This document shows, piece by piece, positions 1 to 23,736 of a stretch of 23,736 bases of DNA. The notes beneath the pieces were generated by a model that was not told the origin of the DNA, ran no database searches, and saw only the letters and a program-made list of their open reading frames with translations. Numbering within the stretch: position 1 is the first letter of the stretch; each line of letters begins with the position of its first letter. The position numbers and the translations under genes are program-made. The stretch comes from a virus: positions 1-23,736 of IMG/VR virus record IMGVR_UViG_3300032267_000528, one strand, 5' to 3'.

Positions 1-1
1 G

Positions 2-235
2 CTTGCCTTCAACCAACGTGCAGATGCTGACGGGGCTTTGCCTGCGGAGGCTGCGGTCAATGGATGCCTCCAAACCCGATTCCTCAACTCGTTCCAATCC
101 TACGCTTTCTTCGTCTTTTATTCAAACTCTTGGTTGCCGTTTATGCAACGGGCGAATACCGACACGGCTGATGCCGCGGAGGTCGCCTTCATCAACTGCC
201 TCGAAGTCCGAATGTATAATCTTTTAAACGCATAG
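2..235 (+). CDS. Partial phage structural protein, C-terminal 77 residues
   Basis: The frame is open from the window edge to TAG at 233-235, so the true start lies outside. I do not recognise a named family. The fragment contains two ungapped copies of a 27-residue unit, starting at fragment residues 3 and about 47. They share F1, Q3, R4, A5, D8, A10, A13, E14, A16, C20, L21, R24 and N27. I recall F..R...D...E....CL-type segments next to tail-fibre genes of Bacteroidota phages, which agrees with the lectin-like gene that follows 3 bases later. A virion or tail-tip role is inferred from that position only. ATGs inside the fragment (for example at 38) are ordinary internal methionines. Confidence 0.6.
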   Translation, partial: LAFNQRADADGALPAEAAVNGCLQTRFLNSFQSYAFFVFYSNSWLPFMQRANTDTADAAEVAFINCLEVRMYNLLNA

Positions 236-238
236 CAG

Positions 239-1525
239 ATGCCTGCAAGCCCATCACTACTTATTGTCCCTGCCCGCTTCAAGACAGGGAAACTCTACAC
301 CCAAATCGCTACGACTTCGGCTGGGGTTGTGTTGGCAAGTTCGGGGGACTTTAATGTTACCCGTGCGACGACTGCGACCCGATTCAATTCGGCTGGCTTG
401 ATTGAGTCGGTGGCTTCGGGTGTGCCTCGCTTGGACTACTACACAAGCGGTGGAACGGCTGGCTGCCCTGCGTTGTTGGTGGAGCCTGCTTCAACGAACT
501 TGCTTTTGCAAAGTGAGGCGTTTAATACAACTTGGACTCCTGTGGGTCTTAATGCCTTTGGTTCGGGTAGCGTTGCAAATTCAACAGGCACAACCGACCC
601 ATTTGGAGGCACAAATTCCGATTACATTCAGGAAATCGCAGCGAGCGGAACACATATTATCCTGCAAACTGCGGCTGGTCAAGTTAGCGGAACGACCGTT
701 ACCCTTAGTTGTTTTGCAAAGTCTGCTGAAAGAACGCAAATAAATTTCCTCAATAACGGAGGAGGAACAGGCAACGCAACTTTTAATTTAACGTTAGGAA
801 CTGCAACGCTCGTAAATGGAGTGTCAGCATCTATCCAAAATTATGGCAATGGTTGGTACCGATGCGTCTTGACTTACACGCCCAGTTTAACCGGGAATTT
901 TAACGTACAAATTCGAATCGCTGATGCTTCGGGCAATACATCATACACAGGAACAGGCACGTCGGGGGTTTATGTCTTTGGAGCGCAAGTAGAAGCCGGC
1001 ACCGTAGCAACCTCCTACATCCCAACAACAACCGCAAGCGCAACACGCAACGCAGACGTGATAACCCTATCAGGTGCAGTCAGCGGTTGCATCGGGCAGA
1101 CCGAGGGAACGATTTATGCGGAGTTTGAATACAAGACTAACACAGCAGAAAGGCGGTTAATAGCGTTGAGTGACAACACATCAACGAATCGAGTCTTTGT
1201 TTGGACTCTTAACAACATCTTGTATATTCAGGTGCAAGGAACGAGCGTTATTGTCGCAAATCCGATATCGGCTGGTTACCATAAAGTAGCCTTTGCGTAT
1301 CAGCAAAGCGGAGTAAGCGGAACGCTATTTGCAAGTTTAGATGGAGGGGCCGTAGTTTCGGGTACAACCGCTGGGACATTTCCCAGTTCATTGACTGCTA
1401 TAAATGTTGGAAAAAACGAAACAACAACCACATCCTCGTTCTTTTGGAACGCAAACATCCGCTCTGCTGCGCTCTACACCAGTCGCTTGACCGACACTCA
1501 ACTCGCAGCCCTCACAACCCTCTAA
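239..1525 (+). CDS. Lectin/LamG-like phage tail fibre protein (428 aa)
   Basis: Probable receptor- or glycan-binding virion protein. Residues 37-100 carry a segment typical of phage tail-fibre-type proteins: FNVTRATTATRFNSAGLIES, then GVPRLDYY, then CPALLVEPASTNLLLQSEAF. The middle is a beta-rich carbohydrate-binding-like region, and about 285-428 looks like a concanavalin A/LamG sandwich ending in IRSAALYTSRLTDTQLAALT, a common end of such phage proteins. Codon use and composition (many T, S, G, N) fit a beta-structured adhesin. The ATG follows the previous stop by 3 bases, and the stop overlaps the next start (TAATG at 1523-1527), implying translational coupling. I see no reverse transcriptase or template repeat nearby, so there is no sign of a diversity-generating system acting on it. 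Confidence 0.8.
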   Translation: MPASPSLLIVPARFKTGKLYTQIATTSAGVVLASSGDFNVTRATTATRFNSAGLIESVASGVPRLDYYTSGGTAGCPALLVEPASTNLLLQSEAFNTTWTPVGLNAFGSGSVANSTGTTDPFGGTNSDYIQEIAASGTHIILQTAAGQVSGTTVTLSCFAKSAERTQINFLNNGGGTGNATFNLTLGTATLVNGVSASIQNYGNGWYRCVLTYTPSLTGNFNVQIRIADASGNTSYTGTGTSGVYVFGAQVEAGTVATSYIPTTTASATRNADVITLSGAVSGCIGQTEGTIYAEFEYKTNTAERRLIALSDNTSTNRVFVWTLNNILYIQVQGTSVIVANPISAGYHKVAFAYQQSGVSGTLFASLDGGAVVSGTTAGTFPSSLTAINVGKNETTTTSSFFWNANIRSAALYTSRLTDTQLAALTTL

Positions 1526-1779
1526 TGGCTACCTTCCGAAAATACGCATTCCCCAAGCAGGCCGACGCTGACAAGGTGCTGGCTCTATGCATAGGCACGA
1601 CCGCTGCGGTTTCCCTCGGGGTCTTGGACGGCCTTGTGTGCTACGACATCCTTTGGGAGGGCGACGCTCCCGAAGATGCGACCCAGTACGAAACTTGGCC
1701 CGAACCCTGCGGTGTCCACTCCTTTCTCGGATGGGACGAGCAGTACGTAGCCGACTATAACGAACACAAATCGCTATGA
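1525..1779 (+). CDS. Small phage protein, unknown function (84 aa)
   Basis: The ATG at 1525 is chosen over an upstream in-frame ATG (1444) because it overlaps the preceding stop (TAATG) and does not run back into the fibre gene. The protein begins MATFRKYAFPKQADADKVLA and later has the acidic, tryptophan-rich segment YETWPEPCGVHSFLGWDEQY. Similar small proteins (KYAF....AD at the N-terminus, W.....GVH.F near the C-terminus) are, as I recall, common beside phage tail-fibre genes, but their role is not established. There is no membrane segment. The stop overlaps the holin start (ATGA). Confidence 0.75.
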   Translation: MATFRKYAFPKQADADKVLALCIGTTAAVSLGVLDGLVCYDILWEGDAPEDATQYETWPEPCGVHSFLGWDEQYVADYNEHKSL

Positions 1780-1994
1780 AACTCTTTCGCAAACGCAACC
1801 CCGAAACCCCTAAACTCCCAATAATGAAATCAGCCGTCATCGCTTTACTTCGCCACCTGTTAACCTTCATCGGTGGAACCCTCGTCGCCAAAGGCTTGTT
1901 AGACACCGAAACCTTGCAAGAGATTATTGGTGCATTAATCACCTTGTTGTCAGTTGGTTGGATGACAATCGATAAAGTAAAGGTCAAGAAGTGA
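1776..1994 (+). CDS. Putative holin, Pam3-gp28-like (72 aa)
   Basis: Likely small inner-membrane protein that permeabilises the membrane at lysis. After a basic N-terminus (KLFRKRNPETPK) there is a hydrophobic helix around residues 21-40 (ALLRHLLTFIGGTLVAKGLL), a short polar turn (DTETLQE), a second hydrophobic helix (IIGALITLLSVGWMTI) and a basic tail (DKVKVKK). This RH.LT..GG.LVAKG pattern followed by a second helix resembles the Pam3-gp28 family of putative phage holins. Context supports it: a spanin-like protein follows directly and the endolysin is about 1.2 kb away. ATGA overlap with the upstream gene and GTGA overlap with the next one. Confidence 0.75.
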   Translation: MKLFRKRNPETPKLPIMKSAVIALLRHLLTFIGGTLVAKGLLDTETLQEIIGALITLLSVGWMTIDKVKVKK

Positions 1995-2266
1995 ACCTGA
2001 TAGAAACCACCATCGTCGGGAGCGTTGCAGCAATCGTCGGTGGAGCGGTCGCTTGGTTTACAAAGGGCCGTGTCGAATCGGACTCCCTGCAAGTCAGGCA
2101 GGCCCAAGCGGTCCTCGCTATGTGGCAGGCTACCAGCGAGTCCCAAAATAAAGAATTAACACAACTTCGTAACGAGGTCGTAAGTTTGCGTCAGCGACTT
2201 GAGGAAATGGAACATACCATCCATCTACTCCAAGCCGAGAATGCCAAACTTAAAAACCTCGTATGA
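1991..2266 (+). CDS. Membrane-anchored coiled-coil protein, spanin-like (91 aa)
   Basis: GTG start overlaps the holin stop (GTGA at 1991-1994). Residues 1-24 form an N-terminal hydrophobic anchor (TTIVGSVAAIVGGAVAWF), and residues about 35-91 are a long charged helix with heptad leucines (LRNEVVSLRQRLEEMEHTIH). One N-terminal membrane helix plus a coiled coil, directly after a holin, is the architecture of an inner-membrane spanin (Rz-like) that helps disrupt the outer membrane. I see no partner lipoprotein (o-spanin) in or near the gene, so the spanin assignment rests on topology and context. Confidence 0.6.
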   Translation: MNLIETTIVGSVAAIVGGAVAWFTKGRVESDSLQVRQAQAVLAMWQATSESQNKELTQLRNEVVSLRQRLEEMEHTIHLLQAENAKLKNLV

Positions 2267-3147
2267 TTCTACCAGCCACCAAGCACACCCGAAACATCCA
2301 CGAAGTAACCTGCCAATCAGGGCAGGAGTTCTTACTTGTCAGCGACCTGCATTGGGACAACCCCCACTGCGATAGGGGCTTGCTGAAAAATCACTTGGAC
2401 GAAGCCGTGAAGCGGAATGCTGCCATTATACTCAATGGCGACACTTACTGCTGCATGGGTGGGAAATATGACCGCCGTGCGGACAAGTCCCTGATTCGTC
2501 CCGAACACAACACCGACCGTTACTTTGACGCTATCGTGGACACCTCGGTGGAATGGTTCGCTCCCTACGCTAAAAACATCTTGCTGATAGGATATGGAAA
2601 CCACGAAACCGCTATCATCAAGCACGGAGAAACGGACCTCCTGCAACGTTTCGCCAGCATCCTCAACTACGCCACAGGGTCAGCGGTTCAAGTTGGCGGT
2701 TACGGAGGAACCATTGATATCCGAGTGCTTCACGATACAATCCGTGGAGTCAACTTCGTAGTGCATTATTTTCATGGGAGTGCAGGCGGAGGCCCCGTCA
2801 CACGCGGAGTAATTTCAGACCAGAGGCTACTTGCCGGGACCGAAGGCTACGACTTGACTTGGCAGGGCCATGTTCACGAATTGTACTACCATCAAAATAT
2901 AATTCACCGCTATGACCGCTCAACCAAAACGCTCATTCAAAAACCTATTCACCAACTGCGTACGGCTACTTACAAGGAGGAATGGGACGGTGGTTACATG
3001 GGCTTTCATACTGAGCGAGGAAGAGGCCCGAAGCCTTTGGGAGGCTATTGGCTGAAACTGGAAACCTCACGGAATACCAGCAAGGACAACAAGGGTCCCG
3101 AACTGCAAGTCCACGCCACCTTCACGCCAGCGGATAGGTTGTACTAA
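2263..3147 (+). CDS. Calcineurin-like metallophosphoesterase (294 aa)
   Basis: Family of two-metal phosphoesterases that cleave phosphomonoesters or phosphodiesters. The metal-binding motifs appear in order: D28 and H30 (SDLHW), D60 (LNGDTY), GNHE at 112-115, H168 and H171 (VVHYFHG) and GHVH at 202-205. All expected ligands are present, so the enzyme is probably active; the substrate cannot be read from sequence. Phage members of this superfamily include nucleases and protein phosphatases. The start overlaps the spanin-like gene (ATGA), so it belongs to the lysis/tail-fibre transcript. Its stop overlaps the stop of the convergent endolysin gene by 4 bases. Confidence 0.85.
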   Translation: MILPATKHTRNIHEVTCQSGQEFLLVSDLHWDNPHCDRGLLKNHLDEAVKRNAAIILNGDTYCCMGGKYDRRADKSLIRPEHNTDRYFDAIVDTSVEWFAPYAKNILLIGYGNHETAIIKHGETDLLQRFASILNYATGSAVQVGGYGGTIDIRVLHDTIRGVNFVVHYFHGSAGGGPVTRGVISDQRLLAGTEGYDLTWQGHVHELYYHQNIIHRYDRSTKTLIQKPIHQLRTATYKEEWDGGYMGFHTERGRGPKPLGGYWLKLETSRNTSKDNKGPELQVHATFTPADRLY

Positions 3148-3560
3148 CCGGCAGCGGTCAGGTATAGGTAACCGTACTCTTTCTCTGCATTAAACTGAGG
3201 ACAGGCCTTCGTAACGCCCGGAAAGTCCCTGTGTCCGCATATCCGAGCGGTAGGGTACTTCTTAAGCCAATCAAGCAGCACCACGGCAATCGCTTGACGC
3301 TGGCCGATACTACGGTCATCTTTGTCCTTGCCTCCGATATAACTCACGTGGAGGCTCGTAGCGTTATGCCCCTGCACTCCGTTGGTTACGGCCGAATCAG
3401 GAGCCAATACCGTTACATTCCCGGTTGAGTCTATAATCTTGTGGTAGCCCACCGACTTCCAACCGAGGGCCTCCTTCCAATGCTTGCGGATTGAGGCGAT
3501 GGTCGTATGCTTAGGCGTTGCCGTGCAATGGACGACGAGGTGGGTGATAGTGCGATTCAT
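3144..3560 (-). CDS. Endolysin: N-acetylmuramoyl-L-alanine amidase, T7 lysozyme-like (138 aa)
   Basis: Amidase_2/PGRP-type zinc enzyme that cuts the bond between MurNAc and the stem peptide of peptidoglycan. Visible active-site residues match T7 lysozyme: zinc ligands H11 (LVVHCTAT), H110 (CGHRDFPG) and C120 (KACPQF), with Y39 (GYH) and K118 (KAC). The length is close to the minimal single-domain form (about 150 aa); there is no signal peptide and no cell-wall binding domain, so it needs a holin for export. It sits on the opposite strand to the holin and is translated with the upstream 85-aa gene (1-base overlap, TAATG). It converges tail to tail on the metallophosphoesterase. Confidence 0.92.
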   Translation of the reverse strand: MNRTITHLVVHCTATPKHTTIASIRKHWKEALGWKSVGYHKIIDSTGNVTVLAPDSAVTNGVQGHNATSLHVSYIGGKDKDDRSIGQRQAIAVVLLDWLKKYPTARICGHRDFPGVTKACPQFNAEKEYGYLYLTAAG

Positions 3561-3817
3561 TACTCTTCGGGGTTTAATGCGTGGAAATAACTGACCTTAA
3601 CAGGGTCGGCAACGTTGGGACCGCTGGATAGGTGGACCTCCTTGGTTCCAAGCCATTGAGCCATAGCCGGGTCGTACCCCAACAACTCGCAGGCTTTCCG
3701 GTATTCAAGCAAAAGAACGTGGTTGCCTTCCAGATCAGCGTTGTCAATGGCGATCATCAGCCTCTCAAGGGCATTGGTGAGGGCCTTGGCAGGTCGAAGG
3801 GAGTGGTATTCGTGCAT
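3560..3817 (-). CDS. Small protein of unknown function upstream of endolysin (85 aa)
   Basis: Begins MHEYHSLRPAKALTNALERL and is probably mainly helical in its first two thirds (ERLMIAIDNADLEGNHVLLLEYRKACELLGYDP is amphipathic, quoted here only as a region of about residues 18-50). There is no signal peptide, membrane segment or recognisable motif. It is the first gene of the minus-strand unit: a good Bacteroidota-type promoter lies 15 bases upstream, and its stop overlaps the endolysin start by 1 base. That coupling suggests a role tied to lysis or its timing, but this is context only. Confidence 0.7.
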   Translation of the reverse strand: MHEYHSLRPAKALTNALERLMIAIDNADLEGNHVLLLEYRKACELLGYDPAMAQWLGTKEVHLSSGPNVADPVKVSYFHALNPEE

Positions 3818-3831
3818 GGCTTAGGTTTCTA

Positions 3832-3861
3832 CAAATGTATGGAAATAGCCCCAAATCGCAA
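3832..3861 (-). promoter_or_regulatory. Promoter for the endolysin unit (minus strand)
   Basis: Read on the minus strand, TTG (3861-3859) is followed after exactly 19 bases by TACATTTG (3839-3832), matching the Bacteroidota -33/-7 pattern TTG-N19-21-TAnnTTTG. Transcription would begin a few bases before the ATG of the 85-aa gene (3817), giving a very short leader. This is the best-formed promoter in the window, and it implies recognition by the host housekeeping sigma factor. Confidence 0.7.
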
Positions 3862-3921
3862 TAAAACGGGGGATGAATAATTTTTTTGCTACGAGGTGGC
3901 ACAAATAGGGTAAAGTTGTTT

Positions 3922-3929
3922 TACCTTTG
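3922..3929 (+). promoter_or_regulatory. Early promoter -7 box TACCTTTG
   Basis: TACCTTTG fits TAnnTTTG and lies 31 bases before the first early ORF (3961). No clear TTG sits at the usual distance upstream; the nearest T-rich run (3881-3888) is too far. The predicted leader is about 25 bases of A/C-rich sequence ending in the AAACCTCAAAACC element. Together with the minus-strand promoter it makes 3818-3960 a divergent control region. Confidence 0.55.
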
Positions 3930-3960
3930 ACATACAAACCAACCACTAAACCTCAAAACC

Positions 3961-4212
3961 ATGAAAAACACAACAATCGGAATCGAAGTAGTAAGAAGCA
4001 AAGGCGACTACGTTATAGGGCGTACAGGCATTGTAATCGGCATTGACACAGAAAAGAACAGGGCACAAGTCGATTGGCATAATGCAGACAAGTCTTGGGT
4101 TAAAATGGAAGCGATAGAGCCTACATCAATTCCTTATGAAATTATAGCAGCAAAACCAATGTGCCGCAGAACTGGCAGAATCTTCAATCCGACCTACAAG
4201 CGTTTATCATAA
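3961..4212 (+). CDS. Small early phage protein, KOW-like (83 aa)
   Basis: First gene of the early operon, with ATG immediately after the AAACCTCAAAACC leader. Residues 7-36 (GIEVVRSKGDYVIGRTGIVI then DTEKNRAQVDW) read like a small beta-barrel of the KOW/SH3 type, which often binds nucleic acid or ribosomal partners. The rest (SWVKMEAIEPTSIPYEII, then a basic tail RRTGRIFNPTYKRLS) is unassigned. I recall similar small proteins in Bacteroidota phages, but know of no tested function. Confidence 0.75.
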   Translation: MKNTTIGIEVVRSKGDYVIGRTGIVIGIDTEKNRAQVDWHNADKSWVKMEAIEPTSIPYEIIAAKPMCRRTGRIFNPTYKRLS

Positions 4213-4269
4213 TTAACCGAGGGGTGCGACTCGCCAACGCACATTCTTTTAACCTCAAACCTCAAAACC

Positions 4270-4389
4270 ATGAACCACGAAACCAAAGCCAAACTCAAAG
4301 CAGCCCTCGCAACGGGCTACATCCTGCTGACCGTCTGCCTCGGCATCGCCTTCTTCGGCAGATTCATCTTCGCACTCCTAACCAACTAA
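4270..4389 (+). CDS. Small single-pass membrane protein (39 aa)
   Basis: Follows a doubled leader (AACCTCAAACCTCAAAACC at 4251-4269) and ends at TAA 4387-4389. The first 14 residues are polar and basic (MNHETKAKLKAALA). Residues about 16-37 form one hydrophobic helix containing a glycine (YILLTVCLGIAFFGRFIFAL). The shared leader element and clean start argue that it is really translated despite its size. The function is unknown; small early phage membrane peptides can interfere with host envelope processes or superinfection, but nothing here points to a specific one. Confidence 0.6.
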   Translation: MNHETKAKLKAALATGYILLTVCLGIAFFGRFIFALLTN

Positions 4390-4415
4390 ACCTCAAAACC
4401 GATGACACAAGTAGA

Positions 4416-4447
4416 ATGCGGAGAATAGGATACGATATTCTCCGCAT
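4416..4447. promoter_or_regulatory. Perfect 12-bp inverted repeat (operator or RNA hairpin)
   Basis: ATGCGGAGAATA (4416-4427) and TATTCTCCGCAT (4436-4447) are perfect reverse complements around an 8-base loop GGATACGA. There is no T-run after it, so it is not a standard terminator. It could be a protein-binding dyad or a hairpin in the leader of the Rad52-like gene. Its left arm overlaps the end of the 8-codon ORF at 4402-4428 and contains the ATG of the 33-codon ORF at 4416. Confidence 0.7.
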
Positions 4448-4517
4448 ATACTTTGACAATGCCGATAAGGATTGCACCATTGGACAACAGCGTATTAAAA
4501 AAATTATCACCATTTAA
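4416..4517 (+). CDS. Possible 33-aa early peptide, doubtful start
   Basis: The ORF reads MRRIGYDILRIYFDNADKDC and continues TIGQQRIKKIITI to TAA at 4515-4517. Its composition (mixed charged and hydrophobic, helical C-terminus) looks protein-like. However, the conserved leader element points to a different ATG at 4402, in another frame, which gives only MTQVECGE. One explanation is a short gene broken by a one-base change between 4402 and 4428. Another is that the 4402 ORF is a leader peptide and the hairpin is regulatory. I cannot decide between them. Confidence 0.3.
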   Translation: MRRIGYDILRIYFDNADKDCTIGQQRIKKIITI

Positions 4518-4542
4518 CTAAACCCAAACCAAACCTCAAATC

Positions 4543-5181
4543 ATGAAAAACCTCACCCCAGAGCAACTCGCCAAGATTGCCGAGCCTCTACCACCAGAAG
4601 CTATTGCAGCCCATCCAACCAAAGACAACCTTTCAACCATCAAGGGAATCTTTGTAACCGAGCGACTGAACCAAGTATTTGGTGTAGGTGCTTGGGTAGT
4701 CAAGACCGACCTGTTAAGTCCGATTACATCCGCCACAAGGACGACTAAATTCGGCAAAGAAAGGACCGAATACACGGCAGTCTTAAAGACTGTCTTCACA
4801 ATCCCTGCCCACGACATCTACTACGAGTGCATCGCTTCGTCTATGAACGACGACCCGGGCGACGCAGCCAAAGGAGCGACCACCGATGCAATCACCAAAA
4901 TCGCCTCATGGATTGGGATTGGGATTGATGTGTACAAAGGCAAGCACGGAGCAGCCCCCAAGCCTGCCAACGCCAATTTGCTGGACCTCAACGACAAACT
5001 CGGACTGGTCCCTTCCTACGACGAACTGACCACCGCAACCCTCAAGGCTGACTTCCTTGCCTTGCTTGACAAACTGCCAAAGGAGCAACAGGCCAAGTTC
5101 ATGAAGGACATCGACCACATGACCCCTGCACGATTCGAGAAAGGCATTCAATTCATCCAAAACCAACTCGCAAAACCATGA
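4543..5181 (+). CDS. Rad52-like single-strand annealing protein (212 aa)
   Basis: Phage recombination protein that coats ssDNA and anneals complementary strands during repair and replication. Residues about 30-135 carry the Rad52/Rad22-type core. Its hallmark is GDAAKGATTDAITKIASWIG at 106-125, matching the GDA.KGA.TDA....... pattern of the family, followed by GIDVYKGKH. The C-terminal third (about 150-212) is helical and probably drives oligomerisation or partner binding. The start follows the AAACCTCAAATC leader. The next gene overlaps by ATGA. A single-strand binding-like protein, an SF2 helicase and a nuclease in the same early region fit a recombination-dependent replication module. Confidence 0.85.
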   Translation: MKNLTPEQLAKIAEPLPPEAIAAHPTKDNLSTIKGIFVTERLNQVFGVGAWVVKTDLLSPITSATRTTKFGKERTEYTAVLKTVFTIPAHDIYYECIASSMNDDPGDAAKGATTDAITKIASWIGIGIDVYKGKHGAAPKPANANLLDLNDKLGLVPSYDELTTATLKADFLALLDKLPKEQQAKFMKDIDHMTPARFEKGIQFIQNQLAKP

Positions 5182-5399
5182 ACCTACTTGAACAAATGAA
5201 CGCTGACGAGTTTCGGAAACTCCTTGAGTTCAAAGAAAAATTCCCGACCATTGGCCTTGACTTGGTCAAAGCCTTGACCGAGAAAAGTTTGGTCATCCAA
5301 CTGACCTTGGGCGAGTGCATTGACCTGTCCAATGCCGTCGGCATCCCTTACGGGCAGTATTGCAACCAAATCTTCGACACCTTCAAATCCAAGCCATGA
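5178..5399 (+). CDS. Small early protein of unknown function (73 aa)
   Basis: Coupled to the Rad52-like gene by ATGA and to the next gene by ATGA. It is mostly helical and mildly acidic, beginning MNLLEQMNADEFRKLLEFKE. No motif recognised. Its place between recombination genes suggests an accessory role there, but this is inference. Confidence 0.7.
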   Translation: MNLLEQMNADEFRKLLEFKEKFPTIGLDLVKALTEKSLVIQLTLGECIDLSNAVGIPYGQYCNQIFDTFKSKP

Positions 5400-5845
5400 C
5401 CTACCCGACCCTAATAACCATCCCCAAGAGCGACATCTGCAAGGCAGAAATCGCCCAAATCGCCCAGCAACTGAGCGACCGAATCAATGATGGCGAGGTC
5501 AATCCGGTTGAGGCCCACATAAAGTTGAAGGCCATCGTCAAGGCTTTGGAAGCCACCATCAAGGCCACCGAGCAGACCGTAGCCGACGAAGCCTCCAAGC
5601 ACGGCAAGATCTTCCAAGCCTTCGGTGCGGAGATAACCCTCAAGGAAGGGAGCCTTACGCCTAATTACGAGGAAGACGAAGTTTATGCCGACCTCAAATC
5701 ACAAATGAAAACGAGGGAGGAACTGCTGAAGATTGCCTTCCGGCAAGCAGGCAAGACCGTTATCTTTGACGAATCAACGGGCGAGCAGGTTCCTGTATGT
5801 TCAGCCAAGGCCACCAAAGCATCCATAGCCGTTAGTTTCAAATGA
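5396..5845 (+). CDS. Helical early protein of unknown function (149 aa)
   Basis: The ATG at 5396 (ATGA overlap with the previous stop) is preferred to an upstream in-frame ATG (5360), which would overlap more. Residues about 12-75 form a predicted long helical/coiled-coil stretch (AEIAQIAQQLSDRINDGEVN, then KLKAIVKALEATIKATEQTV). Residues 76-149 look like a small beta-rich domain (FGAEITLKEG...YEEDEVYADLKSQMKTREEL). I do not recognise the family. A coiled-coil plus compact C-terminal domain, next to a Rad52-like protein, fits a DNA-metabolism accessory factor. Confidence 0.7.
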   Translation: MTYPTLITIPKSDICKAEIAQIAQQLSDRINDGEVNPVEAHIKLKAIVKALEATIKATEQTVADEASKHGKIFQAFGAEITLKEGSLTPNYEEDEVYADLKSQMKTREELLKIAFRQAGKTVIFDESTGEQVPVCSAKATKASIAVSFK

Positions 5846-6054
5846 GAAGAGCCTCCGATGCCGTAAGGGTTTACAGGTTGCTATGCGACCGCCCCTACCG
5901 AGCCAAGCAGATTGCTGAACTGCTGGGCAACAAAGAACGCTACACCTACCGGGTGCTGCACGACCTCCTAAATTCCGGCTATGTCGGAGTAACCAAATGC
6001 TATTATCACACACTCGAAACCCCAACCCCAACCATTTACAACCCCCAACCATGA
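5842..6054 (+). CDS. Small winged helix-turn-helix protein (70 aa)
   Basis: ATGA overlap with the previous gene. Residues about 4-55 form a winged-helix pattern: helix 1 (SDAVRVYRLLCDR), helix 2 (RAKQIAELLG), recognition helix (RYTYRVLHDLLNSG) and wing (YVGVTKCYYHTL). It is a likely DNA-binding protein, perhaps a phage regulator controlling the divergent region at 3818-3960 or the leader at 6290. It has no effector domain. The target is unknown. Confidence 0.7.
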   Translation: MRRASDAVRVYRLLCDRPYRAKQIAELLGNKERYTYRVLHDLLNSGYVGVTKCYYHTLETPTPTIYNPQP

Positions 6055-6287
6055 GTTACACCCCCCAACCCAACACCTTCACTCTCTTCGCCAACGACAA
6101 GGGCGACAACCCGAAACGCCCAGACTATCGTGGCGACGTGGTCCTTACCGATGGAACCAAGATGCGCCTATCCGGGTGGGTCAAGGAATCCAACGGCAAG
6201 CGGTTTATCAGCGGTAAAGTTGAGCCAATCCAGCAGCAGACCAGCGGTGGAAATTTTGCACCCCAAGACGGTGATATGCCTTTTTAG
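6051..6287 (+). CDS. Mini ssDNA-binding-like protein with SSB-type tail (78 aa)
   Basis: Start at 6051 (ATGA overlap) is chosen over an upstream in-frame ATG at 5997. Residues 10-60 form a compact beta-rich domain (FTLFANDKGDNPKRPDYRGD, then TKMRLSGWVKES and KRFISGKVEP). A Gln/Gly-rich linker leads to the acidic end QDGDMPF. That end resembles the DDDIPF tip by which bacterial SSB recruits repair and replication proteins. The domain is shorter than a full SSB OB-fold, so it may be a reduced OB or a DUF736-like protein. A role in binding ssDNA and recruiting replisome partners is inferred from the tail and from its place between the Rad52-like and primase-helicase genes. Confidence 0.65.
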   Translation: MSYTPQPNTFTLFANDKGDNPKRPDYRGDVVLTDGTKMRLSGWVKESNGKRFISGKVEPIQQQTSGGNFAPQDGDMPF

Positions 6288-6289
6288 TG

Positions 6290-6297
6290 TAAATTTG
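6290..6297 (+). promoter_or_regulatory. Promoter -7 box TAAATTTG before primase leader
   Basis: Exact match to TAnnTTTG, starting 3 bases after the stop of the mini-SSB gene. No good -33 TTG lies at 19-21 bases. Transcription from here would start near 6303 and pass through the structured region and terminator at 6320-6416 before reaching the primase-helicase ATG at 6424. Confidence 0.5.
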
Positions 6298-6306
6298 TGC
6301 CTTAGA

Positions 6307-6314
6307 TACATTTA
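6307..6314 (+). promoter_or_regulatory. Promoter-like box TACATTTA(C)
   Basis: Same TACATTTAC core as at 12332 and 17382 (and GACATTTAC at 23085). At 17382 and 23085 the start codon begins 5 bases after the box. The same offset here predicts an RNA 5' end at about 6320, next to the first paired base of hairpin P1 (6321). Confidence 0.4.
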
Positions 6315-6319
6315 CATAC

Positions 6320-6416
6320 ATAGCCCATTTGTAATTGCAGCCAAATGGTGCTACCGATAAAGGGTTCATTCTCTAACCCCTGCCCCGGCTGCTGCAATCA
6401 GTCGGGGTTTTTTTTT
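6320..6416 (+). ncRNA. Candidate structured RNA or leader with kissing loops
   Basis: Three hairpins can be drawn. P1 pairs 6321-6331 with 6342-6353 (11 bp, one bulged T at 6349; core CCATTTG/CAAATGG) around loop TAATTGCAGC (6332-6341). P2 pairs GGGTT (6362-6366) with AACCC (6375-6379). P3 pairs 6383-6391 with 6399-6407 around loop CTGCAAT (6392-6398) and is followed by nine T. The whole P3 loop is the exact reverse complement of ATTGCAG (6334-6340) in the P1 loop, allowing a 7-bp kissing interaction. It could be a free small RNA of about 97 nt or an attenuator for the primase-helicase 7 bases downstream. I do not recognise a known RNA family. Confidence 0.6.
6383..6416 (+). terminator. Strong intrinsic terminator just before primase-helicase
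   Basis: CCCCGGCTG (6383-6391) pairs with CAGTCGGGG (6399-6407), 9 bp with one G-T wobble, loop CTGCAAT, then T x9 (6408-6416). The next ATG is at 6424, leaving no room for a normal promoter between. Primase-helicase expression must therefore depend on readthrough or regulated antitermination. Confidence 0.85.
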
Positions 6417-6423
6417 CTTATTT

Positions 6424-8658
6424 ATGGCAGAAATATCAATGTTCAAAGCGTCCACCAATGGCGGTGTGCGAAACAATGTCCCCGAAGACCATATGCCCTT
6501 TGTGCAGTACATCCAGGACATCAAAGACGGCATCTACTACACGGAGGTCATGGCCTACCGCAAAGCCAAGACCGAAGAAACCAAACGGAGGCTTTCAGCC
6601 GTAACTCCTTCCGGCAAGTTTAAAAAGCAAGGCAAGGAAGGCCTCGAAACGCATTCCGGCATCATCTGCATCGACATCGATGCCAAGGATAACGATGGTG
6701 TTGACGTGCTTGCAATCCGCCAGGACGAACACCTCTACGCCCTGCATCAAAGCACCGGGGGGCAAGGCTATGCAGCCTACTACCGCATCGAGCCGGACCG
6801 ACACCTGGACGCTTTCTTCGCTTTGGAGAAACGCCTCGCAGACCGTTACCACATCATCGTAGATCCTGCTTGCAAGGACGTGAGCCGGTTGCGGTTCGTA
6901 AGTTTTGACCCGGACGCATTCATCACCGACAAACCCGTTCCGGTATTTAAGACCTACCTACCCAAGGCCAAGGCTGCACCGGTTCCAAAGTTCTACCCAC
7001 ACGGTGAACACGATGTCGAACACATCCTCCAACAAATCGAAGCCAAGCGATTAGACCTGACGGATTCCTATGCCGATTGGGTTAAGATTGGCTTTGCCAT
7101 TGCTGCAAAATACCACGAGCCAGGTGCAGACCTGTTCCACCGAGTTAGTGCTATGTCCCCTAAGTACAACCCGGAAGCCTGCGACAAAAAGTACAAGCAA
7201 CTCTGCAACTCAAAGCAGAATCAAGTATCCTTTGCTTCCTTCATGTGGCTTGCCAAGAACGCAGGTGTAGAGATTCAAACCAAGACCACCAAGCACATCG
7301 TGTCAACAACCAAGTCCCACCGCATGCGTGTCGGGACCAATGGCGGCCCCAAGGACATCAACGCAGCAACGGAAGCAGCGGTTCGGGTACTTCGGGAGAT
7401 AGACAACATCGACATCGATGGCCTTGAAGAAATCGTCGCCAACACGATGGCACTCGATACCACGGAACTAAAGTCCGCTGATACCGAGGACACACCGATA
7501 AAGCAGATAAAGGCTTTCTTACGTTCATTCGACCTAAAACGCAATGCCGTAACTCGTTGCATTGAATACAAAGGTCAACCCATTACCGACGTGGACCTGA
7601 ACAACATTTACGTTGACTGCCTCGAAGCCTTTGGTAAGAAGGAGGTCAACATGCAACTCGTTGGGGCCATAGTGGATTCGGACTTTACACCGACTTACAA
7701 TCCATTCACCCAGTTCTTTGCCCGGCACGGTCATCGCAATCCTACCGGGTGCATCGAAGCCCTGACCAATACCATCCGAACAACCAATCAGGACCATACG
7801 TTTGTGCAACTCTGCATCACCAAATGGCTCTGCTCGGTCATTGCAAGTATGCACGGGGAATACTCCTTGACCATATTGGTGCTTTGTGGCGACCAAGGTA
7901 TCGGCAAGACCAATTTCTTTCGTAACCTGCTGCCCGATGAACTTCGGGCCTATTACGGGGAATCCAAACTGGATGCCGGCAAGGACGATGAAATTCTCAT
8001 GTGCAAGAAGATAATCCTCTGCGATGACGAGTTCGGTGGCAAATCCAAGCAGGAAGCCAAGAAACTGAAGGAACTATCCTCCAAGCAGACATTCAGCATC
8101 CGCAAGCCCTACGGCCGGGTCCATGAGGAACTGAATCGGTATGCGGTCCTTTGCGGTACAAGCAACGACGAGGAAGTCATCAACGACCCAACGGGTAACC
8201 GTAGGATCCTGCCCATTGTAATCAGCGAGATTGACTGGGATGCCTATGCAGCCATCGACAAGACGGACCTGTTTATCGAGGCCATGCATTCATACAAATT
8301 ACACGGAGCCGATGCCTGGCAACTATCCAAGGCCGAAATCAAGATGCTGAACAATCACACCATGCACAACGTGCAGCCGGCTATCGAGAAAGAAATGCTC
8401 CTAAACCTGTTTACCATCCCGATGGATTATAGCGACCCCTACGGCAAGTGGATGAGCAATACCGAAATCAAGGACCTCATTGAAACCTGCACCAAGCAGC
8501 ACATCAGTTCGCACAAACTCGGAGCGGTCCTAAAGTCACTTGGCTGTAAGAAAATGACACGTCGGGAGCGGAATTTTCTTCCGTGCTACTTTTTGGTCAA
8601 AAATGCCGATAAAAGTGACTACGCCCAAAAGGTTGATAATAAGCGACATCCGTTCTAG
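6424..8658 (+). CDS. Primase-helicase: BT4734-type primase, PriCT-2 and VirE/SF3-like ATPase (744 aa)
   Basis: Bifunctional replication protein that primes and unwinds phage DNA. Residues about 1-180 are an archaeo-eukaryotic-type primase domain of the BT4734/VirE N-terminal kind; acidic residues of IDIDAKD (83-89) are the likely metal ligands, with HQSTGGQGYAAYY at 108-120. Residues about 195-285 form a PriCT-2-like linker (DSYADWVKIGFAIAAKYHEP). Residues about 430-640 form a VirE/VapE-type ATPase: Walker A GDQGIGKT (489-496), Walker B KKIILCDDEF (528-537), sensor CGTSND (577-582) and PTGNRRILP (589-597). The C-terminus (about 645-744) may bind DNA. The ATG lies 7 bases after a terminator T-run. 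The 3' end contains one copy of the origin iteron (8613-8622). Confidence 0.9.
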   Translation: MAEISMFKASTNGGVRNNVPEDHMPFVQYIQDIKDGIYYTEVMAYRKAKTEETKRRLSAVTPSGKFKKQGKEGLETHSGIICIDIDAKDNDGVDVLAIRQDEHLYALHQSTGGQGYAAYYRIEPDRHLDAFFALEKRLADRYHIIVDPACKDVSRLRFVSFDPDAFITDKPVPVFKTYLPKAKAAPVPKFYPHGEHDVEHILQQIEAKRLDLTDSYADWVKIGFAIAAKYHEPGADLFHRVSAMSPKYNPEACDKKYKQLCNSKQNQVSFASFMWLAKNAGVEIQTKTTKHIVSTTKSHRMRVGTNGGPKDINAATEAAVRVLREIDNIDIDGLEEIVANTMALDTTELKSADTEDTPIKQIKAFLRSFDLKRNAVTRCIEYKGQPITDVDLNNIYVDCLEAFGKKEVNMQLVGAIVDSDFTPTYNPFTQFFARHGHRNPTGCIEALTNTIRTTNQDHTFVQLCITKWLCSVIASMHGEYSLTILVLCGDQGIGKTNFFRNLLPDELRAYYGESKLDAGKDDEILMCKKIILCDDEFGGKSKQEAKKLKELSSKQTFSIRKPYGRVHEELNRYAVLCGTSNDEEVINDPTGNRRILPIVISEIDWDAYAAIDKTDLFIEAMHSYKLHGADAWQLSKAEIKMLNNHTMHNVQPAIEKEMLLNLFTIPMDYSDPYGKWMSNTEIKDLIETCTKQHISSHKLGAVLKSLGCKKMTRRERNFLPCYFLVKNADKSDYAQKVDNKRHPF

Positions 8659-8861
8659 TGTAGTCACTTAGTCACTTAAAATGCGTTTTTTCTTTAGGGG
8701 CTTATATGTGCATGTGTGTGTGTGTGTGTGTGTGTATAATATATACTCTAAAGAAATAAGTAACTAAAGTGACTACAGTGACTACAACCCCCTTCACGCT
8801 ATCAAAAACGCAGATTTTGGTAGTCACTTCATTCAAACTCAAAGTAACTACAAGTGACCAC
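8613..8861. other. Candidate replication origin: iterons in dyad symmetry
   Basis: Nine copies of a 10-bp element, AAGTGACTAC or a close variant. Plus orientation: 8613-8622, 8758-8767, 8767-8776, 8776-8785, 8842-8851 and 8852-8861. Minus orientation: 8660-8669, 8668-8677 and 8820-8829. The middle block is a dyad: two minus iterons, then TTTCTTTAG (8689-8697), a TG tract and AT-rich DNA, then CTAAAGAAA (8748-8756) and three plus iterons. The AT-rich stretch TATAATATATAC (8735-8746) is a natural unwinding site. The position between primase-helicase and SF2 helicase fits an origin. It also accounts for the 195-bp gap between genes. Confidence 0.6.
8713..8734. repeat. (TG)11 dinucleotide tract inside origin candidate
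   Basis: Uninterrupted TG x11, preceded by TGTGCA and followed by TATAATATATAC. It sits at the centre of the inverted iteron arms. Alternating TG/CA can adopt Z-DNA or other non-B forms under negative supercoiling. It is also a hot spot for length change. Confidence 0.9.
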
Positions 8862-10287
8862 ACTTAGACCATACCAACAAACCGCTATTGACCAAATGCG
8901 GACAAGCATTGCCGAGGGCAAAAGACGCTTGATACTCTGCTCCCCAACAGGGAGCGGAAAGACCGTCATGTTCACCTACATGGTGGCACGGGCCTTAGAG
9001 AAAGGCAAGCAGGCCATTATCTTTACGGACCGGGTGGAACTGCTCCGGCAATCCAACGGAGCCTTGGACCAGTTCGGAATCAAGCCAACGCTGATTGAGG
9101 CCAACCGAACCCGGCTCGATGTTTCGGGAAACTGCTTCATTGCCATGGCACAGACATTCAGCCGAAGGAAGGACGCTACCGAATACACGGACCTCTTGGC
9201 ACGGATGGACCTGGTCATCATTGACGAAGCCCACAAGCAGACATTTAACCCCCTGTTGCCATACATCAACCCCAAGGCCGTGGTCATCGGTGCGACCGCA
9301 ACGCCATTGCGGAGGGGAAAGCAGGAATGCCTATCGAAATTCTACAAGGCTCTCCATGCACCGGTTCAGGTGCAGGAACTAATCAGCCAAGGCTACCTGG
9401 CCGAGCCAACGACCTACGGGATGACGCAGGACCTTTCCGGGATCCGTATGAAGGGCTACGATTACGACACCGAGCAAATGGCCAAACAATTCAGCGAGCG
9501 AAAGGTCTTTGCCGGAGTGGTGCAGAACTACGCCAAGGTCTGCCCAGGTAAGAAGGCTATCGTCTTTGCCAGCAACATTGCATCGAGCAAGGAGGTTTGC
9601 GAGGCTTTGCAGAGGGCAGGGTTCAACGCAAGGCACGTTGACGGAGACATGCCTAAGTCCTTGCGAGCCGAAACCCTCGCCTGGTTCAAGCAGTCCACCA
9701 ATGGAATCCTTTGCAACTGCGACCTGATGACCACCGGCTTTGATGAACCATCCATCGAAGTCGTTATCCTCTACCGGGCGACTGCGAGCCTTCCCCTGTT
9801 CATGCAGATGGTTGGCCGAGGCTCCAGGGTAACGCCAACCAAGACACGCTTCACCGTGTTGGACTTTGGGAACAACGTGCAGACCCATGGCTTTTGGGAA
9901 ACGAACCGGGAATGGTCCTTGAAGAAGAAACGCAAACGGGAGTCCGCTGGCGTTGGTGGGGTGAAGAACTGCAAGAAGTGCGAGGCCATTATCCCGGTGG
10001 CTGCCATGGAGTGCAAGCATTGCGGGTTTGAATACGAGCGAAAGCCAAAGCCTCCAGGGGAAGTCGTAAGTTTGCAGATGCTGACCAAGGCCCAAGGTAT
10101 GGAGATGGCAAAGCAAAGCACGATGTACCAAAAGGCTCAACTGGCAAAGGCCAAGGTCATCAGCCCGTTTTGGGTTCTGCACAATCAATGCAAGAGCAAA
10201 GCCGAAGCCTTGGAGTTCATCCGCTACATGGGATGGAGGCCAGGCTGGGCCTTCCACAATAAAGACCGTTTTCCAATCCTAAAGTAA
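8854..10287 (+). CDS. SF2 DEAH-type helicase with C-terminal zinc ribbon (477 aa)
   Basis: ATP-dependent DNA or RNA helicase/translocase. RecA domain 1 shows the Q-like LRPYQQTAID, Walker A PTGSGKT (31-37), TDRVELLRQS (58-67), DEAH (124-127) and GATATP (146-151). RecA domain 2 shows IVFASNI (236-242), TTGFDEP (293-299) and motif VI QMVGRGSR (318-325). A four-cysteine zinc ribbon follows at C373, C376, C387 and C390 (C-x2-C-x10-C-x2-C). The start is GTG at 8854, inside the last iteron (8852-8861), so an initiator bound there could also affect this gene. No alternative ATG occurs before the conserved LRPYQ. It may remodel forks or melt the nearby origin. Confidence 0.9.
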   Translation: MTTLRPYQQTAIDQMRTSIAEGKRRLILCSPTGSGKTVMFTYMVARALEKGKQAIIFTDRVELLRQSNGALDQFGIKPTLIEANRTRLDVSGNCFIAMAQTFSRRKDATEYTDLLARMDLVIIDEAHKQTFNPLLPYINPKAVVIGATATPLRRGKQECLSKFYKALHAPVQVQELISQGYLAEPTTYGMTQDLSGIRMKGYDYDTEQMAKQFSERKVFAGVVQNYAKVCPGKKAIVFASNIASSKEVCEALQRAGFNARHVDGDMPKSLRAETLAWFKQSTNGILCNCDLMTTGFDEPSIEVVILYRATASLPLFMQMVGRGSRVTPTKTRFTVLDFGNNVQTHGFWETNREWSLKKKRKRESAGVGGVKNCKKCEAIIPVAAMECKHCGFEYERKPKPPGEVVSLQMLTKAQGMEMAKQSTMYQKAQLAKAKVISPFWVLHNQCKSKAEALEFIRYMGWRPGWAFHNKDRFPILK

Positions 10288-10291
10288 GTTC

Positions 10292-10618
10292 ATGCAAGAA
10301 TTTAAACTACAAGCCGAATGCTTCCAGTGGCACTGGAACAACTTTCCCAACGACCGGGGCCGATTATTCACGGTCAACAACAACGCACCGAATGCCTATG
10401 CCGGCAGCGTGATGAAGGCCATGGGCGTGGTCGCAGGGGTCAGCGACATGATATGGCTCTCGCCAACCGGTGCGGTGATGCTTGAGTTCAAAGCAGAGAA
10501 AGGCAAGCAGTCCCTTTCCCAAAAGTGGTGGGAGTCAGTCGTCCAAGAGGCAGGGTATCGCTACGAGGTAATCCGAAGCGTTGAGGATTTTCAAAGAGTG
10601 GTCGCAAGTGTGGAATAG
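10292..10618 (+). CDS. VRR-NUC-type nuclease (108 aa)
   Basis: Small PD-(D/E)xK nuclease, a family that includes phage Holliday-junction or flap-processing enzymes. The core is D52 (GVSDMIW), E65 and K67 (MLEFKAEKG), followed by QSLSQKWW (73-80) and the C-terminal strand-helix GYRYEVIRSVEDF typical of VRR-NUC proteins. The size fits the stand-alone domain. The gene begins 4 bases after the helicase stop. Pairing with the helicase and Rad52-like protein suggests a role in resolving replication or recombination intermediates. Confidence 0.85.
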   Translation: MQEFKLQAECFQWHWNNFPNDRGRLFTVNNNAPNAYAGSVMKAMGVVAGVSDMIWLSPTGAVMLEFKAEKGKQSLSQKWWESVVQEAGYRYEVIRSVEDFQRVVASVE

Positions 10619-10623
10619 ATGTG

Positions 10624-10631
10624 TAGATTTG
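10624..10631 (+). promoter_or_regulatory. Promoter -7 box TAGATTTG
   Basis: Matches TAnnTTTG in the 105-bp gap after the nuclease gene. No TTG at the usual -33 distance. The predicted leader of about 85 bases contains a tandem duplication (10655-10722) before the ATG at 10724. Confidence 0.5.
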
Positions 10632-10654
10632 TGGTATATGCTATCGGATATAAC

Positions 10655-10722
10655 CGTCAGCCTACACCCTGACAAACCAACCCAAATCGTCAGCCTATAA
10701 CCTTACCAACCAAACCCAAACC
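10655..10722 (+). repeat. Imperfect tandem repeat in a 5' leader, unit about 33-35 bp
   Basis: CGTCAGCCTA is exactly repeated at 10655-10664 and 10688-10697, and each copy continues into a similar A/C-rich stretch (CAAACCAACCCAAA and CAACCAAACCCAAA). The second copy ends next to the ATG at 10724. The A/C-rich part resembles the early leader elements at 3948-4542. Confidence 0.65.
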
Positions 10723-10723
10723 T

Positions 10724-10876
10724 ATGAAAACCACACCCACCGATTTTCGACGCTGGCAACTGCATATCCGCAAAGAGTGCGTCAACTGCAACCGCCCCGA
10801 CAAATCCGAAACCATCAAGGCTTGGTCCGTCAACTGGACCCTGCTCGGTCGTATCCTCCAAGCCAAAAACGCCTGA
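10724..10876 (+). CDS. Small protein with CxxC motif (50 aa)
   Basis: The ATG follows the A/C-rich leader. The protein contains KECVNCNRPD (CxxC at residues 19-22) and a tryptophan-rich C-terminal helix (KAWSVNWTLLGRIL). A single CxxC could be half of a zinc site. No family recognised. The next gene starts 2 bases after the stop, and the intact leader supports real translation. Confidence 0.6.
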   Translation: MKTTPTDFRRWQLHIRKECVNCNRPDKSETIKAWSVNWTLLGRILQAKNA

Positions 10877-10878
10877 CC

Positions 10879-11058
10879 ATGGAATGGATTAAATGCTTGG
10901 ACAGGATGCCGACACCTTACGAGCCTGTCCTGATATTCACGACCGACATGAATCAAGCGTATGCGTGGCTTGGCGACGGCCGTTGGTACTACGAGCATCA
11001 AACGTGGTTCCTAATTGAAGTCAGCCATTGGATGCCCCTACCCCCAAACCCGTTTTAA
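10879..11058 (+). CDS. DUF551-like protein (59 aa)
   Basis: The start at 10879 gives MEWIKCLDRMPTPYEPVLIF and the C-terminus reads SHWMPLPPNPF. This W(I/L)....RMP....VL...... THWMPLP layout is the signature of DUF551 proteins, common in phages and prophages, with unknown function. The longer ORF starting at 10777 is rejected because it overlaps the 50-aa gene. Confidence 0.8.
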   Translation: MEWIKCLDRMPTPYEPVLIFTTDMNQAYAWLGDGRWYYEHQTWFLIEVSHWMPLPPNPF

Positions 11059-11060
11059 CC

Positions 11061-11360
11061 ATGGACCTAATCTCACGAACCATCCTTGGCTACACGGCAG
11101 AGGTCGTCGGAGTCAGCCCAGACGACATCTTGAGCGAAGTCAAGACCCAAGAACTGGTCCTTGCTCGGTCAATCTTTGCCGACATCGCCTACTCGGAATA
11201 CCTCTACACTTACTGCCAAATTGGTCGAATCATTAAGAGGAACCACGCAACCGTCATGCACAACCTCGAAATCCTTGCGATAAACATGAGAGCAAGGCCC
11301 GACATTAAATTCCTTCGTACACAGGTTTTGAACAGGACGAGAGATTTTTTGCAACATTAG
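11061..11360 (+). CDS. DnaA domain IV-like DNA-binding protein (99 aa)
   Basis: The start at 11061 is 2 bases after the DUF551 gene. Residues about 20-78 resemble the DnaA C-terminal duplex-binding domain: helices around VSPDDILSEVKTQELVLARS and YTYCQIGRIIKRNHATVMHN, where HATVMH corresponds to the DnaA signature that contacts the DnaA box. There is no AAA+ ATPase domain, so it cannot act like full DnaA. It may bind phage or host origin sequences as an initiator, recruiter or competitor. The iterons at 8613-8861 are candidate targets, though they do not look like a standard DnaA box. Confidence 0.75.
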   Translation: MDLISRTILGYTAEVVGVSPDDILSEVKTQELVLARSIFADIAYSEYLYTYCQIGRIIKRNHATVMHNLEILAINMRARPDIKFLRTQVLNRTRDFLQH

Positions 11361-11373
11361 CGAGAACCCCCTC

Positions 11374-11381
11374 CATCTTTG
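11374..11381 (+). promoter_or_regulatory. Promoter -7-like box CATCTTTG with upstream TTTG
   Basis: One mismatch to TAnnTTTG. A TTTG at 11348-11351 lies 22 bases upstream, near the expected -33 spacing. The GTG start at 11387 is 5 bases downstream, so the transcript would be leaderless or nearly so. Confidence 0.45.
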
Positions 11382-11386
11382 CGTGA

Positions 11387-11935
11387 GTGAACGCAGAGGC
11401 TACCATCCTTGACCTTTATCGCAGCGGAGAAATCCGCAAGGCTTGCCTCACCATTACGGGGGGCAATCCGCTTTGGAAGGACCTCGAACAAGAGGTCGTC
11501 CTGATTCTGCTCGAAAAAGACCCCGACAAGATTACCAAGATGCAGGACCAAGGCTACCTGCGATTCTACATCGTTCGGCTCATCATGAACCTGTACCGGG
11601 GCAACAACAACCAGTTTGCCAAGAAGTACCGCCACCACGACGAGAGGGTCGAAGTGGACCCCGAAACCCAAGAACTAAGCAAGGACTACGACTCCCTGCT
11701 CGACGACCTTTGGGCCATTGCCCAGCAAGAGATGGACTCTTGGGCCAAGGACGGGGCGTTCCCCTACGACAAGGAACTGCTGAACCTGCTGATGCAGACA
11801 GGCAACATGAAGGCCATGAGCCGGGAAACTGGCATTCCGTATAGGTCCATCATCTACTCAATCGAACAGGCCAAGGCCAAAATCAAAACCGCAATTGAAG
11901 CCAATGGATATACTGGTCTATCCCATCCTGATTAG
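11387..11935 (+). CDS. Sigma-factor-like phage protein (182 aa)
   Basis: GTG start shortly after a promoter-like box. Residues about 28-72 resemble sigma-70 region 2 (PLWKDLEQEVVLILLEKDPD, then YLRFYIVRLIMNLYRGNN). Residues about 132-170 resemble region 4, with a helix-turn-helix (TGNMKAMSRETGIPYRSIIY followed by SIEQAKAKIKTAI). A two-domain protein of this size matches ECF-type sigma factors or phage late regulators. Its position between replication genes and the packaging/structural genes fits a middle-to-late transcription switch, and the recurring TACATTTAC boxes are candidate targets. The identity is a pattern judgement and needs a profile search. Confidence 0.6.
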   Translation: MNAEATILDLYRSGEIRKACLTITGGNPLWKDLEQEVVLILLEKDPDKITKMQDQGYLRFYIVRLIMNLYRGNNNQFAKKYRHHDERVEVDPETQELSKDYDSLLDDLWAIAQQEMDSWAKDGAFPYDKELLNLLMQTGNMKAMSRETGIPYRSIIYSIEQAKAKIKTAIEANGYTGLSHPD

Positions 11936-12155
11936 TGCGCTTGCGACCCTTGCGGTCGTGGAGTTCCGGGTCCTGCCGGGATGGTTCTACGCTTTGCCCT
12001 TCGCCAAGCGGAAGCCGTTTTCGTGCATGACCTGCTTCGGCTTTTGGCTTGGGGTTGCTTTGACCCTGCCGACCTGCCAATGGTACTTGGCCCCAATCCT
12101 TGGCCTCGCCTCATCTGCCACCGCAATAATTATTCGGGAATGGACCTTCAAATGA
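11904..12155 (+). CDS. Small membrane protein with CMTCFGFW motif (83 aa)
   Basis: ATG at 11904 (a TTG at 11895 is also in frame) overlaps the sigma-like gene by 32 bases. Predicted membrane segments lie at about residues 3-20 (ILVYPILISALATLAVVE), 43-55 (GFWLGVALTL) and 62-78 (LAPILGLASSATAIII). Between them lies KPFSCMTCFGFWLG. I recall a C..C..FW.G motif of this sort in other phage membrane proteins of unknown function. The paired cysteines might bind metal. The stop overlaps the next start (ATGA). Confidence 0.65.
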   Translation: MDILVYPILISALATLAVVEFRVLPGWFYALPFAKRKPFSCMTCFGFWLGVALTLPTCQWYLAPILGLASSATAIIIREWTFK

Positions 12156-12424
12156 CCAACGACCAATTCATCGTGGCCCAAAAGCATCGCAAGTATTGGG
12201 ACCAATACATCGCCTCGCTTACGATGCGACTGCCACCCGATGCGGTTGGGGAACTGCAAGCCATACTCACGGCTCACGGACGACCGCCCACGAATTGGTG
12301 GTGCGCTGACTGCGTAAAATCGGCACTTCAATACATTTACATGCAAGCGGACTTGTTTGCCGAGTCCAACCAAAACACCGTTACAATCCCACTAAGCAAT
12401 GCCCCTGCCAATCCCGAACAATAA
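12152..12424 (+). CDS. Small protein of unknown function (90 aa)
   Basis: ATG at 12152 gives an ATGA overlap; ATG at 12143 is an alternative that adds three residues. The protein is helical at the N-terminus (MTNDQFIVAQKHRKYWDQYI) and has RPPTNWWCADCVKSALQYIY (CxxC at residues 50-53). A promoter-like TACATTTAC box lies inside it at 12332. No family recognised. Confidence 0.65.
   Translation: MTNDQFIVAQKHRKYWDQYIASLTMRLPPDAVGELQAILTAHGRPPTNWWCADCVKSALQYIYMQADLFAESNQNTVTIPLSNAPANPEQ
12332..12339 (+). promoter_or_regulatory. Internal promoter-like box TACATTTA(C)
   Basis: TACATTTACATGCA matches the boxes at 17382 and 23085, but lies inside a gene and about 60 bases before the ATG at 12399. It could drive the packaging genes. 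The coding constraint of the host gene makes this less certain. Confidence 0.35.
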
Positions 12425-12869
12425 CGAGTCAAGAGAAGGCTTTATCGGTCGCTGCATGAGCAACAATCAAACCAATGCAGAGTTCCCCGATACGGCTCAA
12501 CGGCTGGCGGTTTGCGGCTCAATATACACCAAACACAAGAGGCAGCAGTTCGAGTCCTATGCCGACTATGGGGAAGGTATCATGAACAATGCCAAGCGAG
12601 GGATTGAACTCAACGAAAGGAACGGCAACAAGTGTGCCACCCAGACAGGCAAGGTCCGGGCGCAGCAACTTGCCAACGGGGAAGCAATTTCCCTTGAAAC
12701 CATCAAGCGGATGCACTCCTACCTCTCAAGGGCTGAAACCTATTACGACAACGCTGACGACACCTCGGACTGCGGTTACATCAGTTACCTCCTTTGGGGT
12801 GGCAAATCGGCTCTCTCATGGTCAAGAAATAAACTCCGGGAACTTGGCGAACTCGAAGGCGAAGGATGA
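12399..12869 (+). CDS. Phage protein with protease-associated accessory domains (156 aa)
   Basis: Residues 1-45 carry the pattern MPLPIPNNNESREGFIGRCM then EFPDTAQRLAVCGSIY. Residues 60-150 carry MNNAKRGIELNERNG, ISLETIKRMHSYLSRAE and DCGYISYLLWGGKSALSW. I associate both segments with phage head/protease genes (XkdF-like and related), where the second is often the C-terminal part. Here they stand alone; the protease itself is at 23098. The catalytic role is unknown and no protease residues are visible. The gene overlaps the preceding one by 26 bases and leads into the terminase genes, so a head assembly or packaging role is reasonable. Confidence 0.65.
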   Translation: MPLPIPNNNESREGFIGRCMSNNQTNAEFPDTAQRLAVCGSIYTKHKRQQFESYADYGEGIMNNAKRGIELNERNGNKCATQTGKVRAQQLANGEAISLETIKRMHSYLSRAETYYDNADDTSDCGYISYLLWGGKSALSWSRNKLRELGELEGEG

Positions 12870-13032
12870 CGAAGCCCAAGTGCAGGCTCGGATGGACTCG
12901 CTGATGATGGTCATAACGACTCTCTGCGACTGCATCGGAGCGGTTGACGATTCCAATGCCCCGAACCAGTACGAAGTGAAAATGAAAATCGTAAACAAGA
13001 TTAGCGACCTAATCGACAAAATCGAATACTGA
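12844..13032 (+). CDS. Small protein before terminase, start uncertain (62 aa)
   Basis: The frame encoding ARMDSLMMVITTLCDCIGAV and ending KMKIVNKISDLIDKIEY is clearly protein-like and ends in a TGATG overlap with the small terminase. Starts possible are TTG 12844 (62 aa, 26-base overlap with the previous gene), GTG 12880 or ATG 12892 (46 aa). I prefer the longer form because the helix appears to begin upstream of the ATG. It is helical, with CxC and no known domain. Confidence 0.55.
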   Translation: MANSKAKDDEAQVQARMDSLMMVITTLCDCIGAVDDSNAPNQYEVKMKIVNKISDLIDKIEY

Positions 13033-13448
13033 TGGGAACCAGCAAGGGCAACGGCAAGTACATCGAAACCCCTGAAAAGATGTGGGAGTACTTTGAGGCA
13101 TACCGCTCGCAGGTCAAGGCAAACCCAAGGACCAAGACGGTGTTCCCCGGCAAGGATGCTATCCCCCAGTACGAACCCTTGGAGCGTCCCCTGACCGTGG
13201 AAGGCTTTGAGAACTGGTGTGCCGATGCAGGCATCATTGAGGACCTAAGCAACTACTTTGCAAATACGAAGGGCAACTACTCCGACTATTCAACCATCTG
13301 TTCACGCATAAGGCGAGTCATCCGTCAAGACCAAATCGAAGGGGGTATGGTCGGTCAGTACAACGCAAGCATTACCCAACGGTTGAACTCTTTGGTTGAC
13401 AAACAAGAGAATCAGGTCTTTATTGAACAATGGACCGAGGATGAATGA
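13032..13448 (+). CDS. terS: Terminase small subunit (138 aa)
   Basis: DNA-recognition subunit of the packaging motor. Residues 1-50 hold a helical N-terminal part (KYIETPEKMWEYFEAYRSQV). Residues 53-85 (LTVEGFENWCADAGIIEDLS, then NYFANTKGNYSDY) are a putative DNA-binding helix-turn-helix. Residues 103-125 (GGMVGQYNASITQRLNSLVD) match the conserved segment before the C-terminus of gp3/P22-like small terminases. It ends in an ATGA overlap with the large subunit. Confidence 0.85.
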   Translation: MGTSKGNGKYIETPEKMWEYFEAYRSQVKANPRTKTVFPGKDAIPQYEPLERPLTVEGFENWCADAGIIEDLSNYFANTKGNYSDYSTICSRIRRVIRQDQIEGGMVGQYNASITQRLNSLVDKQENQVFIEQWTEDE

Positions 13449-14620
13449 AGATCATAAACACCACCGCCAAGCGGAAGATTGAATCGCTGACCCATCGTAA
13501 ACGGGTCATCCAAGGAGGGACCTCGGCCTCCAAGACCTTCAGCATCCTTTGCGTTTTAATCAAACAGGCTTGCACGAAGAAGACCGAAATCAGCATCGTC
13601 GGGGAAACCGTGCCTCACCTTCGGAGGGGTGCGATTCGGGACTTCATCAAGATAATGATCGCCAAGGGCATCTTCGTTCCGTCAAGGTGGAACAAGACCC
13701 TGCTGACCTACAACTTCGCTAACCGTAGCACCATCGAGTTTTTCTCGGCTGACCAAGAGGCAAGACTCCGAGGTGCAAGGAGGCAGGTGCTATTCATCAA
13801 CGAGGCGAACAACATCGACTTTGAATCTTACTACCAGTTGGCAATCCGTACCAGCGAGGCCATCTACATCGACTTCAACCCGACGCATGAGTTTTGGGCG
13901 CATACCGAGGTCTTGCGTGAGGACGACTCCGAACTGCTCATTCTAACCTATCAAGACAACGAGGCCCTGCCTGATACCATCAAGAGGGATATCGAACTAA
14001 ACCGCACCAAAGCCGAAACGAGTGCCTACTGGGCTAACTGGTGGAAGGTCTACGGCCTCGGGCAGGTCGGGACGCTACAGGGTGCGATATACGAGGACTT
14101 CGAGGTCGTGGAGGGTATCGATGTCAGCCGAGCCAAATTCGTCGCTTTAGGGCTTGACTGGGGCTTTAGCAACGACCCTACGGCCTTGGTCGCTATATAC
14201 CGTCAAGGGGACTGCTTGCTGATTCAGGAACTGCTCTACTCCACGGGCCTGACCAACCAAGACATCGCAGACAAACTGCGGTCCTTGGGGATTACCCGGG
14301 CTTGGGAGATAGTTGCGGATTCAGCAGAACCCAAGAGCATCGAAGAAATCTATCGCCTCGGTTTCAACATCAAGCCTGCTGAGAAAGGTCCCGATTCGGT
14401 CAGGAACGGGATAGACATCTTGAAACGATTCAAGTTGCAGGTGACCAAGGATAGCACAAACCTCATCAAAGAACTGCGGTCCTACACTTGGGCAACCGAC
14501 AAGGAAGGTAAGAACACGGGGGTCCCCATTGATTCCTTCAACCACGCCTGCGATGCTATGCGCTATGTGGCACTCAACAAGTTAAGGGTAAGCAACTCAG
14601 GGAAGTATGTTGTGGTGTAA
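13445..14620 (+). CDS. terL: Terminase large subunit (391 aa)
   Basis: Packaging ATPase and nuclease. The ATPase domain has the Walker A variant QGGTSASKT (23-31), a form often seen in phage large terminases, and Walker B VLFINEA (115-121, catalytic E120). The C-terminal RNase H-like nuclease has acidic residues at D238 (GLDWG), D292 (VADSAEP) and D370 (NHACDAMRY). The length is at the short end but both domains are complete. The last codons overlap the next promoter-like box (TAACTTTG 14618-14625). Confidence 0.95.
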   Translation: MKIINTTAKRKIESLTHRKRVIQGGTSASKTFSILCVLIKQACTKKTEISIVGETVPHLRRGAIRDFIKIMIAKGIFVPSRWNKTLLTYNFANRSTIEFFSADQEARLRGARRQVLFINEANNIDFESYYQLAIRTSEAIYIDFNPTHEFWAHTEVLREDDSELLILTYQDNEALPDTIKRDIELNRTKAETSAYWANWWKVYGLGQVGTLQGAIYEDFEVVEGIDVSRAKFVALGLDWGFSNDPTALVAIYRQGDCLLIQELLYSTGLTNQDIADKLRSLGITRAWEIVADSAEPKSIEEIYRLGFNIKPAEKGPDSVRNGIDILKRFKLQVTKDSTNLIKELRSYTWATDKEGKNTGVPIDSFNHACDAMRYVALNKLRVSNSGKYVVV

Positions 14621-14625
14621 CTTTG
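14618..14625 (+). promoter_or_regulatory. Promoter -7 box TAACTTTG at the TerL stop
   Basis: Exact TAnnTTTG match whose TAA is the stop of terL. The next ATG (14630) is only 4 bases downstream, which predicts a leaderless transcript for the glycosyltransferase/methyltransferase group. Confidence 0.5.
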
Positions 14626-14629
14626 CCCC

Positions 14630-14731
14630 ATGAACACCGAACGCATCATTGACCTGCTCATCGAAATCGGCAAGACGCTTGCAGCCATTTTCTTTATCCT
14701 GACCCTTCTAACCCTGCTTTGGACCTTATGA
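14630..14731 (+). CDS. Small membrane peptide (33 aa)
   Basis: MNTERIIDLLIEIGKTLAAI followed by a hydrophobic end (FFILTLLTLLWTL). One membrane helix covers about residues 17-33. The ATG sits 4 bases after a promoter-like box, and the stop overlaps the next start (ATGA), so translation is plausible. It might anchor the following enzymes at the membrane, but this is speculation. Confidence 0.5.
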   Translation: MNTERIIDLLIEIGKTLAAIFFILTLLTLLWTL

Positions 14732-15381
14732 AAGTCATCCACTACTACCACGTTTATTGCGGGGGGAATTGGCAGTTAATCCTGAATCAACACATGATGG
14801 CCGTGTGCAATTACGGCCTCATCAACGTCTTGGACGAAATCCGTGTTGGCATTGTCGGTCCACCCGAACAACGCAAGGCGGTCAAGGAGGTGCTGGAAGG
14901 TTCGATGGTTGCCCCGAAGATTAAAATAGTGGTAACCCGAACCAACGCTTGGGAGCAGGCTACGCTTACTGAAATGTACAAGGCAAGCCAAGAAGAGGAA
15001 GCCGTGTACCTGTACGCCCACACGAAGGGGGCAAGCGATCCTTCATTAATAAACCAGTTGTGGAATCGCAGCATGATCTTTTTTAACGTCGTCGCATGGG
15101 AGCGGTCCCTGCAATTGCTCGAAGGGGTGGATGCGGTGGGATGCCATTGGATTACCAAGGAGCAGTTCCCTCACATGGCGGACCAAAACAACCCCGAAGG
15201 CTACCCCTACTTTGGTGGAACCTATTGGTGGGCCAAGTCGTCCCACATCAAGGAACTGGGTGAGCCGGTACGGGACCACCGCTGGCAGGCCGAACATTGG
15301 ATTGGAAAGAAACCCGACACAAAGGTCCACGACACGAACCCCGGATGGCCGGGTCCCGAAAAATTTGTAATCACATTTTAA
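14728..15381 (+). CDS. Glycosyltransferase-like protein with HTKG motif (217 aa)
   Basis: Starts MKVIHYYHVYCGGNWQLILN; the ATG at 14728 overlaps the previous stop (ATGA). VYLYAHTKGASDP (about residues 94-106), WITKEQFPHMA and YFGGTYWWAKSSHI (about 156-170) match a group of nucleotide-sugar glycosyltransferase-like proteins found in capsule loci and phages, in which H(T/S)KG and GGT.WWA are conserved. A canonical DxD is not obvious. The sugar donor and acceptor are unknown. It heads a three-enzyme group that may decorate virion proteins or host surface glycans. Confidence 0.7.
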   Translation: MKVIHYYHVYCGGNWQLILNQHMMAVCNYGLINVLDEIRVGIVGPPEQRKAVKEVLEGSMVAPKIKIVVTRTNAWEQATLTEMYKASQEEEAVYLYAHTKGASDPSLINQLWNRSMIFFNVVAWERSLQLLEGVDAVGCHWITKEQFPHMADQNNPEGYPYFGGTYWWAKSSHIKELGEPVRDHRWQAEHWIGKKPDTKVHDTNPGWPGPEKFVITF

Positions 15382-15383
15382 CC

Positions 15384-15968
15384 ATGAAAGACAAAGAACT
15401 GATTGCCATCCTTGACGAGTTAGACCTCAATGGTGCTGACTGGCAGGGAGGAACCGACAAGGCCAACGGCCACAACTACACAAGCACCTATGCCAAGTAC
15501 TTGGCTGAAATGCGAGCCGACCACATAAACTTCGTGGAGATAGGGGTCTGGCACGGAGGGTCTATGGCTATGTGGTGCAAGTATCTGCCCAAGGCCAAGT
15601 TTCTTTTTTATGACATTGCCAACCAAGTCAAGCCAAAGGCTGACAAGCACATTGACTGGACTCGTTCAAGGCTCCACATCGCATCGGCCTACACACCCGA
15701 ATCCGTGCAAGTCGCAAGGGACTATTTTAAGAACGGCATTGACTTCCTGCTGGACGACGGCCCACACACCTTAGACTCCATGTTGCAGGTCGTCAGCCTG
15801 TATGCACCGTTGATGAATCAAGGAGGTGTCTTAATGATTGAGGACGTGCAGAGCAAAGACTGGTTCGTGAATTTGTCAGCCGTAGCACCGAGCAACTCAA
15901 TCTTTGAGGCCATAGACCTTAGTGAATCGGGCCGATACGACGACCTCATTGCCGTTTACAAGTTCTAA
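15384..15968 (+). CDS. Class I SAM-dependent methyltransferase (194 aa)
   Basis: The start at 15384 is 2 bases after the previous stop; the longer frame from 15297 overlaps coding sequence. SAM-binding motif I is FVEIGVWHGGSMAMWCKYLP (about residues 50-69), followed by the acidic end of strand 2 (FLFYDI), motif IV IDFLLDDGPHTLDSML (about 118-133) and LMNQGGVLMIEDVQ (about 142-155). The DDGPH....L pattern matches the CmcI/Methyltransf_24 group, which methylates sugars or small molecules. Flanking glycosyltransferases suggest a sugar O-methyltransferase. Confidence 0.8.
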   Translation: MKDKELIAILDELDLNGADWQGGTDKANGHNYTSTYAKYLAEMRADHINFVEIGVWHGGSMAMWCKYLPKAKFLFYDIANQVKPKADKHIDWTRSRLHIASAYTPESVQVARDYFKNGIDFLLDDGPHTLDSMLQVVSLYAPLMNQGGVLMIEDVQSKDWFVNLSAVAPSNSIFEAIDLSESGRYDDLIAVYKF

Positions 15969-15970
15969 CT

Positions 15971-16621
15971 ATGGGGATCCCCGTCATCATTAACAACCGC
16001 AACCTGCTGACGTGGCCCAAAGCGATGGTCAGGGACTTGAGCAAGTGGGAGGGGATTGGGGACATCTACATCGTTGACAACGGTTCAACCTACGAGCCAT
16101 TGCTGGAGTGGTACGCCACCAACCCCTGCAAGGTCGTGATGCTTGACGAAAACTTGGGCCATCAAGCCCCATGGACTTCGGGCTTGGTGCAACAACTGGG
16201 AGAGCCATTCTATGCGGTTACAGACCCGGACCTTGACCTTTACAAGACCAGCAAGCGGACGATTCCTATGTGCTTGGAGTGGCTGCAACAATTCCCCCAA
16301 GCAGGCAAGGTCGGCCTGTCGCTCCGATGGGATGACGTGCCTCCAAGGTCGTCGTACTACACCCACGTTAACAACTACGAAGCGACCCGTCAGCGTAACT
16401 CAAGGGTCATCATGGCAGCAAGAGTTGACGTGCCTATTGATACAACTTTTGCCGTTTACAATCGTCAGGAGTACTTCATTGGTGGGGTTTCATTGCTTGA
16501 GTCAGCGAGGCACATTCCTTGGTATTACTCGGAGAAAGAACGCAAGGCTGATAAGGAGTTCAGTCAGTACCTTGCATCAGCATCGTCGGCATCGTCTTAC
16601 AAAACCTTCTTGAAACTATGA
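15971..16621 (+). CDS. GT-A family glycosyltransferase (216 aa)
   Basis: Residues 1-42 (MGIPVIINNRNLLTWPKAMV, then DIYIVDNGSTYEPLLEWY) form the nucleotide-binding half of a GT2-like fold. ENLGHQAPW (about 59-67) and VTDPDLDLY (about 83-91) correspond to the acceptor-side loop and the DxD metal motif. The C-terminal SRVIMAARVDVPIDTTFAVY lies where other phage and capsule enzymes bind acceptor. The gene is 2 bases after the methyltransferase and overlaps the tail chaperone start (ATGA). Confidence 0.8.
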   Translation: MGIPVIINNRNLLTWPKAMVRDLSKWEGIGDIYIVDNGSTYEPLLEWYATNPCKVVMLDENLGHQAPWTSGLVQQLGEPFYAVTDPDLDLYKTSKRTIPMCLEWLQQFPQAGKVGLSLRWDDVPPRSSYYTHVNNYEATRQRNSRVIMAARVDVPIDTTFAVYNRQEYFIGGVSLLESARHIPWYYSEKERKADKEFSQYLASASSASSYKTFLKL

Positions 16622-17187
16622 AACTCCAAGACCTCACCATTGACCAGTTCCAGCGTATTGGAGCCATTGAGTTCAGTAGCGTTCTCGGGGACTACGACAA
16701 GCGTGCAGGGGTCGTCGCAATCGTTGAGGGGGTGGACATATCAATCGTGAGAGAAATGCCCGCCAAGAGCGTCCTAAAGCGTTACAAGGCCATTATCAGC
16801 GAGTGGAACGCATTGCCTGCATTGGGCTACAAGCGGAAGTTCAAAGCAGGGGGCAAGTGGTGGATTCCAACGGTGTTCACAGATGAACTAACCGCTGGGC
16901 AGTTGATTGAACTCATGGACGCAAACACGACGGACGAGAAGCAACTGCTCCAAAACCTCCACCGCATTATGGCTACTCTATGCCGGGATGGCGGTCTATT
17001 CGGATTCTTCCCCAAGAAATACGACGGGGCTGCCCATGCGGAGCGAGCCGAACTGATGAAGAAACACGCTAAAGTCGGGGACGTTTGGGGGGTTGTCAGT
17101 TTTTTTTTGCTAAGTTCAGAATCCTACTTGAAAGTTTTGAGCGACTATTCCAAGCACCTGATGAAGACGGCCGAGGGACTGACGTAA
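16618..17187 (+). CDS. Putative tail assembly chaperone, gpG-like (189 aa)
   Basis: Position upstream of tail genes and tape measure, and a T9 run near the 3' end, match the G/GT tail chaperone pair of siphoviruses that load the tape measure protein. Residues 1-80 (MKLQDLTIDQFQRIGAIEFS...) and 85-135 (VFTDELTAGQLIELMDANTT, LLQNLHRIMATLCRD) are helical, followed by FFPKKYDGAAHAERAELMKK and a hydrophobic end. I recall proteins of this layout in Bacteroidota phages annotated as tail chaperone-like. The zero-frame product ends at 17187; see the extension 17106-17363. Confidence 0.6.
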   Translation: MKLQDLTIDQFQRIGAIEFSSVLGDYDKRAGVVAIVEGVDISIVREMPAKSVLKRYKAIISEWNALPALGYKRKFKAGGKWWIPTVFTDELTAGQLIELMDANTTDEKQLLQNLHRIMATLCRDGGLFGFFPKKYDGAAHAERAELMKKHAKVGDVWGVVSFFLLSSESYLKVLSDYSKHLMKTAEGLT

Positions 17188-17363
17188 GCCCGCTTGCCGG
17201 GTACGGTTGGCTGATGGTCGTCTGGCGGATGGCAAACAAGGACGTTCTCAAGTTCGATGCCATTTTCGCGATGAAGGCGGTGGAGTTTCTCAATTATGCG
17301 CTCCTGATTCACGATATTTTAGAGGCAGAACGAATGGAAGCGGAGCGAGCGAGGCGCAGATAG
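17106..17363 (+). CDS. Tail chaperone -1 frameshift extension (GT-like part)
   Basis: The frame one base behind 16618-17187 is open from 17085 to TAG 17361-17363, with no convincing start. At 17100-17108 there are nine T, read in zero frame as agT TTT TTT TTg, offering slippery heptamers T TTT TTT and T TTT TTG. A -1 slip joins the frames into a 248-residue product with an added acidic/basic helical tail (LAGYGWLMVVWRMANKDVLK, then HDILEAERMEAERARRR). This mirrors lambda gpG/gpGT. An independent start at ATG 17214 (49 aa) is possible. Confidence 0.6.
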   Translation, partial: FAKFRILLESFERLFQAPDEDGRGTDVSPLAGYGWLMVVWRMANKDVLKFDAIFAMKAVEFLNYALLIHDILEAERMEAERARRR

Positions 17364-17381
17364 ACACTATCCTCGGCAGGG

Positions 17382-17389
17382 TACATTTA
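17382..17389 (+). promoter_or_regulatory. Promoter-like box TACATTTA(C) before tail gene
   Basis: TACATTTACTTGCATGGA places the box 5 bases before the ATG at 17395. The same layout occurs at 23085 (GACATTTACCTGCATGGA). It suggests leaderless late transcripts. Confidence 0.5.
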
Positions 17390-17394
17390 CTTGC

Positions 17395-17994
17395 ATGGAG
17401 TTCAACGTCTTTGTAGGAGGGTCAGGCAAGAAACTGACCGATATCCAAAGGGAAGCCCTTGCTGACTTTGGTGTGGCCCTCGAAGACGGGGCCATTGAAA
17501 ACAAGTCCCACGCCTTGGTAGTCAAGTGGCTTGAAGGAGTGGTCCGCCTTGCGAAAGAGAACCTTGCCAAGTCGAACGCCATTGCAAGCAACGCCCTTTC
17601 GCAGTCCATAACCGTAACCCCTATATCCCTTAACGACCAGTCCTTTGTCGTCGCTATTGAGGCAGCGGATTATTGGAAGTTCGTGGACCTCGGTGTCAAG
17701 GGCGCAAACTCAAGCAAGCGTGCGCCTAACTCGCCGTTTCAATACCGGGACAAGCGTCCACCTATCCGCCCCATTCAGGAGTGGATTGCGTTCAAGGGGA
17801 TTCCGTTGGAAGGCCGGGACAAGAAGGCAGCAAACAGATCCTTTGCGATCAACATCGCCAACAAGATTCGGAGGGAAGGTCTGCGAGCGACCAACTTTAT
17901 GAGCAATGCAGTAAGCCCCGAAATGATAGAGGTCCTGACCGAGAACATCGCAGAGGTCCTTGGCAAATCCATAAGCGTAGCAACCACAAGATAA
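17395..17994 (+). CDS. Putative tail completion protein, HK97-gp10-like (199 aa)
   Basis: Probable small virion protein at the head-tail or tail-end interface. Residues 85-135 show AADYWKFVDLGVKGANSSKR then PFQYRDKRPPIRPIQEWIAF. That is the Y..FVD.GV.G......P..F.......P....I..W pattern I associate with gp10-like tail completion proteins. The C-terminal helix (SFAINIANKIRREGLRATNF) is also typical. The N-terminal 60 residues are helical. It is separated from the next gene by 1 base. Confidence 0.65.
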   Translation: MEFNVFVGGSGKKLTDIQREALADFGVALEDGAIENKSHALVVKWLEGVVRLAKENLAKSNAIASNALSQSITVTPISLNDQSFVVAIEAADYWKFVDLGVKGANSSKRAPNSPFQYRDKRPPIRPIQEWIAFKGIPLEGRDKKAANRSFAINIANKIRREGLRATNFMSNAVSPEMIEVLTENIAEVLGKSISVATTR

Positions 17995-17995
17995 A

Positions 17996-19189
17996 ATGGC
18001 AACAACAGTCCTTTCAGGGTCGCCCCAAGCAGCAACACCCGTTTACAACAAGATGCTTTTCAAGGTCAGCGGTTCGCTGATTGCTCAACCCAATTACAGG
18101 TACGTCTGCGATGTGAAGAACCCAGCAGGGACCACCCTTGCCCGGCTCAAGTGCGACAAACTGCCAACCACCAACTACGGATTCTTTGACGTGGCTAAGG
18201 TCGTTGAAACGCTCATCGCACCGACCAAGCCAACGTTGACCCAAGCAGGCTTCGTGGACCATGCCGGGTACTATTCGGGGTATCGCTTGGACTTCATGGA
18301 GGAATACGGAAACACGCCAGTCGTGCAGACAGGAACCGTTACCACCGTGTCGGGCAATGTTTCCTTCGCAGGAAACTTAGAACAACTCGAACTTGCGACT
18401 TGGAGTGGTGGTCTTTACTTTCCGAGCGGTGCAATCGTCAACGACACGACCCGGATGCTGACAACTCCTACGACTCGCACGGTCTATGCGGACGGCTACG
18501 GATGGCTTTCCATCGGTCAGTTCAACTATGGCGTAGAAAAGGCTTACATCCAATACTGGAGTGCAACAGGAGCGACCTTTGCAAGGCAGTTCGACGTGTT
18601 AGCGTCAAGTGTATCGGGGTCGAATGTCGTCCGCTTCGGGGTCGGGCCAATGAACCTCAAAGCCCTCACGTCGGGGCAATGCTCGGACGGATTGGCAGGG
18701 TCGGTCAACTTCCAAGGCAATGCAGGGGACTTCTACGACGTTTACTTCCAAAAAGGGGCAAACATCACCATCAGGCAACGCTACGTCATCGGTCAATGCC
18801 AGCGATTCAATTCCATCCCTGTCCATTTTCAAAACAAATACGGAGGCATTGATTCCTACACCTTTACACTCAAGAACCGCAAGCGGGCCAACATCAGCAG
18901 GCAGACCTTCGGCTACAACTCGGACGTTTATGCGACCACGACCTACGACAAAGTATGGGCAGGGGAGTTCGATTACGTTTACGCACTCAACTCGGACTGG
19001 CTGACGGATGCCGAATCCGAGTGGCTGATTGAGATGGTCCGTTCCGGGCAGGTATGGCTCGAACTGGATGGCCAGTTGGTTGAAGCCATCGTCAACGCTA
19101 ATACCTACCAATTCACGACACGCAGGAACGACCGCCTGACGCAGTTGCAGGTCGAGGTTGCAATCGCTTACAAGAACAACATCCTATGA
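17996..19189 (+). CDS. Tail structural protein (397 aa)
   Basis: Beta-rich protein, rich in T, S, G, Y and N. Segments such as NYRYVCDVKNPAGTTLARLK, GYYSGYRLDFMEEYGNTPVV and GQVWLELDGQLVEAIVNANT suggest several beta domains and no enzyme motif. Gene order (after the tail completion protein, before the 745-aa tail protein and tape measure) supports a tail tube, distal tail or hub role. I recall homologous proteins in other Bacteroidota phages only as hypothetical structural proteins. It overlaps the next gene by ATGA. Confidence 0.6.
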   Translation: MATTVLSGSPQAATPVYNKMLFKVSGSLIAQPNYRYVCDVKNPAGTTLARLKCDKLPTTNYGFFDVAKVVETLIAPTKPTLTQAGFVDHAGYYSGYRLDFMEEYGNTPVVQTGTVTTVSGNVSFAGNLEQLELATWSGGLYFPSGAIVNDTTRMLTTPTTRTVYADGYGWLSIGQFNYGVEKAYIQYWSATGATFARQFDVLASSVSGSNVVRFGVGPMNLKALTSGQCSDGLAGSVNFQGNAGDFYDVYFQKGANITIRQRYVIGQCQRFNSIPVHFQNKYGGIDSYTFTLKNRKRANISRQTFGYNSDVYATTTYDKVWAGEFDYVYALNSDWLTDAESEWLIEMVRSGQVWLELDGQLVEAIVNANTYQFTTRRNDRLTQLQVEVAIAYKNNIL

Positions 19190-21423
19190 GCGTTACGCTA
19201 ATTGCCTACCCTCTCAACGATTCCGATGTTGAGGTCCCCTATGTAGTTGATACAATGGGTGGCACAGACATAGCCATCACGTTCAGCATCGATGACATAA
19301 ACGACATCACAAAGCGTAGAGGGTCGTTCTCCAAGACGATAGAGTTGCCTAATACGACAACCAACGCAAGCCTGTTCAAGTTTGCCTACAACGTGCAGTC
19401 CTTCGTTGGTGGATTCCAACCCAACAAGAAGATTCGTGCTGCCATGTGGGAGGATGGGGTCCAAGTGTTTAGCGGTGCGATGCAGTTGTTGTCCATGTCC
19501 AAGACCAAGGGCGAAGTAACTTACGAAGTCGGGATGTTCAGCGAGGACGTGAGCCTATTTCAAGACATCCAAAACAACCTGCTCGTCAACACGGCTGGCG
19601 TTACCGGGATGAATCACACCTTTACATCGGCCCATGTTTCTGCGACTTGGACCGCATCGGGTGCAAGCGGTTACGTTTACGGCTTGGTGGATTCCTATGG
19701 AGCCACGGATGTAATTACACAAGGGTGGTTTGCTATCCCTTACTGGAAGATGGGGCCGTCCATTTACGTCAAGAAGATGGTGGACTTGATATTCGCACAG
19801 GCAGGCTATCGATATTCATCCAACTTCTTTAACTCGACCCTATTCAAGAAACTGGTCATTCCTTACTCTGCCGGGACGATTCCTGTCAACCTTTCGGGGT
19901 CTAACATCTTTGCGCAGTCAACTGGAAGTGTGACTTTTGCAGGAAGTTCAAACGCAACCGCTCTATTCCCCAAAGACACTCCTGCACCTTACTTTGACAA
20001 TGGAGGCTATTGGGTCGCATCGTCCAGCACCTTCGTTGCTCCGAATGTTCCAACCCGTTGGAATGTTGATGTGATCTTAACTGTTAGTGGCGCAACCGCT
20101 GGAAGATTTGCAGCAAATATGTCCATCCGAAACTTGACCGACTCAACGGACAACATGGTTCGCACGGGAATAAACTTTACGACCAACACTCAATTCTCGG
20201 TCAGTTTTCAAAATGTAACGATACCAGCCAACACGACCGCAAACATTGGGTTTGCAGTCACCGCAGGGCTTAACTTTTTTACCAACACTTACTCCATCCT
20301 TTCGGGGGCAACCGTTCTATGGACTTGCATTGATAATCCAGCAAGCATCGGGGTCGTTGATATGCGGACCGCTCTGCCTGCTGACGTGAAGCAGAGCGAC
20401 CTACTCGTTGACCTGCAAAAGATGTTCAACCTTTACTTCATGCCCGATGCACAGGACCCCAAACTCCTATACATCGAGCCATTCAAGGACTTCTACTCAA
20501 GCGATGTGGTTGACTGGACGCAGAAGGTGGATGAGAACCAAGAGCAAGTGCTGACCAATGGCGACCCGAACCAATACAAGTCGCTTTTGTTTAAATACAA
20601 GGACATGGGCGATTACTTGTCCAAGACCTACAAGTCAAGCAATCCGCTTGCGAAGGAAGGCTACGGAGGCCGTCAGTTCTTGACGCAAAACTTCTACGGC
20701 AAGTCCGAGTTCGTCTGCGAAACAATGGCCGGGACGCTGATACCGGGTTCGTTCACGACCGATAAGGTCATCGGCAGGGCTTGGGACTTGGAAGGCGGCA
20801 CGGCAAGCGGTACGGTCAAGCAGTTGAACACGGGATACCGACTAGCGCAGTACAACTCAATCGCTCAAGGCACAACGTCTTGGTTCTATCAAACAGGCGT
20901 GAGCGGTTCGTTTGCTACGGGCGAATACGTCGCCAACGTCCCCTTCGTGAGCCACATTGACAACCCCTATGCACCGACCGAGGACCTTGCCTTTGGTATT
21001 CCGAGGCAGGTGTTCTACAATGCGGTCAACGCAAGCGGGTCGCCAATCACCTACACGAACAACAACCTTTACAACAAGTATTGGCTCAATTACATCACCG
21101 AAACGACCTCCAAGGAGGCCTTGCAGTTGGAGTTGACGGTAGTCTTGAACTGCGTGGACATCTACCAACTCGACTTCCGAAAGCCGATTTATTACAACGG
21201 CATCCGCTGGCGTTTGCTTGAGATTCGGGACTATACGGTAGGCGAAGCAAAGCCTTGCCGGGTAACGCTGCGCAGAATTCTGAACCTCGCAGAGTTCGTG
21301 CCTGTAACGAGCGTTCCAATAACGAGCGACCCTGCTGGATTACCGAACGGACCTATCGACCCCGACCCGGAAGACCCTGACTACGAACCACCCATCAACC
21401 CTGAATTACCAACCCCCGGATAA
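19186..21423 (+). CDS. Large tail/baseplate protein (745 aa)
   Basis: Residues 1-130 contain VPYVVDTMGGTDIAITFSID, RRGSFSKTIELPNTTTNASL and KKIRAAMWEDGVQVFSGAMQ, reminiscent of tail or baseplate hub N-terminal domains. The middle (about 200-400) is a beta-rich, Ser/Thr/Asn-rich adhesin-like region. About 405-480 contains LLVDLQKMFNLYFMPDAQDP and LLYIEPFKDFYSSDVVDWTQ, which resembles hub segments. The C-terminus is Pro/Asp-rich (DPDPEDPDYEPPINPELPTP). Its likely function is in the tail tip. It ends in a TAATG overlap with the tape measure gene. Confidence 0.6.
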   Translation: MSVTLIAYPLNDSDVEVPYVVDTMGGTDIAITFSIDDINDITKRRGSFSKTIELPNTTTNASLFKFAYNVQSFVGGFQPNKKIRAAMWEDGVQVFSGAMQLLSMSKTKGEVTYEVGMFSEDVSLFQDIQNNLLVNTAGVTGMNHTFTSAHVSATWTASGASGYVYGLVDSYGATDVITQGWFAIPYWKMGPSIYVKKMVDLIFAQAGYRYSSNFFNSTLFKKLVIPYSAGTIPVNLSGSNIFAQSTGSVTFAGSSNATALFPKDTPAPYFDNGGYWVASSSTFVAPNVPTRWNVDVILTVSGATAGRFAANMSIRNLTDSTDNMVRTGINFTTNTQFSVSFQNVTIPANTTANIGFAVTAGLNFFTNTYSILSGATVLWTCIDNPASIGVVDMRTALPADVKQSDLLVDLQKMFNLYFMPDAQDPKLLYIEPFKDFYSSDVVDWTQKVDENQEQVLTNGDPNQYKSLLFKYKDMGDYLSKTYKSSNPLAKEGYGGRQFLTQNFYGKSEFVCETMAGTLIPGSFTTDKVIGRAWDLEGGTASGTVKQLNTGYRLAQYNSIAQGTTSWFYQTGVSGSFATGEYVANVPFVSHIDNPYAPTEDLAFGIPRQVFYNAVNASGSPITYTNNNLYNKYWLNYITETTSKEALQLELTVVLNCVDIYQLDFRKPIYYNGIRWRLLEIRDYTVGEAKPCRVTLRRILNLAEFVPVTSVPITSDPAGLPNGPIDPDPEDPDYEPPINPELPTPG

Positions 21424-23084
21424 TGGCAGTTACTAAAGAAATCGTCCTCGAAGTAGGGCTTAAAGACTCAACAGGTCAGGGAACTGAATCCGCAAAGAAA
21501 CGGCTCCGTGATTTACAACGTGCTCTCGTTGACCTTGCGGTTGCCGGGCAAGAGAACTCCGCAGAGTTTCGGAAGTTAGAGGCCGAGGCAGGTCAACTAT
21601 CCGATACTATTGGCGATGTCGGGCAACGAGTCAAAAACCTTGGCTCGGACACCAAAAACATTGAGGCATTCACGCAAGCGGTCCAAGGCGTTGCTGCTGG
21701 CTTTCAAATCGCTCAAGGTGCTGCTGCTTTGTTTGGTGAGGAAAACGAGGACATCCAAAAGGCGTTGTTGCAGGTCAATGCGACCATGGCTATTGCCAAC
21801 GGAATCCAGCAGGTAACGGTCCTCCTTCAAAAGGAATCGGCTATCTCAATGACGGCCAACAGGATTGCAACGGCCCTCTACGATAAGACGCTCAAAGGAA
21901 CCATCGTAAGCCTTCGCCTCTTTAGGACTGCATTGATTTCAACGGGTATTGGTGCAGCGATTGTTGGTGTTGGATTGCTCGTTGAAAACTGGGAAAAACT
22001 CACAAAGGTTGTCAAGGATTTCTTGGGCATTGAAACGAAAGACCTCAAGGCCGTATCCGAATTAGCGCAAAGGCAGGTTGAACTTGCAGAGGCAAGGGGC
22101 GAAAGCGAGGCAAAGGTGCAGAGCCTCTTGATGGCTGCTTATGACGCAAGGATTGCAGCAGCCGAGAAAGAAGAAGAGCGAGCGCAACTGATTCACGAGA
22201 AAGAGGTCGCAAGGCTAACATATCAAACCAAGCTGCGAACCGATGCAATAGAAAAGCAGAAGAAAGATGCAGAAGATTTGAGGGCGATGGATTCGGCAGC
22301 CAGTCAAGAAGCCGAGAATTTTCGCTTGGCTAAAATTGGAAGGATAAACGATGAACTTGCAAGGGAAAAGGCTTTGCGAGATGAAAAACTCGCAATCCTT
22401 CGGGAAGAAAAGGCACAAAGGGAAGCAGACCTCAAAAAGAGATTCACGGATTCGGACGAGTTTGCTAAAGCCTACATCCTACTGACCGAGGAAATGCGAC
22501 TTAAAGAGCAAGGCATTGCCGAGGATAGTGCAGACAAAATTTCGAAGATTGAACGCAATCGTAGGCAACAGGACTTGCAGATGGCATCAAATGCCGTTGG
22601 TGCGCTTGGTGATTTACTGACCGCTGGCTTGGGCCAATCCGAGAAAGACCAAAGAAAAGCCTTTGAGATTAACAAGAAGGCCAGCATGGGTCAAGCGCTT
22701 ATCAACACCTTCATGGCCGTAACCGCTGCCCTGACTGCTGGAGGGAACCCGATTAAACTCGCAACGGGTCGTCAATTCGTTGAAGCAGGTATTGCCCTTG
22801 CAACAGGTTTGGCGCAGGTCGCCAAAATCAGCAAGACCCAATTCCAAGGGAGTTCGGCAAGTGGAGGTGGTGGAGCGTTAACTGCTGGTGGTGGTGAAGG
22901 AGGCGAGGTTGCACCTCCTCCCATCTTCGCAAACCCACAAACGACCAACCTCGGCACGGGCGAACTCTCGACAGGCCAAGGTCAAGGTTCATCACCGATG
23001 CGAGCCTATGTGGTGGAACGAGACATCACCCAAAGCACTCGCAGAGTCAGGAGGCTTGAGGAATTTGCAACTTTAGGGGCTTAG
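21423..23084 (+). CDS. Tape measure-like protein (553 aa)
   Basis: Sets tail length and is ejected with DNA. Residues 1-70 form an N-terminal helical segment (SAKKRLRDLQRALVDLAVAG). Residues about 75-200 are alternating hydrophobic helices, including LISTGIGAAIVGVGLLVENW (about 169-188), a frequent tape-measure membrane segment. About 210-390 is a long charged coiled coil (AEKEEERAQLIHEKEVARLT; EEKAQREADLKKRFTDSDEF). About 420-470 contains ALINTFMAVTAALTAGGNPI and LATGLAQVAKISKTQFQG, also typical. The end is Gly/Gln-rich. At roughly 1.5 angstrom per residue it would specify a tail near 80 nm, which is short for a siphovirus. Confidence 0.75.
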   Translation: MAVTKEIVLEVGLKDSTGQGTESAKKRLRDLQRALVDLAVAGQENSAEFRKLEAEAGQLSDTIGDVGQRVKNLGSDTKNIEAFTQAVQGVAAGFQIAQGAAALFGEENEDIQKALLQVNATMAIANGIQQVTVLLQKESAISMTANRIATALYDKTLKGTIVSLRLFRTALISTGIGAAIVGVGLLVENWEKLTKVVKDFLGIETKDLKAVSELAQRQVELAEARGESEAKVQSLLMAAYDARIAAAEKEEERAQLIHEKEVARLTYQTKLRTDAIEKQKKDAEDLRAMDSAASQEAENFRLAKIGRINDELAREKALRDEKLAILREEKAQREADLKKRFTDSDEFAKAYILLTEEMRLKEQGIAEDSADKISKIERNRRQQDLQMASNAVGALGDLLTAGLGQSEKDQRKAFEINKKASMGQALINTFMAVTAALTAGGNPIKLATGRQFVEAGIALATGLAQVAKISKTQFQGSSASGGGGALTAGGGEGGEVAPPPIFANPQTTNLGTGELSTGQGQGSSPMRAYVVERDITQSTRRVRRLEEFATLGA

Positions 23085-23092
23085 GACATTTA
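23085..23092 (+). promoter_or_regulatory. Promoter-like box GACATTTA(C) before protease gene
   Basis: GACATTTACCTGCATGGA places the box 5 bases before the ATG at 23098 and follows the tape-measure stop by 0 bases. The only upstream TTG of note is 17 bases away (23065-23067). It is nearly identical to the box at 17382. Confidence 0.5.
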
Positions 23093-23097
23093 CCTGC

Positions 23098-23691
23098 ATG
23101 GAACTACCCATTTACAGGATGACCGTGGACGAGGTGGATGAAGGGGTCCAATTCGTGGCCCTGACCGATATGCCAGCGATTGAACGGCCATTCCAAGCCT
23201 TCGCAAAGACACCACAAAAGTTCACCGAAACAGGCGAACGCAGGGTCCTGACTGGCCCTCTTATGCTTGCAGACACTCCCATCTTTCGGAAGGACGAAAC
23301 CTACGGGGAGTACTATGTCATCTTTGACAAAGCGACCATCCGCAAGATAGTCCAAAAGTATTTCAAGCAAGGCAACCAACACAACGTGAACGCCTACCAC
23401 AACGCTGAACTGGATGGCGTGTTTATGTTCGAGAGTTACATCACCGACTCCGAGCGTGGCATCATGCCACCGAAAGGATACGAGGACACACCCGATGGCT
23501 CTTGGTTCGGTTCCTTCAAAGTCGAGAACGACGAGGTTTGGGACAACCGCAACCTGTTCCGGGGTTTCTCCGTTGAGGGCCTCTTCGGGATGGACAAGAC
23601 CGAATCCGAACTAGAGGTCGCACTCGCTGGCCTCGCTGACGAATTAACCGCTTTTTTGCAACAATTAACCCCCACCTACAAATCCCACTAA
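23098..23691 (+). CDS. XkdF-like prohead serine protease (197 aa)
   Basis: Likely capsid maturation protease of the XkdF/S78_2 type, cleaving scaffold or capsid precursor. The sequence opens MELPIYRMTVDEVDEGVQFV and continues ALTDMPAIERPFQAF. The conserved middle is LTGPLMLADTPIFRKD, then GEYYVIFDKATIRKIVQKYF, and FMFESYITDSERGIMPPKGY, SWFGSFKVENDEVW and FRGFSVEGLFG. By analogy with this family, the His before E in AYHNAELDGVFMFES, and Ser in GFSVEG, may be catalytic. The next gene starts 2 bases after the stop, as expected for a scaffold or major capsid gene. Confidence 0.85.
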   Translation: MELPIYRMTVDEVDEGVQFVALTDMPAIERPFQAFAKTPQKFTETGERRVLTGPLMLADTPIFRKDETYGEYYVIFDKATIRKIVQKYFKQGNQHNVNAYHNAELDGVFMFESYITDSERGIMPPKGYEDTPDGSWFGSFKVENDEVWDNRNLFRGFSVEGLFGMDKTESELEVALAGLADELTAFLQQLTPTYKSH

Positions 23692-23693
23692 CT

Positions 23694-23736
23694 ATGAATC
23701 TCAAAAACGCAATCGAATCCCTGCGGACGGAACTCC
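23694..23736 (+). CDS. Partial gene after protease, probably scaffold or capsid
   Basis: ATG at 23694 opens MNLKNAIESLRTEL and runs off the window. The amphipathic helix fits a scaffolding protein or capsid N-terminal delta domain, which usually follows the prohead protease. Too short to identify. Confidence 0.5.
   Translation, partial: MNLKNAIESLRTEL

Follow-up and report, generated by a model that had tools for sequence, protein, structure and literature searches.

A candidate RNA family with complementary, covarying hairpin loops upstream of replication genes in metagenomic phages

The window analyzed here is the whole stretch of 23,736 nucleotides of viral DNA at positions 1 to 23,736 of the IMG/VR record IMGVR_UViG_3300032267_000528. 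Between an SSB-like gene and a primase-helicase gene lies a short region that is predicted to encode a structured RNA with three hairpins (P1, P2 and P3), two of which have complementary loops. The features of this region are as follows.

5997..6287, plus strand: SSB-like gene upstream of the RNA, likely start 6052 (PHROG 18154, E 3.6e-8)
6290..6297, plus strand: TAAATTTG, upstream promoter-like box that fits the Bacteroidota -7 consensus TAnnTTTG, at conserved spacing
6307..6315, plus strand: TACATTTAC, -7-like box directly before P1, ~100% conserved in group I (the relatives that include the window RNA)
~6318-6321, plus strand: predicted 5' end of the RNA
6321-6331 with 6342-6353, plus strand: hairpin P1, TAGC-CCATTTG with CAAATGG-t-GCTA (sequence check and RNAfold)
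6332-6341, plus strand: P1 loop, TAATTGCAGC
6334..6340, plus strand: kissing segment 1, ATTGCAG, inside the P1 loop (complement of the P3 loop, covariation, loop-blind set)
before P2, plus strand: A-rich linker GATAAA
6362..6379, plus strand: hairpin P2, GGGTT at 6362-6366 with AACCC at 6375-6379 (RNAfold)
6383..6407, plus strand: terminator hairpin P3, CCCCGGCTG at 6383-6391 with CAGTCGGGG at 6399-6407
6392..6398, plus strand: kissing segment 2, CTGCAAT, the entire P3 loop (perfect complement of 6334-6340, covariation)
6408..6416, plus strand: T9 of the intrinsic terminator and predicted 3' end of the RNA (T tract in all aligned members)
6424..8658, plus strand: primase-helicase gene (BT4734-like_N, PriCT_2, VapE-like; Pfam, PHROG), the first gene past the RNA

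The predicted window RNA is ~97 nt long (family range about 97-110 nt), and the ATG of the primase-helicase at 6424 lies 7 nt past T9. RNAfold gives the window RNA -34 kcal/mol (z = -3.15, with 0/200 shuffles equally good), and P1, P2 and P3 make up both the minimum-energy and the centroid structure. P3 and T9 have the form of an intrinsic terminator, a G+C-rich hairpin followed by a U tract. The initial annotation of this DNA had placed the P1 and P3 hairpins, their loops, T9 and the ATG at coordinates that were all correct on re-check; P2, which is conserved in relatives, was missing from its fold. The loops of P1 and P3 match over 7 nt, or 8 nt counting an adjacent G/C. The exact complementarity of these loops, described in that annotation as unlikely to be chance, recurs across ~16 loop sequences with compensatory change, and the diversity of loop types and the massive compensatory change in relatives uphold its non-chance nature. 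An ordinary terminator with a chance match was rejected because comparable terminators of this DNA seldom have a 7-nt match upstream, and shuffled and slid covariation controls fail too. No tRNA or tmRNA was detected in the window.

Relatives of the RNA were collected by searching IMG/VR with the downstream primase-helicase, which gave 80 loci; three more queries and a terminator pattern added others. This collection, which is biased toward contigs with recognizable terminator stems or P2, holds at least 104 distinct relatives (RNA bodies kept) with about 16 loop pairs, and nearly all of the 104 hold 7-9 matched loop bases. The pairs are ATTGCAG/CTGCAAT (window), ATTCCAG/CTGGAAT, ATAGCAG/CTGCTAT, GTCGCAG/CTGCGAC, ATTCAGG/CCTGAAT, TTCCGG/CCGGAA, TTGCGG/CCGCAA, TAACGG/CCGTTA, GTCGTAG/CTACGAC, GTCGAAG/CTTCGAC, TTCGCAG/CTGCGAA, GATACCAGC/GCTGGTATC, GTAGGAG/CTCCTAC, GGTGGTGC/GCACCACC and GTAGCAG/CTGCTAC. 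Pairing is broken in 3/104: L345 (contig 3300020044_006225) joins loops of two different types, and L420 and L090 (= L078) have one loop mismatch each. In L429, loop pairing is kept through a G-U pair. The three mismatched RNAs could be broken copies, recombinants, assembly chimeras or natural test cases; alternatively, loop pairing may not be strictly essential.

A covariance model built from group II alone matches the window RNA at 46.4 bits (E 2.3e-9) and other group I members as well, and the group I model matches group II reciprocally. The group II model also matches a third group, L070/L071, at 34-37 bits (E 1e-6 to 5e-6). Weak model matches in three bacterial genomes (22-29 bits) were rejected, as they lack matched loops and are generic terminator hairpins or spurious fits. 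Because such chance fits reach 22-29 bits, the membership of L070/L071 needs position and matched loops in addition to the score. The model matches place group I, group II and L070/L071 in one RNA family. One copy of the RNA is present per complete genome searched; a second copy in G011 results only from repeated contig ends, and no copy was found in G014, whose primase is 67% identical. The window RNA has no match at gathering threshold among the 4227 models of Rfam 15, and the best sub-threshold scores, 19.4 bits for the window and 18.2 bits for group II, are all below the gathering scores. The RNA was not found at the isolate-phage and bacterial-contig primases searched, nor was an account of such an RNA found in the literature searched. 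The initial suggestion of a structured loop-loop RNA that ends in a terminator before replication genes and fits no recognized class is strongly supported. The family appears to be undescribed, outside Rfam and the isolate phages searched, and widespread in metagenomic phages of freshwater Bacteroidota-type hosts.

Several variants of the RNA were observed. In L049/L050, upstream of the primase, the P2 loop is much longer (~50 nt); insertions in P2 are thus tolerated, with P1, P3 and the kissing helix retained. RNAs of the L086/L093 type (allele CCTTCGAC) have whole kissing segments and have mostly lost the P1 stem (~7/11 positions pair), which indicates that a full P1 hairpin may not be needed for the kiss. 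A larger, different leader precedes primases that are 69% and 63% identical in L057 (2770-2915) and L065 (1060-1190), respectively. It consists of a GTC-GAAA-GAC hairpin, then the hairpin CCCGATTSGAACCCGGG and finally a long terminator that contains an inner hairpin, and its segments TGGAACC/GGTTCCA and TCGAACC/GGTTCGA are also matched and covarying. Neither the group I nor the group II covariance model finds these leaders, which are possibly a distant or convergent version of the RNA.

The loop-loop pairing was probed with a loop-blind test, consisting of two scans of the collection with a pattern made of P2 and the first P3 bases only. A perfect loop complement of 7-9 nt is present in 43 of the 47 distinct RNAs of this set, and one more pairs with a G-U pair; when loops are instead set against foreign loops from their group as a control, 11/271 combinations match. 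Own loops form duplexes with a mean energy of -8.8 kcal/mol, and with foreign loops the mean is -2.4 kcal/mol. Two further matched types come from these scans (AGTGCGAA with TTCGCAC and TCTGCTAC with GTAGCAGA). In the group II alignment (A3, 27 sequences, pseudoknot written out), 95.1% of structure cells pair overall. The kissing helix is paired in 99.5% of cells, with both-sided changes at 6/7 pairs, and P1 in 91%, with both-sided changes at 8/11 pairs. The covariation score is 0.415, compared to 0.124 for shuffled and at most 0.094 for slid alignments, and 0/500 shuffles reach it. In group I (29 sequences), the kissing helix is 96.9% paired with both-sided changes at 4/7 pairs, and the P1 pairing figures are too low as P1 columns are partly misaligned between subtypes. 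P3 is paired in 100% of cells in both alignments, with compensatory changes, whereas the P2 stem is near-invariant and its loop varies in length and sequence. The second U-A pair of the otherwise hypervariable kiss is invariant in 56/56 RNAs (A3 columns 33/95, A2 columns 36/102). RNAalifold recovers the same P1, P2 and P3 unprompted.

The strand on which selection acts can be read from the non-Watson-Crick pairs. Group II contains 51 G-U pairs versus 6 A-C mismatches, leaving out the weak outer P2 pair (15 cells), and G-U pairs are far above A-C in P1, P3 and the kiss. This excess therefore points to selection on the sense strand as RNA. The initial annotation had named relatives lacking loop complementarity as evidence against the RNA and compensatory changes as evidence for it; complementarity is present in nearly all relatives, and compensatory changes were found in P1, P3 and the loop-loop helix. 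The comparison shows that P1, P3 and the kissing helix are maintained by sense-strand compensatory change.

Loop types turn over quickly. With a downstream identity of at least 99% (compared over 500 nt or more), phages differ in loop type in 3/5 pairs, and with 97-99% identity they differ in 11/18 pairs; L093 and L094 have different loop types beside an identical downstream stretch. At least 31 loop-type changes are required on a tree of 65 primase genes. Many largely orthogonal loop types coexist among near-identical phages. Furthermore, the P2 type reassorts against the loop type, each of the four possible combinations with pairs of loop types being present in both groups. As P2 lies between the loops, these combinations indicate recombination inside the RNA, yet the loops remain matched. 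Loop types that switch and recombine against P2 yet stay matched therefore indicate that selection maintains the pairing, and recombination within the RNA with the loops still matched is the strongest sign of such selection.

The -7 promoter element of Bacteroidota is TAnnTTTG, and a -33 motif is noted as unconfirmed for Flavobacterium johnsoniae (PMC7366714), so that the missing -33 motif here is uninformative. The sequence TAA[AC]TTTG is found at a constant distance in ~98-100% of 54 distinct relatives. In group I it is fixed 9 nt upstream of TACATTTAC, and each of the two boxes is ~100% conserved; L049/L050 carry TACATTTGC at the TACATTTAC position. Group II has an invariant TATATTTG, a perfect TAnnTTTG, a few nt before P1 where group I has TACATTTAC. 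The TACATTTAC box had initially been taken to predict the RNA 5' end by analogy with boxes before late start codons. Its ~100% conservation at a fixed distance in relatives agrees with such a role, but the late start codon support is weak; the other two window copies (12332, 17382) lie in or against coding sequence. The gap from the T tract to the ATG is too short for a promoter, and the -7 box keeps a constant distance before P1. From these arrangements, we infer that the family RNA is transcribed from its own promoter. We likewise infer from the promoter type and the primase relatives that the host phylum is Bacteroidota, the phages being known from metagenome contigs alone.

The gene after the RNA is a primase-helicase in 67/104 relatives (62 by script, 5 by reading the listed sequence), a DUF6291 protein in 19/104, a primosomal/initiation-like protein in 7/104, a ParB-like protein in 6/104 and a DUF3223 protein in 5/104. 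Beyond the ParB-like and DUF3223 genes, where inspected, lie DUF6291/initiator and DnaB-type helicase genes. The RNA thus heads two unrelated modules, either a VapE/PriCT primase-helicase or an initiator with DnaB, and is therefore no primase-specific leader. The earlier proposal of a replication regulator is consistent with a location before replication genes, but its restriction to the primase was too narrow, as 37/104 RNAs precede the non-homologous module. Loop types found in multiple phages mostly occur before several gene kinds, and the terminator lies 7 to ~35 nt before the first replication gene across the family. The RNA appears to be a module of its own that heads interchangeable replication operons, usually after the SSB gene. 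No Phage_integrase was found in 18 related records, which speaks against prophage immunity but not against other integration or plasmid states. A replication origin was also rejected, as no signal was observed at the RNA from GC skew, AT-rich DNA or DnaA boxes (within 1.5 kb). The window phage encodes both terminase subunits.

Two other genes of the window were noted. An orphan DnaA domain IV (Bac_DnaA_C, E 6e-11), apart from any DnaA ATPase, is encoded at 11028-11360, and similar genes lie downstream of both kinds of replication module. The 182-aa protein encoded at 11387-11935 is conserved in these phages and has no Pfam or PHROG match; by eye, its C-terminal part has the look of a sigma-factor-type helix-turn-helix, making it a candidate phage transcription factor.

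With moderate confidence, we propose that the RNA is a self-folding, terminated leader or small RNA that gates the replication operon, in which the kiss locks the fold and the loops are kept matched. Transcripts from the RNA's own promoter would reach the intrinsic terminator before the first replication gene. P1, P2 and the terminator P3 would form, and the P1 loop would kiss the P3 loop. Most transcripts would presumably end at P3 to yield a stable small RNA, such that expression of the replication operon would depend on readthrough past P3. The kissing helix may hold P3 together with the 5' end in a single compact fold, and loop identity would matter in that the RNA has to pair with itself while avoiding the RNAs of related phages. 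A stack of P1 (11-12 bp), the kiss (7 bp) and P3 (9-10 bp) is estimated at ~28 bp, or ~80 Å, which the 8-10 nt linker, P2 and 2-3 nt could span, so that an intramolecular kiss is possible by this estimate. Folding of transcripts truncated ahead of the 3' arm of P3 gave no shared, conserved antiterminator, and a simple switch model is therefore unsupported. The initial idea that the kissing state decides readthrough gains no support from this result, and the kiss is geometrically compatible with a finished terminator hairpin; the terminator may simply be constitutive. With respect to targets in trans, loop 8-mers occur in their own genomes about as often as expected (53 seen versus 49.8 expected in 105 deduplicated contigs), and an apparent excess in nine genomes vanished on these contigs. 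Each loop would therefore have the other one as its partner, either within one RNA copy or between copies.

Parts of this arrangement are found in known systems, which are compared here feature by feature; none is established as the class of this RNA. In the pRNA of the phi29 family, two loops of one molecule covary and stay complementary while their sequence differs between phages (PMC12670572). The present RNA likewise has covarying, complementary loops in one small phage RNA. In contrast, phi29 pRNA (Rfam Phage_pRNA) uses a 3-4 nt intermolecular pairing versus 7-9 nt here, and it serves DNA packaging without a terminator loop, whereas here the terminator loop is a pairing partner at replication genes. 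The Phage_pRNA covariance model has no match in the window or group II in the Rfam search. The replication operon of satellite phage P4 encodes a primase-helicase. In P4 CI immunity, RNA-RNA pairing governs transcription termination in the leader of this operon (PMC4825925), and the present RNA shares the replication-operon leader position and the termination theme. However, P4 CI acts in lysogeny as a processed RNA that pairs to two separate leader sites, while here one compact RNA has its own intrinsic terminator and the 18 records contain no integrase. The pT181-type attenuator places kissing hairpins and an intrinsic terminator ahead of a replication gene, as is seen here, and loop identity sets its specificity (PMC4878617). 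It differs in requiring an antisense RNA and an antiterminator, neither of which was found here in searches for this promoter type (TAnnTTTG) on the minus strand near 6420 and in folds of cut transcripts. In ColE1 RNA I/RNA II, compatibility types are set by the 7-nt loops that form kissing complexes. There, complementarity comes free from antisense transcription, whereas here two loops on one strand must coevolve.

It is possible, if doubtful, that the RNA is a free-standing small RNA whose terminator merely ends it and which acts on a protein or on an RNA of host or phage origin, for instance as a decoy or in anti-defence. The replication operon would then be expressed from elsewhere or by ordinary readthrough. 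The strong, constitutive-looking terminator in every member and the lack of a conserved antiterminator suit this reading, as do the independence of the RNA from the operon that follows and the quick turnover of exposed sequence, expected in an arms race. However, the RNA stays in front of the replication operon even where one operon has been exchanged for another, the variable loops, being paired with one another, are buried and not free for targets, and loop 8-mers are unenriched in the phages' own genomes.

Pairing between copies would give the loop types another meaning. It is rather improbable that these are typed self-recognition RNAs of virulent phages, with types swapped like immunity or incompatibility groups and inter-copy pairing setting readthrough. 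Also unlikely is a released RNA that uses its P1 or P3 loop to pair with same-type RNA, nascent or mature, and so sets termination or replication; loop types would then define compatibility or superinfection groups, as in plasmid incompatibility or the RNA immunity of the P4/P1 type. The many largely orthogonal types among near-identical phages, the energy gap between own and foreign duplexes (means of -8.8 and -2.4 kcal/mol) and the rarity of broken loop pairs (3/104) are consistent with such recognition in trans, but cis pairing fully fits the data and would compete, and the 18 integrase-free records give no known lysogenic state for such control. Self-assembly into rings or chains, in which P1 pairs with P3 of the next molecule, is very unlikely. 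Two covarying loops in one phage RNA are the signature of pRNA (PMC12670572), and RNA cages such as ROOL and GOLLD use intermolecular kissing loops (PMC12286853); against this, the linker and helix lengths permit an intramolecular kiss, no Rfam pRNA, ROOL or GOLLD match was obtained, and the RNA lies beside replication and not packaging genes in a phage that encodes both terminase subunits. A DNA-level element, either an origin or a module-exchange junction with hairpins acting as single-stranded DNA, would explain the constant place at the replication module border and the frequent recombination in and around the RNA but is hardly credible given the strand-specific G-U pairs, the conserved promoter box and T tract, and the lack of an origin-consistent GC-skew extremum or of DnaA boxes within 1.5 kb.

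To our knowledge, a terminator loop that forms half of a hypervariable, nearly always matched loop pair has not been described to date. On a shared scaffold, the family provides ~16 naturally occurring kissing-loop pairs that are largely orthogonal, and its few natural mismatched variants can be used as controls, making function in cis versus trans directly testable. If the reading of the RNA as a self-folding, terminated gate holds, it would represent RNA-level control of the onset of replication in Bacteroidota phages.

Follow-up and report, generated by a model that had tools for sequence, protein, structure and literature searches.

Tail assembly chaperones made as two products of one gene, and transcriptional slippage, are both known already. 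The G and GT proteins of phage lambda are described as a case of -1 ribosomal frameshifting, and the documented chaperone frameshifts of the lambda type are ribosomal (PMC5009743); the E+E' protein of P2 is likewise annotated as a -1 frameshift. Transcriptional slippage is described (PMC1088944) for Thermus dnaX, which uses nine A's, for Shigella mxiE, where a nucleotide inserted at a run of U's joins two overlapping ORFs, and for IS elements, at 9A or 9T. Bacterial slippage sites are characteristically runs of A or T (PMC1088944, PMC5009743 and PMC3711429), and in many genomes selection against such runs becomes apparent at a length of nine (PMC1088944). Our literature search, covering titles and abstract openings and leaving most subscription papers outside its scope, did not find a report of a phage tail assembly chaperone that uses transcriptional slippage. 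As far as these searches show, the combination of the two, the sliding T9 rule presented here and the gene family that carries it are undescribed.

The locus lies in a viral DNA stretch of 23,736 nucleotides (IMG/VR record IMGVR_UViG_3300032267_000528), referred to as the window. Like lambda G/GT and P2 E/E+E', its gene has tail-like genes close by, and a profile, phrog_166, gives a weak link from its family to P2 gpE. Unlike the fixed heptamer of lambda and P2, the T9 run shows a constant minimum length and a variable phase; moreover, stimulators were not detected in 70 representatives, and the frame-0 tail continues for 16-88 codons past the shift. A further difference from lambda is that the tape-measure-like gene is four genes away. 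With dnaX, mxiE and the IS elements the locus shares a nine-base A or T run, and an mxiE-like joining of ORFs would take place at it. It differs from these in being a phage assembly gene with hundreds of diverged members, and in that slippage is here argued from sequence alone.

Table 1. Features of the two-frame gene and its surroundings, in window coordinates.
Feature	Position	Strand	Basis or remark
T9 run, putative slippage site	17100..17108	+	Exact; invariant in 80/80 window-lineage loci; 9 or 10 T's in 403/403 frame-shifted family members
Frame-0 product, G-like, 189 aa	16618..17187	+	Putative N-terminal chaperone domain (to 17106) and 26-codon tail
In-frame heptamer T_TTT_TTT	17100..17106	+	Slip site if the shift is ribosomal; read from sequence
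In-frame heptamer T_TTT_TTG	17103..17109	+	Read from sequence
-1-frame extension, T-like domain	17106..17363	+	85 codons and stop; family C-HMM, -1 third-position variation
Dual-coded overlap, both frames	17110..17187	+	Low variation at all three phases
Next gene, tail-completion (HK97 gp10-like) candidate	17395..17994	+	phrog_29822, unknown function, E 1.6e-10
Tape-measure-like gene	21423..23084	+	Tape-measure PHROGs, E 5.8e-9 and 3.5e-7
Terminase large subunit	13445..14620	+	49% identity to Flavobacterium phage terminases

An earlier note on this DNA had proposed a programmed -1 frameshift at a T9 run near the 3' end of a 189-aa frame. Its coordinates and lengths were confirmed from the sequence, and both of the slippery heptamers it named are in frame. 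Joining 16618-17106 to 17106..17363 via T_TTT_TTT would yield a GT-like fusion of 248 aa. In the -1 frame, for which the note had seen no good start, reading stays open between 17073 and a stop that ends at 17363; a TTG at 17085 is the sole potential start 5' of the T9. The presence of a T9 is by itself unremarkable in the window, with two found against 1.05 expected; it is the position and conservation of this one that are remarkable. The other T9, at 6408-6416, comes shortly before the ATG (6424) with which a primase/helicase gene starts, and possibly has a promoter or terminator role.

When viral contigs were scanned with the 189-aa protein, the best 80 of 422 relatives showed 97-99% amino-acid identity. 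All of these best 80 keep the T9 and the 189-codon frame at 87-93% nucleotide identity, and the -1 frame runs open to the same stop in all 78 whose sequence extends that far, L002 and L019 being too short. A second scan, in which a run of 7 to 11 bases was allowed and whose contigs overlap partly with those of the first, gave a T9 in 80 of the 80 matches listed, out of 119. As such, conservation of the T-run and the -1 frame in relatives, which the earlier note had named as a check, is borne out. The pattern of substitutions was followed across 79 sequences of full length, the window among them, of which 61 are unique. Up to 17099 variation follows frame-0 third positions, 110 of 150 being variable between 16618 and 17069; positions 17100-17109 hold no variable site; and from 17188 to 17360 it is the -1-frame third positions that vary (48 of 58). 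The codon phase of substitutions thus switches exactly at the T9. Within the overlap, variation is low at every phase, and the mean at -1 wobble sites is 0.044 compared to 0.221 beyond it, which indicates that frame 0 is also constrained there. A frame change nearer the frame-0 stop, at 17170-17187, was considered and is ruled out, since the -1 coding constraint sets in at the T9 and the family's C-part matches start at or near the run.

A neighbouring gene in the window pointed to two isolates, the Nonlabens (Persicivirga) phages P12024S, whose host is Persicivirga sp. IMCC12024, and P12024L. Gene 38 of P12024S (175 aa) bears a T9, at L163:10676-10684, and occupies the same place between the terminase and a gp10-like gene, and gene 39, whose annotated start is an internal ATG, corresponds to the downstream portion of the -1 extension of gene 38; the two-frame arrangement also occurs in P12024L. 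Genes 38 and 39, annotated separately, hence appear as the two halves of one recoded gene (L163:10234-10925). With gene 38 as query, at least 63 loci of 25-99% identity were retrieved, each carrying a T9 or T10, and further scans gave at least 80, at least 102 and at least 80 loci, some contigs being retrieved more than once. Because most of these scans give lower bounds, the family is larger than the loci counted. Searching phages with window sequences by megablast and tblastn gave nothing useful, and genome-contig scans with the -1 part and with a 745-aa protein found no relative.

HMMs of the N part and the C part were used to place the C part relative to the run in each gene. In 222/222, 101/102 and 80/80 genes of three sets, the C part was in the -1 frame, with T9 or T10 as the junction. 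Combined, and with redundant records included, the short ORF has a conserved -1-frame extension in 403 of 404 testable genes (T9 in 391 and T10 in 12 of the 403), L019 and L246 falling outside this number as they are cut by contig ends. The 403 collapse to 158 at 90% and to 100 at 70% amino-acid identity. The lone exception, L311 (L311:484-1239), has a T10 with both halves in one continuous frame and the other frame open for 88 codons; it is either an assembly error or a true fused variant, whose short form would then need slippage. The window gene is itself the most diverged row of the tree (end branch 6.54), a point against the reading given here. HMMs built without it pick its two frames as the top hits among 704 six-frame ORFs: the C-HMM gives E 7.6e-6 for the -1 ORF (next 0.65), and the N-HMM gives only E 0.0058 for the frame-0 product (next 2). 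Of 82 N-part members, 81 match phrog_32199, and the P12024S -1 extension matches phrog_38404, which is gene 39. For the N part of the window gene no match to phrog_32199 scored below 0.1; it is tied to the family by the HMMs. These two PHROGs (P12024S genes 38 and 39) are catalogued as separate families of unknown function; here they are the G-like half and the T-like half of a single recoded gene.

A tail assembly chaperone of the lambda G/GT type is most likely what this gene encodes, on weak to moderate support, and is the best reading because weak profile and fold links combine with the two-frame gene and its tail-gene neighbourhood. Phrog_166, annotated 'tail protein', is matched by 22 of the 82 N-part members (best 1.2e-5) and also by P2 gpE (4e-7); Mu gp41 is in phrog_508 and absent from the phrog_166 matches. 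The commonest Pfam match, PF10109 (Phage_TAC_7), is weak, at 4/82 and 0.0078 at best. An AlphaFold2 model of 16618-17106 (pLDDT 88.3, pTM 0.82) matched P12024S gene 38 in a viral structure library at E 1.2e-5, and a viral protein annotated as tail assembly chaperone at E 0.043. Among solved structures, Foldseek ranked the HK97 chaperone 2ob9 only 18th (E 6.6, weak), and a second aligner ranked it first of 310, with a low score of Z 4.1 (next 3.2). A profile search of solved structures gave nothing credible, and the model of the C part had no firm fold match in the structure lists searched. Flavobacterium phages offer two observations on the side. The 'tail assembly chaperone' of FPSV-S2 is an unsplit 250-aa protein of a different PHROG. 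Phage 6H carries a fold-related gene of 191 aa (L495:10352-10927) with no T9 near its end; this gene ends near an in-frame T_TTT_TTC, downstream stretches are open in other frames, and a T-like domain might there be reached by a different route.

As to the position before tail genes and tape measure, put forward earlier in favour of a chaperone, tail-like genes do follow, but the tape-measure-like gene comes fourth among the downstream genes rather than directly after. The gene directly downstream matches P12024S gene 42 by tblastn at E 9e-8, and an annotated HK97 gp10-like protein at E 0.01. The terminase identity and the relation to Nonlabens phages suggest a host among the Bacteroidota. Between terminase and chaperone gene, the stretch 14719-16621 holds three genes of a kind not usual in a tail module, one a Methyltransf_24/CmcI-like methyltransferase (Pfam 4.3e-10), another a weak match to a glycosyltransferase-2-like protein (0.049), and the remaining one unknown.

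So what exactly slips at the run? Any T9 holds exactly one T_TTT_TTT in each codon phase. The in-frame heptamer, found in 403/403 shifted genes, is therefore automatic. The flanking T's, counted before and after the heptamer, are (1,1) in 228 genes, (0,2) in 121, (2,0) in 42, (1,2) in 10 and (2,1) in 2, such that the run occupies all three codon phases and is shorter than nine in none of the 403. Where the following codon lacks an initial T, the preceding codon is TTT, and where the preceding codon lacks a T at its second base, the following codon starts with TT. Shuffling one side among 100 representatives (<70% identity) produced a mean of 19.8 runs below nine and never fewer than 12 in 20,000 shuffles, against 0 observed, kinship being ignored in this comparison. 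The tree holds 9 offset changes; in 3/3 and 2/2 independent pairs the change was coupled, which agrees with the rule at numbers too small to be significant. Coding accounts for some of the run, FF being preceded by a hydrophobic residue and followed by L or F. In the 989 other ORFs of the family loci (840 kb) we counted 61 T7, 7 T8 and no T9; as T8 occurs only 7 times to the 61 of T7, the absence of T9 does not clearly amount to avoidance. The +1 frame closes after a median of 2 and at most 10 codons (323 genes).

Stimulators, namely a 3' stem-loop or pseudoknot and a Shine-Dalgarno-like site 5', are frequent though not universal companions of -1 ribosomal frameshifting. Stimulatory RNA was sought in 60-nt windows at 17 offsets in 70 representatives, each window against 25 dinucleotide shuffles. 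With folds restricted to nested, pseudoknot-free structures, there was no dip 3' of the run, and the mean z stayed at about 0 from +7 to +22. A Shine-Dalgarno-like 4-mer lies upstream of the site in only 11 of the 70; Flavobacterium johnsoniae, a Bacteroidia, seldom uses such sequences (PMC8710568). We lean towards RNA-polymerase slippage at the T9 over ribosomal frameshifting, since an A/T homopolymer of at least the published threshold of nine is kept by length in 403/403 genes across three phases and no stimulators were detected. The same GT-like fusion would arise if ribosomes shifted to -1 on T_TTT_TTT, as they do in lambda and P2, the extra T's reflecting protein-level constraint or a boost to slippage, and we regard this mechanism as a serious possibility, if not a probable one. 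It has the lambda precedent (PMC5009743) and the P2 annotation on its side, along with the heptamer in every shifted member, beyond which no element is strictly required; furthermore, phase changes are few and coding accounts for part of the run. It sits less well with the (2,0) lineages, in which the pair of T's 5' of the heptamer is invariably kept although it is no part of the slip site, and with the scarcity of SD-like motifs and the lack of a downstream structure dip in the 70 representatives, as far as nested folds go. The frameshift of the earlier note consequently stands as a conserved change into the -1 frame at the T-run of a chaperone-like gene, and its ribosomal-heptamer mechanism is doubtful because seven T's suffice, yet runs of seven or eight are never seen.

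Three further readings carry little weight. T-runs are error-prone, and L311 demonstrates what a T10 in one continuous frame would look like; however, a homopolymer error concealing a true T10 is scarcely credible when T9 recurs in 80/80 and again 80/80 lineage records (partly the same contigs) and in 391/403 family members, and when frame-0 stop and overlap evolve under constraint. The T count across independent assemblies hence contradicts such an error. Phase variation, in which run-length change in the DNA toggles between short and fused protein, could likewise invoke L311, as well as several single-chain viral proteins of 226-267 aa that match the N and C models by fold, the C matches being weak. 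We hold it to be very improbable, as the run is nine in 391 and ten in 12 of 403 genes, the T10 members are also out of frame, and only 1 of 404 is fused. Finally, the -1 ORF might be a separate gene with an internal start, as P12024S gene 39 is annotated. The window's TTG at 17085 is in the right frame, and this codon is TTG in all 80 lineage members counted. Across the family, however, an ATG, GTG or TTG between the last -1 stop and the run exists in only 22 of 100 representatives (ATG in 10), 24 of the 100 have no ATG anywhere in the -1 part, and the C-HMM matches start at or near the run, which together make a separate gene highly unlikely.

At the level of sequence, then, a two-frame gene, its site and coding constraint on both frames are established, and we strongly infer that the 248-aa fusion is produced; the length rule of the run favours the RNA polymerase over the ribosome as its source. 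In the model that we prefer, the locus would supply two tail-assembly chaperones from one gene. Ordinary reading would give the G-like protein of 189 aa. RNA polymerase slipping on the T9 would leave a fraction of messages with one extra U, on which translation would enter the -1 frame and make the GT-like fusion, with a T-like part as its C-terminal domain. If lambda is a guide, the short form would be expected to coat the tape measure protein, and the major tail protein to be recruited by the T domain. In its full form we advance the model tentatively, as one that may well be right without being probable as a whole: many uncultured phages, forming a very large group that probably infects Bacteroidota, would set the two-chaperone ratio by polymerase slippage on a T9 that drifts through three phases but never falls below nine, with a frame-0 tail that is itself selected, 16 to 88 codons being dual-read.

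For two orphan phage protein families this offers a function, as halves of one recoded gene, and it corrects the annotation of both across a large set of uncultured phages. If the polymerase slips, the fixed ratio of short to long tail chaperone would be set at transcription here and at translation in lambda; the same alternative pair as for dnaX would then be met in a virus assembly gene.

The frame-0 tail deserves separate mention. In the 222-gene set, counting genes with the frame-0 stop included, frame 0 continues for 16 to 88 codons after the run. The length of the tail exceeds what is obtained by recoding the -1 protein synonymously in 60 of 70 representatives (p <= 0.05), with a median of 62 codons against 6 expected, under a model that ignores dinucleotide bias and over rows that are related. 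The tail thus appears to be kept open in most relatives. The window itself is without significance in this test (26 versus 26 codons, p 0.63), and despite that its lineage shows constraint on both frames in the overlap. In most members of one group, L183-L227, the -1 frame extends only 7-12 codons past the frame-0 stop, so that about 80 codons are open in two frames.
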